DNA of 64,000 nt, from NCBI GenBank assembly GCA_029907515.1, contig JARYLT010000001.1, positions 35,701-99,700 on the forward strand. Reading direction: 5' to 3'. This stretch comes from Spirochaetota bacterium (GTDB lineage Bacteria > Spirochaetota > UBA4802 > UB4802). Position numbers and translations under genes: made by a program. This document shows positions 1 to 64,000 of the stretch, piece by piece. Every line of letters begins with the position of its first letter. The first letter of the stretch is position 1. Under the pieces are notes generated by a model. The model saw only the letters and a program-made list of their open reading frames with translations, did no database searches and had not been told where the DNA came from.

Positions 1-759
1 AGTAATGCAATTTTTGATGAATACCATTTTACCCGTGCACGGATTTATTCCAAGAGTGAAGGTGTCTTTTGCGGAGGATTTTTGATTGAATATATATACC
101 ATACCATGGACCCTTCGGTATCGGTAACGCTGTACCGCAATGAAGGGGCACCGGTAAAGGAAGATGATGTTGTTGCGGATATTGAAGGCAATGTACGGAC
201 GCTTCTTTCGGGAGAGCGCACAGTACTCAATTTTTTACAGCGAACCTGCGGAATAGCCACACGAACTGCCAGAATGGTTTCGATTGTCCGTGATACAAAT
301 ATAAAAATTCTTGATACCCGAAAAACATTACCGGGATTTAGACTTCTTGATAAATATGCAGTATGGTGTGGTGGTGGCACCAATCACCGTATGGGATTAT
401 TTGATATGGTTTTGATAAAGGATAATCATATTAAGGCAGCAGGTGGAATTTTGCAGGCAGTTGAGATGGTTAAAAAGGCGTACGATAACAAGTATGTTAT
501 TGAAGTTGAGGTTGAATCACTGAATCAGGTTCAGGAAGCAGTTGAAGCAGGGGCAGATATCATCATGCTGGATAATATGTCAAAGGACAGAATTGCATTA
601 GCGCTATCAATTATCAATGGGAAAGCAAAAGTTGAAGTATCCGGCAATATGGATGAACATAAATTAAAAGAGTTTTCTGATTTACCCATTGATTATGTGT
701 CAATGGGTGCACTAACCCATTCAGTTAAGGCATTTGACCTTTCAATGCGGTTACTGTAG
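1..759 (+). CDS. nadC: Nicotinate-nucleotide pyrophosphorylase (carboxylating), 5'-truncated by window edge
   Basis: Open frame continues upstream of the ORF-track Met (SNAIFDEYHFTRARIYSKSEGVFCGG...); motifs LNFLQRTCGIATRT, DTRKTLPGFR, GGGTNHRMGLFDMVLIKDNH typical of NadC. Confidence 0.95.
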   Translation, partial: SNAIFDEYHFTRARIYSKSEGVFCGGFLIEYIYHTMDPSVSVTLYRNEGAPVKEDDVVADIEGNVRTLLSGERTVLNFLQRTCGIATRTARMVSIVRDTNIKILDTRKTLPGFRLLDKYAVWCGGGTNHRMGLFDMVLIKDNHIKAAGGILQAVEMVKKAYDNKYVIEVEVESLNQVQEAVEAGADIIMLDNMSKDRIALALSIINGKAKVEVSGNMDEHKLKEFSDLPIDYVSMGALTHSVKAFDLSMRLL

Positions 760-760
760 C

Positions 761-1600
761 TTAATAGGAATAGAATCCCCTTCCAGTCTTTTTACCCAGA
801 TACCCAGCCTCAACATATTTTTTAAGAAGAGGGCAGGGACGGTATTTTGGATCGCCAAAGCCTTCGTATAATTCTTCAATGATTGCTATCACTACATCAA
901 GCCCAATCAAGTCTGCAAGCTGTAATGGGCCCATTGGCAAATTCAGGCCTAACTTCATGGTTTTGTCGATAGTTTCTGCAGAAGCAGCTCCTTCATACAG
1001 AGTAAAAATTGCCTCATTAATCATTGGCATAAGGATTCTATTCAACACGAAGCCAGGATAATCTTTTGATTCTACTGGCGTTTTACCTAATGATTTTACA
1101 AAACTTTTTGCTGATTCAATTGTTTCACGGGTAGTAGCAATGCCACCAACTATCTCCACCAGACGCATTGCACGGGCTGGATTCATAAAGTGAATGCCTA
1201 TGACATATTCCGGTCGTTTAGTTGCTGAAGCAATGCTTGTGATGGGCAATGATGATGTATTACTTGCAAGTATTGTGCCTGCTTTACATATAGCATCCAG
1301 TGACTTGAAAACATTTTTTTTACATTCAAGGTTTTCTGGGATGCATTCAATGATAATATCAGCTTTATGAAGATCCTTAATATTTTTATGCAATTTTAAC
1401 AGTGAAATTATCTTGCCCCGTTGTGATTGCTCCAATCTTTTTTCTTCAACATACCTGTCAAGGCGCCCTGTTATTGTTTCATATGCATGTTTCAATTGTG
1501 ATTCATCAATGTCATGGAGAATAACGTCATAATTGTTTTCAATGGCTAAATGTGCAATATCAGTACCCATTATGCCAGCACCAACAATTCCTATTAACAT
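761..1600 (-). CDS. hbd: 3-hydroxyacyl-CoA (3-hydroxybutyryl-CoA) dehydrogenase
   Basis: N-terminal GIVGAGIMGTDIAHLA Rossmann motif, ECIPENLECK, SNTSSLPIT, HFMNPARAMRLVEIV, C-terminal TGRGFYSY. Start chosen at MLIGIVG because GGAGG lies just upstream. Confidence 0.93.
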   Translation of the reverse strand: MLIGIVGAGIMGTDIAHLAIENNYDVILHDIDESQLKHAYETITGRLDRYVEEKRLEQSQRGKIISLLKLHKNIKDLHKADIIIECIPENLECKKNVFKSLDAICKAGTILASNTSSLPITSIASATKRPEYVIGIHFMNPARAMRLVEIVGGIATTRETIESAKSFVKSLGKTPVESKDYPGFVLNRILMPMINEAIFTLYEGAASAETIDKTMKLGLNLPMGPLQLADLIGLDVVIAIIEELYEGFGDPKYRPCPLLKKYVEAGYLGKKTGRGFYSY

Positions 1601-1611
1601 ACATACCTCCA

Positions 1612-2577
1612 TTATATGGTTTCGTTGACTATATTTCTTTTTGTTCCATTCAAGAAAGCTTTAATATTTTCAGCAATCTCATTTATAAGTGCCTGCCTGG
1701 TTTCCCGTGAAGCCCAGCCAATATGTGGCGTTATAATACAGTTGGGTGCTGAAAGAATAGGTTCATTAATATCAGGTGGTTCCTGTTCAAGCACATCCAG
1801 AGCTGCACCGGCAATCACGTTATTATGAAGTGCCTGTGCGAGCGCCTTTGTATCAACAATAGGGCCTCGTGCCATGTTTATTATATATGCTGATGGTTTC
1901 ATCATAGCAAGAAAATCTTTGTTGACCATATGGTGTGTGGATTCATTGAGCGGCATGTGGATAGATATAAAATCAGCCATTGTACAAAATTCTTCAAGGG
2001 GATATCGTTCAACTGAGGTATCAGTGTAGGAGTTTTCCCTTTTTAGTGCAATAACCTTCATGCCAAATGCCTGTGCCAGTTTTGCCACTCGTTTCCCAAT
2101 GTCACCGTAGCCCATGATGCCCAGCACTTTATCATTGATGCACATGGTAGGCCAGTTGCCCATGGTAAAAATGGGTGATCGGCTCCAGCTTCCATCATGG
2201 GTGGCAGCATTGTATTTAATAAGATTGTTAGCAAGGGCTAAAATAAAACACAGAGTGAGCTGTGCAACCGCTTCGCGTGAGTAGCCGGGAACATTGGCAA
2301 CGGCAATGTTTTTATTCTTTGCTGCTTTGATATCTATAGTGTTGTAGCCAGTTGCAGCAACAGCTATAAGTGAGCACTTATGCAATTGAGCTATCTCATC
2401 AGCATAAAAGACAACCTTGTTGGTAATAATAATATCGGCATCCTTGCTTCGCGATATGGTTTCGTGTGGATTTGTGACAGGATAGGTAATGAATGTTCCC
2501 AGTGATGCAATGGGAGTGAAATCTATATCACCAAAATCAACCGTTGAAGCATCTAAAAATACAATTGTTTTACTCAT
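1612..2577 (-). CDS. D-2-hydroxyacid dehydrogenase (glycerate dehydrogenase-like)
   Basis: LGIMGYGDIGKRVAKLAQAFGMKV, HMPLNESTHHMVN, INMARGPIVDTKALAQAL, ITPHIGWASRETR motifs. Confidence 0.92.
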   Translation of the reverse strand: MSKTIVFLDASTVDFGDIDFTPIASLGTFITYPVTNPHETISRSKDADIIITNKVVFYADEIAQLHKCSLIAVAATGYNTIDIKAAKNKNIAVANVPGYSREAVAQLTLCFILALANNLIKYNAATHDGSWSRSPIFTMGNWPTMCINDKVLGIMGYGDIGKRVAKLAQAFGMKVIALKRENSYTDTSVERYPLEEFCTMADFISIHMPLNESTHHMVNKDFLAMMKPSAYIINMARGPIVDTKALAQALHNNVIAGAALDVLEQEPPDINEPILSAPNCIITPHIGWASRETRQALINEIAENIKAFLNGTKRNIVNETI

Positions 2578-2633
2578 ACGGTATTTCCTTTCAACTGTAT
2601 GTATTGCATTATCATGGACCTGTCAATAGTTTA

Positions 2634-3113
2634 TTACAGGTTAATATACATAATTGTGGTTGGTTTGCCATCATTGTCAATGGCTTCTTCAAGCACGGAA
2701 AATCCTCGTCTGGTATAATACTGGATAAGATTGACAGTATCATTGTGTCCTTCAAAAAGATATAGTGTTTTATACCCCAATTCTTTTGTTTTGGCAATTA
2801 TTGCTTTAACTATCCTGTCGCCAATTCCCTGGAAGCGGTATTCGGGAACAATATACAGTGATGCAAGCCATGGATTGAGGTCAGTACGGGACCACAGGTC
2901 ATTATTTTTCAGTGAAGCCATACCTACAGGAAGCTTTTTTTCATTAATGGCAACCCATGCCAGGGGTACCGTTGTATTGCGAGCACGTTCTATATATGTC
3001 TGGACCAGCGCAGTAAAGGGTATATCCCTTTTACTGTACCATTGATTATATGACCAGTATGCCAGTACCGGTGCATAGTTGGGGAAATCATTAAGAGGGT
3101 GTATTTCAACCAT
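2634..3113 (-). CDS. GNAT family N-acetyltransferase
   Basis: LASLYIVPEYRFQGIGDRIVKAI (motif A) and YYTRRGFSVLEE. Confidence 0.88.
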   Translation of the reverse strand: MVEIHPLNDFPNYAPVLAYWSYNQWYSKRDIPFTALVQTYIERARNTTVPLAWVAINEKKLPVGMASLKNNDLWSRTDLNPWLASLYIVPEYRFQGIGDRIVKAIIAKTKELGYKTLYLFEGHNDTVNLIQYYTRRGFSVLEEAIDNDGKPTTIMYINL

Positions 3114-3160
3114 TGGTGCTACCTCGTATTATTGTTACGTAATACCAGAGATAGCACCAA
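3113..3160 (-). promoter_or_regulatory. Nested inverted repeat sequestering the Shine-Dalgarno and start codon of the GNAT gene
   Basis: Outer arms TTGGTGCTA (3113-3121) / TAGCACCAA (3152-3160), then CTC/GAG, then GTATTA (3126-3131)/TAATAC (3140-3145). On the minus strand the right arm contains GAGG and ends at the ATG. Confidence 0.65.
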
Positions 3161-3179
3161 TAGGTATTAAGTGCAATAA

Positions 3180-4808
3180 TTATTTGGGGAGTTGAAGCCG
3201 TTGTTGTACGCTTTTGAGTTGTCGTTTCAATTCTTTTTCATCCCATTTAAGTTCTTTTGCTGCAGTTTCAGCTACCAAATTGAGTACATCATTGCCAGGA
3301 TTTCCTGCGGTGCAGATACCGGTTCGCCTGAATACGATATCTGAAAGAGTGCGTGCCATCTCATGGCGGATTGCATAAATAACTTCTGCAAGAATTTCCC
3401 CGTCATGAGTAACTATCTCCCTGTACTTCTTGTTTGAATTAGCTATGCTCATCAATGCATCTAATTCTGACCCGTAATATTTTGCCAGGACTGTAAGAGT
3501 GTTTTTATTGAATGAAGGATATGAATTGTATACCTTGTTAAAGAATGCTTCAAGGTCTTTTATTGTGCATCCTGCTAAATATTGTGTGTGGGTAACTGAA
3601 GGGGGAAGTTTGCGCTGTATTTTCTTTTCAACAAGCTTCATGACATTAACCGCCAGGTTACGGCTGGTAGTATATTTACCACCTTCAACGGTAATCAGGC
3701 CATTAATACCTTCTTCAGCATTATCGTATATTTCATATCGCCGTGATGACTGGTATGTTCCTTCTACCTGATCTTCAACCAGCGGACGCAACCCGCCATA
3801 GGCAAATCTAATGTCTTTAAATGTGAGGTTGCCGTCACCAAATGCACTGTTTACATCATCAAGCAGTTCCTGTATACTCTGTTTTGTGACGGTATACTCA
3901 TCGGGATTGCCAATATATTCCTTATCAGTGGTTCCAATGAGAGAGTACCCTCTCCAGGGAATAAGGAAAAAATGCCTTCCTTTTCGTGGCATAAGCCCAA
4001 CAGCATATGTATTTACCATAGGTTTTGTGATTATGTGAATTCCTTCTGATCGCCGTATTTGATGTTTTGTCTTCCCATTTTCTGCTTTTTTCAGGATGAT
4101 ATCAGCCCATGGTCCACCGCAGTTAATGATGAGATTGCCGTTAATGGTTACTTCCCTGCCAGTAAGTTTGTCATGAACGATAACACCTGTGATTGAATTA
4201 TTGGTGTATACAAAATTCACAACTTCAGCATAGTTAGCTACTTTAGCGCCGTACTGTACGGCAGATTTGATAAATGCTAAGGTTAAGCGTTCTGGAAATA
4301 TGCTCTGACAATCATAATACACGGTAGCTGCAGTTAAACCTTCAGGGCGAATGTTTGGTTCTTCCTGCAGGGCTTTTTCTTTACTCAAAGTAAAGTGCAT
4401 AGGAATTTTTTTTGATTTATCCCAGGTAAAGCCTTTATCATAGGATAATATATCATACAGAATCATTCCAATTTTAAGCACCCATCGGTTGTTTTCCAGT
4501 CTGTTATAGTTGGGTATCATGAATGGGAAAGGATATACAAGGTTTGGTGCGATATTTTCCAGTATCCTTCTTTCTCGCAATGATTCACGCACAAGTCCAA
4601 ATTCAAAGTAATTTAAGTATCGCAGACCCCCGTGAATAAGTTTTGAGGTTGCTGCAGAGGTTGCCCATCCAAAATCGTTTTTCTCAAGAAGTGCAACAGT
4701 AAGTCCTCGAGATGCAGCCTCATAGGCAACAGCAGCGCCGGTAATGCCACCTCCTACAATGATACAATCAAACTGTTCTTTAGCATTTTCTTCAATAAAA
4801 CGTTTCAT
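3180..4808 (-). CDS. glpD: FAD-dependent glycerol-3-phosphate dehydrogenase
   Basis: FDCIIVGGGITGAAVAYEAASRGL dinucleotide-binding motif, TSAATSKLIHGGLRYL, C-terminal domain RHEMARTLSDIVFRRTGI. Start at MKRFIEEN. Confidence 0.93.
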   Translation of the reverse strand: MKRFIEENAKEQFDCIIVGGGITGAAVAYEAASRGLTVALLEKNDFGWATSAATSKLIHGGLRYLNYFEFGLVRESLRERRILENIAPNLVYPFPFMIPNYNRLENNRWVLKIGMILYDILSYDKGFTWDKSKKIPMHFTLSKEKALQEEPNIRPEGLTAATVYYDCQSIFPERLTLAFIKSAVQYGAKVANYAEVVNFVYTNNSITGVIVHDKLTGREVTINGNLIINCGGPWADIILKKAENGKTKHQIRRSEGIHIITKPMVNTYAVGLMPRKGRHFFLIPWRGYSLIGTTDKEYIGNPDEYTVTKQSIQELLDDVNSAFGDGNLTFKDIRFAYGGLRPLVEDQVEGTYQSSRRYEIYDNAEEGINGLITVEGGKYTTSRNLAVNVMKLVEKKIQRKLPPSVTHTQYLAGCTIKDLEAFFNKVYNSYPSFNKNTLTVLAKYYGSELDALMSIANSNKKYREIVTHDGEILAEVIYAIRHEMARTLSDIVFRRTGICTAGNPGNDVLNLVAETAAKELKWDEKELKRQLKSVQQRLQLPK

Positions 4809-4812
4809 AGCA

Positions 4813-5526
4813 TTACCCCTTATTGTTATAGATTTGCGAATAGTATGCAAAAATTCTTTTTTCAGTGTATGCCAGTACACTGTGTGTTATAGTGTATGCC
4901 TTTTTGCTGTTTTTAGCGTTAAAGGCTTCCAGAAGTTCACGGTGAAATAATTCTGAGCGCTTCTGGTTATCAGGATTTTCAAAATACAGGTAGCCAAAAT
5001 CCCTGAATATCTGATTGAAGAAATTTAAAATGAATATATACAGCAAATTCCTGCTTGCTTTAGCAATAAGCTGATGAACAGCAAGGTCTTTTTCAAGGAT
5101 ACTATCATGACTGGTTACTATCGCTTCAAATTGCTGTAATTCTTCTCTGGTGATGTTTTCTGAAGCATTGGCTGCCATCTGGGGTACAATAATCCTTCGG
5201 ATTTCAAGAAGATTTTGCAGTATTGATAAAGGAATAGTATCATTAAGGTATATCATCATCTTGAAAAGTTCCAGATTGCCACTGGACAGGTAATCTTTAA
5301 TAAAGATGCCTTCACCGTGACGGATTTCAATAAGCCCCAATGTCTCCAGTTTCTTTAATGCTTCACGCACGGTAGCCCTGTTGACATCTAAATCAGCAGC
5401 AATATCCCGTTCGGATGGCAGTTTATCCCCGGGCTGCATCTGATTAATGATGCGTTTTGCAAGCAGGGAAACTATCTGCTGGTGAAGGGTGTTTTTCTGT
5501 ATTTTCCCTAATGTATTTTTTTTCAT
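4813..5526 (-). CDS. GntR/FadR-family transcriptional regulator
   Basis: MQPGDKLPSERDIAADLDVNRATVREALKKLETLGLIEIRHGEGIFI winged-helix; C-terminal FCD-like domain. Confidence 0.92.
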   Translation of the reverse strand: MKKNTLGKIQKNTLHQQIVSLLAKRIINQMQPGDKLPSERDIAADLDVNRATVREALKKLETLGLIEIRHGEGIFIKDYLSSGNLELFKMMIYLNDTIPLSILQNLLEIRRIIVPQMAANASENITREELQQFEAIVTSHDSILEKDLAVHQLIAKASRNLLYIFILNFFNQIFRDFGYLYFENPDNQKRSELFHRELLEAFNAKNSKKAYTITHSVLAYTEKRIFAYYSQIYNNKG

Positions 5527-5548
5527 AGCAACACCTTTATAGTGGTTC

Positions 5549-5563
5549 AGTGGTTCAACCACT
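5549..5563. promoter_or_regulatory. Palindromic operator candidate upstream of the GntR/FadR regulator
   Basis: AGTGGTTCAACCACT, perfect 7-bp arms around one base, with a second half-site AGTGGTTCA at 5541-5549. Located directly upstream of the regulator start. Confidence 0.65.
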
Positions 5564-5612
5564 AATAGTATACCATGAGTTTATTGTAAATCAAAATATT
5601 TATAAAAAATTT

Positions 5613-6788
5613 TTATTCAATTCGGCGGGTTCCGTCTTCAATGCTGCATTCGTATATTTCGGGGGTCCTGTTTTCTTTCTTTTTAAATTTCTGGGCGATA
5701 GTTCTTGTAAAATGTTCTACAGCATACAATGCCACCATGTTTATAGTACAACCACCAAATCCCCCTCCCATAAGCCGTGAACCATAGACTCCATCAATAT
5801 CACTGGCCCATTCTACCATTTCATCTATAAGAGGAATACTGACTTCATAATAAACGCTCAAGCTTTGATGTGATTTATAAAGCAGTTCTCCAGCTTTTGT
5901 AAGATTATACTGCTGGATTTCCCGGGCAAATTGTAGAACACGGTTATTTTCGGTTATAACATGGTATGTTCGTTTATATTCTGTTTGTGGAAGGATATTC
6001 TGAATTTGTATAAGATCATCAACACTGCAATCACAGAGTTCATTAATGGCAAATCCTGCTTCTTTTAACAATAAAAGAGCCCGGTCACATTCACGCCTTC
6101 TGTCATTATAGCCTGACTCACGTAAGCTGTGTTTAACGCCACTGTTGACAAGAATAAACCTGACAGCAGAGGTATCCACAGGAACATAGCTAAATTCCAT
6201 AGTCTTTGTATTGAGCATTATTGCATTATCTTTCTTACCATTGATGATGGCCATTTGATCCATAATGCCACATTTAACACCTGCAAAATCCCATTCAACC
6301 TTCTGCGCTTGCAGTGCAAGGTCCTTACTCTTAATTATTATATTATTGAGCGAATAGAGTGCATACAATGTCCCCACAGTAATAGAAGCTGAGCTTGACA
6401 TGCCAGCACCAACGGGTAGTGTGCTGTAGAAACTAAAGTCAAGGCCACAGTCAAATTCTATATTACTGAGTACACAGGCGCCATAGGGATATACCCACCA
6501 CGCATGTGCTGCATGAGCTTTTGTTTGCGGAGAATGGAGATTGTTAATGGCTACTTCACCTGTTTCTTTATGGTTTGCAGAAACAAATCGTATAATGCCA
6601 TCATTATTTCGGGAAATACATATATATATGTGTTTGTCGATAGCAGCCGGTAAAACGTTACCACCATTGTAGTCAATGTGTTCACCAATAATATTGATTC
6701 TGCCAGGTGAAGCAAATAGTGCACAATCAGCTGAACGTGGGAAATACTCACGGTGATGGGCGATAACGGTATCTATAATTGAGGACAT
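5613..6788 (-). CDS. galK: Galactokinase
   Basis: APGRINIIGEHIDYNGG-like SPGRINIIGEHIDYNGG signature, PVGAGMSSSASITVG, MGGGFGGCTINMV. Confidence 0.95.
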   Translation of the reverse strand: MSSIIDTVIAHHREYFPRSADCALFASPGRINIIGEHIDYNGGNVLPAAIDKHIYICISRNNDGIIRFVSANHKETGEVAINNLHSPQTKAHAAHAWWVYPYGACVLSNIEFDCGLDFSFYSTLPVGAGMSSSASITVGTLYALYSLNNIIIKSKDLALQAQKVEWDFAGVKCGIMDQMAIINGKKDNAIMLNTKTMEFSYVPVDTSAVRFILVNSGVKHSLRESGYNDRRRECDRALLLLKEAGFAINELCDCSVDDLIQIQNILPQTEYKRTYHVITENNRVLQFAREIQQYNLTKAGELLYKSHQSLSVYYEVSIPLIDEMVEWASDIDGVYGSRLMGGGFGGCTINMVALYAVEHFTRTIAQKFKKKENRTPEIYECSIEDGTRRIE

Positions 6789-6793
6789 GGTGT

Positions 6794-7675
6794 TTACTGG
6801 GATATTAAATGAACAAGGTTATATGCACTTCTGGTTAAAGCTATAGTGACAGGCATGTCCGCAGCAGTATGAACGTATTCAATAATACCAAAAAAGGATA
6901 GCCATGTTATAACAGAAAAATCAAGAAGTGATATGGCAAAAAGGTCATAGGGATTTGCAATTCCTGTAAGTTCAAAATATGTACGGGCTATTGAATCTAA
7001 CTGTACAGGTTTATTTGAAGAAAGAATGATATCCAGTAAAAGCTGCCGGTTATTTTTGATATCATTTGAAATATAACCACCAGAGGGAAACAGATTTTTC
7101 CAGTTACATTTATTCCAGAATGCTAAAAACAGCCTGCGATAGAGTTCTACTGTATTGATTGTGTCAACTGAATGTTCATTAGTAATTCCTGCTGCTTTTA
7201 ACATAATAACTGTTTGCTTGCAGTAAATAACGAGTAAATCAGGGTCATAGTGGGCCAAGGGTCCATCCAGAAGCATATCCACGCATAAAGAATAAAAATT
7301 TTGGGCTAATGGTTTATTCTTTTCAGGATACACATCAAAACGCTTCATTATCTGGATGATACATTGAGCCAGTGTGATTGCTGTTGTGGCTTCTATTATT
7401 TGCGTGTGTTCGTCCTTTACTTCTTTTATGATAATGGAATTTTCAAATGGCAGGGTTGAATCCCATACTAATCTGTAACATGATTGAAGAACATCTTTCA
7501 TAATTTTATCTTTTTTACCTGTTTTTTTCGTTGCAAACCGTTTTTCAATTTCGCGAGCAATCAGGTCATTGGTGAGCTCATTTTCAAGTGCATACAGTGC
7601 CAGATTATTAATTGTTGATCTGAACCGATGTGATGGCACATCAGCTGAATGTTTCATTGTTTGCTTTAACCCCAT
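6794..7675 (-). CDS. Hypothetical protein
   Basis: Long ORF 6 bp upstream of and co-oriented with galK; no recognised domain. Confidence 0.7.
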   Translation of the reverse strand: MGLKQTMKHSADVPSHRFRSTINNLALYALENELTNDLIAREIEKRFATKKTGKKDKIMKDVLQSCYRLVWDSTLPFENSIIIKEVKDEHTQIIEATTAITLAQCIIQIMKRFDVYPEKNKPLAQNFYSLCVDMLLDGPLAHYDPDLLVIYCKQTVIMLKAAGITNEHSVDTINTVELYRRLFLAFWNKCNWKNLFPSGGYISNDIKNNRQLLLDIILSSNKPVQLDSIARTYFELTGIANPYDLFAISLLDFSVITWLSFFGIIEYVHTAADMPVTIALTRSAYNLVHLISQ

Positions 7676-8073
7676 TAAAAATTTTACGATATAGTAACTG
7701 GCAAAAGTATATGATATTTAAATGCACTGTGTGAGCAACTATTGCTATGAAATTAATTGATAAACATAATATAATAAATTAATTTTTAGTCAATTAATAT
7801 TTTAATAAAATAAAAAAAAGTTTAGAGAAAAAAATACTGCACATTTATTTGCTTTACTAATATTAATATAAACAGTATGTATCCTTAATAAATTTTTGGT
7901 TAATAACACATATAAACTCTCTGCCTTTTGTTTAAGGTATATAGTTGAATATATACTAAAAAATTTTTTTGAATTTGCTTGCATTAATATCTTGTAATTT
8001 TGTATTACTCATCTCATAAATGAATAGCATGTTTAAATTGCTACTATAGATAGATATATCAAGAGGTCGTGAG

Positions 8074-8994
8074 ATGTGGTTATTATCGTTAATAGATGCA
8101 ACACATAATGATGTAAAAGAGATACAGGAAAATTCAAAGGATATTCTGCATTTTTTGGCAGAAGAAATTGGTGAGCGCACATTACGGAAATATGATAATT
8201 TAAATCGTACGCGGCACTATATCCATAATTATTTAAAGAAATATAATGACAGAGTTTATGAGGAAAAATACCTGGTGAATGGCATGGAAGTTGGGAACGT
8301 CATTGCTGAAATCCCGGGTTTTGAAGATAATGATGAGATAATTATCATAGGTGCACATTATGATACTATTGAAGATACTCCTGGTGCAGATGATAACGGT
8401 TCGGCAATAGCTGGATTACTGGAACTTCACAGGTTACTATCACATTATAGTTTTAGAAAAACATTGCGTTTTGTGGCATTTACATTAGAAGAGCCTCCTT
8501 TTTTCTCAGGGCCCTATATGGGCAGTATGGTACATGCAAAGGGTTGTAAGGAAAGGGATGAACATATTGATTTGATGATTTGCCTGGAAATGCTTGGCTA
8601 TGCTGGTAGCAGGATGCATCAGGATTATCCGTTAAGCAGTATGCAAAAAGAATACCCTCCCTATGGGAATTTTCTGGCTGTTGTTGCGTTACCAAGTTAC
8701 GCTCCCTATGCCTATAAATGGAAACGGGAGTATAACAGGTTTGCAAAAAATAAAATTTTTGATATGATTGGCCCAGCTTCCATACCGGGTATTAATCTAT
8801 CCGACCATTATTCTTTCAATAAGTATAGTTTTCCGGCTATAATGATTACCGATACTGCTTTTTATAGAAATAAAAATTATCATACTGAGGGAGATACTTA
8901 CGAGACTATTAATTTTAAATTTCTGGCAGAAGCTATATTTAATACATTTATGGCAGTAAAAACTATAGCAAATGAAAGGGATATTCTTGAATGA
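8074..8994 (+). CDS. M28-family metallopeptidase
   Basis: IIIGAHYDTIEDTPGADDNGSAIAGLLEL, FTLEEPPFF, and a later SDHYSF region consistent with M28 metal ligands. Confidence 0.9.
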   Translation: MWLLSLIDATHNDVKEIQENSKDILHFLAEEIGERTLRKYDNLNRTRHYIHNYLKKYNDRVYEEKYLVNGMEVGNVIAEIPGFEDNDEIIIIGAHYDTIEDTPGADDNGSAIAGLLELHRLLSHYSFRKTLRFVAFTLEEPPFFSGPYMGSMVHAKGCKERDEHIDLMICLEMLGYAGSRMHQDYPLSSMQKEYPPYGNFLAVVALPSYAPYAYKWKREYNRFAKNKIFDMIGPASIPGINLSDHYSFNKYSFPAIMITDTAFYRNKNYHTEGDTYETINFKFLAEAIFNTFMAVKTIANERDILE

Positions 8995-9539
8995 GTGATT
9001 TTATTACAATTCCAATTCAGGATTCTCATCGTCTGGTTAATGCAGGTAATGTTATTTTAGTATCTGCTCAATCACATGAAAAGAAAACCGTAACCACTGT
9101 TGCATGGCATATGCCGGTGAGCAATCAGCCAAAGCTATTATCATGTGCTCTTGCAAATAAGCGTTATAGCCTTGAATTAATTAAGGAATCCAGATGTTTT
9201 TGCATAAATATCCCTGAATTTAAACTGCTGGATGCTGTTGTCTTTTGTGGTACCTATTCGGGGAGGAACGTTGACAAATGTAAAGAGGCAAATTTAACCG
9301 CTGTGCCATGTTCTAAGATACATGGATTTTTCATTGACGAATGTGTTGCCCATATTGAATGTGAACTATATTCAATGATTGAAGCAGGGGACCATACCAT
9401 TGTGGTTGGTAACGTTACTGGTGCAATGGCGCAGAAACATCTTTTTACTCCGGATGGAGTTATTGATATTAATAAAGTTCAATTAATTCACCACCTGGGT
9501 GGTACTCATTTTGGGATATTAAAATCACAGGAAAAGTAA
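8991..9539 (+). CDS. Flavin reductase-like (FMN-binding split barrel) protein
   Basis: VSAQSHEKKTVTTVAWHMPVSNQPKLLSCAL; ESRCFCINIPE; FCGTYSGRNVDKC. Overlaps the preceding stop. Confidence 0.85.
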   Translation: MSDFITIPIQDSHRLVNAGNVILVSAQSHEKKTVTTVAWHMPVSNQPKLLSCALANKRYSLELIKESRCFCINIPEFKLLDAVVFCGTYSGRNVDKCKEANLTAVPCSKIHGFFIDECVAHIECELYSMIEAGDHTIVVGNVTGAMAQKHLFTPDGVIDINKVQLIHHLGGTHFGILKSQEK

Positions 9540-9543
9540 TGCC

Positions 9544-9747
9544 ATGGAATGTAAAAAAGAACGAAATCTGTCACTGTGTACCTGCAGTTATGATCCCTGT
9601 TCACGAAAGGGCTTATGCTGTGATTGTATTGCATACCATCTGAAAAAGAGGCAGCTACCAGGTTGTGCCTTCCCTAAAGATGCTGAAAGAACCTACGACA
9701 GATCATTTGAGCACTTTGCACGGTTGGTACAAACAGGCAAAGTATAA
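9544..9747 (+). CDS. Small Cys-rich protein (DUF6485-like)
   Basis: MECKKERNLSLCTCSYDPCSRKGLCCDCIAYHLKKRQLPGCAFP; nine Cys in 67 aa, 4 bp downstream of the flavin reductase. Confidence 0.8.
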   Translation: MECKKERNLSLCTCSYDPCSRKGLCCDCIAYHLKKRQLPGCAFPKDAERTYDRSFEHFARLVQTGKV

Positions 9748-9748
9748 T

Positions 9749-10639
9749 CTATTTCTGCGCCAGATAATGCAAAGGATCTAATGGCTTACCAGAGTGGTTT
9801 ATCTGAAAGTGTAGTGACGGGTTGCTATCGCTTAAAAATCCAATTGTTGTGCCTTTTACAACGAACTGGCCTTCCTTGACAGTAATTGCATCCAGCTTAG
9901 AGTAGATTGTATAAAAGTCTTTTTTATGCATGATAACCACAAAGTTACCAAATCCTCGCATAGTTCCAATTTTTGCTATAGTGCCTTCAGCACTTGCAAC
10001 AACCTTGCTTTTTGGCCTGCTGGTAATAATAATTCCTATGGGGCGGACTCCACCCTGATCACGTGTGTATGTCATAACAAATGGTACTGGCCAGATAAAA
10101 GAAAAGCTGCTGTCAAATTTTTTTTGTGGTATTTGGTTTGGAGATGATTTCTTTGATGGAGAATTATTAACAAAATCATTTGAAGGAATAAAAATTTTTT
10201 GCCCAACCTTTATTGTGGTGAAGTTGTTAATATTGTTGGCTTCGCAGATCGCATCAACAGTAGTATTGTACTGTTTTGAAAGTCGGTATAGTGTTTCTCC
10301 TTTTTTAATGATGTGCCATTTGCCTTTTGAAGACGATTGTTTACTATTATTGTTTTCGTTTGACTGACTATTGTGATAGTAGGTTTCGCTTTCAACCTGA
10401 GGTGTTGTATAATACACTGGTTGTGTTGAATAGTAGTCATTTTTAATGTAATAATTATCTTCGTCGGTGATTATAGGGGTACTATCGTCTTCGTTGTAAT
10501 TGAACTGCTGGTATGTTTTTTGGGTGTTTTTTTTGTGTATATCCTGGGGTTGACGGTATGCAGGAGGAACACATCCCATATGGAATATTAATAAAACTAT
10601 TATAAAACGTATGTCATTGGCACTCATCCATGAAACCAT
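9749..10639 (-). CDS. LysM + M23 peptidase-domain lipoprotein
   Basis: LysM KGETLYRLSKQYNTTVDAICEANNINNFTTIKVGQKIFIP; C-terminal M23-like VVASAEGTIAKIGTMRGFGNFVVIMH; lipobox-like FHMGC. Confidence 0.88.
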   Translation of the reverse strand: MVSWMSANDIRFIIVLLIFHMGCVPPAYRQPQDIHKKNTQKTYQQFNYNEDDSTPIITDEDNYYIKNDYYSTQPVYYTTPQVESETYYHNSQSNENNNSKQSSSKGKWHIIKKGETLYRLSKQYNTTVDAICEANNINNFTTIKVGQKIFIPSNDFVNNSPSKKSSPNQIPQKKFDSSFSFIWPVPFVMTYTRDQGGVRPIGIIITSRPKSKVVASAEGTIAKIGTMRGFGNFVVIMHKKDFYTIYSKLDAITVKEGQFVVKGTTIGFLSDSNPSLHFQINHSGKPLDPLHYLAQK

Positions 10640-10681
10640 GGAACATCTCCTTATGTTCCGTTTAAACGCACATTTACCAGA

Positions 10682-10699
10682 AAGGGTATAAATACCCTT
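10682..10699. repeat. 18-bp perfect inverted repeat between nikR and the LysM gene
   Basis: AAGGGTAT-AA-ATACCCTT. Confidence 0.6.
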
Positions 10700-10745
10700 A
10701 TCATAGTATCGGAAGAATGGGCTGGATAGTTAAGCAATTAATTTT

Positions 10746-11165
10746 TTATTCATGATAATCAACAGTGGTGGTAATAGTTAATTTGCCATGGCGTACGTTT
10801 TTTATGGCCAGTAAATTATCTGCAATCTTTTTAACCTGTGACGATGTGCCCCGTAACAATAACACCTCAAGGCAATTATGTTCATCTAAATGAACATGGA
10901 CTGATGATATTATATATTTGTAATTATCATGCTGAAGGTCATTCAGTTTATCGGCTATCTCACGAACATCATGGCTGTATACAAGAGTCAAGGTGCCTAT
11001 TACTTCTGCATTTGGGTCAGTGATTTCTTCTTTAACCAGCATATCTCGAATAAGGTCACGTATGGCTTCAGAACGGTTGACGTATCCCTTTTCGTTAATC
11101 AAGGCATCAAACCTGTCCAGCAGCTTCTCATCTATAGACACGCCAAAACGAATTACATTATTCAT
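10746..11165 (-). CDS. nikR: NikR-type nickel-responsive ribbon-helix-helix regulator
   Basis: MNNVIRFGVSIDEKLLDRFDALINEKGYVNRSEAIRDLIRD plus ACT-like domain with YSHD, SVHVHLDEHNCLEVLLLRG. Confidence 0.93.
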   Translation of the reverse strand: MNNVIRFGVSIDEKLLDRFDALINEKGYVNRSEAIRDLIRDMLVKEEITDPNAEVIGTLTLVYSHDVREIADKLNDLQHDNYKYIISSVHVHLDEHNCLEVLLLRGTSSQVKKIADNLLAIKNVRHGKLTITTTVDYHE

Positions 11166-11350
11166 GCTCTGACCTCATCTGGTATATAGTATGAATCAAT
11201 AGTGCTGTGGCTTTTTACAATATGCAAGTAAATTTTTTATCTTTTTCTGCAGTATAAACAATATCAAGTATTGAAATTGTTATGATAGGTATAACATTAT
11301 AATAGATAACAGGTTTGATACGTGGGAATGAAAATAATAGAAAAATTGAA

Positions 11351-11382
11351 TTGACAAAATTAACATTGGTTGTACAATCAAT
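11351..11382 (+). promoter_or_regulatory. Putative promoter with palindromic operator overlapping the -10
   Basis: TTGACA (11351-11356), 16-nt spacer, TACAAT (11373-11378); near-palindrome ATTGGTTGTACAATCAAT (11365-11382) covers the -10. Confidence 0.6.
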
Positions 11383-11538
11383 CAACTATAATGATTTTAT
11401 TTTTAAAGGAGGCAGTTATAGATAAACATAATATATAGTATAAATTAAAACCGATATATTCTTATTATACTTCTCCCATACATGTCCACATTCAGCACTC
11501 AAACATAAAATTATAAATAACTAAAATGGAGGTTAGCC

Positions 11539-11934
11539 ATGCCTGTTTTTTCAAACACTGAAAAAATGTATGAAGTATTGGGTGAGCTGTTTAATGCATT
11601 ATTAGATGATACAACAGCCAGGGAAAAATTTTTAGAATCAGACATCATTATTAAGTTTGATATTCATGATCCTGCTGGGCAGATATGGATATCAAATGAA
11701 GATGGTGGCAAGGTTATATGTGGCTCAACACAGTTAAAGCCAACAATCGAAATGACGCTTTCAGGTGATTCATGCCACAAATTCTGGCTACAGGAACTAA
11801 CAATGCCTGTTGCATTGGCTAAAGGGTTAATTAAAGCAAAAGGACCCATGCCAAAAGTTATTAAACTCCTTCCACTTCTTAAACCTGCATATGCAGCATA
11901 TCCTGAAATTGCTAAAAAACATGGGCTGATATAA
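11539..11934 (+). CDS. SCP2 sterol-binding domain protein
   Basis: Fold-typical KFDIHDPAGQIWISNEDGGKVICG...PTIEMTLSGDSCHKFWL; GGAGG SD. Confidence 0.85.
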   Translation: MPVFSNTEKMYEVLGELFNALLDDTTAREKFLESDIIIKFDIHDPAGQIWISNEDGGKVICGSTQLKPTIEMTLSGDSCHKFWLQELTMPVALAKGLIKAKGPMPKVIKLLPLLKPAYAAYPEIAKKHGLI

Positions 11935-11946
11935 AGGGGGTAGCAG

Positions 11947-12624
11947 ATGAGTATTGAACGAAGCATGAAGCAATTTGAGGAAGATAGAAAAGCAGCCGTT
12001 AAGATTGCTGCACACTTATTACTGGCAAGTGCAACCACCACACCACGTGTAGGAGGTGTAGGTGAATGTACTGTTCACATAATTGATGATGAATGTAAAA
12101 TTGAGGATTTATGCCAGGCAATAGAAAAGATGGCAAAAGAAAATGAGCGCTGGGAATTTTTTACCCGTGATGCCATGATGCTCAGAGATGCAGATGCTGT
12201 GTTGATTATTACATCGCTACGGTGTTATACCGATCCTGCTGATACTAACTGCAATATGTGTGGGAAACTCACCTGTGAATATTTAAAAGAAAGTGAAAAA
12301 TTGCCTGATGATCCGGGTATTGCCTATAAAGGTCCGTTATGTATATTCAGAGCTAATAATATTGCTTATGCTGTTGATGGGATAGTGTCACTGGCTCGGA
12401 ATTTAGGCATTGATTATGGAGTGTTCTGGTCAGCGGGTGCAGCAGCTATGCGTATGGGTATAGTGCCAAAGAATACAGGGTTTTGTTTGGCTGTTGGTAT
12501 TTCCGTAACAGAAAAGAGCCCATTCAGGGATATCCCGTTGCGATATGATGAGATAAATGAAAAAACTATGAATGACAGGATCATCAAGCGATTGTGGCCT
12601 CAGTTCAGATCTATTTACAGTTAA
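11947..12624 (+). CDS. DUF2148 (ferredoxin-like, Cys-containing) protein, copy 1
   Basis: ATTTPRVGGVGECTVHIID, CNMCGKLTCEYL, AGAAAMRMGI; DUF2148 pattern. Confidence 0.85.
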   Translation: MSIERSMKQFEEDRKAAVKIAAHLLLASATTTPRVGGVGECTVHIIDDECKIEDLCQAIEKMAKENERWEFFTRDAMMLRDADAVLIITSLRCYTDPADTNCNMCGKLTCEYLKESEKLPDDPGIAYKGPLCIFRANNIAYAVDGIVSLARNLGIDYGVFWSAGAAAMRMGIVPKNTGFCLAVGISVTEKSPFRDIPLRYDEINEKTMNDRIIKRLWPQFRSIYS

Positions 12625-12703
12625 CAATGCACCACAACTTCATTGATTTTGCCCATAACAGATTGCATCATGTAATATATAACAAAGTTTATGGAGGTTT
12701 TTC

Positions 12704-13354
12704 ATGCCAGCAATAGAAATGAATGAGCTTATACAGAATGGATTAAACAGGGCAGTTGAGCTTATGGCTTTAGCTGCATATAATTCTTTTAGATTTGGCA
12801 AACGCAATACCATAAAAATGGTGAGCCTTTCCATTGATGATTTAAAGGAGATAGCTGAATTCTGCTATTCGTTGGGTGACATGTCACCACTGGCTGCGCG
12901 GGATGGAAGGTTCCTTATGGAACTGGTAAAAGAGCCATGCGCAGTGCTTTTAATTGGCGATAAGCGAAAATCGGATTTTAATTACAATTGCGGAGCCTGT
13001 GGGTACAGAACCTGTGCTGAACTAAATAAAGCTGAAGAGGTTGAAGCATTAACCGCGCGTGGGCCAAGCTGCCAGTTTAAAAATTTAAATATTAATATAG
13101 CTGCTGGTGCTGCTGCTTCAATGGCATGGCGTTTAGGCTTACATTGCAGGGTATTCAGTACGATAGCGTTTGCGGCCTTTGCGCTCAATAAACTGGAAGG
13201 TATTGATATTGCATCATCAGTTGCCGTGAGTGCTGCAAAAGTTGATCCTTTCTTTGACCGGCATCAGTACTGGACAAAAGAACACTGGGATGAAATTTTT
13301 GCAAAAGAATTCCCCACATTTACAAGGGGGTTTATAGGAGCTATCGAAGAATAA
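12704..13354 (+). CDS. DUF2148 protein, copy 2
   Basis: Same family: DARF-like RDGRFLMELVKEPCAVLLIG, NCGACGYRTCAEL, GPSCQFKNLNINIAAGAAASMA. Confidence 0.85.
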   Translation: MPAIEMNELIQNGLNRAVELMALAAYNSFRFGKRNTIKMVSLSIDDLKEIAEFCYSLGDMSPLAARDGRFLMELVKEPCAVLLIGDKRKSDFNYNCGACGYRTCAELNKAEEVEALTARGPSCQFKNLNINIAAGAAASMAWRLGLHCRVFSTIAFAAFALNKLEGIDIASSVAVSAAKVDPFFDRHQYWTKEHWDEIFAKEFPTFTRGFIGAIEE

Positions 13355-13358
13355 AATA

Positions 13359-14984
13359 ATGGAGGGGGGTATGGCAACAAAAGCACATCTTAATCCAGTT
13401 ATAGCTTCGCACCTGGTTGAAATTAAAGCAGATGAAATTCCCGATACCCTGGTTTATATTTTTGAACAGGGTGATGCGGGCGATGAGCGCTGTACATATA
13501 AAGACCTTTATGAAAATTCAAATAAAATAGCACGGTTATTCCTTGATAACGGAATAGATAAAGGCGATACTTTTGCTGTCTTTATGAAAAATTATCCAGA
13601 ATTTGTCTATGCACTGCTAGCAGGAACTACGATAGGAGCTATCATGGTGCCTATTGATCCGCGCAGCAGGGGTGACAAGCTGAGGTTCCTTTTACACAAT
13701 TGTAATGCCAAAGCAGTGATAGTAGAAGATGAACTATTAAGCAGTCTTCAAGAGGTATTGCCCAATCTGCCAGCAATAAAATTAGTTAGCGTTGTATATA
13801 AAAAAGGGCATGCTATACCAGTTGCTGATAAATACCATGCATTAAATGAAACAATTGAAAAGACTACCTGGGATACAGTTGATCAGATGATAATGGATGT
13901 ACGGCACCCAATGCAGATTATATATACCTCGGGTACTACCGGTGACCCAAAAGGAGTAGCAATCAGGAATAACAGAACTGGATTGTTTAATATCTTAAAC
14001 AGTATTGTGTGGCGCTATCAAAAAGATGACATCCTGTATAATGGGTTATCACTGACACATGGTAATGCACAGGCAGTTACTCTATTTCCAGCACTCTCTA
14101 TGGGAATAACTGCAGTATTCAGCCCCCGATTTACCAAAAGCAGAATATGGGATATATGTAGAAAATATGGATGCACGTCATTTTCACTTTTAGGCGGGAT
14201 GATGGCAGGAATTTATAATGAGCCCGAAAAACCGGATGATGCTGACAACCCTGTGAAAGTGGTCATAAGTGCCGGGACTCCGACAACAATTTGGGAAGCA
14301 TTTGAAAAACGCTTCAATGTTAAAATACTTGAATGGTATGGGTCGGTTGAAGGTGGCTTTGCATATAAACCTATAGGGAAAGGGCCCATTGGATCTTTTG
14401 GCAAACCAGTACCAGGTGTAATGGAATTTAAGATAGTGGATGAAAATGACAATGAAGTTCCGGTGGGACAAACCGGGGAGTTAATATGCAGATTATTGAA
14501 AGGTGAAACAAAAGTTGATTATCTGGGCAAGCCTGAAGAATCAAAAGAAAAGACGCGTGGTGGTTGGTTGAGAACCGGTGATATGGTACACAGGGATGCC
14601 GAAGGCTGGTATTATTTTGATTATCGTAAAGGGTCAGAGCTTAGAAGGTCCGGAGATTTCATTCAGCCAGAATATATTGAAACAGTCATTGGCAAACACC
14701 CCGATGTATCAGAAGTGTCGGTTTATGGTGTTCCAGCTGCTTCCGGTTCTCCTGGGGAAAGCGATCTTGTTGCTGCTATTGCCTGCTTTGAAGGAAAATC
14801 AGTTGATCCAAAGTCATTTTATGAGTATCTGAAAAAAAACCTGGAGGCAAATTTTATTCCTTCATATCTGCAGATTGTTCCAGAGATTCCCAAAACAATA
14901 ACAGAAAAAGCTTTAACACGGGTTCTTAAAGAAGACTTTTTAAAAGGCGTTGGGACAATATATAAATATGAAGATTATAAATAA
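13359..14984 (+). CDS. AMP-forming acyl-CoA synthetase (crotonobetaine/carnitine-CoA ligase-like)
   Basis: IIYTSGTTGDPKGVAIRNNRT P-loop, WYGSVEGG, GWLRTGDMVHRDAEGWYYFDYRKG. Confidence 0.93.
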   Translation: MEGGMATKAHLNPVIASHLVEIKADEIPDTLVYIFEQGDAGDERCTYKDLYENSNKIARLFLDNGIDKGDTFAVFMKNYPEFVYALLAGTTIGAIMVPIDPRSRGDKLRFLLHNCNAKAVIVEDELLSSLQEVLPNLPAIKLVSVVYKKGHAIPVADKYHALNETIEKTTWDTVDQMIMDVRHPMQIIYTSGTTGDPKGVAIRNNRTGLFNILNSIVWRYQKDDILYNGLSLTHGNAQAVTLFPALSMGITAVFSPRFTKSRIWDICRKYGCTSFSLLGGMMAGIYNEPEKPDDADNPVKVVISAGTPTTIWEAFEKRFNVKILEWYGSVEGGFAYKPIGKGPIGSFGKPVPGVMEFKIVDENDNEVPVGQTGELICRLLKGETKVDYLGKPEESKEKTRGGWLRTGDMVHRDAEGWYYFDYRKGSELRRSGDFIQPEYIETVIGKHPDVSEVSVYGVPAASGSPGESDLVAAIACFEGKSVDPKSFYEYLKKNLEANFIPSYLQIVPEIPKTITEKALTRVLKEDFLKGVGTIYKYEDYK

Positions 14985-15010
14985 TAATCATATAGGGAAA
15001 ACATCTACTT

Positions 15011-16267
15011 ATGGAGGTTCGTATGTTGTATACAGAACTCAATATAGAACTAACAGATGAACATCAGCATCTTAAAGAGCAGGTTCACAGGTTTTCAATG
15101 GAAGTATTACGACCTGCTTCTCTGGAATTGGATAAACTTCCGGCTGAAGAAGTTGTCAAAAAAGGTTCAATTTACTGGGATTGCATGGCTAAGATGTACC
15201 AGAATGGCTACCATACTGTTTTGATTTCTGATGAATATGGTGGATTGGGACTGGATCCATTGGCAGTTCATATCTTCTGGGAAGAGCTGGCATACGGCAG
15301 TGTGGGATTTGCAGTATCGTTAGGATGTAGCTGCTTTGCTGCATTTTATGCTACCATGCTGGCTGAGGATAAGCTTATAGAAAAATTCGTTATCCCGTTT
15401 GTAAATTGTAAGGATGCTAGCGTTATGAGTTGCTGGGGAATTACTGAGCCTGATCATGGAAGTGATAATTTAGCACCACGGACGAGTTTTTTCAAAGATG
15501 CCTCATTGACACAACAGGTCAAGGCGCATAAAAAAAATGGTGAATGGATCATTTCAGGACAGAAGTCAGCATGGATTTCAAATGGACCTGTTGCTTCAAA
15601 CTGTGCATTATTTCTGAACCTGGACCCTTCAAAAGGTTTGTCTGGAGGTGGTATATGCCTTATTGATTTAAATCAGGATGGGGTTACACGGGGCAAACCA
15701 CTTGATAAGATGGGGCAGAGGGAACTTCCCCAGGGCGAGATATTTTTTGATAATGTTGTCTGCTCTGAAGAGTACATGATCGTAGATCCAGAAAGTTATG
15801 AAGCCATGACGGAATTAACATTGGGGCATGCTAATGCAACAATGGGTGCCTATTTTACTGGCCTTGCTCAAGCAGCCTATGATATGACATTACAATATTG
15901 TACTGAGCGTATACAGGGAGGAAAACGATTATGTGACCATCAATGGGTGCAGAAAAAATTATTCGATATGTTTGTAAAAGTTGAGACTGCCAGAGCATTT
16001 TCCCGCGCTGCCATGATATATAATATGAATACCACACCACCTGATGTTAAATATTCCATTGCCTCCAAAGTATACTGTACCGAAGCAGCATTTCAGGTAA
16101 CCAGTGATGCCATCCAGCTTTTTGGCGGCTATGGGCTGTCAAAAGAATTCCCCATTGAAAAATTGTTCAGGGATGCTCGTGCAGGGATGATTGAGGATGG
16201 TTCAAATGACACGTTATCAATGACAGCAGGAAATATTATTATTAAGGAGAAATTGGGAGATGAGTAA
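15011..16267 (+). CDS. Acyl-CoA dehydrogenase
   Basis: SCWGITEPDHGSDNLAP, SGQKSAWISNGPVA, IQLFGGYGLSKEFPIEKLFRDARAGMIEDGSND. Confidence 0.94.
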   Translation: MEVRMLYTELNIELTDEHQHLKEQVHRFSMEVLRPASLELDKLPAEEVVKKGSIYWDCMAKMYQNGYHTVLISDEYGGLGLDPLAVHIFWEELAYGSVGFAVSLGCSCFAAFYATMLAEDKLIEKFVIPFVNCKDASVMSCWGITEPDHGSDNLAPRTSFFKDASLTQQVKAHKKNGEWIISGQKSAWISNGPVASNCALFLNLDPSKGLSGGGICLIDLNQDGVTRGKPLDKMGQRELPQGEIFFDNVVCSEEYMIVDPESYEAMTELTLGHANATMGAYFTGLAQAAYDMTLQYCTERIQGGKRLCDHQWVQKKLFDMFVKVETARAFSRAAMIYNMNTTPPDVKYSIASKVYCTEAAFQVTSDAIQLFGGYGLSKEFPIEKLFRDARAGMIEDGSNDTLSMTAGNIIIKEKLGDE

Positions 16268-17501
16268 TGTTTACATAATTGGCTCAGGGATGATACGGTT
16301 TAACAAGTATCCTGATGAAACAGTCAGGTCAATGGCTGAAAAGGCTATAAAGCTTGCACTGGAAGATGCTGGCATAGATAAAAAAGATATTCAGGCAGGA
16401 TTTTTTTCAAATACATTCTGGGGCATGTTTTCAGGACAGCATTCCATACGAGGACAGGTAATTTTCAGGGGAATGGGAATTGATAAAATTCCTGTAGTTA
16501 ATGTAGAGAATGCCTGTGCAGGTGGATCATCAGCATTGCATTTAGCTTATACTGGCATAAAAGCAGACATGTATGATGTGGCAATAGCTGTTGGTTCAGA
16601 AAAAATTACCAATCCTAATAAGGCACTGTCCCTGGGTGCCTATGCATCGTGTATGGATGTTGAAAATTTTGAGAAGCATATCAATATGATAATCGAAGTA
16701 AGTAAATCATTTAAAATTAACATACCGCACGATGAAAGTAAACCAGGGGAAGGCCGTAGCGTATTTATGGATGCATATGCTGTTGGAGCGCGGTGGCATA
16801 TGGACAGGTTTGGGTCCACTCAACACCAGTTAGCAGTTATATGCTCTAAGAATCATTTACATGGATCACTCAATCCTCTGTCACAGTATCAACACAAAAT
16901 GACCGTAGAAGAAGTACTGGCAGACAAGCTGGTTGCCTGGCCACTGACTCGTGCTATGTGTGCACCGGTTGGCGATGGTGCGGCTGCTACAATTGTATGT
17001 TCTGAGAAATTCTTAAAAAAATTAACAGGAGCGCGTCCGGTAAAAATTATAGCATCGGTTATGGGACAGGGTGAGGATAGGGACCTTGATGCGCCGGATA
17101 TAGGTGAACGTTTATCAAGGTTAGCGTATGAGCAGGCTGGTGTTGGTCCTGGCGATATAAGCCTGGCTGAACTACATGATGCAACGAGCTGGGGTGAGTT
17201 GCATCAGACTGAATCAATGGGTTTTTGCCCTGTTGGTGAAGGCGGTCCCTTTGCTGAAAGTGGCGCAACAACGTTGGGTGGTAAAAAGCCCATTAACACC
17301 AGTGGTGGACTGGAGTGCAGAGGGCATCCCATAGGCGCATCAGGCCTTGCCCAGATTCATGAACTTGTACTGCAATTGCGCGGTGAGGCAGGAGCGCGCC
17401 AGGTTGAAAACGCCCGGTTAGGACTGGCCGAAAATGGTGGGGGCAACATAGGTGTTGAAGAAGCAGCTATGTGTATTCACATCTTAGAAAAGGTACGATA
17501 A
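16260..17501 (+). CDS. Thiolase family protein
   Basis: VENACAGGSSALHLA active-site Cys; NTSGGLECRGHPIGASGLAQIHE; C-terminal ENGGGNIG. Confidence 0.93.
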   Translation: MSNVYIIGSGMIRFNKYPDETVRSMAEKAIKLALEDAGIDKKDIQAGFFSNTFWGMFSGQHSIRGQVIFRGMGIDKIPVVNVENACAGGSSALHLAYTGIKADMYDVAIAVGSEKITNPNKALSLGAYASCMDVENFEKHINMIIEVSKSFKINIPHDESKPGEGRSVFMDAYAVGARWHMDRFGSTQHQLAVICSKNHLHGSLNPLSQYQHKMTVEEVLADKLVAWPLTRAMCAPVGDGAAATIVCSEKFLKKLTGARPVKIIASVMGQGEDRDLDAPDIGERLSRLAYEQAGVGPGDISLAELHDATSWGELHQTESMGFCPVGEGGPFAESGATTLGGKKPINTSGGLECRGHPIGASGLAQIHELVLQLRGEAGARQVENARLGLAENGGGNIGVEEAAMCIHILEKVR

Positions 17502-17519
17502 TTACTGATAATATAATCA

Positions 17520-18329
17520 ATGGCTATTAATTTCAACAACAGGTGGGTGGTTATCACAGGAGCCTCTTCCGGTATAGGTAAGGCACTGGCGGAATGCTTT
17601 GCCAGGGAAGGGGCTCATCTTATATTAGGTTCTCTTCCTGGTGAAAAACACATACTTGAAAACATCAGGGATAATCTTCAAAAGCAACATGCTATTCAAA
17701 TAGTTACTATCTATCAGGATTTTGCAGATCCGGATGGAGCCGTAAAATTTTATGATCAATGTAAAAAGCTACAAAAGCAGATTTACTGTTTAGTTAATAA
17801 TGCCGGTATAATGGCCTATGGCTATTTCCATGAACTATCGCACAAACAGCAAAAAACATTAATCAATATTAACCTTATGGCATATTTTTCCCTCATGCGA
17901 CTATTTATTGAAGACATGATACAACAAGAGGAAGGGGTTATTATTAATATATCATCTGTGTCAGCATTCCAGCCGACTCCACACCATGCTGTATATGGTG
18001 CTGTTAAAGCGTTTGTACAGAGTTTAAGCGAAGCTGTCGATCAGGAATGTAGAGGTACCGGTATCAGCGTGCATACAATAAACCCATCCTATACGGATAC
18101 GCCCTTGCTTAAAAAAAATAATTTTCCGAATAAAATCTGGTGGTACCGTATTTCAGGGCTGGCAAAACCTGAAGATATTGCTCGCAAAGCAATCAAGGCG
18201 GTAAAGCAAGGTAAAAGATTATATGTGCCCGGGGTCATGAATGCATTGATTCATCTTTTCCTGCCGCGATTGCTGCCACGAAAACTGTCCAATGCAATAG
18301 CACATATTGTTTTACGGCAGGAAAGATAA
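17520..18329 (+). CDS. Short-chain dehydrogenase/reductase
   Basis: VVITGASSGIGKALAECFAREG; NNAGIMAYG; ISSVSAFQPTPHHAVYGAVKAFV (S-Y-K). Confidence 0.94.
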   Translation: MAINFNNRWVVITGASSGIGKALAECFAREGAHLILGSLPGEKHILENIRDNLQKQHAIQIVTIYQDFADPDGAVKFYDQCKKLQKQIYCLVNNAGIMAYGYFHELSHKQQKTLININLMAYFSLMRLFIEDMIQQEEGVIINISSVSAFQPTPHHAVYGAVKAFVQSLSEAVDQECRGTGISVHTINPSYTDTPLLKKNNFPNKIWWYRISGLAKPEDIARKAIKAVKQGKRLYVPGVMNALIHLFLPRLLPRKLSNAIAHIVLRQER

Positions 18330-18337
18330 TCCTGTCT

Positions 18338-19882
18338 TTATTCATTTGCCAGACCTCTGCGGAAAAGACTGATATACATGAGTATCTGATGTGTTACGCT
18401 GTTGATGATGGTAAACAGTGATGTGTACAGATACCCAACCTGGAACAGCATGATGAGCGGAATGGATATATATAGATTTTTATCAAATGCAAAATACACC
18501 GCCAACGTCATATAGAGCCCCAACACAAACTCAATAATAGAGACAAAATTGATTGTATGCAGGCTATATTTGTTTTTTAATAGTGTTTTCACGTGGTCTA
18601 TTGCATTAATACGATTGAGTGCCACCACATTGTATTTTGGAGTCCTGTTAAAATCACTCTTTTTATCAAGCAGTGCCTCTATGACCGCTTTACTGTTATT
18701 AATGGATAAACCGATACCCAGTGAAAGGACCATGGGCAGGTACAGAAGCGGTTTAATCTTTGAATCGTAAATGTTTTTATTCTGGTAAAGAACAATGAGC
18801 TCTGTAAAATAGTAGAAAATCATTACTGATAGTGTGGCAAGGAGAAATATTGGCAGGTCAAGATAGGCAAACTTTTTAAACCCACCGTAATAACGAACCC
18901 ATAAAGCTACAGGCATAAGAAGAGTAAGAAAAACCATGAGAAGATATGCAAAGTTAGCCCCTAAATGCATGAACGATTCAAGCTTAACTTTAAGGGGCAG
19001 ATGTGAATGCAGGATAGTTTTATATAATTTTTTAAATACCTGAATGGATCCCTTTGCCCATCTGAATTGCTGAGCCTTAAATGCTGAAATCTCAATGGGA
19101 AGTTCTGCAGGTACGGTAACATCGGGAAGATATAAAAACTTCCATCCTTTCATCTGTGATCTATAGCTTAAGTCAAGATCCTCGGTTATGGTATCATGTT
19201 GCCATCCACCACCATCAATGATTGCCTGCCTTCGCCAGATGCCAGCAGTGCCATTGAAATTAAAGAAGCGGCCTGAGCGATTGCGTGCGGTATGCTCTAT
19301 CATGAAGTGGCCATCTAACAGTATGCTCTGACATTCAGTAAGCAAAGAATAATGGCGATTTATATGATCCCATCGTGTCTGCACCATTCCAATCTCAGGG
19401 TTGGTGAAGTAGTGTATGGTTTTTTGCAAAAAGTCAGGATTGGGCAAAAAATCTGCATCAAAGACTGCTATAAATTCGCTATCGGTATGCCCAAGACCGT
19501 TTTCCAGAGCACCTGCTTTAAATCCTGTTCTGTCCGTTCGGTGAATATATTTGATGTTGAATCCTTCCTTGCGTTTGAGTTTGCATATTCGCTCGGCAAT
19601 AATTGAGGTTTCGTCGGTTGAGTCATCAAGTACCTGGATTTCAAGCTTCTTTTTTGGGTAATCTAATTGCGTTATAGTATTGATAAGGCGCTCAACAACA
19701 TACTGTTCATTGAAAATAGGAAGCTGAACAGTTACTTTGGGGAGAGATTTAAACATTGATTTAGGTTGAATTTTCTTTTTGGCGTATTTTAGAAAAAGAT
19801 ACAATGTATAGTATCTATGAGCACCAAAAATTGATAAAAGTAAAAGTATTAATCCATAAAAAATCAAAATAAACAGCTTCAT
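18338..19882 (-). CDS. Family 2 glycosyltransferase, multi-TM (cellulose synthase-like)
   Basis: VTVQLPIFNEQYVVERLI, VLDDSTDET, AVFDADFLP, TITEDLDLSYR, QQFRWAKG (D,D,D,QxxRW). Confidence 0.94.
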   Translation of the reverse strand: MKLFILIFYGLILLLLSIFGAHRYYTLYLFLKYAKKKIQPKSMFKSLPKVTVQLPIFNEQYVVERLINTITQLDYPKKKLEIQVLDDSTDETSIIAERICKLKRKEGFNIKYIHRTDRTGFKAGALENGLGHTDSEFIAVFDADFLPNPDFLQKTIHYFTNPEIGMVQTRWDHINRHYSLLTECQSILLDGHFMIEHTARNRSGRFFNFNGTAGIWRRQAIIDGGGWQHDTITEDLDLSYRSQMKGWKFLYLPDVTVPAELPIEISAFKAQQFRWAKGSIQVFKKLYKTILHSHLPLKVKLESFMHLGANFAYLLMVFLTLLMPVALWVRYYGGFKKFAYLDLPIFLLATLSVMIFYYFTELIVLYQNKNIYDSKIKPLLYLPMVLSLGIGLSINNSKAVIEALLDKKSDFNRTPKYNVVALNRINAIDHVKTLLKNKYSLHTINFVSIIEFVLGLYMTLAVYFAFDKNLYISIPLIMLFQVGYLYTSLFTIINSVTHQILMYISLFRRGLANE

Positions 19883-20003
19883 AAGTTATAACTTCCTTAT
19901 ATTGTAAAATAATATTTCAGTATGGTTTAACGTGGTATTTTTGCAGATTTACTATGATTGATAGTAGACTATACCACGAAAAAAAATATTTGCAAAAATT
20001 AAT

Positions 20004-20014
20004 GTATGACATAC
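20004..20014. promoter_or_regulatory. Palindrome GTATGACATAC upstream of the 20058 gene
   Basis: Perfect 11-bp palindrome; related half-sites GTATGTC (20030) and GTATGAC at the start codon. Confidence 0.4.
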
Positions 20015-20057
20015 TATATAATGCAATTTGTATGTCAATATTTATTAGGGGGTTTGT

Positions 20058-20708
20058 ATGACACAGGCAACAGTTCAGGCATTGCAGGGTTTGCGTGATT
20101 TATCCATGGTAAAATGGTATATTATTCCATTACTGGCAATTGTTTTTTATATTTATACAAAAGAAATCAAGGAAGCACGTAAAACCGGTGACTGGGATGC
20201 AGTATTTGCAGGGTTAACCATATTTGGTGTAGATTTTTTTAATGAAACGTGGAACGGATGGGTGATGTATTTAACACAACGTTCTGCAGTGTGGACAACA
20301 CCTGGTGATACGGCATTACGCACCATGGTTGGGTGGAATATTGAGATAATGTTTATGTTCACATTATTAGGGATCATCTTTTATCATACATTATCGGGAA
20401 AGGATATGAAAATCTTTGGCATTCCTGAAAAGTGGTTCTGGGCTGTAGTGTATGCAGCATTTTGCGTATTTGTTGAGTGCCTGCTTAATATTGGTGGCCA
20501 TTTAGTGTGGGAATATGAATACTGGAATCTTTCTTTTAAAGGTGTGTGGCTTATCTTTTTATTTGGCTATTTTCATTTCTTTGTTTTTGCTATTATTGTT
20601 ATGGGGCTTTCAACAGTCAAAAAGAAGATTATTGCAGTATCAAGCATTTATGCAGTACCTGTCATCATGAATATAGTAGCACTGGGAATATTGGGCTGGA
20701 ATTATTGA
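20058..20708 (+). CDS. Conserved-looking hypothetical membrane protein
   Basis: Several hydrophobic segments, aromatic-rich; GGGGG SD upstream. Confidence 0.75.
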   Translation: MTQATVQALQGLRDLSMVKWYIIPLLAIVFYIYTKEIKEARKTGDWDAVFAGLTIFGVDFFNETWNGWVMYLTQRSAVWTTPGDTALRTMVGWNIEIMFMFTLLGIIFYHTLSGKDMKIFGIPEKWFWAVVYAAFCVFVECLLNIGGHLVWEYEYWNLSFKGVWLIFLFGYFHFFVFAIIVMGLSTVKKKIIAVSSIYAVPVIMNIVALGILGWNY

Positions 20709-21283
20709 AACGAAGGTGGAATGTCGCTTTGTTTATTGATGTTATAAAAAAGCTCTGAAGGGTCTTCGGCATAAAAGATGAGTTCATCATCCATGATATA
20801 GCGCATCCTTACCTGTTCAAAAAGGAAGCTGATTTTGTATTTTTTTTCTTTGATAAGTTTTTCAATATGGGGAATGCATTGTTTTGAGTACACTGCATGG
20901 AGCGGCTCAGTTTTCCCTGCCCAGCAGGGGATTATGCAGTCATACATATGAGGGATTTGCAGCATAAAAGCAATAAATTCCTGATTTAAGAAAGGCATAT
21001 CAGCTGCGCATACAAAAATGTAATCCGTTGCTGAACGCTTGAGTGCAGTATAGATGCCACCAAGAGGACCAAGACCAGGTATTATATCAGGATATACAGG
21101 TATTGTGAGATAGTTATATTTATCAGTATCGTTTGCAATAATTGAAATTGTTTGAAACAGCGGTTTGAGTGAATGTACAACATGTTCAATCAGTGGCCTG
21201 CCTTTGAACAGGTGTAAGGTTTTGTCGCTACCAAAACGGCTGCTTTTACCACCTGCAAGGATACATGCCTCTATAGCTTCCAT
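20702..21283 (-). CDS. mobA: Molybdenum cofactor guanylyltransferase
   Basis: EACILAGGKSSRFGSDKTLHLFKGRPLIEHV; YPDIIPGLGPLGGIYTAL; VCAADMPFLN. Confidence 0.92.
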   Translation of the reverse strand: MEAIEACILAGGKSSRFGSDKTLHLFKGRPLIEHVVHSLKPLFQTISIIANDTDKYNYLTIPVYPDIIPGLGPLGGIYTALKRSATDYIFVCAADMPFLNQEFIAFMLQIPHMYDCIIPCWAGKTEPLHAVYSKQCIPHIEKLIKEKKYKISFLFEQVRMRYIMDDELIFYAEDPSELFYNINKQSDIPPSFQ

Positions 21284-21286
21284 AGA

Positions 21287-22171
21287 TTACTGGCGTGTAT
21301 ATCCCATCTGTAGTGCTGAAGCATCCAGAAAATTAGTAATGAGATTTTCTACCGTCAGGTCAAACTGAGATTCATCATGTTGTTTGGTTATGCGAATTGT
21401 TTTTATATATGTGTTGCATTTGTTGCAGTAATCAAAGCGGTATTTTTCATCGGGTTCATAACTGTAATAACCAAGTGTATCGGTGTTTTCATTTCCACAC
21501 GCAACACATTTAACGCGTTTGTATTCCCATTCGCATTCACACAGGGCACAGTGAAGGAATCGTTTGTTGTTTTTTGACTCAACAATTTTAGCCATATCGG
21601 GTAAAAATCCACAAAAAGGACACAAGCCTTCAGTATAATCAGGGAATTGGGTTATATCCTGCAATGCTGCATCTTTAAGAGCAATGAATAATGGCTTGTA
21701 TGCATTTACTGCCATAAATATCAGCTCATCAGTATCAAGTTTATTATTAAGAGCTATCGCCTCAAATGTACTGTCTTTTGATAATAATGCTGTGATTATG
21801 TCTTTGTATAGCTCAGGATTGTCATCAAGGTTTGCAAGCAATGTATCAAATGAGTAAGCGGTTTGATACTGTGTAATAAGCGCAGCTATATTTTTGAACA
21901 TTTTCTTTATGTCAGCAATTATTTCATCAGTGAACTGTAGTGTATGAGGCTGAATCATTGGGTACTGTGTGGTATCAACAATGAGTTTTGAATCAGTAAT
22001 GATTGAGGCAAGGTGTTGAAGGCTTTGAAACTGTAATGAAAAAAGTGACCGATATAGAGCAAAAAGGTCTTCTGAAAACATAGAATTATTCAAAAGCGAT
22101 TCTTTACGCTGTTCAAGATGTTCTGTATGATGTATCATTGGCATAATAAATTTTCCGCTGTTTTCCTGCAA
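21287..22171 (-). CDS. fdhE: Formate dehydrogenase accessory protein FdhE
   Basis: Paired zinc-binding CPFCGFLPDMAKI, CALCECEWEYKRVKCVACGNENTDTLGYY, YCNKCNTYIKTI. Confidence 0.92.
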   Translation of the reverse strand: MQENSGKFIMPMIHHTEHLEQRKESLLNNSMFSEDLFALYRSLFSLQFQSLQHLASIITDSKLIVDTTQYPMIQPHTLQFTDEIIADIKKMFKNIAALITQYQTAYSFDTLLANLDDNPELYKDIITALLSKDSTFEAIALNNKLDTDELIFMAVNAYKPLFIALKDAALQDITQFPDYTEGLCPFCGFLPDMAKIVESKNNKRFLHCALCECEWEYKRVKCVACGNENTDTLGYYSYEPDEKYRFDYCNKCNTYIKTIRITKQHDESQFDLTVENLITNFLDASALQMGYTRQ

Positions 22172-22291
22172 TTGAAGCTATAGTCCTGATGGTGACGTAT
22201 TTGTCAATACTTTACAATGATTTCTTATACAGTTTTTTATAATAACATACGCAATAATGTTTGACAATTATATTATATTAAATTTTTAATG

Positions 22292-22440
22292 AACAAGGTC
22301 TCTTCGAACCCTGTTTTCTAAGGCTCATATAACGCTATGAATGCAGGGTCGAAAGGGTAAAAAGAGAAATCTTTTTGCCTCCCGTGTTTGGAAAGAAGAG
22401 GCAGATACCCTTTTTAAGTAAAAAGGGATGTGTCTGTTTA
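22292..22440 (+). ncRNA. Candidate molybdenum/tungsten cofactor (Moco/Tuco-type) riboswitch and downstream hairpin
   Basis: GTCTCTTC (22298-22305)/GAAGAGGC (22395-22402) closing helix; ACCCTG (22308-22313)/CAGGGT (22344-22349); GGTAAAAAGA-GAAA-TCTTTTTGCC (22356-22379) hairpin; then GCCTCCCG. A CCCTTTTT-AAGT-AAAAAGGG hairpin follows (22408-22427). Lies upstream of formate dehydrogenase. Confidence 0.7.
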
Positions 22441-22574
22441 TACTATTATTGTATTATATGGGAGGCTACGATCACGCCAAAATTTAATACAATAGTGTTA
22501 TTGTTTATCAGGCAGAACTTTATAGTGCTGCATGTTTTGTGAAGAACTACTGTTTATTTTTTCAGGAGGTACTC

Positions 22575-25574
22575 ATGCCGGTTACCAGAAGAGATTTGTT
22601 TAAATTAACAGGAGTCACGGCAGCGGGTTCATTTTTGGGTGGAGTAACCTTCTTAACAGGATGTAAATCCACTGACAAGTTAAGAGGGGCAAAGGAATCC
22701 ACCACTATATGCCCGTTCTGTGGTGTTGGTTGCGGTATTATTGTATCATCGCGTGATGGCAAAGTAATAAATGCCGAAGGCGATCCAGATCATCCAATTA
22801 ACGAAGGTGCTCTTTGTTCAAAGGGAATGTCGTTATACCAGATAGCAGTAAATCCGGTAAAACGGCGTCTTGATAAAGTTTACTATCGTAAACCTTTTAG
22901 TGAAGAGTGGGAAACGTTAAGCTGGGATGATGCTATCAAAATGATAGCTCAGCGAGTAAAAGAAACCCGTGATAGAACATTTCTAGAGAAGGAAAATGGC
23001 ATTACAGTAAACCGTTGTGATGGCTTAGCAGGATTTGGTGGTGCAGCACTGGATAATGAGGAGTGCTATGCATGGTCAAAGTGTGCTCGTCTGCTGGGAA
23101 TAACACGGTTAGAACATCAGGCACGGCTTTGACACAGCTCAACTGTCGCCAGTTTGGCGGCTTCATTTGGCCGTGGTGCAATGACAAATCACTGGATTGA
23201 TATTCAGCATGCCGATGTTGTCATGATCATTGGCAGCAATGCTGCTGAAAACCATCCCATATCATTTAAGTGGGTTCAGCGGGCACGTGATAAAGGTGGC
23301 AAGCTTATCAGTGTTGATCCACGGTTTACCCGTACATCTTCACTGGCTGACCTGTATGCACCAATACGTCCCGGTACTGATATTGTATTTATCAACGGTA
23401 TCATTAACTATGCATTGCAGAATGATCTTATCCAGAAAGAATATGTGGTTAAGTATACCAATGCAGCATATCTGATAGATCCCGGTTTTGCTTTTAATGA
23501 TGGAATCTTCAGTGGATATAATCCTGCTGAACGCAAATATGACAAAAAGACATGGAAATATCAGCTTGATGCTGATGGCATACCCTTAAAGGATGAATCA
23601 TTGCAGAATCCTCAGTGTGTATACCAGCTTTTGAAGAAACACATGTCACGCTATACACCTGAAAAGGTTTCTGCAGCTACAGGCTGTCCAGTTGACACAT
23701 TTAAGAAAGTTGCTGAACTGTATACCAGCACTCATAAACCTGACAGGGTTGCCACAATACTGTATGCGATGGGCGCAACTCAGCATACTATTGGGGTTCA
23801 AAATATACGTTCATATGTAATATTGCAGCTACTAATGGGAAATATTGGTCTGGCTGGTGGTGGTATTAATGCATTGCGTGGAGAATCTAATGTTCAGGGC
23901 TCTACTGACCATGCAATACTGTGGCATATATTACCGGGCTATCTTGATGCCCCCAAAGTATTTGGCCCCAAGAAGGATACTGACCTTAAGACATGGATTG
24001 CTAACAACACGCCAACCACCAAGGATCCAATGAGTGTTAACTGGTGGCAGAATAAACCAAAATATATGATTAGCTTACTTAAAGCCTGGTTTGGCGATAA
24101 TGCCACAAAAGAAAATGATTTTGGATTTGACTGGCTACCAAAAGCATCTAAGCCACACTCACATGTCCACATTTATGAAGAGTTATATGCTGGCAGTAAA
24201 ATAGAAGGTGCAATTTTAATGGGTACCAATCCTGTTGTTGGCGGACCAAATTCCATGAAAGAAGCCAGGTCGCTGGAAAAGCTTAACTGGCTGGTATGTG
24301 CTGACCTATGGGAAACTGAAACATCTATTTTCTGGAAGCGCCCGGGTGCAAATCCCAAAACCATTAAGACTGAGGTATTTTTACTGCCAATGGCATCTTC
24401 CGTTGAAAAAGAAGGAAGTGTATCTAACTCAGGAAGGTGGGCACAGTGGCGATATAAAGCACAAAATCCACCCGGAGAGGCAATTACAGACCTTGATTTT
24501 ATTGACAGGCTTTTCAGGGCGGTGAGAAAGTTATATGAAGATGACGTAAAGGCAGGCAAGAAGGTTGCCAACCCTGATCCAATTCTGAAAGCGTACTGGA
24601 ATTTTACTCCTGAAGGTCATCATGAGCCGGATCCTCATATGGTGGCAAAGGAGATCAATGGATTTGAGTGGAAAAAGAATGGAGAACACGGTGATCAGAT
24701 AGAAAACTTTACAAAGCTTACCGATGATGGCAAGACAGTATGTGGCAACTGGCTTTATAGCGGAAGCTATAATGAAGATGGCAATAACATGGCCAGACGC
24801 AGCAAGAAGGATAAAACCAGGATGGGCATGTATCATGGATGGGCATGGGCATGGCCTATGAACAGAAGGATTATCTATAATCGTGCAAGCGTCAATATGA
24901 AAGGAGAGCCATGGAATCCCAAAAAGCCGGTGATATGGTGGGATGGCGATGAGTGGAAAGGTGATGTGCCGGATGGTCCTGCTCCAGCAGGGGAAAAATT
25001 GCCATTTATCATGCTACCAGAAGGCGTTGGACGACTCTTTGCTCCAACTCTCAATGATGGGCCATTCCCCGAACATTATGAAGCAGTAGAGTCAGTAACA
25101 CGGAATATATTCAATTCACAGCAGTATAACCCGGCTGTGTCACTGTATCCAGGTACTCAGGGTGAGTTTGGTACAAGTGCACGGTTCCCGTATATTGGAA
25201 CATCATACAGGGTAACCGAACACTGGCAGGCAGGAGCAATGACACGAAACCTGCCATGGTTAGATGAGCTTGTACCGGATATGTTCTGTGAAATAAGCCC
25301 AAGTTTAGCTGCAAAGAAGGGAATCAAGAATGGTGATAAAGTTATCATCTCATCACAGCGTGGTTCAATTGAAACCTATGCGCTGGTAACTGAAAGGGTA
25401 CAGCCATTGAAGGTAAACGGGCAGATGGTTGAGATGGTTGGTATGGTATGGCATTTTGGTTATGGCGGGCACGCTTCAGGTTCATCCTGTAACTTCCTGA
25501 CACCACAGTGCGGTGATCCCAATACGTTTATACCAGAATTCAAAGTATTTCTGGTTGATATACGAAAGGCTTAA
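22575..25574 (+). CDS. fdhA: Formate dehydrogenase alpha subunit, selenocysteine-containing, Tat-exported (FdnG/FdoG-like)
   Basis: ORFs 22539-23132 and 23154-25574 share a frame and are separated by a single TGA (23130-23132) in LEHQARL-U-HSSTVASLAASFGRGAMTNHW. Tat motif RRDLFKLTG; CPFCGVGCG 4Fe-4S site; AGGAGGT SD. Confidence 0.96.
23130..23170 (+). promoter_or_regulatory. Bacterial SECIS-like element
   Basis: 12 nt after the UGA: GTCGCC (23145-23150) AGTTT GGCGGC (23156-23161), a 6-bp stem (one U-G) with GU in the loop, as in E. coli fdh SECIS elements. Confidence 0.85.
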
Positions 25575-25590
25575 GTGAGGAGGTGGGACT

Positions 25591-26415
25591 ATGTCAGAGA
25601 AAGCGTTTTTAGTTGATATATCAAAATGTCAGGGTTGCAGAGGCTGTCAGGTTGCCTGCAAGCAGTGGAATGGATTGCCCGGTGAAAAAACCACCTTCTT
25701 TGGGGGTCCGGAGTATACCAATCCTGCCAATCTGTCGGCATTAACCTGGAACCATGTGGTGTTTTATCCCTTAGATAAAAGCAATCCGGAAAGGCCAGTA
25801 TGGAACATCAAACATACTAAATGCTATCACTGTGCAGAAGCTAACTGTATAGCAGTATGTCCTCAGATGGCTATATCCAAGGTGGATGGCTGGACCGTTA
25901 TTGACCAGGAAAAATGTATTGGATGCGGTGCATGTGTGAGTGCATGTGTGTATAAAGTACCAGGCTTGAGTGAAATAAACCATAAGAATGATATGGGACA
26001 GCTTATCATTCACCGGGGAAAATCGCATAAGTGTAATGCCTGTACGCTGAACAAGCGTGATATTCCTGCATGCGTTTCAACCTGTCCCTCCGGTGCATTG
26101 CAGTTTGGACACCGTCAGGCTATAATTAAAAAAGCCCTGAAACGGGTAAAAGAACTTAAAAAAGATTTTCCCAACGCAAGTGTGTATGGGCTAGATGAAT
26201 TTGGTGGCCTTGGTGTAATAACTGTTCTCAGAGATAAGCCAGAAAAATACGGATTGCCCGTTGGCAAAGATGCTCAGAAGATTGACCTTTCACAGTTTGA
26301 TTCAATCAACAGCATCTATCATACACTGTCAGTATTTACCATGGGCATTCCCTATCTGCAGAAAAAGGCATACACGGTTGCAAAAGCGCTTGCAGGTGCC
26401 GGGAAGAAAGCATAA
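25591..26415 (+). CDS. Formate dehydrogenase iron-sulfur (beta) subunit
   Basis: CQGCRGCQVACKQWN, CYHCAEANCIAVCP, CIGCGACVSAC, CNACTLNKRDIPACVSTCPSGAL. Confidence 0.94.
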   Translation: MSEKAFLVDISKCQGCRGCQVACKQWNGLPGEKTTFFGGPEYTNPANLSALTWNHVVFYPLDKSNPERPVWNIKHTKCYHCAEANCIAVCPQMAISKVDGWTVIDQEKCIGCGACVSACVYKVPGLSEINHKNDMGQLIIHRGKSHKCNACTLNKRDIPACVSTCPSGALQFGHRQAIIKKALKRVKELKKDFPNASVYGLDEFGGLGVITVLRDKPEKYGLPVGKDAQKIDLSQFDSINSIYHTLSVFTMGIPYLQKKAYTVAKALAGAGKKA

Positions 26416-26443
26416 GCAAAAAAAAATTTATGTAAGGTAACAT

Positions 26444-26474
26444 AAAGGGCAGGTGTCAACACCTGCCCTTTTTT
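26444..26474. terminator. Rho-independent bidirectional terminator
   Basis: AAAGGGCAGGTGT-CA-ACACCTGCCCTTT followed by TTT; perfect 13-bp stem between convergent genes. Confidence 0.93.
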
Positions 26475-26493
26475 ACAGTAACTATCGCACATG

Positions 26494-27822
26494 TCAAACT
26501 GTAGGATGGTAAATGTCTTCAGGAAAATTTTTGAGTATGGATGATGGTATGGCATTTGCCTTTGCTATTTGGGCATACAATTTGCCACTTGGTTTTATTG
26601 TTCGTTTTTGTGTTTTAAAATCAACCGCTACAAGACCAAACTGTGACATATATCCTTGCGCCCATTCAAAATTATCAATGAGTGACCAGTGGAAGTAGCC
26701 TTTAATATCAACGCCTTCCTGTAATGCCTTATGCATCATTTTAAGGTGATCAATCAACACATTCTGGCGCCAGGCATCATTATGGGTGCCAATACCATTT
26801 TCGGTAATGTAAATGGGAAGGTTGGGGAAAGCATGATGCATTCGTTTGATTGCCAGATAAAAGCCTTCAGGATAGGGTTCCCAGCCCAGACCTGCACACA
26901 GTTTGTCTGTGCCACATAGAGGGTTGTCTGTTGCTGATGTTGCAAGGTCTTTTAGTTTCAGTGATACTCTGATAAAATTATAAAAATTTAATCCAATAAA
27001 ATCGTTTGCATTAACAAGTTCATTATGCCTTGAAAAAAGTTGGAAGGGAAGTTTCCCTTTCTGTAATGCACGGATAACTGCTCCATTAAACATATAATCC
27101 ACAAATTGTGATAGTAGTTTGTCCATAATGTTAGAAGGGTTATATGGTTTAACTATCTGTACATTATGTACTATACCAACCTTAGCGTCAGGGTAAACAG
27201 ATTTGATAGTATGATAGGCAATAGCATGCATCAGCATAACAGTGCCCAACGCTTTAATGGCTTTGAATATATTTTTTTCACCAGGAGCAAACATGTCGGT
27301 AAGGTAGCCTAACATCACGATGCTTGGCTCATTTATAGTATTCCAGTATTTGACCTTGCCTTTAAACGTTGTTGCTAAAACACGGCAGAATTGTGCAAAA
27401 TGGTCTAAATGTTCTCTGTCACGGTTAAGGAGCCCACCCTCATTACACCACCATATGGGTAATGTAAAATGAAAAAGCGTAACAAATGGAGTAACCTTTC
27501 GTTTTAAAAGCTCATCAATCATGGTTACATAGTGGTCCAGTGCCTTTTTATCCAGGGTGCCAGGTTGTGGGAAAACCCGTGACCATTCAATGGACATACG
27601 ATAGGCATTGCAGTTTAATTTTTTTAAAAGGTCAAAGTCCTGTTTATAACGGTTCCAGTGATCACATGCAATCAGAGCACTATCATTATTTTTTATTTTG
27701 CCGCTTTTTTCAAAAAGCCACCAATTATTATTGGTGTTGCCACCTTCTATCTGATGGGCAGCAGTTGCTGTACCCCATAAAAAGCCTTTGCGGAAATGTA
27801 TGTCGTTTGATTGTGCTGGCAT
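26494..27822 (-). CDS. GH1 family beta-glucosidase
   Basis: FLWGTATAAHQIEGG; NTINEPSIV; IYITENGIG; C-terminal GYFHWSLIDNFEWAQGY. Confidence 0.95.
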   Translation of the reverse strand: MPAQSNDIHFRKGFLWGTATAAHQIEGGNTNNNWWLFEKSGKIKNNDSALIACDHWNRYKQDFDLLKKLNCNAYRMSIEWSRVFPQPGTLDKKALDHYVTMIDELLKRKVTPFVTLFHFTLPIWWCNEGGLLNRDREHLDHFAQFCRVLATTFKGKVKYWNTINEPSIVMLGYLTDMFAPGEKNIFKAIKALGTVMLMHAIAYHTIKSVYPDAKVGIVHNVQIVKPYNPSNIMDKLLSQFVDYMFNGAVIRALQKGKLPFQLFSRHNELVNANDFIGLNFYNFIRVSLKLKDLATSATDNPLCGTDKLCAGLGWEPYPEGFYLAIKRMHHAFPNLPIYITENGIGTHNDAWRQNVLIDHLKMMHKALQEGVDIKGYFHWSLIDNFEWAQGYMSQFGLVAVDFKTQKRTIKPSGKLYAQIAKANAIPSSILKNFPEDIYHPTV

Positions 27823-28039
27823 ACGCAGTCTCCTTTATTATATTAGGAATTAGTTGCATATAATCTAATCCATGTTTTTTAGTAAAAATGTAGTTATACA
27901 AAAAAATCAATAAAAAAATATTCATGGGGCGATAGTTACTGTAACAAAATTCTTGTGAATGAATCATAGTGTAAAAAAAAGTAATTGCATAAAATTACAT
28001 TTGCATACAATATATTCTATAGAAAGAAAGAAAACCATC

Positions 28040-29476
28040 ATGAGTATTCAGACACTGATAACATTATTTGATTGGCGCAGTTTAATTGATATTCCCATTC
28101 TGTCATTTATTGTCTTTTTGTTTTATACAACTCTGCGTTCTTCCGGATCATGGCGTATTGGTTTGGGTATAATTGTTGCATTATTATTTTATCTTATAGC
28201 CCGTTTTATAAGACTTCCTGGAGTTGAATGGGTTTTCAATAACGTTAGTAATATTGCGTTAATAGCATTAATTGTAATTTTTCAGCCTGAAATCCGTAAA
28301 ATATTTGAAAGAGCAGCATCAACGTTTAAGGTAAAAAAACTTCTTAAAGAATCATCCGGATTTTTTACTGAGATAGCAAAAGCTACGTTTGTGCTGGCCC
28401 AGAAACGCTGGGGTGCCATTATAGTTATACCAGGAAAAGATGAGGTTGAGAATAAAATTAATGGCGGCTTTATCATTAATGCTGAGGTAAGCGTGCCGCT
28501 TATTGTAAGCATATTTGATCCTCACTCGCCAGGCCATGATGGTGCAATGTTGGTAGAAAATGCTAAAATTGTGGGTTTTGGATTCAGGCTGCCACTATCG
28601 TCATCTGAAACGTTAGATTACCGGTTTGGTACACGTCACCATGCATCATTGGGATTATCCGAAGCGTGTGATGCTCTGATTATCACTGTATCTGAAGAAC
28701 GAGGTACAGTATCAGTTTTCCATACTGGTTCATACATACAGGCTGACAGTGAGGAAAAATTAGAACGTGAAATAAAAAGTCACCTGCAGAATGTAAGCTT
28801 GTTTTTTCCCATTACAACAAGACGTAGATCCAAAAGCATTCGCTTAGCAGAGGCTTTTATGAGCCTGATTGTTGGTTGCTGTATATGGCTTGCTATTGCC
28901 ATTAATGCAAGTCAGGTAGTGCAGCGTACCTATACAATACCTGTGCAATACAATCTTCCACCCAAAATGGTAATAATAGGTGAAAAGCCACAGACGGTGC
29001 GTATATCAGTATCAGGCTCAGCCAGCGAAATAGAAAGTATTAGGGCTTATGAGCTGAAAGCTTTTATTGACCTTATCGATGTATCACCTGGCGAGCACTC
29101 AGTGAATTTACAGCGGAAAAATTTTAATGTTAGCAATGATGTCAATATTATTGATATAGAACCCCCTCAGCTAAAACTTGTACTGCATACCATGCAGCAG
29201 CGTGATGTTGAAATAAAACCACAGCTTGTTGGGTCATTACCGCCAGGCTATGAAATTACTTCTATAGATGTAAGCCCTTCAAAAATTCCAGTATTATATA
29301 CCACATATCTTGAAAACCCGGACGATATCTATTTGACGACAGCACCAATATATATTAATTGTATTCAGCAAAGTGTTAAACTGACAACAAAGATCGTTGC
29401 ACCACAGGGTGTGTATCCGCTGGATATATCAAACTGGCCTGATGTAACGGTGAATATTTATGTTCACAAAAAATAG
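28040..29476 (+). CDS. Diadenylate cyclase (CdaA/DAC) fused to YbbR/CdaR-like domain
   Basis: N-terminal TM segments, DAC motifs PGHDGAMLVENAKIVG and GTRHHASLGLSEACDALIITVSEERGTVS; then a TM segment and YbbR-like C-terminal repeats. Confidence 0.9.
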   Translation: MSIQTLITLFDWRSLIDIPILSFIVFLFYTTLRSSGSWRIGLGIIVALLFYLIARFIRLPGVEWVFNNVSNIALIALIVIFQPEIRKIFERAASTFKVKKLLKESSGFFTEIAKATFVLAQKRWGAIIVIPGKDEVENKINGGFIINAEVSVPLIVSIFDPHSPGHDGAMLVENAKIVGFGFRLPLSSSETLDYRFGTRHHASLGLSEACDALIITVSEERGTVSVFHTGSYIQADSEEKLEREIKSHLQNVSLFFPITTRRRSKSIRLAEAFMSLIVGCCIWLAIAINASQVVQRTYTIPVQYNLPPKMVIIGEKPQTVRISVSGSASEIESIRAYELKAFIDLIDVSPGEHSVNLQRKNFNVSNDVNIIDIEPPQLKLVLHTMQQRDVEIKPQLVGSLPPGYEITSIDVSPSKIPVLYTTYLENPDDIYLTTAPIYINCIQQSVKLTTKIVAPQGVYPLDISNWPDVTVNIYVHKK

Positions 29477-29491
29477 TTTGGGGAGCTTATT

Positions 29492-30802
29492 ATGCCAACA
29501 ACCATTAAAAATTTAGGTCCTTGTGACATTGATTCGCCCTTATTAAAGAAATACAGTCAGCGTGATGCAGCGTTTGTAAGTGACGATTTAAGAGTTCGCC
29601 TCAATGCCTTTATTGGCAAAAACCCGCCAAAAGGTGGTGAACATATTGAAAGCTTTGAGGCAGCTGGTCCACGCGAAAAGATTTTCTTTGATCCTGAAAA
29701 AATAAGGGTTGCTATTAGCAGTTGCGGCGGGTTGTGCCCTGGCATTAATGATGTGATACGTTCCCTGGTCATGGAATCATATTATGGGTATGGGGTAAGG
29801 AATATTATTGGTATACCCTATGGATATAATGGTCTTAATCCGGATTACAATTATAAGCCCATTGAATTAACCCCTGATTTTGTCAAATCAATACATATGC
29901 AGGGTGGAAGTATATTGGGCTCTTCTAGAGGTGGAACAAAAGATATGGATAGGCTAGTTGACACCCTTGAAAGACTTAATGTCAATATATTATATACTAT
30001 AGGTGGTGACGGGACATTGCGTGGTGCGCATGATATTGCAATGATTGCCGAAAAAAGAGGGTTGAAGCTGGCAGTTGTTGGTATACCCAAAACCATTGAT
30101 AATGATATCAGCTTTATCCAGCGTTCATTTGGTTTTGAAACAGCGTTTTCCATTGCAGTGGATGCAATTTATGCTGCCCATACCGAGGCTGAAGGTGCAC
30201 CAAATGGAATTGGCCTGGTAAAGCTTATGGGGCGTCACTCGGGCTTTATTGCAGCAAATGCGGCACTTGCAAGCAGTGATGTCAACTTTGTACTATTGCC
30301 AGAAGTCCCCTTTGAACTGGAAGGACCTAACGGATTGTGTGCGCATTTGGAAAAGCGCTTGCAGCAAAGAGGACACGCGGTTATCTGTGCGGCCGAAGGT
30401 GCAGGGCAGGAAATTTTACAAAAAGATTCAGAAAAAAAATATGATGCATCAGGCAATGTTAAACTAGCAGATATCGGAGTGTATCTTAAAGAAAAAATAC
30501 AGGAATATTTTGACAAAAAGGGAATTGAAATAAATCTAAAATATATTGACCCAAGCTACATTATCCGCAGTGCACCTGCAGTTCCCAATGATTCCATCTA
30601 CTGCACATTGTTAGGGCAAAATGCCGTTCACGCAGGTATGGCAGGCAAAACTGATTTAGTCATTGGACAGTGGAGTAATATCTATACCCATGTACCCATT
30701 GAGGTTGCAATATCACAACGTAAGCGTATTGATCCTCGTTCACGATTTTACAGCAGTGTACTAGATGCAACAGGCCAGCCTTCTGCTATGATTAATGAAT
30801 GA
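29492..30802 (+). CDS. 6-phosphofructokinase (plant-like / TP0108-type group)
   Basis: SSCGGLCPGINDVIR; TIGGDGTLRGAHDIA; GIPKTIDNDI; KLMGRHSGFIAANAALAS. Confidence 0.93.
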   Translation: MPTTIKNLGPCDIDSPLLKKYSQRDAAFVSDDLRVRLNAFIGKNPPKGGEHIESFEAAGPREKIFFDPEKIRVAISSCGGLCPGINDVIRSLVMESYYGYGVRNIIGIPYGYNGLNPDYNYKPIELTPDFVKSIHMQGGSILGSSRGGTKDMDRLVDTLERLNVNILYTIGGDGTLRGAHDIAMIAEKRGLKLAVVGIPKTIDNDISFIQRSFGFETAFSIAVDAIYAAHTEAEGAPNGIGLVKLMGRHSGFIAANAALASSDVNFVLLPEVPFELEGPNGLCAHLEKRLQQRGHAVICAAEGAGQEILQKDSEKKYDASGNVKLADIGVYLKEKIQEYFDKKGIEINLKYIDPSYIIRSAPAVPNDSIYCTLLGQNAVHAGMAGKTDLVIGQWSNIYTHVPIEVAISQRKRIDPRSRFYSSVLDATGQPSAMINE

Positions 30803-30836
30803 GAGGGCATATTAATTTTTTGTATCTACTTAAGAC

Positions 30837-30859
30837 TTTGATTGTTAAAAACAATCAAA
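30837..30859. repeat. Perfect inverted repeat downstream of PFK
   Basis: TTTGATTGTT-AAA-AACAATCAAA, 10-bp stem; no T-tract. Confidence 0.5.
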
Positions 30860-30918
30860 TGATATAAATATTTAAAAACAGATTTTAAAAATTTAACTTT
30901 TAGAAAAGGAGGTTTGCC

Positions 30919-31437
30919 ATGGCCAAAGAATATCGTCATGCACCAGTGATTTGTGGGATTATAACAGTGATTGCTATTTTAGGTATTATTGCAGGCATCT
31001 TGAAAACAATGCCAATAGTCGTGGCGTTTAGTATTATTCCTGCAATTATCTATGAAATTTACAGAACAGAAGGGATTTTTACCAGAATAGCATCGTGGTT
31101 AGCGCTCATTGTTATACTTGTTACACTGTATGTCATTCATAAAAATGTCATGATTGATATTATTCCCTTTATTGCAAAATGTATCAGTATGCCTGTGACA
31201 GTTAAACTTGTGCCAGCGGGATTAATTGCACCGGTGGTGCTGGTAGTAATAGCTGTTTATTTATTCAAAAGAACAGCTGGTATCTATACACGCTGGCTTG
31301 CAGTAGTTATCCTGGTTGGTTCAGTTGCCTTGTTTTACACCCTTGATCCACAGCTTTTAAAAAATTTACTGTCTACACCGGAGGTTCAGCAGAATATTAA
31401 AGAAGGTGTTAGAGAAGGAATACGTACAATTCAGTAA
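30919..31437 (+). CDS. Hypothetical membrane protein
   Basis: AGGAGG SD, multiple hydrophobic segments. Confidence 0.7.
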   Translation: MAKEYRHAPVICGIITVIAILGIIAGILKTMPIVVAFSIIPAIIYEIYRTEGIFTRIASWLALIVILVTLYVIHKNVMIDIIPFIAKCISMPVTVKLVPAGLIAPVVLVVIAVYLFKRTAGIYTRWLAVVILVGSVALFYTLDPQLLKNLLSTPEVQQNIKEGVREGIRTIQ

Positions 31438-31441
31438 AATC

Positions 31442-32599
31442 TTACAGAGCGTGTGCTGAAATAGATCTGAAGCTATTACAATACTTTTCGTATACTGCAG
31501 TTAAAACATTGTAATTAATTGATAATAGTTCATTTGCCGAAAAACCAATAGGATTTTCCTTGCGGTATGATTTAATGGGGAATGATGAAAGCACTTTATT
31601 AGTATTAATGATATACGTGCCATTGCTTTTGATAACATAACCTTTTTTAATGCAAAATTTTAAAAACCGTTTTAATTTTTTATGGCTATAGTTCCTGTCA
31701 TTGAGATATTCATCAATATCAGGAAGCCTGCCTTCTTTCACCAGTGCCATTATGTCTGCGATAATAGAATCTAAATGTGATGCGATCTCTTCTTTTTTTA
31801 GAATTAGTGCCCTGTCAATTTCCTCAACAGCCATAGACAAACGCAGCATATACACTGATGCAATCTGGCTGAAGGTAATGGTATGCAGGTCCTTTAGTAT
31901 TTCTTGTACCTTAGCTAAAAATTTGTCCTTTTCATCAAGAATGAAAACTGGTTTGCCAACATTAATAAAAATATCTTTTTTCCCTACCATGCATCGGTCA
32001 ACTTTGACGTTGATGGGAAGAATATAGAGTTTCTTTTGAAAATGTCTGTAGGTGCTGTCAACAAGCTGGAAAATACCACTTCGAAGATTCTTTAAACCGC
32101 CAAAGCCCCATGTGGTGCCTTCAGGGAAAATGAGTGTGGAAAACCCACTGTGAATGCAACTTTTAAGTTTTTCCATCTGGGTGTATATTTCAGACTTCAT
32201 TGCTTCTTTGTTATTGAAATCTTCTATAAATGGGCGTGGGATATCAATCAGTTTCATTTTTTTAAAAAAAGCTTTGGGAAGTCCTGTCCTGTCCAGAAAA
32301 TAAAATAGATAATAGGCTAATTTGTTTTTTTTACCAAAATTTGATGATAGATAGTTACCGCTTAAAAAATCCTTTTTAGCCATAATAACAAAGTGCGGAC
32401 GTGGTTTTAATGCGTAATATACTGTTGAAAGCGAGGGAACTTCAAAATAGCTGTCATGTGTTGGTGTGAATATTACTAAATCTGGTATGTGTTTTAGATA
32501 TTCTTTGCCTTTAAGATGAGGTCTATGGCGCATTATAATGGAGGCAACTTTAAAACAAAACAAAAAAAATTCGTACATAATGCCATTAGAGTGCCGCAT
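31442..32599 (-). CDS. PlsC-like 1-acyl-glycerol-3-phosphate acyltransferase domain protein
   Basis: FTPTHDSYFEVPSL (HX4E variant) and LIFPEGTTWGFGGLKNLRSG; start tentative. Confidence 0.75.
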   Translation of the reverse strand: MRHSNGIMYEFFLFCFKVASIIMRHRPHLKGKEYLKHIPDLVIFTPTHDSYFEVPSLSTVYYALKPRPHFVIMAKKDFLSGNYLSSNFGKKNKLAYYLFYFLDRTGLPKAFFKKMKLIDIPRPFIEDFNNKEAMKSEIYTQMEKLKSCIHSGFSTLIFPEGTTWGFGGLKNLRSGIFQLVDSTYRHFQKKLYILPINVKVDRCMVGKKDIFINVGKPVFILDEKDKFLAKVQEILKDLHTITFSQIASVYMLRLSMAVEEIDRALILKKEEIASHLDSIIADIMALVKEGRLPDIDEYLNDRNYSHKKLKRFLKFCIKKGYVIKSNGTYIINTNKVLSSFPIKSYRKENPIGFSANELLSINYNVLTAVYEKYCNSFRSISAHAL

Positions 32600-32835
32600 A
32601 TTGTATCCCCAATTATTGCTAATTAAAAAATATTGTATGGATGCTTCTCTGTCAATATATTTATACAAAAATTGCAATTTGATAATTGTAATAATATCTA
32701 TAAAACCTGTTATTAATAAAAATAAATCTCAAATAAAAAAAATTAAATTTTGTAATAAAAATATTGATGATTTTAATCGGGTGAAGTATATTAACTGCAT
32801 AGTTAAACTTTTTAATTAAATCATGTAGTTAATAG

Positions 32836-32853
32836 TATGAGCTATCGCTCATA
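32836..32853. promoter_or_regulatory. Operator-like inverted repeat upstream of the TetR gene
   Basis: TATGAGC-TATC-GCTCATA, 22 bp before the TetR start codon. Confidence 0.6.
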
Positions 32854-32874
32854 AAAAATTTGTAAAGGTATATA

Positions 32875-33618
32875 ATGCATTCATACAAATATTCCAAGGA
32901 AACCCGTGATGTGATTCTTAATGCGGCAAAAAAAGAATTTGCTGAACGGGGCTATAGTGGTGCACGGATGAGCTCAATAGCAAAGCGTGCAGGAGTTAAT
33001 CAGGCGCTCATACACTATTACTTTTCTAGTAAGGAAAAGCTATACAGGGAGGTTCTGGAATTTTTGTTTCATCATGAGGAGTCAAGAATAATTGAAGAGT
33101 ATTTTAAAGAAGATGTGCTAACCCCACCTGAAGCATTGTATGTGGCAATCTATATCCTTGTGTATTTGCATCACGATGCAATTGATCCTGAAACTAACAG
33201 GATAATTTCATGGGAAATTGCAGAAGGTGGTGAGACATTCAAAAAGCTTTTAATAGAATATCTTTACCCACGATTAGATAGAATTACACTCATAATTAAA
33301 CAGGGTATTGAACAGGGATATTTTGAAACCAGTGACCCATTTCTGATAGTTTTTAACCTTGTAAATTTTATTATTTCCTTTGAAAACAACAAACAATATC
33401 TTAAAGATACGCATTGGTATGGTCTCTTTTATGGTGGTGATGATGGCAGGCGTTTATTTGAATATACACTCAATGCCACATTTAAAGCTCTGACCCCAAA
33501 GAGGAAGGTACTTGCTTTGCCTCACATAAGCAATGAATTACAAAACAAATTACATATAATTATTAATAAGCTTAAAAGTGCTCAGGGAGAACGGTATGCA
33601 TTGTCAAAAGAGGTATAA
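32875..33618 (+). CDS. TetR/AcrR family regulator
   Basis: RDVILNAAKKEFAERGYSGARMSSIAKRAGVNQALIHYYFSSKEKLYREVL. Confidence 0.95.
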   Translation: MHSYKYSKETRDVILNAAKKEFAERGYSGARMSSIAKRAGVNQALIHYYFSSKEKLYREVLEFLFHHEESRIIEEYFKEDVLTPPEALYVAIYILVYLHHDAIDPETNRIISWEIAEGGETFKKLLIEYLYPRLDRITLIIKQGIEQGYFETSDPFLIVFNLVNFIISFENNKQYLKDTHWYGLFYGGDDGRRLFEYTLNATFKALTPKRKVLALPHISNELQNKLHIIINKLKSAQGERYALSKEV

Positions 33619-35044
33619 ACATTTATTCCAAACTAGTAGCGTTCTTTCACTCATGGCAGTGATTATTATTTTCAGTGTATCGCTGGTAAATGCACAACCG
33701 CTTACACTAAAACAGGCAATTACTACTGCCATACAGAATAATAATACTTACAAAGCTGCACTACTCAAAGTGGAAGAAAACCGCTATAAGGTGCGTGAAA
33801 GCTGGGGGATGCTGTGGCCACAGCTTTCAACTGATGTTGCTTATACACGGCAGTGGTATGAAGCTGGATTTCAGTCACAGATTGCAGGGCAATATGATGT
33901 AAAGATAATAAATGGACAGATAGCAGTTAATCCCGGTGCATTCTATAACAGCCTGCAGGCTTCCCGCAATGGCTATATTGCCAGTGAATACGAGGCGCGG
34001 TCAATCAAGGCAAATACTATCATTACCACATTGAGGTTATACTACCAGGTACTGTTAACAAAAGAGTTGATCAGCATGCACCAGGAATCACTGAAGGCGC
34101 TGGAAGAAAACTTAAGAGTTGTAACGGTTGGTTATCAGAAAGGCACGTTTTCCAAGTTAGATTTTCTGCGAGCAAAGGTTGCCTATAATAATGAAAAGAC
34201 GCAACTCATTAATGCTAAGAATGATTATTTGACAGTATGTGCAACGTTTAATATACAGTTAAACAGAGATATTAATGAACCTGTTGAACTGGATGAATCA
34301 GTACTGATGGTAAATAATGATGATTTACAGTATCTGTCACTTGAAGAGGAAAAGGAGATAGCTCTTATTAAGGAACTGGTTGCACTGTCATTAAAAAACA
34401 GGCCTGAGTTATTACAATTAACCCATTCTAAAAAAGCTTTAGAATATGCATCCGATGCAGCAGCCTCAGTATATCTTTGGCCAAGTTTATTTGTAAGTGG
34501 CAATTACGGGACAAGTAAAAGTATATCAAAAGATGGTGGACAATTTACACCAACTGGGAACCTAGCAATAGATCCTATTTTAGAAGCTATGAGCCAGGGT
34601 ATGTCTGAAAGCTTTGCCCCCAAAGGCTGGAATGATCACTGGATGATTACCTTTGGTGCCACCTACCAGTGGGGTGCGTTGTCACCCATTAATTCGTCGC
34701 ATGCCAAGGCAAAGCAACTGGAAAGCCAGGCCAATCAGTTAGATTTACAGTTAGAGGATTTTGTAAAAAGCGTCAGGCTTGATATACAGCGTGGGTTTTT
34801 GAAACTCAAATCAGCTTCAAATTCAATCTACTCACAGCAGGGAAATGTTGAAACAGCAGAAGAGTCATTGAATACTGCAACTGCACAGTTCAGAAATGGC
34901 ATCATTGATAATTCAAAATTTTTAGAAGCAAATGTTGCACTCATTCAGGCAAAGACCTTATATATACAGTCGCTGTATGATTACAAGGTTTCGCAGGCAG
35001 AATTGAATAAATCTATTGGCGTGGATTATTTCAAGATTTATTAA
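33578..35044 (+). CDS. TolC-family outer membrane efflux protein
   Basis: LTLKQAITTAIQNNNTYKAALLKVEENRYKVRESWGMLWPQLS; overlaps TetR; co-located with adaptor and RND pump. Confidence 0.93.
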   Translation: MLRENGMHCQKRYKHLFQTSSVLSLMAVIIIFSVSLVNAQPLTLKQAITTAIQNNNTYKAALLKVEENRYKVRESWGMLWPQLSTDVAYTRQWYEAGFQSQIAGQYDVKIINGQIAVNPGAFYNSLQASRNGYIASEYEARSIKANTIITTLRLYYQVLLTKELISMHQESLKALEENLRVVTVGYQKGTFSKLDFLRAKVAYNNEKTQLINAKNDYLTVCATFNIQLNRDINEPVELDESVLMVNNDDLQYLSLEEEKEIALIKELVALSLKNRPELLQLTHSKKALEYASDAAASVYLWPSLFVSGNYGTSKSISKDGGQFTPTGNLAIDPILEAMSQGMSESFAPKGWNDHWMITFGATYQWGALSPINSSHAKAKQLESQANQLDLQLEDFVKSVRLDIQRGFLKLKSASNSIYSQQGNVETAEESLNTATAQFRNGIIDNSKFLEANVALIQAKTLYIQSLYDYKVSQAELNKSIGVDYFKIY

Positions 35045-35062
35045 TTTATTGGGAGAGTTACC

Positions 35063-35986
35063 ATGAAAAGGGGAACAAAAACAATACTTATTGTAATTGT
35101 TGCTATTATAGCAATTATCGCTACATACAGGCTGGTAGTTTTTATTGGAAATAAAATAAAGCCCAAGCAGGTTATAAAAGAAGAGCGTGTCATCCCGGTA
35201 AAAGCTTCTAAAGCAATTCGTATGGATATAACAAAAACTCTTAATTTAAGCGGTGACATTGTAGGCAAAGAGGTTGTGAACGTCTTTTCACAGGTGCCTG
35301 GCAAGGTTATGGAAATCCTTGTAAAGGAAGGCCAGTTTGTAAAAAAAGGGCAGGTACTTTTCAGGGTTGATCGGGATATCGTTGGTATGGAATACATGCC
35401 CGCAGTTGTTGAATCACCACTGTCAGGATATGTAGGGACTGTAATGGTAGACAGGGGAATGTCCATAAGCCCGCAAACACCACTTGCTCAGGTTGTTACT
35501 ATGAATCAGGTTGAGGCGGTTGCTCAGATCATTGAGGAGCAGATCAACATGGTACAGATTGGTATGAAAGCAAAGATCCGTGTTGATGCTTATCCAAATA
35601 TGTTTTTCTATGGCACAGTGTATCGTAAAAATGCGGTACTTGATGCAGCAAGTAGAACACAGGAGGTTCGTATACTTATAGATAATCCCCAGCTTAAACT
35701 ACGTCATGGCATGTTTGCTGATATTCAGATACAGATGGGTTCAGCAAAGAACGCTGTGGTAATTCAAGTAGATAGTATTTTAAGTGATAGTTCAGGGAAT
35801 TATTATGTATACAAGGTAGTTGATAATAAGGCATTTAAACAATCAATAAAGCCTGGATTTTCCTTAAAAAATGTAACCGAGGTAGTATCCGGAATCAATG
35901 AAGGTGATGCGGTTGTCACACTGGGCAAGGAGAATGTGGGGCATGGTGATATGCTTATGGTTTATATGGAAGAGATTAAACAGTAA
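35063..35986 (+). CDS. RND efflux periplasmic adaptor
   Basis: LSGDIVGKEVVNVFSQVPGKVMEILVKEGQFVKKGQVLFRVD; SPLSGYVGTVMVDRG. Confidence 0.93.
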   Translation: MKRGTKTILIVIVAIIAIIATYRLVVFIGNKIKPKQVIKEERVIPVKASKAIRMDITKTLNLSGDIVGKEVVNVFSQVPGKVMEILVKEGQFVKKGQVLFRVDRDIVGMEYMPAVVESPLSGYVGTVMVDRGMSISPQTPLAQVVTMNQVEAVAQIIEEQINMVQIGMKAKIRVDAYPNMFFYGTVYRKNAVLDAASRTQEVRILIDNPQLKLRHGMFADIQIQMGSAKNAVVIQVDSILSDSSGNYYVYKVVDNKAFKQSIKPGFSLKNVTEVVSGINEGDAVVTLGKENVGHGDMLMVYMEEIKQ

Positions 35987-36007
35987 TAGTGCAGGGAGAT
36001 AGTTACT

Positions 36008-39000
36008 ATGAAATTAACTGATATATCCGTTCAAAGGCCAATAACCATTACAATGATGTATATTGCCATTCTAGTAGTAGCAATAGTGAGTTATGTAAAA
36101 ATCCCCTTAGATTTATTTCCTGATATTGAGTTCCCCGTTGCTGTTGTTTTTACCGAGTATCCCAATGTTGGTCCTAAAGAGATAGAAAGTACCGTAACCC
36201 GACCACTGGAAGAAGCATTGTCATCGGTTAATAATATTGATACTCTAACGTCAACATCAAAAGAAGGCCTCTCTATGATTGTTGCCAAGTTTACCTGGGG
36301 TACTGACATGGGGCTTGCAGTTAGTGATATGCGCGAGCGTATTGATATACGAAAGAAATTCCTGCCTAATGATGTTGAAAATCCTGTAGTGTTAAAATTT
36401 GATGTTTCCATGATGCCAGTTGTTATGCTTTATATTACTGGCCCAAAAGATTTAGCATATGTAAAAAAATATGCTGAGGATAATTTAAAAAATATATTTG
36501 AGCAGACTGATGGTGTGGCAGCGGCATACGTCAGTGGTGGGCAAAGCTATGAAGTTAAGGTTGAGCTTATTAAAAACAGAATTGACGCATATAAATTGAC
36601 TATCGACCAGATTATACAGCTTTTGGCGGCAGAAAACTTAAATATTGCTGGTGGTGATGTCAAGACCCCATACATGAAATATACCTTGCGAACTCAGGGC
36701 GAATTTAAATCTCTTGATGATATTCGCAATGTGGTTGTTACAGTGAAAAATGGCACCCCAATTTATGTGCGAGATATAGCCAGGGTATATTTAGCACCTG
36801 CTGATGTTAAGGAGATTGTGCGTCTTAATGGCGAAAATGGTGTTATACTGCGTGTTCAGAAACAATCAGACAAAAATACTGTAATCGTTGCCCGTAATAT
36901 ATTAAAAAAAGCTGAAGAAGTACGCAAAACCTTGCCTAAAGGGATGGATATACAGCCATTCTTTAATGCTGCTGAATTTATAGAGCTATCAATATCCAAT
37001 ATGATAAAAAATGCTGTTGAAGGGGCTTTGATAGCTATCCTTGTTGTTCTTGTTATACTGCGAAATATGCGGGCTGCACTTATCATGGGATTGTCGATAC
37101 CTGTTTCTATTATTACTTCATTTGTTCTGATGTACTTCTTTGACCTGTCACTCAACATGATGTCAATGGGTGGGCTTGCCATTGGCGTTGGTATGCTTAT
37201 TGATAACTCTATTGTGGTACTGGAAAATATTTTCAGATATAGGGAGAAGGGTGCACGGCCAAATGAAGCGTCAAAATTGGGTGCCGATGAAATGGGTATG
37301 GCTATTACCGCGTCAACCCTTACCAACTTAGTGGTCTTTGTACCATTTTTATTTAGCCAGGGGCTTGCTGTACAGTTATTCAAAGACATGGCGCTTACAA
37401 TCACGTTCTCAATGTTAAGTTCATTAGTTGTGGCACTTTCACTTGTTCCAATGCTTGCCGCAAAGTTTATCCCGCGCATTGAACATACCTATACAGGGAA
37501 ACTTTTATTTTTTCAGCCATTATTTGATAAAAGTGAGCAATACTTTTTACGGTTAGAAGGCTTTTATGGCAAAGTTATCAACTGGGCCCTTGACCACAGA
37601 AGGCGGGTTATCCAATATGTTGCAATTTCATTTGTGATCGGGCTTATCATGATACCTGTTGCAGGGATGGAGTTTATGCCGGAATATGATGATGCTCAAC
37701 TTACTATTGTTGCAAAATTGCCCGTTGGAACCAATTTAGAAACAACTGAATCTGTTATGAAGATGATTGAAAAACGAGCTCTTGATGTTTTGAAAAAGGA
37801 AGAGTACAAAGTTGTTTCAGTACGAGCAGGGTATGGTGAAGGATTTACTGCTGCATTTGGTGAAACAACAGATTATACCGGCAAGATTGAAATGCGGCTG
37901 GTTCAACCAAGCCATCGCAAACGGTCTAAAAATGAAATACGGCAGGCATTGCGTGAGGCTTTCAAAGGTGTTCCGGGTGTTACCTTTAACTTTTCACTTC
38001 AGGGTGATGCTGGTGGTAGAATATTAGGGATGGGTGGAGCTACTATTTCAATTGAAGTATATGGATATGATTTTGAGAAATCATCACAGTATGTTGAAGA
38101 TATACGCAATGCTATTAAAAATATTCCGGGTTTAAAAGATATTGATGTTTCCCGGGAAGAAGGATTGCCCGAAAAGGTTATAGTTGTTAACCGTGAAAAA
38201 GCTTCCAAGATGGGTGTCAATGCCTATCAGATTGCAAATCTTATAAAAAATAATGTTGCAGGGTATCCGGCAACCCGATATCGCTTTGAGGGCGATGAGT
38301 ATGATATTAATGTTCGTTTACGAGAGGCTGACAGAGAAACTATTGAGCATATAAAATCAATTGAGATAAACACTCCAATTGGCAAGCGAGTGCCAGTAGG
38401 AAACCTGATTGAAATTGTGACTAAATCAGGGCCGTCAACCATTGAGCGGAAAAAGCAGGAGCGTGTTGTGTATTTAAACTGTAAAGCTGAAGGTAGAGCT
38501 TTGAGTGCTGTCGTTTCGGATATCAATAAAGCAATCGGCAAATTGCCAAAACCTGCTAATTTTGATGTGGTTATAGCCGGTGCATATAAGGATATGCAGG
38601 ACACATTTCAGGATTTATTGCTGGTAATGCTGGTTGCTATGGTGCTGACCTATGTTATTATGGCAGCTCAGTTTGAATCGTTACTTAGGCCATTTATTGT
38701 TATGTTCAGTGTGCCTACCGTTATTTTTGGTGTGTCACTATTTTTGTTCTTAACCGGTACAACATTCAATGTGGTCACATTTTTAGGTGTCATCATGCTA
38801 GTTGGTATTGTTGTTAACAATGCGATAGTTCTTGTGGATTATACTGATATCCTGCGAAAGCGTGGTTATGGCATACGAGAGGCACTGGTTGAAGCAGGTA
38901 CAAAACGATTACGACCTATTATGATGACTACGCTCACTACGATACTATCGCTTATACCTATGGCTTCAGGCCTGGGCGAAGGATCAGAGCTTTCATCTCC

Positions 39001-39124
39001 ATTAGCGCGTGCTGTTATGGGTGGAATGAGTACAGCGTTTATCTTTACCCTGGTGTTTATACCGGTAATGTATATGATATTTGAAACCATACGTGAACGG
39101 TATGAAGCACGACGGAAATATTAA
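36008..39124 (+). CDS. RND efflux permease (AcrB/HAE-type)
   Basis: MKLTDISVQRPITITMMYIAILVVAIVSYVKIPLDLFPDIEFP; GVGMLIDNSIVVLENIFR; VGIVVNNAIVLVDY. Confidence 0.96.
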   Translation: MKLTDISVQRPITITMMYIAILVVAIVSYVKIPLDLFPDIEFPVAVVFTEYPNVGPKEIESTVTRPLEEALSSVNNIDTLTSTSKEGLSMIVAKFTWGTDMGLAVSDMRERIDIRKKFLPNDVENPVVLKFDVSMMPVVMLYITGPKDLAYVKKYAEDNLKNIFEQTDGVAAAYVSGGQSYEVKVELIKNRIDAYKLTIDQIIQLLAAENLNIAGGDVKTPYMKYTLRTQGEFKSLDDIRNVVVTVKNGTPIYVRDIARVYLAPADVKEIVRLNGENGVILRVQKQSDKNTVIVARNILKKAEEVRKTLPKGMDIQPFFNAAEFIELSISNMIKNAVEGALIAILVVLVILRNMRAALIMGLSIPVSIITSFVLMYFFDLSLNMMSMGGLAIGVGMLIDNSIVVLENIFRYREKGARPNEASKLGADEMGMAITASTLTNLVVFVPFLFSQGLAVQLFKDMALTITFSMLSSLVVALSLVPMLAAKFIPRIEHTYTGKLLFFQPLFDKSEQYFLRLEGFYGKVINWALDHRRRVIQYVAISFVIGLIMIPVAGMEFMPEYDDAQLTIVAKLPVGTNLETTESVMKMIEKRALDVLKKEEYKVVSVRAGYGEGFTAAFGETTDYTGKIEMRLVQPSHRKRSKNEIRQALREAFKGVPGVTFNFSLQGDAGGRILGMGGATISIEVYGYDFEKSSQYVEDIRNAIKNIPGLKDIDVSREEGLPEKVIVVNREKASKMGVNAYQIANLIKNNVAGYPATRYRFEGDEYDINVRLREADRETIEHIKSIEINTPIGKRVPVGNLIEIVTKSGPSTIERKKQERVVYLNCKAEGRALSAVVSDINKAIGKLPKPANFDVVIAGAYKDMQDTFQDLLLVMLVAMVLTYVIMAAQFESLLRPFIVMFSVPTVIFGVSLFLFLTGTTFNVVTFLGVIMLVGIVVNNAIVLVDYTDILRKRGYGIREALVEAGTKRLRPIMMTTLTTILSLIPMASGLGEGSELSSPLARAVMGGMSTAFIFTLVFIPVMYMIFETIRERYEARRKY

Positions 39125-39154
39125 TTAAATTTATTTGCGGAGGAGATAATTAGT

Positions 39155-39442
39155 ATGGTAATGCTATTTATAGTTTACAGCAACGCTGTTGATGATGAAG
39201 TTGTTGAGATAGTAAAAAAATACGCTTCAGGATATACAAAATTTGTAGATGTGCAGGGTGAAGGAAATAAAGAACCGCAATTGGGTACCCATGTATGGCC
39301 AGGGCTCAATAACTGCATGATGATAGCTCTTGAAGACAATAAATCTAAGGATAAAATTGCCCAGGAGTTACAAAAACTAAAAGTTAAATTTAAAGGTGTT
39401 GGCATCAGTGTCTTTGTGATGCAGTTAAAAGAGATGGTATAA
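39155..39442 (+). CDS. Small transporter-associated PII-like protein (PG0541-like)
   Basis: 95 aa, immediately downstream of the RND gene; FVDVQGEGNKEPQLGTHVWPGLNNCMMIAL. Confidence 0.75.
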   Translation: MVMLFIVYSNAVDDEVVEIVKKYASGYTKFVDVQGEGNKEPQLGTHVWPGLNNCMMIALEDNKSKDKIAQELQKLKVKFKGVGISVFVMQLKEMV

Positions 39443-39453
39443 AAATAGTATTT

Positions 39454-41346
39454 TTAAAGAATTAATGTTTTACATGACACTGCGTTGTTATACTCAATCC
39501 CAAATGTTTGATATACATGTTTCTGGTCGGCTTCATCCTGAAAGCTGACCAGATCTATACTTTCACTGTACTGCTGTTTGAGCCAGTCTATGCAGTGGAG
39601 TGCAAAACCTTTCTGTATAACAATGGGGAAGGGATATGCAAAATCTTTTTGTGAAATTATTGTATAATTTTCAGGTGTTACAAGCAGTATGGGATTAATA
39701 CACGCATAGTGTTCCTGCGCGCGTAAAAATGTTTCCAGCGTTTCAAATAACTGAAATATCCGCACTGGTAATCTGTCATACGTGTCCTGGAAGTGCATCA
39801 TGTGATAATAAAAGGTGTCCCCTGTTGCGGCAAAAAGGGTTTGGGCAATTGCGCTGTCATCCAGTATATCGTTATACAAAAACACAACGGAATAGAGCAT
39901 GGTATGGAATTGACATTGTGAAAGAATAGATTGCAGGGCAAGGTCTATATGCGATGAACTATCGCACAACAAATAAAAAATGACATGATTTGTTTGCAGG
40001 GCATTGAAGATATTTTGTGGTACGCTGCCATGGTTTTTGCAATTAATAAACACACTGTTAGTAAGCTTACCGTTTTTATTCATAATAAATGATGGTATAA
40101 ATGGTGGATTAAATACAAAGCCTGTTGCATCCTCAAAATATCGAGTTATTGCGTACATATCATTGTGCGTAAAATTAAATCCCTCAATGAAGTAATAAGG
40201 CGGGTAAGGCATGAATGTGGCATTATGCTTGAGCGCCTCATCGTACAGCGCTGTCCCCGGCAAAACCATAAGCGGGTACAATTCAACTTCGTTGCCCAGG
40301 CCATAATCAAGAAGGGTATCAATGGTGTTCATAAATGATTCAGGCGTGTCGGTGGGCAACCCTGGAATAATACCAACCTGAAGCGTGAATCCAGCATCTT
40401 TAAGGCGCACAATACCTTCAAGTTCTTTTTGTGCATTGGTTTTTCGTCCAATGTGGGAAAGACATGCCTGATTCATTGTTTGCAAGCCAACCTCTAAGCT
40501 TTTGAAACCTGCTTTTTTTAACAGGGCTATTGATTCTTGGGTAATGCGATCAGCTCTGATTTCAGTATGCAGCGGTATGGTGTTTTCAGCCTGGATGAGG
40601 GCGTTACAGTAATGAGCAAAATGTTTTGACTGATTAAACGTTGGTGCAAGCAGGTATATTTCCTGAATATTCTCTTTTTTTGCCCTATGGACAATTGCTG
40701 AGAGAGTTTGAGCAGGAAATGCTCTGACCCTGCTGGTATTTTTTGAATACAGGCAGTAGTTGCATGTAAACGGGCACCCGCGAATTACCTCCACACTGAG
40801 GCTTCCATCATACATGGGTTGGAGGTATCCCTGTGTATACGGTTCAACCATCTTTTTCAGTGGTGTAAAATGGTGGGCAGGTTGTATGAATACGGCATTA
40901 CCATTAATGGTATGTTGGTATTGCGTATGTGTATTGTGCAAATAGTGCTCAAAGAAAAATTCACCCTCGCCAATGATGAATATATCTATTTCAGGATGGT
41001 AGTGTTGCAGTATATGCGCCTGTAGCTGTATTTCGGGACCTCCAAACAGTATGGTTACCTGTGGGGTCAGAGCCTTAATTTTTTGAGCTATTGAGCGTGA
41101 GCGTTCAACATTCCACAGATAACAGGTAAAAGCTACGTGGGTTGGATTGTATTGCAGTATGGTATCAACAATTATGGGGTCAGAGCCAAAGTTTTGTATT
41201 GTGTGCGGTAATTGTATGGCTTTAATATTTGTGCGATAGTTACTGAGGCAAAAACCTTGCAGTGTAGCAGGAGCATTGGGGATATTACCAGCAATGTAGT
41301 TGTAGCCGTGATCTAGCAATGGGAGTTGTATGAATACGATATTCAT
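39454..41346 (-). CDS. B12-binding domain radical SAM protein (DUF4080-type)
   Basis: HVAFTCYLWNVERSRSIAQKIK...ILFGGPEIQ; radical SAM CPFTCNYCLYSK; VGLQTMN; LQVGIIPGLPTDT. Confidence 0.9.
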   Translation of the reverse strand: MNIVFIQLPLLDHGYNYIAGNIPNAPATLQGFCLSNYRTNIKAIQLPHTIQNFGSDPIIVDTILQYNPTHVAFTCYLWNVERSRSIAQKIKALTPQVTILFGGPEIQLQAHILQHYHPEIDIFIIGEGEFFFEHYLHNTHTQYQHTINGNAVFIQPAHHFTPLKKMVEPYTQGYLQPMYDGSLSVEVIRGCPFTCNYCLYSKNTSRVRAFPAQTLSAIVHRAKKENIQEIYLLAPTFNQSKHFAHYCNALIQAENTIPLHTEIRADRITQESIALLKKAGFKSLEVGLQTMNQACLSHIGRKTNAQKELEGIVRLKDAGFTLQVGIIPGLPTDTPESFMNTIDTLLDYGLGNEVELYPLMVLPGTALYDEALKHNATFMPYPPYYFIEGFNFTHNDMYAITRYFEDATGFVFNPPFIPSFIMNKNGKLTNSVFINCKNHGSVPQNIFNALQTNHVIFYLLCDSSSHIDLALQSILSQCQFHTMLYSVVFLYNDILDDSAIAQTLFAATGDTFYYHMMHFQDTYDRLPVRIFQLFETLETFLRAQEHYACINPILLVTPENYTIISQKDFAYPFPIVIQKGFALHCIDWLKQQYSESIDLVSFQDEADQKHVYQTFGIEYNNAVSCKTLIL

Positions 41347-41408
41347 GGTAATATACTAGCGATGATACTGCTAACATAGCAATAATTTTATGGGAAATCC
41401 AAAATAGT

Positions 41409-41600
41409 GGGGTCAGAGCATGAATTGATAATTGCAAGCGCTCAAGCGCTTGAGCTTCTGCGCAGAAAAGAACAAATTGGGTTTAATGAAGAGAACGCAG
41501 AGTGCGCGAAGTGCGCTTATAAGACGGGGTCAGAGCTGTATGCACTGAAACTTTGTGGTTTTAGCGGAGTCTGTGTGAGGGAAATTTTTTAAAAATTAAT
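41409..41600. repeat. Intergenic repeat element, copy A
   Basis: Shares GAGCATGAATTGATAATTG...GCGCTCAAGCGCTTGAGCTTCTG(C/T)GCAGAAAAGAACAAATTGGGTTT...GAGAACGCAGA with 46981-47075; bounded by two GGGGTCAGAGC copies (41409, 41526). Confidence 0.8.
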
Positions 41601-41610
41601 ATGGAGAAAT

Positions 41611-42189
41611 TTATATAACAGCAGTTTTCAGTTCATCTCGCAACTTTATATAAAAAGGACGGTCGGGGGTTTTTAACTCAATCTTGAAAATTAGTTTTTC
41701 AAGAATTTGGAATACATTGATGGTATTCACTGATATTGTATATGAAGTGCCCGTTTTTTGCGCAGATGCTATCATAGCTTTACATTCATCAAGGCCATCA
41801 GAAAGATTTACAAGCTTTTCAAATTCTTCTGAGGATAATGTTATTGATTTTATTTGTTTGCTTTTTTGATTGCTATCTTTCAAAAATTGTATATACAGAG
41901 GGCTGTTTTTCCAGTTTTTGATTATGCCTTCAGAACCACATGCCGGGCATTTCCAGTGTATCTGGTTGGGTACATGAGTAATTAATACTGTCACAGTACC
42001 CTTGCAATCAGGATTATCGGTGAAAAGTTTACAACTTATATCGGTTACTATCGCTTCCCCTTTTATAAGATTTGTGGTTGCGCAAATAGCGGCTTGGCAA
42101 CGATCAAAAAGCATTTTGTCGGCATGTGCCAGATTGTATTTAACATTGCCATAATGCAAAAAGTCATTTATGTCAATAACTATCCCCAT
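41611..42189 (-). CDS. Hypothetical protein with one CPAC zinc-ribbon-like motif
   Basis: IHWKCPACGSEGIIKNW; no clear SD. Confidence 0.6.
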   Translation of the reverse strand: MGIVIDINDFLHYGNVKYNLAHADKMLFDRCQAAICATTNLIKGEAIVTDISCKLFTDNPDCKGTVTVLITHVPNQIHWKCPACGSEGIIKNWKNSPLYIQFLKDSNQKSKQIKSITLSSEEFEKLVNLSDGLDECKAMIASAQKTGTSYTISVNTINVFQILEKLIFKIELKTPDRPFYIKLRDELKTAVI

Positions 42190-42207
42190 ATACGGTATGG
42201 GGATAGT
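42179..42207 (-). promoter_or_regulatory. 12-bp perfect hairpin containing the start codon of the 41611 gene
   Basis: ACTATCCCCATA-TACGG-TATGGGGATAGT; ATG is 42189-42187 on the minus strand. A second inverted repeat TGACAA-TT-TTGTCA follows at 42212-42225. Confidence 0.7.
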
Positions 42208-42257
42208 ATTATGACAATTTTGTCACCAAATTTTTTACAAAAAGTTAGCTAAATCTT

Positions 42258-43658
42258 TTACAGCCATTTACGTTTTTTTGCTTCAAATTTTAATTCATCC
42301 CTGAAATCAGGATGGGCGATAGCTATCAGCGATTTTGCCCTTTGGTATATACTCTTGTATTTTAAATAGGCAACACCATATTCGGTAACAACGTATTCCA
42401 CGTCATTTCGTGAGGTGGTAACTACTGTGTTTTCAGGGAAGCTCGGCATAATTTTGCTTCTCAGTTTGCCATCCTTATCAGTGAATGTTGAGTTTATTGC
42501 CAGAATGTTTTTTCCGTTTTTGGCAAATTTTGCTCCCAGTATAAACTGTACCTGACCACCAGTGCCGCTATATTGTTTTGCACCAATGGATTCAGAGGCT
42601 ACCTGCCCGGTTAAGTCAAGCATCAGTGCGTTGTTAATTGCTACAATATTATCATTTTTTGCAATGTTAAGTGGATTATTAATAAACCCAATAAGTTTAA
42701 ATTCAAAATCCTGATTATTTTCCACATAATAGTAAAAATCACGGGTTCCTACACAGAAACCTGCAACTACCTTTCTTCCCTGCATAAATGTTCGCATTGA
42801 TCCATCAACAGCACCGCATTCAATAAGATCCTTCATTGCTGGTGTGGCTACTTCTGAGTATATGGAAAGATGCTTTTTATTTCGCAGGTTATAGCCAATG
42901 GCATTTGGAAGCCCACCAAAACCCAGCTGAACTGTTGCTCCATCAGGAATCATTTCAGAGATATAGTCTGCCATTTTTTGTTCTGCTTCTGTTATTTCAA
43001 TATTTGGTATTTCAAAAATTGGCTCATGATGCTCAATAATGTAGTCAACTTCCGAAACATGGATTTTAAATTCAGGGGCTACAAGTCGTGGCATATGTTT
43101 GTTAACTTCAACGATAACATAATCAGCCTCCCGTATAGTATCTAAGTCAAGAAATGATGCAAAGTTTGACCTGCACATGAAACCATTTTCATCAGGAGGT
43201 GTTACCCGTGCAACAGCAATGTTTAGCCGTGAAGCCCTGCAGTAGTTAGCTGTTTCGCCAAGGTGGATTGGCACATACTGACAAACTCCCCAATCCATGC
43301 ATATACGCTCCATTGGACCCACAAAAACTGTTTCAAGGTAAAAACTCTCATGATTTTCCGGTTTCATGTAGTCAAACAGCGCCATTGCATAGCCCATGCT
43401 GATACCAACATTCTTTATCTGCCCTGCTCGTTTACTTAAGGCACGGGAAAACTCATACGGAATACTTGTACCACCGCTCATGGCTATTCGGTCGCCTGAT
43501 TTAATTAACGCTGCTGCCTGATCTGCCGAGCAGAGTTTGTCTTCATACTCTTCCTGCCAGTTTGCGTAGTGCTTTTTAGATCGTAATTTCTGTACCACAT
43601 TCCCTGTTACTGTATACATAAGACCTCCTTTGAAAATAGAATTTATTGACTCCACCAC
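42258..43658 (-). CDS. Acetyl-CoA hydrolase/transferase family, likely 4-hydroxybutyrate CoA-transferase
   Basis: IKSGDRIAMSGGTSIPYEFSRAL; IPDGATVQLGFGGLPNAIG; IYSEVATPAMKDLIECGAVDG; SGTGGQVQFILGA. Probable start at MYTVTGN (43619). Confidence 0.88.
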   Translation of the reverse strand: MVESINSIFKGGLMYTVTGNVVQKLRSKKHYANWQEEYEDKLCSADQAAALIKSGDRIAMSGGTSIPYEFSRALSKRAGQIKNVGISMGYAMALFDYMKPENHESFYLETVFVGPMERICMDWGVCQYVPIHLGETANYCRASRLNIAVARVTPPDENGFMCRSNFASFLDLDTIREADYVIVEVNKHMPRLVAPEFKIHVSEVDYIIEHHEPIFEIPNIEITEAEQKMADYISEMIPDGATVQLGFGGLPNAIGYNLRNKKHLSIYSEVATPAMKDLIECGAVDGSMRTFMQGRKVVAGFCVGTRDFYYYVENNQDFEFKLIGFINNPLNIAKNDNIVAINNALMLDLTGQVASESIGAKQYSGTGGQVQFILGAKFAKNGKNILAINSTFTDKDGKLRSKIMPSFPENTVVTTSRNDVEYVVTEYGVAYLKYKSIYQRAKSLIAIAHPDFRDELKFEAKKRKWL

Positions 43659-43960
43659 AGCCCCTTCCTTATATTTAAAGAAAGATATTGATGCTGAGGT
43701 TGGAAATATTTACAACAGTTTGGTTTGAGCTACCTTAAACAAGCTCAGGGACCTCATATCGATACAATCCGGAAACTAATAATATATTAGTTTATATATA
43801 TTTATTTAAATAAGAAAGTCTGATAATGTTGAAATTGGTGTAATGAAAAGTGGATTTTTATTAGATTGAAAGTATGCATGGTACTGTGGTTATCTTTACC
43901 ACAAAATATGATGGAATTAAAAAACAGTTTGGAATGTTTAAATCAGATATAGTTGTGAAA

Positions 43961-44626
43961 TTATTTCTGCATCCACTGCATGGCATACCGGTTAAGTTCG
44001 GCATTGTTTTGCAGATTCAGCTTTTCCTTAATCCGTTCACGATAGGTGGAAATAGTATTGGTGCTTACTGACAGAACCCTGGCAATATTTTTGTTTGTCA
44101 TTCCCTTTGCTATCAGGTTAAATACTTCAAATTCCCTTTCACTTAATTTTTCCACTGGTGAAGAGCCAATATTTTGACCTCCTGTAACTGAACGCTCCAG
44201 AAAATAATCAATCATGGTATCGCATATATAGATTTTGCCCTGTAACACCCTTCGTATTGCATCAATCACCTTGCTGGTGGCTTCGCGCTTGGTGATATAC
44301 CCGCGCGCTCCTGCTTTAAAAACTCGTTCAGCAAAAATAAGTTCCTCATGCATTGAAAGAATAAGCACTGGAAGAGAGGGGTAAGATTTTTTTATTTCCT
44401 TGGTAAGTTCAATACCACAACTATCTTTGAGTGTTATATCAACAATTATACAGTCAGGTTGATTGTTTTTTAAATATTTCAGACATTCTTCAGCATTTTC
44501 ACATCCGCCCACAACAAACATATCGTCTTCCTTGTTGATAAGCTGAGTAATCCCATCACGAAAAATTGGATGGTCTTCCACTATAAATATTTTATACCGC
44601 TTATTGCTTTGCATGGTTCCTTTCAT
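43961..44626 (-). CDS. NarL/FixJ family response regulator
   Basis: KIFIVEDHPIFRDGITQLI; DCIIVDITLKD; LuxR-type HTH LSEREFEVFNLIAKGMTNKNIARVLSVSTNTISTYRERIKEKL. Confidence 0.95.
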   Translation of the reverse strand: MKGTMQSNKRYKIFIVEDHPIFRDGITQLINKEDDMFVVGGCENAEECLKYLKNNQPDCIIVDITLKDSCGIELTKEIKKSYPSLPVLILSMHEELIFAERVFKAGARGYITKREATSKVIDAIRRVLQGKIYICDTMIDYFLERSVTGGQNIGSSPVEKLSEREFEVFNLIAKGMTNKNIARVLSVSTNTISTYRERIKEKLNLQNNAELNRYAMQWMQK

Positions 44627-46805
44627 TTAAAACCCTCCCTTCATCAGTTATTCTTTCCAGGGGAATTTTTACAGTGATGATAGTTCCTGAAGGTTTATTA
44701 TTCTGAATCTGAATTGTGCCATCAATTATCTCAGCACGATATTTCATGATTTTGAGGCCCATTCCTCCTGTGTTATCATCCTCGGATATCCTTTGCCTTT
44801 TTATTCCTTTTCCATTGTCTTCAATGGACAGCGCTAGATAATTTTCCAGTTTATGTAGCTTTATGACGATTAAGCTGCCTTCAGAATATTTTGCTGCATT
44901 GAAGCTTGCTTCCTGTGCAATGTAGTAAAGGTTTGAGGCAACATTGGGGTCATGTATAACAACCGATTCATCAAAATAAAATTTTCCGTCTATTCCATAC
45001 AGATTCTTTATTAGTTTGAGCAAATTTATGATAGGGGATTGTATACCCGTTGATTCTAAATCAATGGGGCACAAACCTTTGGCAAGCCGGTGTGTCTTGG
45101 TGATGGCTTTATGAATGAGTGTGGCAATTTTATCGGCCTGCTCTGCTTCAGGAAGCTGTAAGCTTTTAAGGCGCATGGAAAGTACCTTGGTTAATGCTTC
45201 TATACCAATGAGGTGAGGGTTTAGGTCATCGTGCAGGTCCCTGCTTACCTGTTGCCTGATCCTTTCTGAAATTGCAATGATTTCTTTTTCTAATTTTTTA
45301 CGTTCGGTGATATTCCGTGCAACGACAAGCATTCCGGAGCTATCGCCATCAAGTTTTATGGGGCTTGATATTGATTCAAGCTGAATCAATTCGCCATGAC
45401 TGTTGAATACTTCAACACGGTTTTTAAAGCTTGTATTATTTTTTATTGCTTCTTCTATCGCCTGCCATGGAGGGCGTGTTTCGCTAGTGCGGTGAAGCAG
45501 GTCAGCAATATTAATTTTTCTTGTGCTTAAAGCACCCTTTTCAATACCAAATGTTTGATAGCCTGATTCATTCATGTAATGAATACATCCATGATCATCA
45601 TAAATAATAATAATATCTTTGGCATTTTCAGCAACAAGGCGGTAGCGTTCTTCGCTTGCCATGAGAGCATCCTGGGCATTTTTTATCTGGGTTATATCAT
45701 TGAAGAAAAGAAGCACTGCAGGTTTCTGGTACCAGATAGTAAGCACAGAATTTACATGAAACCAGCGCTCTTGGCTGTGAGTATCAATGATTTTAATGGG
45801 GAACAGTGTGTACTTTTCTTTACCTTCAATTCTATATTTATATTCATTGCGGACAATGTCTTTAAAATCAGGATGAACAAGTTTGTAGAATTTTTTATTT
45901 AAAAGCTGCTCCTCAGTATATCCTGTTATTTCGCATAATTTGGGGTTAACATAGCGTACAAGCTCATCCTGTATAATGGCAATTGCTTCCTTGCTGTTTT
46001 CAACAAGGAGGCGATAGTTATGCTGAGTAGCCAGCAGTATTTCTTCAGCTTCCTGTAATTCAGTAAGATCAATGATTGAAGCTACACTTTTTTTTGTTCC
46101 TGGTATTATGGTTATTGTCATAAAAACATTGTGATACCTGCCAGTTTTATCAATAAGCCTGAACTCGTAATTATTGGGAAGCGATTTGCCGGAGCGGCGC
46201 AATTCATGATTTTTTTCTAAAATCCAGCGGTCTTCTGGCGCCACAAAAAAAGGCCATTTCATTTTGCCTTCTATCTCATTGCGTGTATATCCTGAAATCT
46301 TTTCACATTCACCATTAACCAGTGATATTGTTTTATCTTCTTCTATAAAAAGCATTGCTGTGCCGGTTGACTCAAAAATTGTTTTATACTGTAACTCAGT
46401 TTTTTTCAGGCTTTCTTCGGCTTTTTTTCGGTTTTTAATATCCTTGAAAAAGAAAATAACACCGTCCCTGCCTTCAAAGTTTATGTAGGTTGACGATATT
46501 TCAATATCAATGTTTTCACTGTCACAGGCTATGATTTTATCTTCACTTGAGATGTAGCTTTTGGGGTTTTCAAGAACTAGGGATATAACCTTTCGAAGTT
46601 CATTGTGGCTCTGAGGCTGCAAAAAACTGTATACACTTCTACCTATAACATCATCAGGCCTGGTAGCTTTTAACAGGGAAAGAGCAGTTGTGTTGGCAAA
46701 TACTATGGTTTCGTCAACATACACAAAGATTGCTTCAGGGGAAAGATCAACAATATCTTTAAAGCTATTATGTACAGTATGATGTTTTAAACAGTCAGTG
46801 TTCAT
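44601..46805 (-). CDS. Multi-PAS sensor histidine kinase (HisKA_3 type)
   Basis: Four PAS repeats, SRDLHDDLNPHLIGIEAL, HATPase AAKYSEGSLIVIKLHKLENYLALSIEDNGKGI; overlaps the response regulator by 26 nt. Confidence 0.94.
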   Translation of the reverse strand: MNTDCLKHHTVHNSFKDIVDLSPEAIFVYVDETIVFANTTALSLLKATRPDDVIGRSVYSFLQPQSHNELRKVISLVLENPKSYISSEDKIIACDSENIDIEISSTYINFEGRDGVIFFFKDIKNRKKAEESLKKTELQYKTIFESTGTAMLFIEEDKTISLVNGECEKISGYTRNEIEGKMKWPFFVAPEDRWILEKNHELRRSGKSLPNNYEFRLIDKTGRYHNVFMTITIIPGTKKSVASIIDLTELQEAEEILLATQHNYRLLVENSKEAIAIIQDELVRYVNPKLCEITGYTEEQLLNKKFYKLVHPDFKDIVRNEYKYRIEGKEKYTLFPIKIIDTHSQERWFHVNSVLTIWYQKPAVLLFFNDITQIKNAQDALMASEERYRLVAENAKDIIIIYDDHGCIHYMNESGYQTFGIEKGALSTRKINIADLLHRTSETRPPWQAIEEAIKNNTSFKNRVEVFNSHGELIQLESISSPIKLDGDSSGMLVVARNITERKKLEKEIIAISERIRQQVSRDLHDDLNPHLIGIEALTKVLSMRLKSLQLPEAEQADKIATLIHKAITKTHRLAKGLCPIDLESTGIQSPIINLLKLIKNLYGIDGKFYFDESVVIHDPNVASNLYYIAQEASFNAAKYSEGSLIVIKLHKLENYLALSIEDNGKGIKRQRISEDDNTGGMGLKIMKYRAEIIDGTIQIQNNKPSGTIITVKIPLERITDEGRVLNERNHAKQ

Positions 46806-46980
46806 GGTAGTTTAGACATGCGCCATTTGGCATATACTTGTAATACATATTATATAAGACTTTATGGTTTATGTCAAGTAAAAGTTTAAATATAATACAT
46901 TTTATATATGTATATAGTAAATATGTTCATATATCTTCCAATGGTGAATGTTGGAATGCTGGAAAAGATATAAGAAGGGT

Positions 46981-47075
46981 AGAGCATGAATTGATAATTG
47001 GCAATCGCAGGCGCTCAAGCGCTTGAGCTTCTGTGCAGAAAAGAACAAATTGGGTTTGACGTGGAGAACGCAGAT
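46981..47075. repeat. Intergenic repeat element, copy B
   Basis: Same core as copy A, with inserted TCGCAG and single-base differences; contains the 16-bp palindrome GCTCAAGCGCTTGAGC. Confidence 0.8.
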
Positions 47076-47130
47076 AGTTCTGGATACATAGGCTCAGAAT
47101 ATTAATTACCAGGTTATATTATGTGTGGTT

Positions 47131-47292
47131 ATGAACGATAACAAAGACAGGACGTTGGAGCGCAATACCTTTCGTGTGATGATAAAAGCCTTAGATGGCG
47201 TCAAAAGTACGAAGAAAATGGGTCAATGTGAAGCAATAGCTAAAGGCATTTTTTTATTTGGCACTTTTGTTGTTGCCGTAGGAATAAAATAA
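47131..47292 (+). CDS. Possible small protein (53 aa) with C-terminal hydrophobic segment
   Basis: MNDNKDRTLERNTFRVMIKALDGVKSTKKMGQCEAIAKGIFLFGTFVVAVGIK; below the ORF-track length cutoff; no SD identified. Confidence 0.3.
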   Translation: MNDNKDRTLERNTFRVMIKALDGVKSTKKMGQCEAIAKGIFLFGTFVVAVGIK

Positions 47293-47344
47293 TGTGCAGG
47301 AAAATTCATTAGTAAAACGTAGCAGGGTCAGAGTAAGCTAATCA

Positions 47345-50300
47345 TTAATTAGATATATTTTGAAAGTAGATATCCACCTCTCCGCTAGTTGAAGATCGTT
47401 CATCTATCCAGATATGAATTCCTTCATTGGGGGCTCCTCCATCATCCCATCTAAGAATTTTATGAGTAATTTCATAAGGGTTAGATGATTGAGTATCCTT
47501 GACTGGAATTGCAACAAATTTATCGCTCGTATATAATTTTGCTAGAGTTGAATCTAAATGTTGTGCATATATTGTGTAATATATATTGGGGAAATAACGT
47601 GTATCAAGCCAGTCAATGATTGCTCCCCCGATTCCATCGGGTGTTATGGTTGGATAAAATTGTGATTTTGAAACAACTCCAGCACTTACCTGTACAGGGC
47701 CAGAAACAAGGGATGGTGTATTATTATATATACGTGCAAATATTCTTGCTGGATTACCTGAGGTATAATATTCATATACAAGCATTATCTGGGTTGCTGA
47801 AATTGTAGCCATATCAGCAAAACCTGCATTATTGATGGTAAAGGTATTGACTACTCCATTTGTATTAATGTGAGAAAGCCCAATTGAAGGTGCATTGGTT
47901 TCGTATAATACCCATGCGCCGTCACTACCATCTGGTAATACTTTTTTTATGAGGCGTGTACCAGAAGGTGTTTGATTAGTTACTAATTGAATACCAGGAT
48001 CGGTAGCATCATTAGCATCAGGGTCGGCCCACAAAAAATTACAAATGCCGTTAACCTTTTTTGCACGGATATCCCAGTTGCCACCACCAGCATCAAGCTC
48101 ATATATAATTATTGCATTACCTGTTGAATTGGAAATAACATAAGGATTGCGTGCATTATTTGTATGGTCAGTGATAGTATAGTGTGATGTAACTGTGGAA
48201 TCAGGGAACAACCTGTTACCATTTGAAGCATCAATAACTTTTGCATATATATTATCTGATTCAGTCCAGGTAAATAATATCCCTTTATATCCTATGTTGC
48301 TAAATATTATAAAGATCTCTGTTGTAGTACTAAAAATCTGGGTATGTAATGTTAATGTATCAGTGGCTACATTTGTTATTGTGGTGTATTGTTGAGTTGC
48401 AATATTATATATACTATCACCAGCTGTAACACCATCAGTTGAAAAATCCCTGCCAGTTTGTGTAATGGTGTTAACCCCTATTGAAGTTGGTTTACCGCTG
48501 GTAATGAAGTTTGTTGCTGATGGCAGCCTGAATATTTGATAATTGGTGTTATCGACATTAAAAATAAATTGTGATGTATCATTTAGAACTAGTGCTCTAT
48601 TACCTGTGTATATTGATGAAACAATGTCTGATTCACCCGTTGATAGGTTTACAACAATATCATTAGCTGAAATTCCTCCACCCAATATTGAAAAATCAAC
48701 ATCAAGGTCATATAAAATGTTGGTGCTTGCAGTTCCATTAACGTTTAATTGATGAACTTCATAATTGTCAGTTGTATTAAGATTAACATAATCCCTGTTA
48801 ACTGTATATAAATATGTAGGAGGAGGTGAGGCTATATTTTGTCTATTCGCTATATAAGCATTAGGTTTTCCTAATTGAGAAATATTAATTAAAATATCCC
48901 CTATTTCCAAATAAGTATCATCGCCAAATTCAGTTGTTGAATATACTGGGTTAATTGTGCCGCTAGCATACAAAGCATTATTGCCAATTCTATAATGTAA
49001 ATTTCCAGCAGTAATTATAGGGAAATCAAGTTCAAGAAAATTATCATCAACTTTATAGCTTACTGTTGCCAAAGGTAATTCATCATCATCGTTCATTATG
49101 ATGTCGTTATTAGCCACTGACGAAAATTTATTAGCTGTGCTATCATATACATATTCCATATCAGCAGTGTGTGTGCCATCAGTAATTTGGATTACATAAC
49201 CACTGTATACAAACCCCATACGTGCTTCGGATGCTGCACCATTATAAACCTGTATTCCAGTATCAGGATTTCCCGAACCATCATCACCCCAATCCCATCC
49301 AATTACCCCACTATTATACATTGAACATGCATAAATGTTGCCACTGGTATTTCTGGATACAATAAGGTGTGTACCATTTAATAGTGTATTAATTGTGCCA
49401 ACATTTCCATTTGAAAATATATTAACACCATCCTGAGTCCATTTATCCCAGGTATTAGGATCTCCTGAACTTGAGTCTAAAAATTGTGCTTTAATGTCAG
49501 TGCCATTCTCATTCCATACAACATACGATGTACTGGTATCAATTTGAACAGTGTGTATGTCACTGGGTGTTCCTGAAGCTGTTGAAAGCTTGTAATTTCC
49601 TGTTGTCCCTTCAGTTTCATTTGGAATGGTACGTATTACAGCGTTGTATGTATAGGTATTGTCAAAAGGTCCACCTGCTGGTGTTGAATTGTCTGAATCA
49701 ACGCAAATACGAATGCTGTAAACCTGATTGGGTGCTAACCCTGTAAATGTGTATGAATGATAATTTTGATATATCGATGTATCGTGTCGTGTTATAAGTG
49801 CTGTGGTAAATGTTTCTGCATCATCTATTTCAATGTGCTGTATTGATTTCCTGTCAGTAGCCCAGTACACAGTGAACTGATCAGGGTGTGTATTATTATA
49901 TTCAACAAAATAGTTTATTAATGTTGGTGCAGGTAAGGAAGCATAGTCAATGGTTGTAAAATGTATAGTTGTTGGTGAAGGATTAGTATTATTCCCCGCA
50001 TAATCTTTTATTTCGTTTCCTGAAGGTGAGATAGTAAGTGTATATGTTTCATAATAATTTAATGAAGATGATGGCATAAAGAAAAACTGTGTATTGGTTC
50101 CATCAACAATGCCCACACTTCCCGATACAGGATTTAATGAAAAATCTTCTAATAATATACTGGCACCTGTTACTGTAGTAGGATTTACTGGTTCAGAAAA
50201 CTGGATTAATATATACTGTAATGGCAAAAGATCTATATCAACGCCTGTTGCACCATTACTTGGATTTGTTGATAACACTGTAGGTGGTGTGGTATCAGGT

Positions 50301-50875
50301 GGATTTACTCCAGATGTTGTTATAAATTGAAATTCAACATACCCAATAGTAGTTAGTGTTCCCGAATAAAGAGCTTCAAGATTATCAAAATTAAGTGTTT
50401 TTGTGGGATCCCCATTAAGATATGCTGTGTTATGAATACGAATAGTATATGTTGTTGAAGCTACTCTTCCTGAAGTTAAGTCTATATTAAATATTTGATT
50501 ATCAGCTGTTGTTATTGAATAGTCGGATAAGTTGGATAAAGTAGTTGAGCCTTCAACTATTTCTATTGCAGTATTTACACTTGAAACATCCATGGCACGG
50601 GTAAAAACAATAGTTAAATCAGGATCATAATCACCAGGTGGTATACCTGTCATTGTACCTGGGGATCCGGTATGTGATGTTAAACGTCCGGGAAATACTG
50701 CATAAACCTGAGGTACATCAACACCAATAGTTCCAACCACGCTGGTCGTTGTTTCAGGGTTTGGTTGCACGGTTGGTGCCTGTTTTGAACAGAATAGAGA
50801 AAATTGCATCAGTAATATAACTACAAATATATGTATATATACGTGGGTATATAATTTGAATGGAGTCTTTTTCAT
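47345..50875 (-). CDS. Large secreted protein with Ig-like (Big_5/SbsA-type) repeats, putative lipoprotein
   Basis: Signal peptide with FSLFCSK; DLTIVFTRAMDVSSVNTAIEI; PPTVLSTNPSNGATGVDIDLLPLQYILIQFSEPVNP. Confidence 0.85.
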   Translation of the reverse strand: MKKTPFKLYTHVYIHIFVVILLMQFSLFCSKQAPTVQPNPETTTSVVGTIGVDVPQVYAVFPGRLTSHTGSPGTMTGIPPGDYDPDLTIVFTRAMDVSSVNTAIEIVEGSTTLSNLSDYSITTADNQIFNIDLTSGRVASTTYTIRIHNTAYLNGDPTKTLNFDNLEALYSGTLTTIGYVEFQFITTSGVNPPDTTPPTVLSTNPSNGATGVDIDLLPLQYILIQFSEPVNPTTVTGASILLEDFSLNPVSGSVGIVDGTNTQFFFMPSSSLNYYETYTLTISPSGNEIKDYAGNNTNPSPTTIHFTTIDYASLPAPTLINYFVEYNNTHPDQFTVYWATDRKSIQHIEIDDAETFTTALITRHDTSIYQNYHSYTFTGLAPNQVYSIRICVDSDNSTPAGGPFDNTYTYNAVIRTIPNETEGTTGNYKLSTASGTPSDIHTVQIDTSTSYVVWNENGTDIKAQFLDSSSGDPNTWDKWTQDGVNIFSNGNVGTINTLLNGTHLIVSRNTSGNIYACSMYNSGVIGWDWGDDGSGNPDTGIQVYNGAASEARMGFVYSGYVIQITDGTHTADMEYVYDSTANKFSSVANNDIIMNDDDELPLATVSYKVDDNFLELDFPIITAGNLHYRIGNNALYASGTINPVYSTTEFGDDTYLEIGDILINISQLGKPNAYIANRQNIASPPPTYLYTVNRDYVNLNTTDNYEVHQLNVNGTASTNILYDLDVDFSILGGGISANDIVVNLSTGESDIVSSIYTGNRALVLNDTSQFIFNVDNTNYQIFRLPSATNFITSGKPTSIGVNTITQTGRDFSTDGVTAGDSIYNIATQQYTTITNVATDTLTLHTQIFSTTTEIFIIFSNIGYKGILFTWTESDNIYAKVIDASNGNRLFPDSTVTSHYTITDHTNNARNPYVISNSTGNAIIIYELDAGGGNWDIRAKKVNGICNFLWADPDANDATDPGIQLVTNQTPSGTRLIKKVLPDGSDGAWVLYETNAPSIGLSHINTNGVVNTFTINNAGFADMATISATQIMLVYEYYTSGNPARIFARIYNNTPSLVSGPVQVSAGVVSKSQFYPTITPDGIGGAIIDWLDTRYFPNIYYTIYAQHLDSTLAKLYTSDKFVAIPVKDTQSSNPYEITHKILRWDDGGAPNEGIHIWIDERSSTSGEVDIYFQNISN

Positions 50876-51017
50876 ATTGTTATTCCCATACATTTATGGG
50901 TACTTTAATATATTAATCATAAAGTATTGCTAATTCAAACAAAAAATGTTTGCATTAAACATTTTCTTTATGATACTATATAATATAATAATTTATATAA
51001 TAAATATAATACCTTCT

Positions 51018-53507
51018 ATGCAATGTAAAGTGAAAAATAATATTGTGGCAATTATTATTTTTTTTGCACTGTTTATGCCAGCTTTTGCGTTTGCAGCAAT
51101 AGCTGGGGTGACAGTTACTGCAGCAACACCAACTAATGTGTCAACCGGTCAGCCTTATTATTTAGCATCTGATAACTGGGCTGTGTACAGTTATGAATTT
51201 CTTGTTAACATTATTAATCCAACAGCTACACAGCTATCCGATTATGATTATGTCGATCTTGTAATACCGCTGGGGGGAGGAAATACCATCACTGCACGCT
51301 GGACTGCACCTGTGGCAGCTGGCAATGGAACATTTGCGTTAGTTGCTGGCAGTTATGGTGCTTCATCAATTGAAGCAGCTGATGGAACTACAGTTACTGG
51401 TACTCCGCAAAATCTTACCTTACATTTCAGGATAACATTTAGCTGGGATATACCACTAGACCACAATGATACGCCTGCGGCAAGGATTATAACTGCTACT
51501 GCTACTGACGATGACCCATCCAGTGCGGCTGGCACAACGATAGCTGTTTACGGCTTTTGCAATAGGGTTAAAATACTAAATTTTGCGCAGGATGGTGAAG
51601 CACTAGATGGACTGGTTAATCCTTATGCAGCAGATTTTCATGTAACAGGGACTGTCGCATATAATATTGTTGGTGCAACTGATGCAGTGCCAGCTACTTC
51701 AATAAACCAGGTAGGATTATGGCGAGATAATAATAATGATGGAATAAGTGATAATAATACTGGATTAACTGATTCAGTACCAGCTTTTTCTTTTACTGTG
51801 GATCCGGGGCCAGACATTTACTCATTGGGACAAACATACTGGCGTATTAGAGTCACATTAAAAAATCCTAATGCCTCAACAACTGTGCAGGATAGTGCTA
51901 ACTCGTTGCCAGTACGGTTTGACAGGGTTCTTGTTACCAGTATGGTTGTGACTAATCCAGGGTTGGCCGGCAGGGATGATGGAAATGTACACTGGCGAAG
52001 TACGCTGGTACCTGGCACCCAGATTACACTAACCGCCAGTATGCAAAATAGTGGTGCAGCCATGCAGGGTGATACTGTGTTTGAAATTAGTGGTGGACCT
52101 AACACATTTACTATTACAATTCCCAATGGCTCAACAACGGCAACAGTAGTTATTCCCGCTAATGCAATGTCATTATCAGGAAGTAACACGTATACTATAA
52201 CTCAAATTACAGGCTCAATGTATGGTAATCAAACAGGAGATTCACAGATTCGCGATACTACAAACTATCCAGCATCATACTACACTGACCAAACTGTGTG
52301 GTGGGATAATGCAAACTCGCCAAATGGTGGAGCAGCTATAAGTGGAGTAAATGCATATCCATCACCTACAAGCCTGATAATAGAATGGACACCTGTTAAT
52401 ACGTCAACTGCATCTAGTGATGGTGATTTTTATGAATACAGGGTATATATACGGAAAACAGGTGCACCCACATGGAATCAATGGGATGGTGATGATGACG
52501 CATTATTACGTGATGTAGCGCCGGGGGCAATAGTAAATAATCCAAATGGCTCAACAAACAATGCACTTCATTTTACTTCAACTGGTAAAAAATATACCAT
52601 AATTCCCAATCTTGAAATTTTTACTGAATATGAATTTTATATAACAGCCGTTGATATATTTGGTAATGAAACACCTGTACCAGGGTTATTGTATACCACA
52701 CGTACTCCCGCGTATTCAGTTGAAGTTGCAGTCACAGATGGGATAACAACAATTGATAACACTACCTTTATTACCGGTGGAAGCCCGGCTAATTACAATA
52801 GCCGACAACTACGGGCAGTTAATATACGGTTAAATATAAAGATAATTACCTCTTCAAATGAACTCCCCGACAATGTAAGGGTATGGTATACCAATAATCC
52901 ATCAGATGGTGGTGATATTGATATAGTAATTCCCGGGCCGCCACAAACACCAAATACAGCAGCATTCAGTGCACCAAATGTGTTAGAATCTGCTAATGCG
53001 ATCAAAACAGGGCCCAATACGTGGGTTGCTTATTTGCCAACCACATCTTCTATACTTCGCAATGGCAATCAAATACGGTTTGTTGTTGAAACAACACGTG
53101 CTGGCACAACAGTATTTTCTGATCTGGATATGAGTGATAATAATTCTAATAATAATGAATGGTCATTTTTACTTACGGATGCTCCAATCACTGTTCCCTG
53201 GCCAACGCGTATTTTAAACAATGTCATAACTGACAAAAATCCAACCTGCTATCCAGCCTATTATCTTACCGATGATGCATATGTGGAGATTACAGTATAT
53301 GATATCAAGGGAAGGCCTGTTGCTAAACTGCTGGACAATGCATTCCGTAAAGGGGGCCAGAATATCAAAGAAGGTGGCTGGAATGGCACCAATAAGGCAA
53401 ATAATAAGCTTGGCGTTGGATTGTACTATATCCATATCCGCGCAAAACGCGTGAGCGATGGAAAGGTAATACTTAACTCCTTCCAGAAAGTAGTTATTGC
53501 AAAATAA
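51018..53507 (+). CDS. Secreted protein with C-terminal FlgD/T9SS-like Ig domain
   Basis: N-terminal signal IVAIIIFFALFMPAFAFAA; C-terminal AYVEITVYDIKGRPVAKLLDNAFRKGGQNIKEGGWNGTNKANNKLGVGLYYIHIRAK. Confidence 0.85.
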   Translation: MQCKVKNNIVAIIIFFALFMPAFAFAAIAGVTVTAATPTNVSTGQPYYLASDNWAVYSYEFLVNIINPTATQLSDYDYVDLVIPLGGGNTITARWTAPVAAGNGTFALVAGSYGASSIEAADGTTVTGTPQNLTLHFRITFSWDIPLDHNDTPAARIITATATDDDPSSAAGTTIAVYGFCNRVKILNFAQDGEALDGLVNPYAADFHVTGTVAYNIVGATDAVPATSINQVGLWRDNNNDGISDNNTGLTDSVPAFSFTVDPGPDIYSLGQTYWRIRVTLKNPNASTTVQDSANSLPVRFDRVLVTSMVVTNPGLAGRDDGNVHWRSTLVPGTQITLTASMQNSGAAMQGDTVFEISGGPNTFTITIPNGSTTATVVIPANAMSLSGSNTYTITQITGSMYGNQTGDSQIRDTTNYPASYYTDQTVWWDNANSPNGGAAISGVNAYPSPTSLIIEWTPVNTSTASSDGDFYEYRVYIRKTGAPTWNQWDGDDDALLRDVAPGAIVNNPNGSTNNALHFTSTGKKYTIIPNLEIFTEYEFYITAVDIFGNETPVPGLLYTTRTPAYSVEVAVTDGITTIDNTTFITGGSPANYNSRQLRAVNIRLNIKIITSSNELPDNVRVWYTNNPSDGGDIDIVIPGPPQTPNTAAFSAPNVLESANAIKTGPNTWVAYLPTTSSILRNGNQIRFVVETTRAGTTVFSDLDMSDNNSNNNEWSFLLTDAPITVPWPTRILNNVITDKNPTCYPAYYLTDDAYVEITVYDIKGRPVAKLLDNAFRKGGQNIKEGGWNGTNKANNKLGVGLYYIHIRAKRVSDGKVILNSFQKVVIAK

Positions 53508-54053
53508 TCTTTTGTATATCCGTGGCTAAAGTTACCTGTAATGCATCCAGCTGTTTTATGATATAGTCCCTGTCAATGGGAAAAGAACCAGCTAACAATG
53601 CTTCTACATCAGCAATGTCCTGGTACCTGCCTGAAGCACATTTAAGCACAATAAGATCTTCAAGATTAATAACAGGAATGTTGATTCCCTTCACTGAAAA
53701 TAGTTTGCTATTTTGAATACAGCGTTTCAAAAAATTATTTGTGGCTACTAATATACATATAACACAAAATGAAAAGAATTTGAAATAATACCATATATTT
53801 TAACAGGGGTTAATGTGGATTGCAGCATTTCCTTGTTATGAGGTATAACGTTACAATGATTTTGCAGTACACTGATTAATTGTATTTCATGTGTTTCATC
53901 AATCAGAGCAATAATATCAAGATCTTCAGTTGCCCTTACATGCCCCCATAAACTGACAGCAATACCTCCAGCAATGCAGAATGGGATATTGGTATTAATA
54001 AGGCATGAGCTTATGGCAATAATGTATTCATGAATTGAAGTTTGGTTTTTCAT
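53494..54053 (-). pseudogene. Frameshifted nucleotidyltransferase-like protein
   Basis: 53748-54053 encodes IPFCIAGGIAVSLWGHVRATEDLDIIALI; the 53494-53730 frame continues upstream as ILVATNNFLKRCIQNSKLFSVKGINIPVINLEDLIVLKCASGRYQDIADVEALL. Two halves in different frames, shift near 53745-53760. Confidence 0.75.
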
Positions 54054-54433
54054 GATTATCTTTTCTTTTTAGTATATCTTCTGTAATTCTAAACCATATT
54101 CCCCCATCATTGAGAGTGGGAAATAATGACTTATACAATGCATGTTTCATTGAAAACATGGTCTGGGTAAGTTCACAGCAGCGGCTGAAGTTTTTTTTGC
54201 ATCATTTTATCAATTAAACTATTATTATCTGACATACATCATAATCCATTCTATACGCTAAATCGCTTACCCTTCCATAAAAAAGTATTTATGTGTGGTT
54301 ACATCTTGCAAAGATCATACCAAAGCTGTGAATGGTACCAAACAGCTTATTCACCAACCAGTAAATTGTTGTACACATGTTTTATGATTGAAATATATCT
54401 TGCAAAGCACGCGTTGTCAATTGTAAAAAAGCA

Positions 54434-55420
54434 TCACTTTTCCATATGTGCTCTGAATGCTTTTAAATCTTTGGGGCTGTCAATGTCATTTTCCCAATGG
54501 GCAGCATTATTCCTGATATGATAGATATAGCCGCCAAAGTTGGATAAATCCAGTTTGTAGACCCGTTCAATAACATCAATAACAGCACGGTAAAATTTTT
54601 CCTCCTCAAGGCAGCGCTGCTTTACCTGCCTAATGACATCAAAATTTTTTGTTCTCCATAAGTAGTACAATATTCTGGAAAAAATATTGGGCGATAGTGC
54701 CTTGCGTAATCCATAGAAGAAATCAATAATCTGGTATTCAACTATTGAATCAATTGAGTGATGCTTAATAATAGCAGCAGAATTGCCAATGCGTGCTTCA
54801 AATGTATCAAAACCAACAAAGTATTTATGTTTCCCCTTATGTTCGCCACGTTTGATTACTTTCATACGGTGGTGTAGCCATGTATCCTTTGCAACATCCT
54901 GATATTCCACAATGCTATAAATTAAATGAGCTATCGCCCCCCGATAATCTTTTGCCTTCCCTATAATACTATCATACTCATGGTTAATCCACTCAACATC
55001 CTGTGCGGTGATACGTGGGGTATCACCAAAAAAAATATCAAGCCGCTGGCCATAGTCAATGTAGTTGAAATAAAAATCTTTTAAATGTCCGCCAACTGAC
55101 TGTTTCATCTGCAACACGGTGAGGTTTTTGTATTTTTTAGTATCAATGGCATCGGTAAAGTTTTGTACGTCATTGTACACATAGATTTTTTCATACAGTG
55201 GTTTACCGTGTTTTTTGGCGTGGTAGATGGCATCAAGCACATACTGAATAACAGGCTTGCCGGCAAGTGTTTGCAAAAATTTATTTTTGCCAATATAAAT
55301 AACATCGCCGTCGTAGGCTTCAATGAGCTGCTTTTTGCGCTTGATCATGGTTTTACGGTCAAGCTTGTCAAAGCCAGCAAGGATGAGGGCAATTGGCTTT
55401 TGTGTATTTCCTTTTGGCAT
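54434..55420 (-). CDS. MobA-like nucleotidyltransferase-domain protein
   Basis: N-terminal KPIALILAGFDKLDRKTMIKRKKQLI...LAGKPVIQYVLDAI suggests NTP transferase fold. Confidence 0.65.
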   Translation of the reverse strand: MPKGNTQKPIALILAGFDKLDRKTMIKRKKQLIEAYDGDVIYIGKNKFLQTLAGKPVIQYVLDAIYHAKKHGKPLYEKIYVYNDVQNFTDAIDTKKYKNLTVLQMKQSVGGHLKDFYFNYIDYGQRLDIFFGDTPRITAQDVEWINHEYDSIIGKAKDYRGAIAHLIYSIVEYQDVAKDTWLHHRMKVIKRGEHKGKHKYFVGFDTFEARIGNSAAIIKHHSIDSIVEYQIIDFFYGLRKALSPNIFSRILYYLWRTKNFDVIRQVKQRCLEEEKFYRAVIDVIERVYKLDLSNFGGYIYHIRNNAAHWENDIDSPKDLKAFRAHMEK

Positions 55421-55637
55421 GATAGTATCCGGCTATACAATTATTAATACACAAGTAAACGCATGTCATGTATCAGTCAAGCCTTTAATGGTAACTATCC
55501 GTAATGCCATAGTGATGAATACGGTGGGAATAAAAATATAAATATAATTGCAATTTAACTTGACAGCCGGTATATTAAATATGAAGAAATAAACCCTGAA
55601 CTTTACTAAACTCTGCAAAAAGAATATAGAGGTACCA

Positions 55638-57611
55638 ATGAAAAAACTGTTGATACTACTGTTAGCAGGATTTGTGGCATGTGCTACCGGGGCAAATACC
55701 ACTAAAACAAAATCCTTATCCAACGACCTTAAAAATCTTGTCAATGAATCATGCTTTGAGGTTGTTGTCAATAAACCGGAAAAAGATACCCTGACATACG
55801 AAAAAGAGCTGCCATGGCATCTGATACCGTACAATATACGGGTTGATAAATACTATTCAATTGGAACTGCATTTGCTATCTCCCCTACTGAGCTTTTAAC
55901 TGCTTTTCATGTGCTGGATTTGAAGACTGATTCGCTCATCTATAAAGATTTTTACATCCGTGATTCACAGGGCAATGTGTATGAAGTTGATAAAATTTTA
56001 GCGTTTGATAGTCACCGGGATTTTATACGCTTTACGGTTAAAAATAAGACATTTGCAAAATATTTAAAACTAAAAGAAAATTATACTATTGGCGATAGTG
56101 TCTTTGCAGTTGGCAATGCCTATGGTGAAGGTATTGTCATGCGCCAGGGCGAGCTTATTGGCACATACCCTGAACCGGAAGATGGAAAATTTAATTTATT
56201 GAAAAGCTCATCCGATGTCAATTTTGGAAACAGTGGCGGCCCCCTTGTTGATGATCAGGCTAATTGTATTGGCATTGTCATTCAGCGCAAAGATAATATT
56301 GCCTATTCATTGCCGGTGGCTGAGGTTCTAAAAACCGGCAATCGTGGTATTTTCCACGTGCGTATGAATTTTGGTTTTACGCTGCTTCCGGAAAAGACTA
56401 TGGTGAAGGATTTTGACGATGAACTATCGCTTCCAAAAGGATATAAAGAAATTAAAAAATTGTTCAATGAGCGTTTTAAAAAATTTTATGTTTCAACAAT
56501 GGATGAACTTCTGAAAGGGCAGGGCAGAGGAATGTTCCCTGAGGGTGAGGAATCGCTTATCCCACTTTTTGATTTTACCGATAGTTACTTTTTACAGGTG
56601 AATTATTTAAGCAAGGATAACAACAAATGGACTATCTCCAATATTGAATATAAAGAAACAAAGATACATGGCAATGGCGTTATCCGCATGGCTAATCCTG
56701 ATAAGCGTTTGCTGTTTATTGATATTTCGCGCCCAGATGATGTCAGCTTGCAGGATATGCTGAAAGACCCCAAAGTGGGGATGAAACTTGTCCTTGAAGG
56801 GCAGAGTATAACCCGCGATTTTGGCGATGTCAAAACGCGAATACTATCACTGGGTGATCCACTGGCAGTTGAATACCATACCGATACATACGGCCGTAAA
56901 TGGCGGCTGTGTACATGGGTGCTGGAATATTCTGATGAAGCTGTCATAAGCTGTGCAACACCTACACCTGAAGGCATGTCGGCGGTGGTTTTTGTATGTG
57001 AAACATCTGAAATTGAATTCTGGAAATATGATGCGCTGAAACTCCTGGATTATGTACAGATATCATACTATGGAAGATTGAAAGACTGGAAAGAGTTTTT
57101 AACTGGTAATACATTGCTGCCAAAAGCATTAAGCGGGGTCAAGTTTGATTATTCAGTGGAAAGAGGATTCCAGTTTGGTGCCGGTATGTTTTCTATTTCG
57201 GCAACAAATGATGTTATTGCAATCAATGATGATGTACGTATGGGTATCAATTTTGGATATATAAAGCAGTCCACAGGCACAGAATGGGCAATACGCCGTG
57301 TCATGTTAAGTGAATATCAGAAAGATAATTACTTTGTACTGGTAAACTGGGTTGCACCCGATACCAGGTTGCCAAAGGATTATATTAATTACTGGGAAAG
57401 CATTGTCAATGCTGAGCATCCGTATACCATGAAGCCATTTACAAGCGATAACTCCACCAAAATAGCTGCCGTGGTTAAGAAGATTCAGGAAAAACCTGAA
57501 AAAGTTAAGAAGCTGTACACGCTGTTTTTGGGGAAAGCCGGAAAAGTGGAAGAAGACAGAATGATTCAGGATTTCAAAAAACTCATGAACGGGATTGTTA
57601 TTAATGAATAA
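55638..57611 (+). CDS. Trypsin-like serine protease-domain lipoprotein
   Basis: LLLAGFVACATG lipobox; SIGTAFAISPTELLTAFHVL; HRDFIRF; VNFGNSGGPLVDDQANCIGIVI. Confidence 0.88.
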   Translation: MKKLLILLLAGFVACATGANTTKTKSLSNDLKNLVNESCFEVVVNKPEKDTLTYEKELPWHLIPYNIRVDKYYSIGTAFAISPTELLTAFHVLDLKTDSLIYKDFYIRDSQGNVYEVDKILAFDSHRDFIRFTVKNKTFAKYLKLKENYTIGDSVFAVGNAYGEGIVMRQGELIGTYPEPEDGKFNLLKSSSDVNFGNSGGPLVDDQANCIGIVIQRKDNIAYSLPVAEVLKTGNRGIFHVRMNFGFTLLPEKTMVKDFDDELSLPKGYKEIKKLFNERFKKFYVSTMDELLKGQGRGMFPEGEESLIPLFDFTDSYFLQVNYLSKDNNKWTISNIEYKETKIHGNGVIRMANPDKRLLFIDISRPDDVSLQDMLKDPKVGMKLVLEGQSITRDFGDVKTRILSLGDPLAVEYHTDTYGRKWRLCTWVLEYSDEAVISCATPTPEGMSAVVFVCETSEIEFWKYDALKLLDYVQISYYGRLKDWKEFLTGNTLLPKALSGVKFDYSVERGFQFGAGMFSISATNDVIAINDDVRMGINFGYIKQSTGTEWAIRRVMLSEYQKDNYFVLVNWVAPDTRLPKDYINYWESIVNAEHPYTMKPFTSDNSTKIAAVVKKIQEKPEKVKKLYTLFLGKAGKVEEDRMIQDFKKLMNGIVINE

Positions 57612-57623
57612 TTGAATACAATT

Positions 57624-57650
57624 ATAGCCGCGTATGTGTCACGCGGCTAT
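57624..57650. repeat. Hairpin, left side of IS200-like element
   Basis: ATAGCCGCGT-ATGTGTC-ACGCGGCTAT, 10-bp perfect stem. Confidence 0.8.
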
Positions 57651-57679
57651 ATGTTAGATTTAAGTGTAAATACATAGTT

Positions 57680-57773
57680 TTACTATAATCCCGAAGGGAT
57701 TAAATAGTAATAGCTCCGTATGTAATGCGGAGAAAATAAATCAAAAACTTTTTCAACCCTGGAAGGGTTGAAA
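57680..57773. repeat. Left three-hairpin module
   Basis: TTACTAT-AATCCC-GAA-GGGATT-AA-ATAGTAA (57680-57710); CTCCGTAT-GTA-ATGCGGAG (57714-57732); TTTCAACCCT-GGA-AGGGTTGAAA (57751-57773). Confidence 0.85.
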
Positions 57774-57775
57774 TT

Positions 57776-58222
57776 TTATAATACAAATTTTTCGTCAAAA
57801 ATAATTCCGTGTTCTACTAAAAGTTCAATAAACTCGTCTCTGAAACTTTTTATTTTATGATGTGATTCTTGATTTTTTATATAGGCGATAAGATTATCTT
57901 TCGCTTCAATTGAGTAAGTAAATGCTCCATAACCATTCTGCCATCCTATAAAGTTTGGGAATAGATGATTTTCTTTAATAAATTTTGAACTTGCCAATTT
58001 TATATCTTTTACTAAATCTGCCAATGATTGCGACGGGTGAAGATGAAATAATATATGAACATGATTGTCTATGCCATTTATTTGGTATAGGTGGCAATTT
58101 TTATTTTTTAATATACCAGTAATATATTGATATAATTTAGGCCTATTTTCTTTTAATAATATCATTTCCTGATATTTTGTGCTGAATACTAATTGATATA
58201 ATATTTGTGTGTATGTGCTCAT
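57776..58222 (-). mobile_element. IS200/IS605-like or REP-associated (RAYT-type) Y1 transposase
   Basis: LVFSTKYQE, HUH-type GIDNHVHILFHLHPSQSLADLVKDIKLASSKFI, WQNGYGAFTYS Tyr, IKNQESHHKIKSF. Confidence 0.92.
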
Positions 58223-58318
58223 ATCAAATTTTATTGGTTGTTAATGCTTTGAGATATTATGATATATATTTAATATGTTGAAGATGTATAGTACATTAAA
58301 AATTCTGTCAATTATATT

Positions 58319-58401
58319 AAACCCCTTTGGGGTTTTGTGTATTGATGATTAATAACCACGGATTACATCCATGGCTATTCATATTTAATCGCTTCGCGAT
58401 T
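58319..58401. repeat. Right three-hairpin module (inverted relative to left)
   Basis: AAACCCC-TTT-GGGGTTT (58319-58335); ATAACCACGGATTACATCCATGGCTAT (about 58352-58378; G-U pairs on minus strand); AATCGC-TTC-GCGATT (58387-58401). Confidence 0.85.
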
Positions 58402-58411
58402 GTAAAAAATA

Positions 58412-59869
58412 TTATTCATCAGAAGAAATTACCTGTGCCAGGCGCTGCGCTGTCTTTTGCTTTTCCTTCACGTTGGATTCGCGTGCTATCATAATGCGCT
58501 GTGCCTGTGGCGAACCTGCCCCGTGCATTGATTCGGTTAAATACCCTACCGCAGCTGTTCCCATGGTAATATTTTCTATTAAGCGCAGGATACGTATCCG
58601 GTGTTCGGTAGGGATATCGCTTTTTGCTTTGAAATATTTTTTAATCCATTTGCCTGCTTCCGGATGATTGAGGTCATCAGCTGAGGGTAAAGTAACCAGT
58701 GCACCACCAGCTATGTCTTGAGCTAACCGTGCTATCTCATATGGAAAGCGCGTGACATTCTGCTTATGCACATTGGCAAGCAGGGTGTTAACCATATAGG
58801 TGCCGGGCTCTTCACGCTTGCCTTCTGAGGCACAGGCGATACATCCGCAATACAGCGTTTCATTCAGGTGTATCATCTCAATGATCTTATCTTTCACATG
58901 CGATGCTTTGTCAATGCCGTTGTACTCGGCTATTGTCTGTGTTGCACCAATCAGCACATCTCCCACGCCAACCTTGCAGGCATAACTCTGGCGGTGGTAT
59001 GAGGCAAAGCGTTCCACTAAGTGACCTGCAAAGTCATATTCTTTGTACATAAAGACTCTATCCCAGGGTACAAACACATCATCAAATACTATCAGCGCTT
59101 CATGTCCACCAAACAGAGCATTTCCCTGATCTATACTATATTTTTCTAACTTACGGGTGTCACAGGACTGCCGTCCATAGATGTAAATAATCCCTTCAGC
59201 ATCAGCCGGTACTGCAAAGGACACAGCCCAGTCCCTGTCTTCAGGGCGCATGGCGATAGTTGGCATGACAATAACTTCATGTGAATTCAGAGCACCGGTT
59301 TGATGAGCCTTTGCACCGCGCACAATAATGCCGTCTTTAGTTTCTTTTACCACATGCAGGTACAGATCAGGATCTTCCTGTTTATGAGGTGGCAGTGAAC
59401 GATCTCCTTTGGGATCGGTCATTGCACCATCACATACCAGGTCATTATCCTGCACATACTGTAAATATTTTAAAAAGCGCTGATAATATTGTGTGCCGTA
59501 TTTCTGATCAATTGCATATGTTGTCATTGATAGTGCATTGAGCGCATCCATACCTACACAGCGCTGGAAGCAGCATCCCGTCTTTGCTCCAAGCAAACGC
59601 CCCATCTTGCTTTTTTTCACCAGATCATCAATGCTCTGATGAATATGGGTAAAACGGTTTATGACATTGCCGGTTATATGTGATGTAGCTGTCATGATAT
59701 CTCTGTATTCTTCTTTTTGAGCAAGGGCGTACGTCATAGCAACAGCATTAAGTGATGGTTTGATGATGGGATTATCAACGGTATTATCAATTTTCTGACC
59801 AAAAAGATACACGGTTCGCTTTAATGCTTTAATACTTTCAATATATTCGGCAGGGGTTTTAAGTGGCAT
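58412..59869 (-). CDS. 4-hydroxyphenylacetate 3-hydroxylase family, likely 4-hydroxybutyryl-CoA dehydratase
   Basis: TGCCFQRCVGMDALNAL (CxxxC), GAKAHQTGALNSHEVIVMPT, ASYHRQSYACKVGVGDVLIGA, MHGAGSPQAQRIMI. Start at MPLKTPAEYI. Confidence 0.88.
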   Translation of the reverse strand: MPLKTPAEYIESIKALKRTVYLFGQKIDNTVDNPIIKPSLNAVAMTYALAQKEEYRDIMTATSHITGNVINRFTHIHQSIDDLVKKSKMGRLLGAKTGCCFQRCVGMDALNALSMTTYAIDQKYGTQYYQRFLKYLQYVQDNDLVCDGAMTDPKGDRSLPPHKQEDPDLYLHVVKETKDGIIVRGAKAHQTGALNSHEVIVMPTIAMRPEDRDWAVSFAVPADAEGIIYIYGRQSCDTRKLEKYSIDQGNALFGGHEALIVFDDVFVPWDRVFMYKEYDFAGHLVERFASYHRQSYACKVGVGDVLIGATQTIAEYNGIDKASHVKDKIIEMIHLNETLYCGCIACASEGKREEPGTYMVNTLLANVHKQNVTRFPYEIARLAQDIAGGALVTLPSADDLNHPEAGKWIKKYFKAKSDIPTEHRIRILRLIENITMGTAAVGYLTESMHGAGSPQAQRIMIARESNVKEKQKTAQRLAQVISSDE

Positions 59870-59956
59870 AGGTAATCTCCTTTCTAAAAGGTTAATGTAC
59901 ATTCATAAATGTAGCAGATACAGGATAATTGTCAATAAAAATTGGAAAAATATTTT

Positions 59957-60694
59957 TCATGGATGCAGTTTAAGCCATGACACTATGTATTGCAAGATTA
60001 ATTCAACATGCCTTTGTGCTGTTAATGTATGGTCGCCGTCAGGGATGATGTGCATGGTATGGGGTACGCATAGATTCTTCTGAATATCATGGGCATGAGC
60101 TACTGGCACCACATCGTCATTCTGCCCGTGAATAATACACACGGGGATGTCAACGCGGGGAATAAGTTTTATCAGGTTAATGGTATTCATCTGTTGCAAC
60201 GATTGTGCATCAATTGTGTATTCGCCAACGGTTACATAATTACCCGAGACCCCTTGCGGAGCTATCGCCCTGACTAAATGATTTAGATGCACAGGTGTTG
60301 CTATAAGGCTTAAGCTTTTTAAAGGAAAAATGTATGGCACAGTTGCTGCATAGTACAGCGCTATAGCACCACCCATACTTGAACCAATAATATGAAGGTT
60401 AGGGTTGTAGGTATTGGCGGCGTATTCCAGCACTGCATTGAGTTCATCTGCACACTGTGGCAGCTCAATCGTAAGGGCGTTGCCGGTTGTATAGTAACGA
60501 GTGTATCCGTAGCTGAAACTTATCACCGTATAGCCGCTATCATGAAGGGCTGGTGCTATCTGATGTATCTTGTAGGCATCTTTGGAAGAAAAAAGCCCAT
60601 GGCTGTACACAATGGTACCCACACTTTGGGCACAGGAATATACAACTGCATCTATGGGGTCTTTATACGGAATAGTAATTGTGCGATAGCTCAT
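59957..60694 (-). CDS. Alpha/beta hydrolase
   Basis: VYSHGLFSSKDAYKIHQIAPAL; GSSMGGAIALYYAA; IPVCIIHGQNDDVVPVAHA; DGDHTL. Confidence 0.9.
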   Translation of the reverse strand: MSYRTITIPYKDPIDAVVYSCAQSVGTIVYSHGLFSSKDAYKIHQIAPALHDSGYTVISFSYGYTRYYTTGNALTIELPQCADELNAVLEYAANTYNPNLHIIGSSMGGAIALYYAATVPYIFPLKSLSLIATPVHLNHLVRAIAPQGVSGNYVTVGEYTIDAQSLQQMNTINLIKLIPRVDIPVCIIHGQNDDVVPVAHAHDIQKNLCVPHTMHIIPDGDHTLTAQRHVELILQYIVSWLKLHP

Positions 60695-60699
60695 GGTGG

Positions 60700-61149
60700 T
60701 TACATGCGCTGCAATAGAATGACTGGTTCAAAATATCCTTCAGAATTAATTCCATCAATGACAATGGACAGCGGTTTTAATTCAAGCATTTTTTTGTTGT
60801 TTTTGGTTATCAATGTAGCATTAAAAAGGAAGTATGAAGATTTTACCTGAGCAAAGCCAGTAGTGGTATTGACATTACAGCAACTATCGGCATTTTTCAT
60901 CTGGTTAATGTTAATGCGAATGGTTTGTGGATTGTCAAATGTATATACACCTTTGAAGACAACGGCATTGGTCTGCATGTAGATAATGCACACTGCCTGG
61001 TAATTTTTATAGAATCTGAATTCATATCCATAGTTGCCACGGTAGAGTAATTGCCATATACCATGAATGTCAGTAAACTGAAGTGCATGCGTGGCGATAG
61101 TTACTGTTAATACAAAAAATAGTGTTAAATATAGTCGAAATGATTGCAT
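60700..61149 (-). CDS. Hypothetical secreted protein
   Basis: N-terminal signal peptide-like LYLTLFFVLTVTIATHA; DIHGIWQLLYRGNYGYEFRFYKN. Confidence 0.65.
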   Translation of the reverse strand: MQSFRLYLTLFFVLTVTIATHALQFTDIHGIWQLLYRGNYGYEFRFYKNYQAVCIIYMQTNAVVFKGVYTFDNPQTIRININQMKNADSCCNVNTTTGFAQVKSSYFLFNATLITKNNKKMLELKPLSIVIDGINSEGYFEPVILLQRM

Positions 61150-61263
61150 AATTTATAAAACCTTCATATTTTTTCTAATTAAAATGGAAAAACTTTCAAG
61201 TAAAAATTTTTTTAATTATATATTATGCACACAGTATTATGTATGAGATGAATGCTTTACAAT

Positions 61264-62643
61264 TTACAGCCAAAAACGTGTTAAAAGAAAATCTCTATAG
61301 CCACCACTTCCATAATAGCCAACTATTGTTATAAGATCATTGCTGTTTATAGTTGAACTTGATAAGCGGGGAGAATCAAGATGAAAATTATTGAAAACGG
61401 ATCCATAAGATCCAAAACTACTCTCAAGATTGCCTTGTGAAGTTATTTTAATTAAGACTAATCCCTGATCATAACCCCCCGATATAATTATTGAGCCATC
61501 TGTTAATAAATGTATATTATTGGTATAACAACCCGATTTGTGAGCAAAAGAAAATTCAGATAGACCATTAGTGCCAAAGTCAGAATCTAACGTTCCATTT
61601 TCATTATATCGTGTTATAGCAAAATCTGCTGATTTTGGAATCCCTGATAAAAGGATTTTATTGTCTGATTGGATTGCAACACAATATGCTTCTTTTATAG
61701 ATTGGTTGATAATTTTACCGGAAATGCCAAAATTATTATCTAATTGTCCAATTTCATTTAAACGAACAACTAAGGATGATTCCGGAGTATAACCCTCAAA
61801 AGTTTTGGTACCCATACATCCTGAAACTACAATTTTGCCATCGTTTTGAAGAGCAATATCGTGAGCTATTGTTACATTGTCAGCATTGTCAGGATCTACA
61901 ATAACATAACCATTGTTTCCAAAAGTAGAATCGATAGTTCCATTAGTATTGAATCTAATTACTACAAAGCGATGTTTATCATCGTTATTTTCACTACTAC
62001 CTGCAACAATTATTTTATTATCATCAGGTTGAATAACAACTTTGTTTGCCATTTCGAATGGTTTTTCTAAATTATAAGTATTATTAATTACAATTCCATT
62101 GTTACCAAAGCTTGTGTCACGAGATCCATCTGGATTATAACGCAAAATTATAATATTACTGGTGTTTGTTAAGAGCATATTGGAACCAGGTAATATTTCA
62201 GTATATGTTTCAATACGACCGGCAACTACTATTTTACCATCATTTTGTAAAGCAACTGAAAATGCCCGACTACCTTTTGTATTATTAAAATCTTCTATAA
62301 TTATTCCTCTGTTGCCAAAACTTTTATCAATGCTTCCATTTTGGGTAAAGCGTGCAATAGCAATGCGGTAATATCTGTTTTGATTATTAATGGAACAACC
62401 TACAGCAATTACTTTGCCATCTGGTTGCAAAGCAATATCATATCCTGCATCATCTCCAGCATTAAAATCTGTAAATGAAGCACCACCTGTTCCAAAGTTA
62501 GTGTCGGGTAAGCCTGATAATATGTGGTTTATATCATCATTATCAATGAATGGTGAATGTATAGCATCATCGTTAAATGCATCAGAGCAGCTTACAATGC
62601 CAACAATAAAAATTATTATGACAAAATGTATAATCTTCTTCAT
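61264..62643 (-). CDS. Delta-60 repeat domain lipoprotein
   Basis: Lipobox GIVSCSD; repeated [VI]ALQ.DGKI[VI]V[AS]G...FTxNGxxDxxFGxxG units. Confidence 0.9.
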   Translation of the reverse strand: MKKIIHFVIIIFIVGIVSCSDAFNDDAIHSPFIDNDDINHILSGLPDTNFGTGGASFTDFNAGDDAGYDIALQPDGKVIAVGCSINNQNRYYRIAIARFTQNGSIDKSFGNRGIIIEDFNNTKGSRAFSVALQNDGKIVVAGRIETYTEILPGSNMLLTNTSNIIILRYNPDGSRDTSFGNNGIVINNTYNLEKPFEMANKVVIQPDDNKIIVAGSSENNDDKHRFVVIRFNTNGTIDSTFGNNGYVIVDPDNADNVTIAHDIALQNDGKIVVSGCMGTKTFEGYTPESSLVVRLNEIGQLDNNFGISGKIINQSIKEAYCVAIQSDNKILLSGIPKSADFAITRYNENGTLDSDFGTNGLSEFSFAHKSGCYTNNIHLLTDGSIIISGGYDQGLVLIKITSQGNLESSFGSYGSVFNNFHLDSPRLSSSTINSNDLITIVGYYGSGGYRDFLLTRFWL

Positions 62644-62715
62644 ATAGGAAACCTTTATACCAATTTAAATTGTGAACATGTATAATGTATATTTATAGTA
62701 GTGTAAAAATATATT

Positions 62716-63852
62716 TTAAAATTTGGCCACAAAAGATAACCACCATGAATAATATAAGTGGGCTAATGTACCATCTGTACTTTCATTTGTGTTTTCGTTT
62801 CCAGAGAATGAAATTAAATACGAATAACTTTGAATATCTATTAAAAACTTAATTTGAGATACAATAGGTTCATTAAACAAATAAATTAATCCTATTGTTG
62901 TGCATGGCGATATAATAGATAATGTTGGTGATGTAACTTTTGAAGTAAAGTTTCTATAAAGCCATTTATATGTTTGTTCATTTTTACCCAACCCAAAATA
63001 CAAAGAAAAAGAATATTTTAAATTTAAACCACTTGAAAATGTTTCTGGTTTATTTTCAAGACCTATCCCAACACTATATGTTTTGTATTTGACTAAATAA
63101 GGGAATGATTCTGCGGCAAAAAAATCATTTTGATTCTCTTCTTCTGTATTGGGGATGTATATTATCGCAGGAATATAGTAATTAAGATATCGTAATCCAA
63201 TAAAAAAATCTTCATTTTGTAATTTAAGGTATGATAATTGCTCTGTAGATAAATGATATATAAGATCAAATTGCTGCTTTTTTGTAGTAAATGGGAAGTC
63301 CCCTGTAAATTGTTTATTTAGATTAATATCGGTAAGATCAATTGAATATCTCGCTGTACCTAAAGTATAGATATCATATGAAAATTTTGATTCAAAACCT
63401 AAATATCCTACTGCAAGAAGAAAAAGATAAGAATATTTTGAATTTATACCAGAATTATTATTAAATACATCATTGCTAGTAGATTGACCACCTATCCCAA
63501 ATGAATTTTGTACTTCTCCATTAATAAAAAAATCTTTAAATGAAATGTTATACCGTAAAAATGCTAAGAACAAGGGTTGAACATTAATATCTATTTTGGA
63601 TCTGGATTTATTTATTGTGTCATTATCATAAAATATCTTGATATATTTATACCCAAATCCGGGTTCAACATTAATATTTATATAGGAATTAGTATTCGGA
63701 ATTAATGTATCTTTATTTACAATATTATCATCATTTGGTGATTCAATATTATTTGTAGTGTTATTATTTTGATAAGCAAATGTGTAAAAAGGAATACTTG
63801 CTATTACAATACAAATAATAATAGTGAAAAATAATATTTTTATTTGAGCCAT
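62716..63852 (-). CDS. Hypothetical outer-membrane/secreted protein
   Basis: Signal peptide and alternating hydrophobic beta-strand-like pattern ending in WWLSFVAKF (terminal Phe). Confidence 0.6.
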   Translation of the reverse strand: MAQIKILFFTIIICIVIASIPFYTFAYQNNNTTNNIESPNDDNIVNKDTLIPNTNSYININVEPGFGYKYIKIFYDNDTINKSRSKIDINVQPLFLAFLRYNISFKDFFINGEVQNSFGIGGQSTSNDVFNNNSGINSKYSYLFLLAVGYLGFESKFSYDIYTLGTARYSIDLTDINLNKQFTGDFPFTTKKQQFDLIYHLSTEQLSYLKLQNEDFFIGLRYLNYYIPAIIYIPNTEEENQNDFFAAESFPYLVKYKTYSVGIGLENKPETFSSGLNLKYSFSLYFGLGKNEQTYKWLYRNFTSKVTSPTLSIISPCTTIGLIYLFNEPIVSQIKFLIDIQSYSYLISFSGNENTNESTDGTLAHLYYSWWLSFVAKF

Positions 63853-64000
63853 TTTGATAACCTAAGAGTGAAATTTATTTATTTGGTCAAGTCCAATTTA
63901 GTGTGTAATCCTACCAGAAACATAAAAATTATTTACCACTCCAATGACTTTTCTTATTCCATCGTTCATTCTGCTCTTGAAATATTCCTGTCATCAACGC

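What the first reader, a model, noticed from the sequence alone, without database searches (positions are those of the whole stretch)
57680..58401. RAYT/IS200-like transposase flanked by mirrored three-hairpin modules
The left module on the plus strand reads AATCCC-GAA-GGGATTAAAT / TAGCTCCGT-ATGTAAT-GCGGAG / AACCCTGGAAGGGTT. The right module on the minus strand reads AATCGC-GAA-GCGATTAAAT / TAGCCATGG-ATGTAAT-CCGTGGTTA / AAACCCCAAAGGGGTTT. Order, loops (GAA, ATGTAAT) and flanking words (ATTAAAT, TAGC) match while stem sequences differ, as if stems co-vary. Two inverted composite modules around the transposase suggest the ends it recognises or a REPIN-like dispersed family. A further hairpin TAGCCGCGT-ATGTGTC-ACGCGGCTA lies outside on the left.
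Basis: partly seen in the sequence, partly recalled or inferred. Interest (0 to 1): 0.68.

Follow-up and report, generated by a model that had tools for sequence, protein, structure and literature searches.

The report
Transposase gene between mirrored hairpin modules
A small single-strand-DNA transposase gene sits between two mirror-image sets of three DNA hairpins; the hairpin sets hold their shape while their stem letters change, related sets are scattered in tens to over a hundred copies in many Bacteroidota genomes that carry a close relative of the enzyme, and this copy seems to have jumped into an unrelated phylum, so it looks like an undescribed cousin of the REP/RAYT repeat systems.

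Summary
Confirmed and extended. The mirrored three-hairpin modules are real (left 57685-57773 +, right 58319-58403 -). A covariance model built only from other genomes finds both at E=2e-13 and 4e-13; all 13 stem pairs show two-sided compensatory change. The gene (57776-58222 -, 148 aa) is an IS200/IS605-type Y1 transposase with the Y---Q--HH signature of 'subclass 1.2' (Quentin 2018), tabulated there as having no REP. Relatives with 60-72% identity lie mainly in Bacteroidota; about 27 loci keep the order module - gene - inverted module. Modules and transposases co-diverge (Mantel r=0.50). Host genomes hold 1-10 diverged transposases and up to at least 136 dispersed modules: solos, inverted pairs, arrays. 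Four same-genus genomes lack the element at this site. Only this one of 296 same-phylum genomes has modules, so it arrived horizontally and has not spread. Best reading: a REPtron/RAYT-like element with a composite, non-GTAG, multi-hairpin REP. It works like RAYT-REP but fails the RAYT protein and GTAG criteria. Movement by this transposase, cleavage sites and exact ends are not shown; in one host, copies ride inside a DDE-like MITE. The outer-left hairpin is probably a native terminator.

The parts
57776..58222 (-). Y1 (HUH, single catalytic tyrosine) transposase gene, 148 aa; HUH = NHVH, WQ, Y-motif YIKNQESHH (subclass 1.2 signature Y---Q--HH)
   Evidence: ORF; Pfam Y1_Tnp 2.6e-23; NCBIfam IS200/IS605 65.6 bits, cut-off 55; PDB relatives ISDra2 and IS608 TnpA; single copy in own genome
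57685..57733 (+). left module core: hairpin H1 AATCCC-GAA-GGGATT, linker AAATAGTAATAG, hairpin H2 CTCCG-TATGTAATG-CGGAG
   Evidence: window-free covariance model R2, 62.0 bits, E=4e-13; DNA folding
57751..57773 (+). left hairpin H3 TTTCAACCCT-GGA-AGGGTTGAAA, between the core and the transposase stop codon
   Evidence: perfect 10-bp stem; same hairpin in Dyadobacter L081, CAACCCTGGAAGGGTTG
58355..58403 (-). right module core: H1 AATCGC-GAA-GCGATT, linker AAATATGAATAG, H2 CCATGG-ATGTAAT-CCGTGG
   Evidence: R2 63.2 bits, E=2e-13; DNA folding
58319..58335 (-). right hairpin H3 AAACCCC-AAA-GGGGTTT, between the core and the transposase start codon
   Evidence: perfect 7-bp stem; partial R1/R2 hit at 58308-58336
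57612..58411 (.). intergenic stretch that holds the inserted element; true ends lie somewhere between 57612-57685 on the left and 58403-58411 on the right
   Evidence: four same-genus genomes (L138-L141) have the same convergent neighbours without it
57623..57651 (.). outer-left hairpin TATAGCCGCGT-ATGTGTC-ACGCGGCTATA: probably the pre-existing terminator-like hairpin between the two convergent genes, not part of the module
   Evidence: 11-bp perfect stem; relatives L140 and L141 have a GC-rich hairpin at the same intergenic place; no hit by R1 or R2

Best explanation
A REPtron-like element: a single-copy Y1 transposase of TnpA subclass 1.2, bordered by two inverted three-hairpin modules that act as its composite REP sites. 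Proposed working: when the region is single-stranded (for instance on the lagging-strand template) each module folds into local hairpins; the transposase dimer reads the hairpin geometry, the loops and the short motif 5' of H2 (consensus TGAATAG/A, in the place of the GTAG 'guide' of classic REPs) rather than the stem letters, and cleaves and joins DNA at or near the modules, so that modules (alone, in inverted pairs or with the gene) are copied or moved. Shown: anatomy, conserved structure with free stem sequence, conserved module-gene-module order, co-divergence, genome-wide dispersal in hosts, presence/absence of the element at this locus within the genus, horizontal arrival. Inferred: that this transposase binds and cleaves the modules, the guide role of the linker, and that it caused the dispersal.
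For: Y1 family and subclass signature (subclass table in PMC6006769). Window-free model recovers both modules; two-sided covariation in 13/13 pairs. Anchor test that did not require pairing: TGAATA anchors in gene flanks have at least 5 of 6 pairs in H1 or H2 at the predicted place in 52 of 99, against 8 of 68 far from the gene. About 27 loci, from Bacteroidota and from records labelled Neomarinimicrobiota, Calditrichota, Armatimonadota and Chlorobiota, have module(+) - gene - module(-). Module and protein distances correlate, Mantel r=0.50, p=0.0002, n=31. 27 of 29 host genomes hold 4 to at least 136 modules (at most 150 candidates scored; the other two hold 1 and 2) but only 1-10 diverged transposases. 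Cytophagales sample: 7 of 10 genomes with a close transposase have 10 or more modules, 1 of 108 others has 3 or more; Fisher p=1.8e-8. Inverted-pair miniature elements in G311/G299, tail-to-tail pairs in G305, solos in Dyadobacter. Element absent at this site in four same-genus genomes; no modules in the 295 other same-phylum genomes searched.
Against: No binding, cleavage or transposition data. In the window genome nothing has been mobilised. Exact ends are unresolved, and copies in some hosts lie inside longer elements with terminal inverted repeats; in G385 one such family has 3-bp target duplications (10 of 12 readable copies, read by eye), which points to a DDE transposase moving the module there. 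Three genomes with a close transposase (G343, G359, G424) show no modules with this model, and one without a detected transposase (G416) has 7. The classic RAYT protein motifs and GTAG head are missing.
Confidence: 0.74

Rival explanations
1. An ordinary IS200/IS605 insertion sequence whose left and right end hairpins happen to be similar; the element moves as a whole by excision and insertion of a single-stranded circle.
For: Protein passes the IS200/IS605 model and fails the RAYT model; nearest solved structures are IS608 and ISDra2 TnpA; the site is empty in four relatives, as for a mobile element.
Against: Classic IS200 ends are not inverted three-hairpin modules; transposase copies within hosts are few and diverged rather than near-identical (Quentin gives 99.4% identity and 4.8 copies for subclass 1.1); modules without a transposase far outnumber it.
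Confidence: 0.14
2. The modules are passengers: hairpin sequences spread mainly by DDE-type MITEs with terminal inverted repeats, and their closeness to the Y1 gene is secondary.
For: G385 113-bp family with ends GGAA...TTCC and 3-bp direct repeats in 10 of 12 copies; G311 and G305 copies inside different terminal inverted repeats.
Against: The carriers differ from genome to genome while the module is the same; solos without a shared carrier in Dyadobacter; conserved placement round the gene, co-divergence and association with the transposase.
Confidence: 0.07
3. The hairpins are transcription terminators or insulators of neighbouring genes and of the transposase gene.
For: They lie between convergent genes; hairpins of this size can terminate or shield mRNA, and REPs are known to do so; the outer-left hairpin fits this well.
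Against: Three hairpins with fixed 29-nt geometry and a conserved linker, on both sides of the gene, absent from the same intergenic site in relatives; no run of T after H1 or H2; no Rfam family matches.
Confidence: 0.05

Closest known systems
RAYT / TnpA-REP with REP sequences (REPtron; Nunvar 2010 PMC2817692, Corneloup 2021 PMC8266576)
   Same: Single-copy Y1 transposase bordered by two inverted palindromic repeats; repeats dispersed in the host genome; co-divergence; stems free to change while loop and 5' motif are kept.
   Different: Protein lacks the Y---NP(L/V)(R/K)xG motif and falls below the RAYT model; repeat is a three-hairpin composite with TGAATAG/A instead of GTAG/GTGG; transposase is on the IS200 side (class 1).
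TnpA-Y1 subclass 1.2 (Quentin 2018 PMC6006769)
   Same: 148 aa, WQ, Y---Q--HH, low copy number with diverged copies, mainly Bacteroidetes.
   Different: That paper lists no REP for this subclass; its automatic search required GTAG/GTGG within 2 nt of the stem. Here modules are found; HUH is NHVH rather than DH[IV]H in the window copy (mixed in relatives).
IS200/IS605 insertion sequences (IS608, ISDra2, IS200)
   Same: Same catalytic family; hairpins near both ends.
   Different: Ends here are mirrored multi-hairpin modules; no multi-copy identical elements; modules outnumber genes.
REPINs / BIMEs (Bertels and Rainey 2011 PMC3116915)
   Same: Inverted pairs of the repeat as a dispersed non-autonomous unit, arrays in alternating orientation.
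   Different: Each unit is made of two or three hairpins per module (about 110-200 bp per pair); in some genomes nested in MITE-like carriers.
TIRYT / TIRtron (Di Nocera 2013 PMC3733652)
   Same: Y1 transposase between longer inverted repeats.
   Different: Those belong mostly to subclass 2.1 proteins with extra C-terminal domains, and their repeats are not multi-hairpin modules.

Membership tests
[quoted passage not shown]
   window and about 27 related loci
RAYT / TnpA-REP (REPtron) | the repeat is over-represented in the host genome | tested here: inconclusive
   not in the window genome (2 modules); met in most Bacteroidota hosts and in a Parabeggiatoa (up to at least 136 modules)
RAYT / TnpA-REP (REPtron) | REP head GT[AG]G 5' of a palindrome | tested here: not met
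   consensus 5' of H2 is TGAATAG/A (with variants such as GAGTAG)
RAYT / TnpA-REP (REPtron) | RAYT protein signature: Y---NP(L/V)(R/K)xG, RAYT family model | tested here: not met
   YIKNQESHH; NCBIfam NF047646 23.6 bits, cut-off 80
RAYT / TnpA-REP (REPtron) | co-evolution of protein and repeat | tested here: met
   Mantel r=0.50, p=0.0002, n=31; close relatives included, so partly shared descent
RAYT / TnpA-REP (REPtron) | single-strand, strand-specific cleavage of the cognate repeat | not testable with these tools
   needs biochemistry
IS200/IS605 transposase | HUH + one Tyr, IS200/IS605 family model above cut-off | tested here: met
   65.6 bits against 55; Pfam Y1_Tnp
IS200/IS605 insertion sequence (whole element) | several near-identical copies per genome | tested here: not met
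   one copy in own genome; hosts have diverged copies
TnpA-Y1 subclass 1.2 | Y---Q--HH and WQ, about 148 aa, low and diverged copy number | tested here: met
   Y---Q--HH in 67 of 72 sequences, WQ in 57; motif comparison only, not placed on the published tree
REPIN | two inverted repeat units as a dispersed non-autonomous element | tested here: met
   inverted module pairs 146-156 nt apart in G311 and G299, tail-to-tail pairs in G305; not present in the window genome

The most novel reading that the evidence does not exclude
A new, widespread class of REP system outside the known RAYT groups: IS200-side transposases of subclass 1.2 with composite three-hairpin, structure-read repeats, evolved in parallel to GTAG REP/RAYT, dominant in Bacteroidota and passed between phyla, where it can newly amplify (Parabeggiatoa) or stay silent (this genome).
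Probability: 0.5. Interest if true: 0.75.

Novelty: new variant of a known kind. Interest (0 to 1): 0.56.

Why it matters
TnpA subclass 1.2 was described as a transposase group with no REP and no clear IS ends. These results give it a partner: a structured composite repeat, present by the tens to more than a hundred in many Bacteroidota genomes. That makes its biochemistry directly testable, offers a natural library of hundreds of compensated stems for asking what a hairpin-reading nuclease reads, and suggests that REP-type domestication arose more than once from IS200-like ancestors. Cross-phylum arrivals with different outcomes give a way to watch how a REP population starts or fails to start.

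Tried and rejected
1) Idea that left and right stems are kept different to stop the two ends pairing with each other: rejected; L and R stems are if anything more alike than shuffled pairs (H2 p=0.0002 in the other direction). 2) Dispersal in the window's own genome by DNA search and by pattern: only chance-level matches apart from the locus itself; covariance search the same. 3) Exact ends from nearly identical elements in different contexts (L094, L096, L114; L079, L082, L115; L073, L106): shared blocks run past the modules and do not give a single clean end. 4) A script test for target duplications in G385 failed because its pattern matched nothing; the 10-of-12 figure was read by eye. 5) The invariant ATA 5' of H2 in alignment A1 is partly my own selection filter, so I do not count it as evidence; the structure-only scan shows the 29-nt geometry independently. 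6) Rfam: no family. 7) Search of papers for the module's consensus words found only papers on unrelated subjects. 9) No structure prediction was run, as the fold family was already plain from sequence.

Full report
Observation. Left module, plus strand: H1 AATCCC-GAA-GGGATT, linker AAATAGTAATAG, H2 CTCCG-TATGTAATG-CGGAG, H3 TTTCAACCCT-GGA-AGGGTTGAAA. Right module, minus strand: H1 AATCGC-GAA-GCGATT, linker AAATATGAATAG, H2 CCATGG-ATGTAAT-CCGTGG, H3 AAACCCC-AAA-GGGGTTT. They form the longest inverted repeat of the region, and as single-stranded DNA each folds into three hairpins, z -6.3 and -4.7, 0 of 200 shuffles as stable.

The gene. 57776-58222 minus encodes 148 aa: Pfam Y1_Tnp 2.6e-23, NCBIfam IS200/IS605 above its cut-off and REP-associated transposase far below its own, solved relatives ISDra2 and IS608 TnpA (element names of the first from my own knowledge). 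It has NHVH, WQ and YIKNQESHH. Quentin et al. 2018 (PMC6006769) define subclass 1.2 by WQ, Y---Q--HH, a median of 148 aa, low and diverged copy number, in Bacteroidetes and Cyanobacteria, with 'no' in the REP column; their automatic REP search required GTAG or GTGG within 0-2 nt of the stem. 67 of 72 sequences here carry Y---Q--HH.

Relatives. 71 loci were found, 30-72% identical, mostly Bacteroidota, with Thiotrichaceae, Neomarinimicrobiota, Calditrichota, Chlorobiota and Armatimonadota records (names are those of the records, many are metagenome bins). Their flanks show the same three-hairpin module with other stem letters. A scan for pairs of perfect hairpins with no sequence requirement gave 600 pairs against 129 in Markov sequence, 384 of them with loop centres 28-30 nt apart. 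The window's two modules have exactly 29.

Covariation. In 45 modules all 13 pairs vary on both sides, 96.9% of cells are paired, covariation score 0.73 against 0.23 shuffled, 0 of 500. The modules were picked as hairpins, so this is partly circular; three checks are not. TGAATA anchors near the gene, picked without regard to pairing, show stems in 52 of 99 against 8 of 68 far from it. A model without window sequences finds both window modules at E=2e-13 and 4e-13. And the distance peak was found without a sequence requirement. G.T pairs are rare except at one position near the H2 loop, which fits DNA rather than RNA pairing.

Arrangement. About 27 loci have module(+) - gene - module(-), in many of them with the modules some 50 nt from either end of the gene. 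In others the gene lies beside complete inverted pairs. Module and protein distances correlate (Mantel r=0.50, p=0.0002, n=31).

Dispersal. With the module model, 29 host genomes hold up to at least 136 modules each (at most 150 candidates scored per genome), while they hold 1-10 transposases that differ from each other. Candidatus Parabeggiatoa (G305) has one transposase and at least 135 modules. In 118 Cytophagales-order genomes (order of Dyadobacter), 7 of 10 with a close transposase have 10 or more modules against 1 of 108 others with 3 or more (Fisher p=1.8e-8; the cut between close and distant was chosen after seeing the data and relatedness is not controlled). The copies are solos (Dyadobacter, L209-L213), inverted pairs of about 200 bp made of six hairpins (G311, G299) and tail-to-tail pairs (G305).

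The window's copy. Its genome has one transposase and two modules, both here. Of 296 genomes of the same phylum none other has a module at E<=1e-6, and the best other transposase there is 37% identical over its length, against 60-72% in Bacteroidota and Thiotrichaceae; on the tree it lies among Bacteroidota rows, with moderate support. Four same-genus genomes have the same convergent neighbours (a trypsin-like gene and a 4-hydroxyphenylacetate hydroxylase-type gene) without the element; two of them, L140 and L141, have only a few tens of bases with a GC-rich hairpin, the other two hold a different inserted repeat. So the element was inserted here, after horizontal arrival. The outer-left hairpin 57623-57651 is best read as the older intergenic hairpin. 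One same-genus genome (G032) holds three decayed modules and another (G007) a transposase remnant, so the lineage may have met this family more than once.

Mechanism. Known TnpA-REP and IS200 transposases bind folded single strands, touch loops and a 5' motif specifically and stems largely non-specifically, and choose cleavage sites through the motif 5' of the hairpin (PMC8266576). The pattern here, with free but compensated stems, kept loops, kept geometry and a kept TGAATAG/A directly 5' of H2, is what such a reader would leave. That the enzyme cleaves at or near the modules and spreads them is inference.

Limits. Ends are not fixed: shared blocks between near-identical elements run past the modules. 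In G385 a 113-bp family with terminal inverted repeats and 3-bp direct repeats (10 of 12, read) carries the module, so at least some spread there is by another transposase; G311 and G305 copies also lie within longer inverted repeats. E-values of the home-made models are rough, and model counts are lower bounds.

Known or new. It works like a REPtron; it is not a RAYT by protein motif, protein model or GTAG head. I found no description of a REP for subclass 1.2 in the open literature searched; most subscription-journal papers and preprints are not covered.

Noticed in passing
L217-L229, L233 (genome G385): 113-bp family with ends GGAA...TTCC and 3-bp direct repeats in 10 of 12 readable copies carries one H1-H2 module: a DDE-like MITE that has picked up the hairpin module.
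   Followed up: partly
L138:1275-1535 and L139 (same-genus genomes): The same intergenic site holds a different insert there, with ends GGGTGTCCCAAAAGACA / TGTTTTGAGACACCC and the words CATTGCGAGGAACGAAGTGACGAAGCAATC: another repeat, so the site accepts insertions repeatedly.
   Followed up: no
L234, L235, L236 (genome G032, same genus): Three decayed modules without a transposase, for example AATCGTAACGCGATTAAATTTTAATAACCACGGGTGTAATATATGG.
   Followed up: partly
L065 (genome G007, same genus): A 32-residue remnant with a stop, 53% identical to the transposase around the catalytic tyrosine.
   Followed up: no
G305 (Candidatus Parabeggiatoa, L077, L194-L202): One transposase and at least 135 modules in a gammaproteobacterium, some inside repeats with ends CTGATGTTACGC: a second cross-phylum invasion, with strong amplification.
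   Followed up: partly
window 55638-57611 (+): Trypsin-like protein of 657 aa whose protease part matches the protease part of the PADLOC family RT-Protease_XI (6e-15); no reverse transcriptase match in this ORF.
   Followed up: no
L079, L102, L115 (Flavobacteriales and other Bacteroidota): Tandem arrays of one hairpin plus the linker AATGTGARTAA next to the transposase, as if hairpin+linker were also a repeating unit by itself.
   Followed up: no
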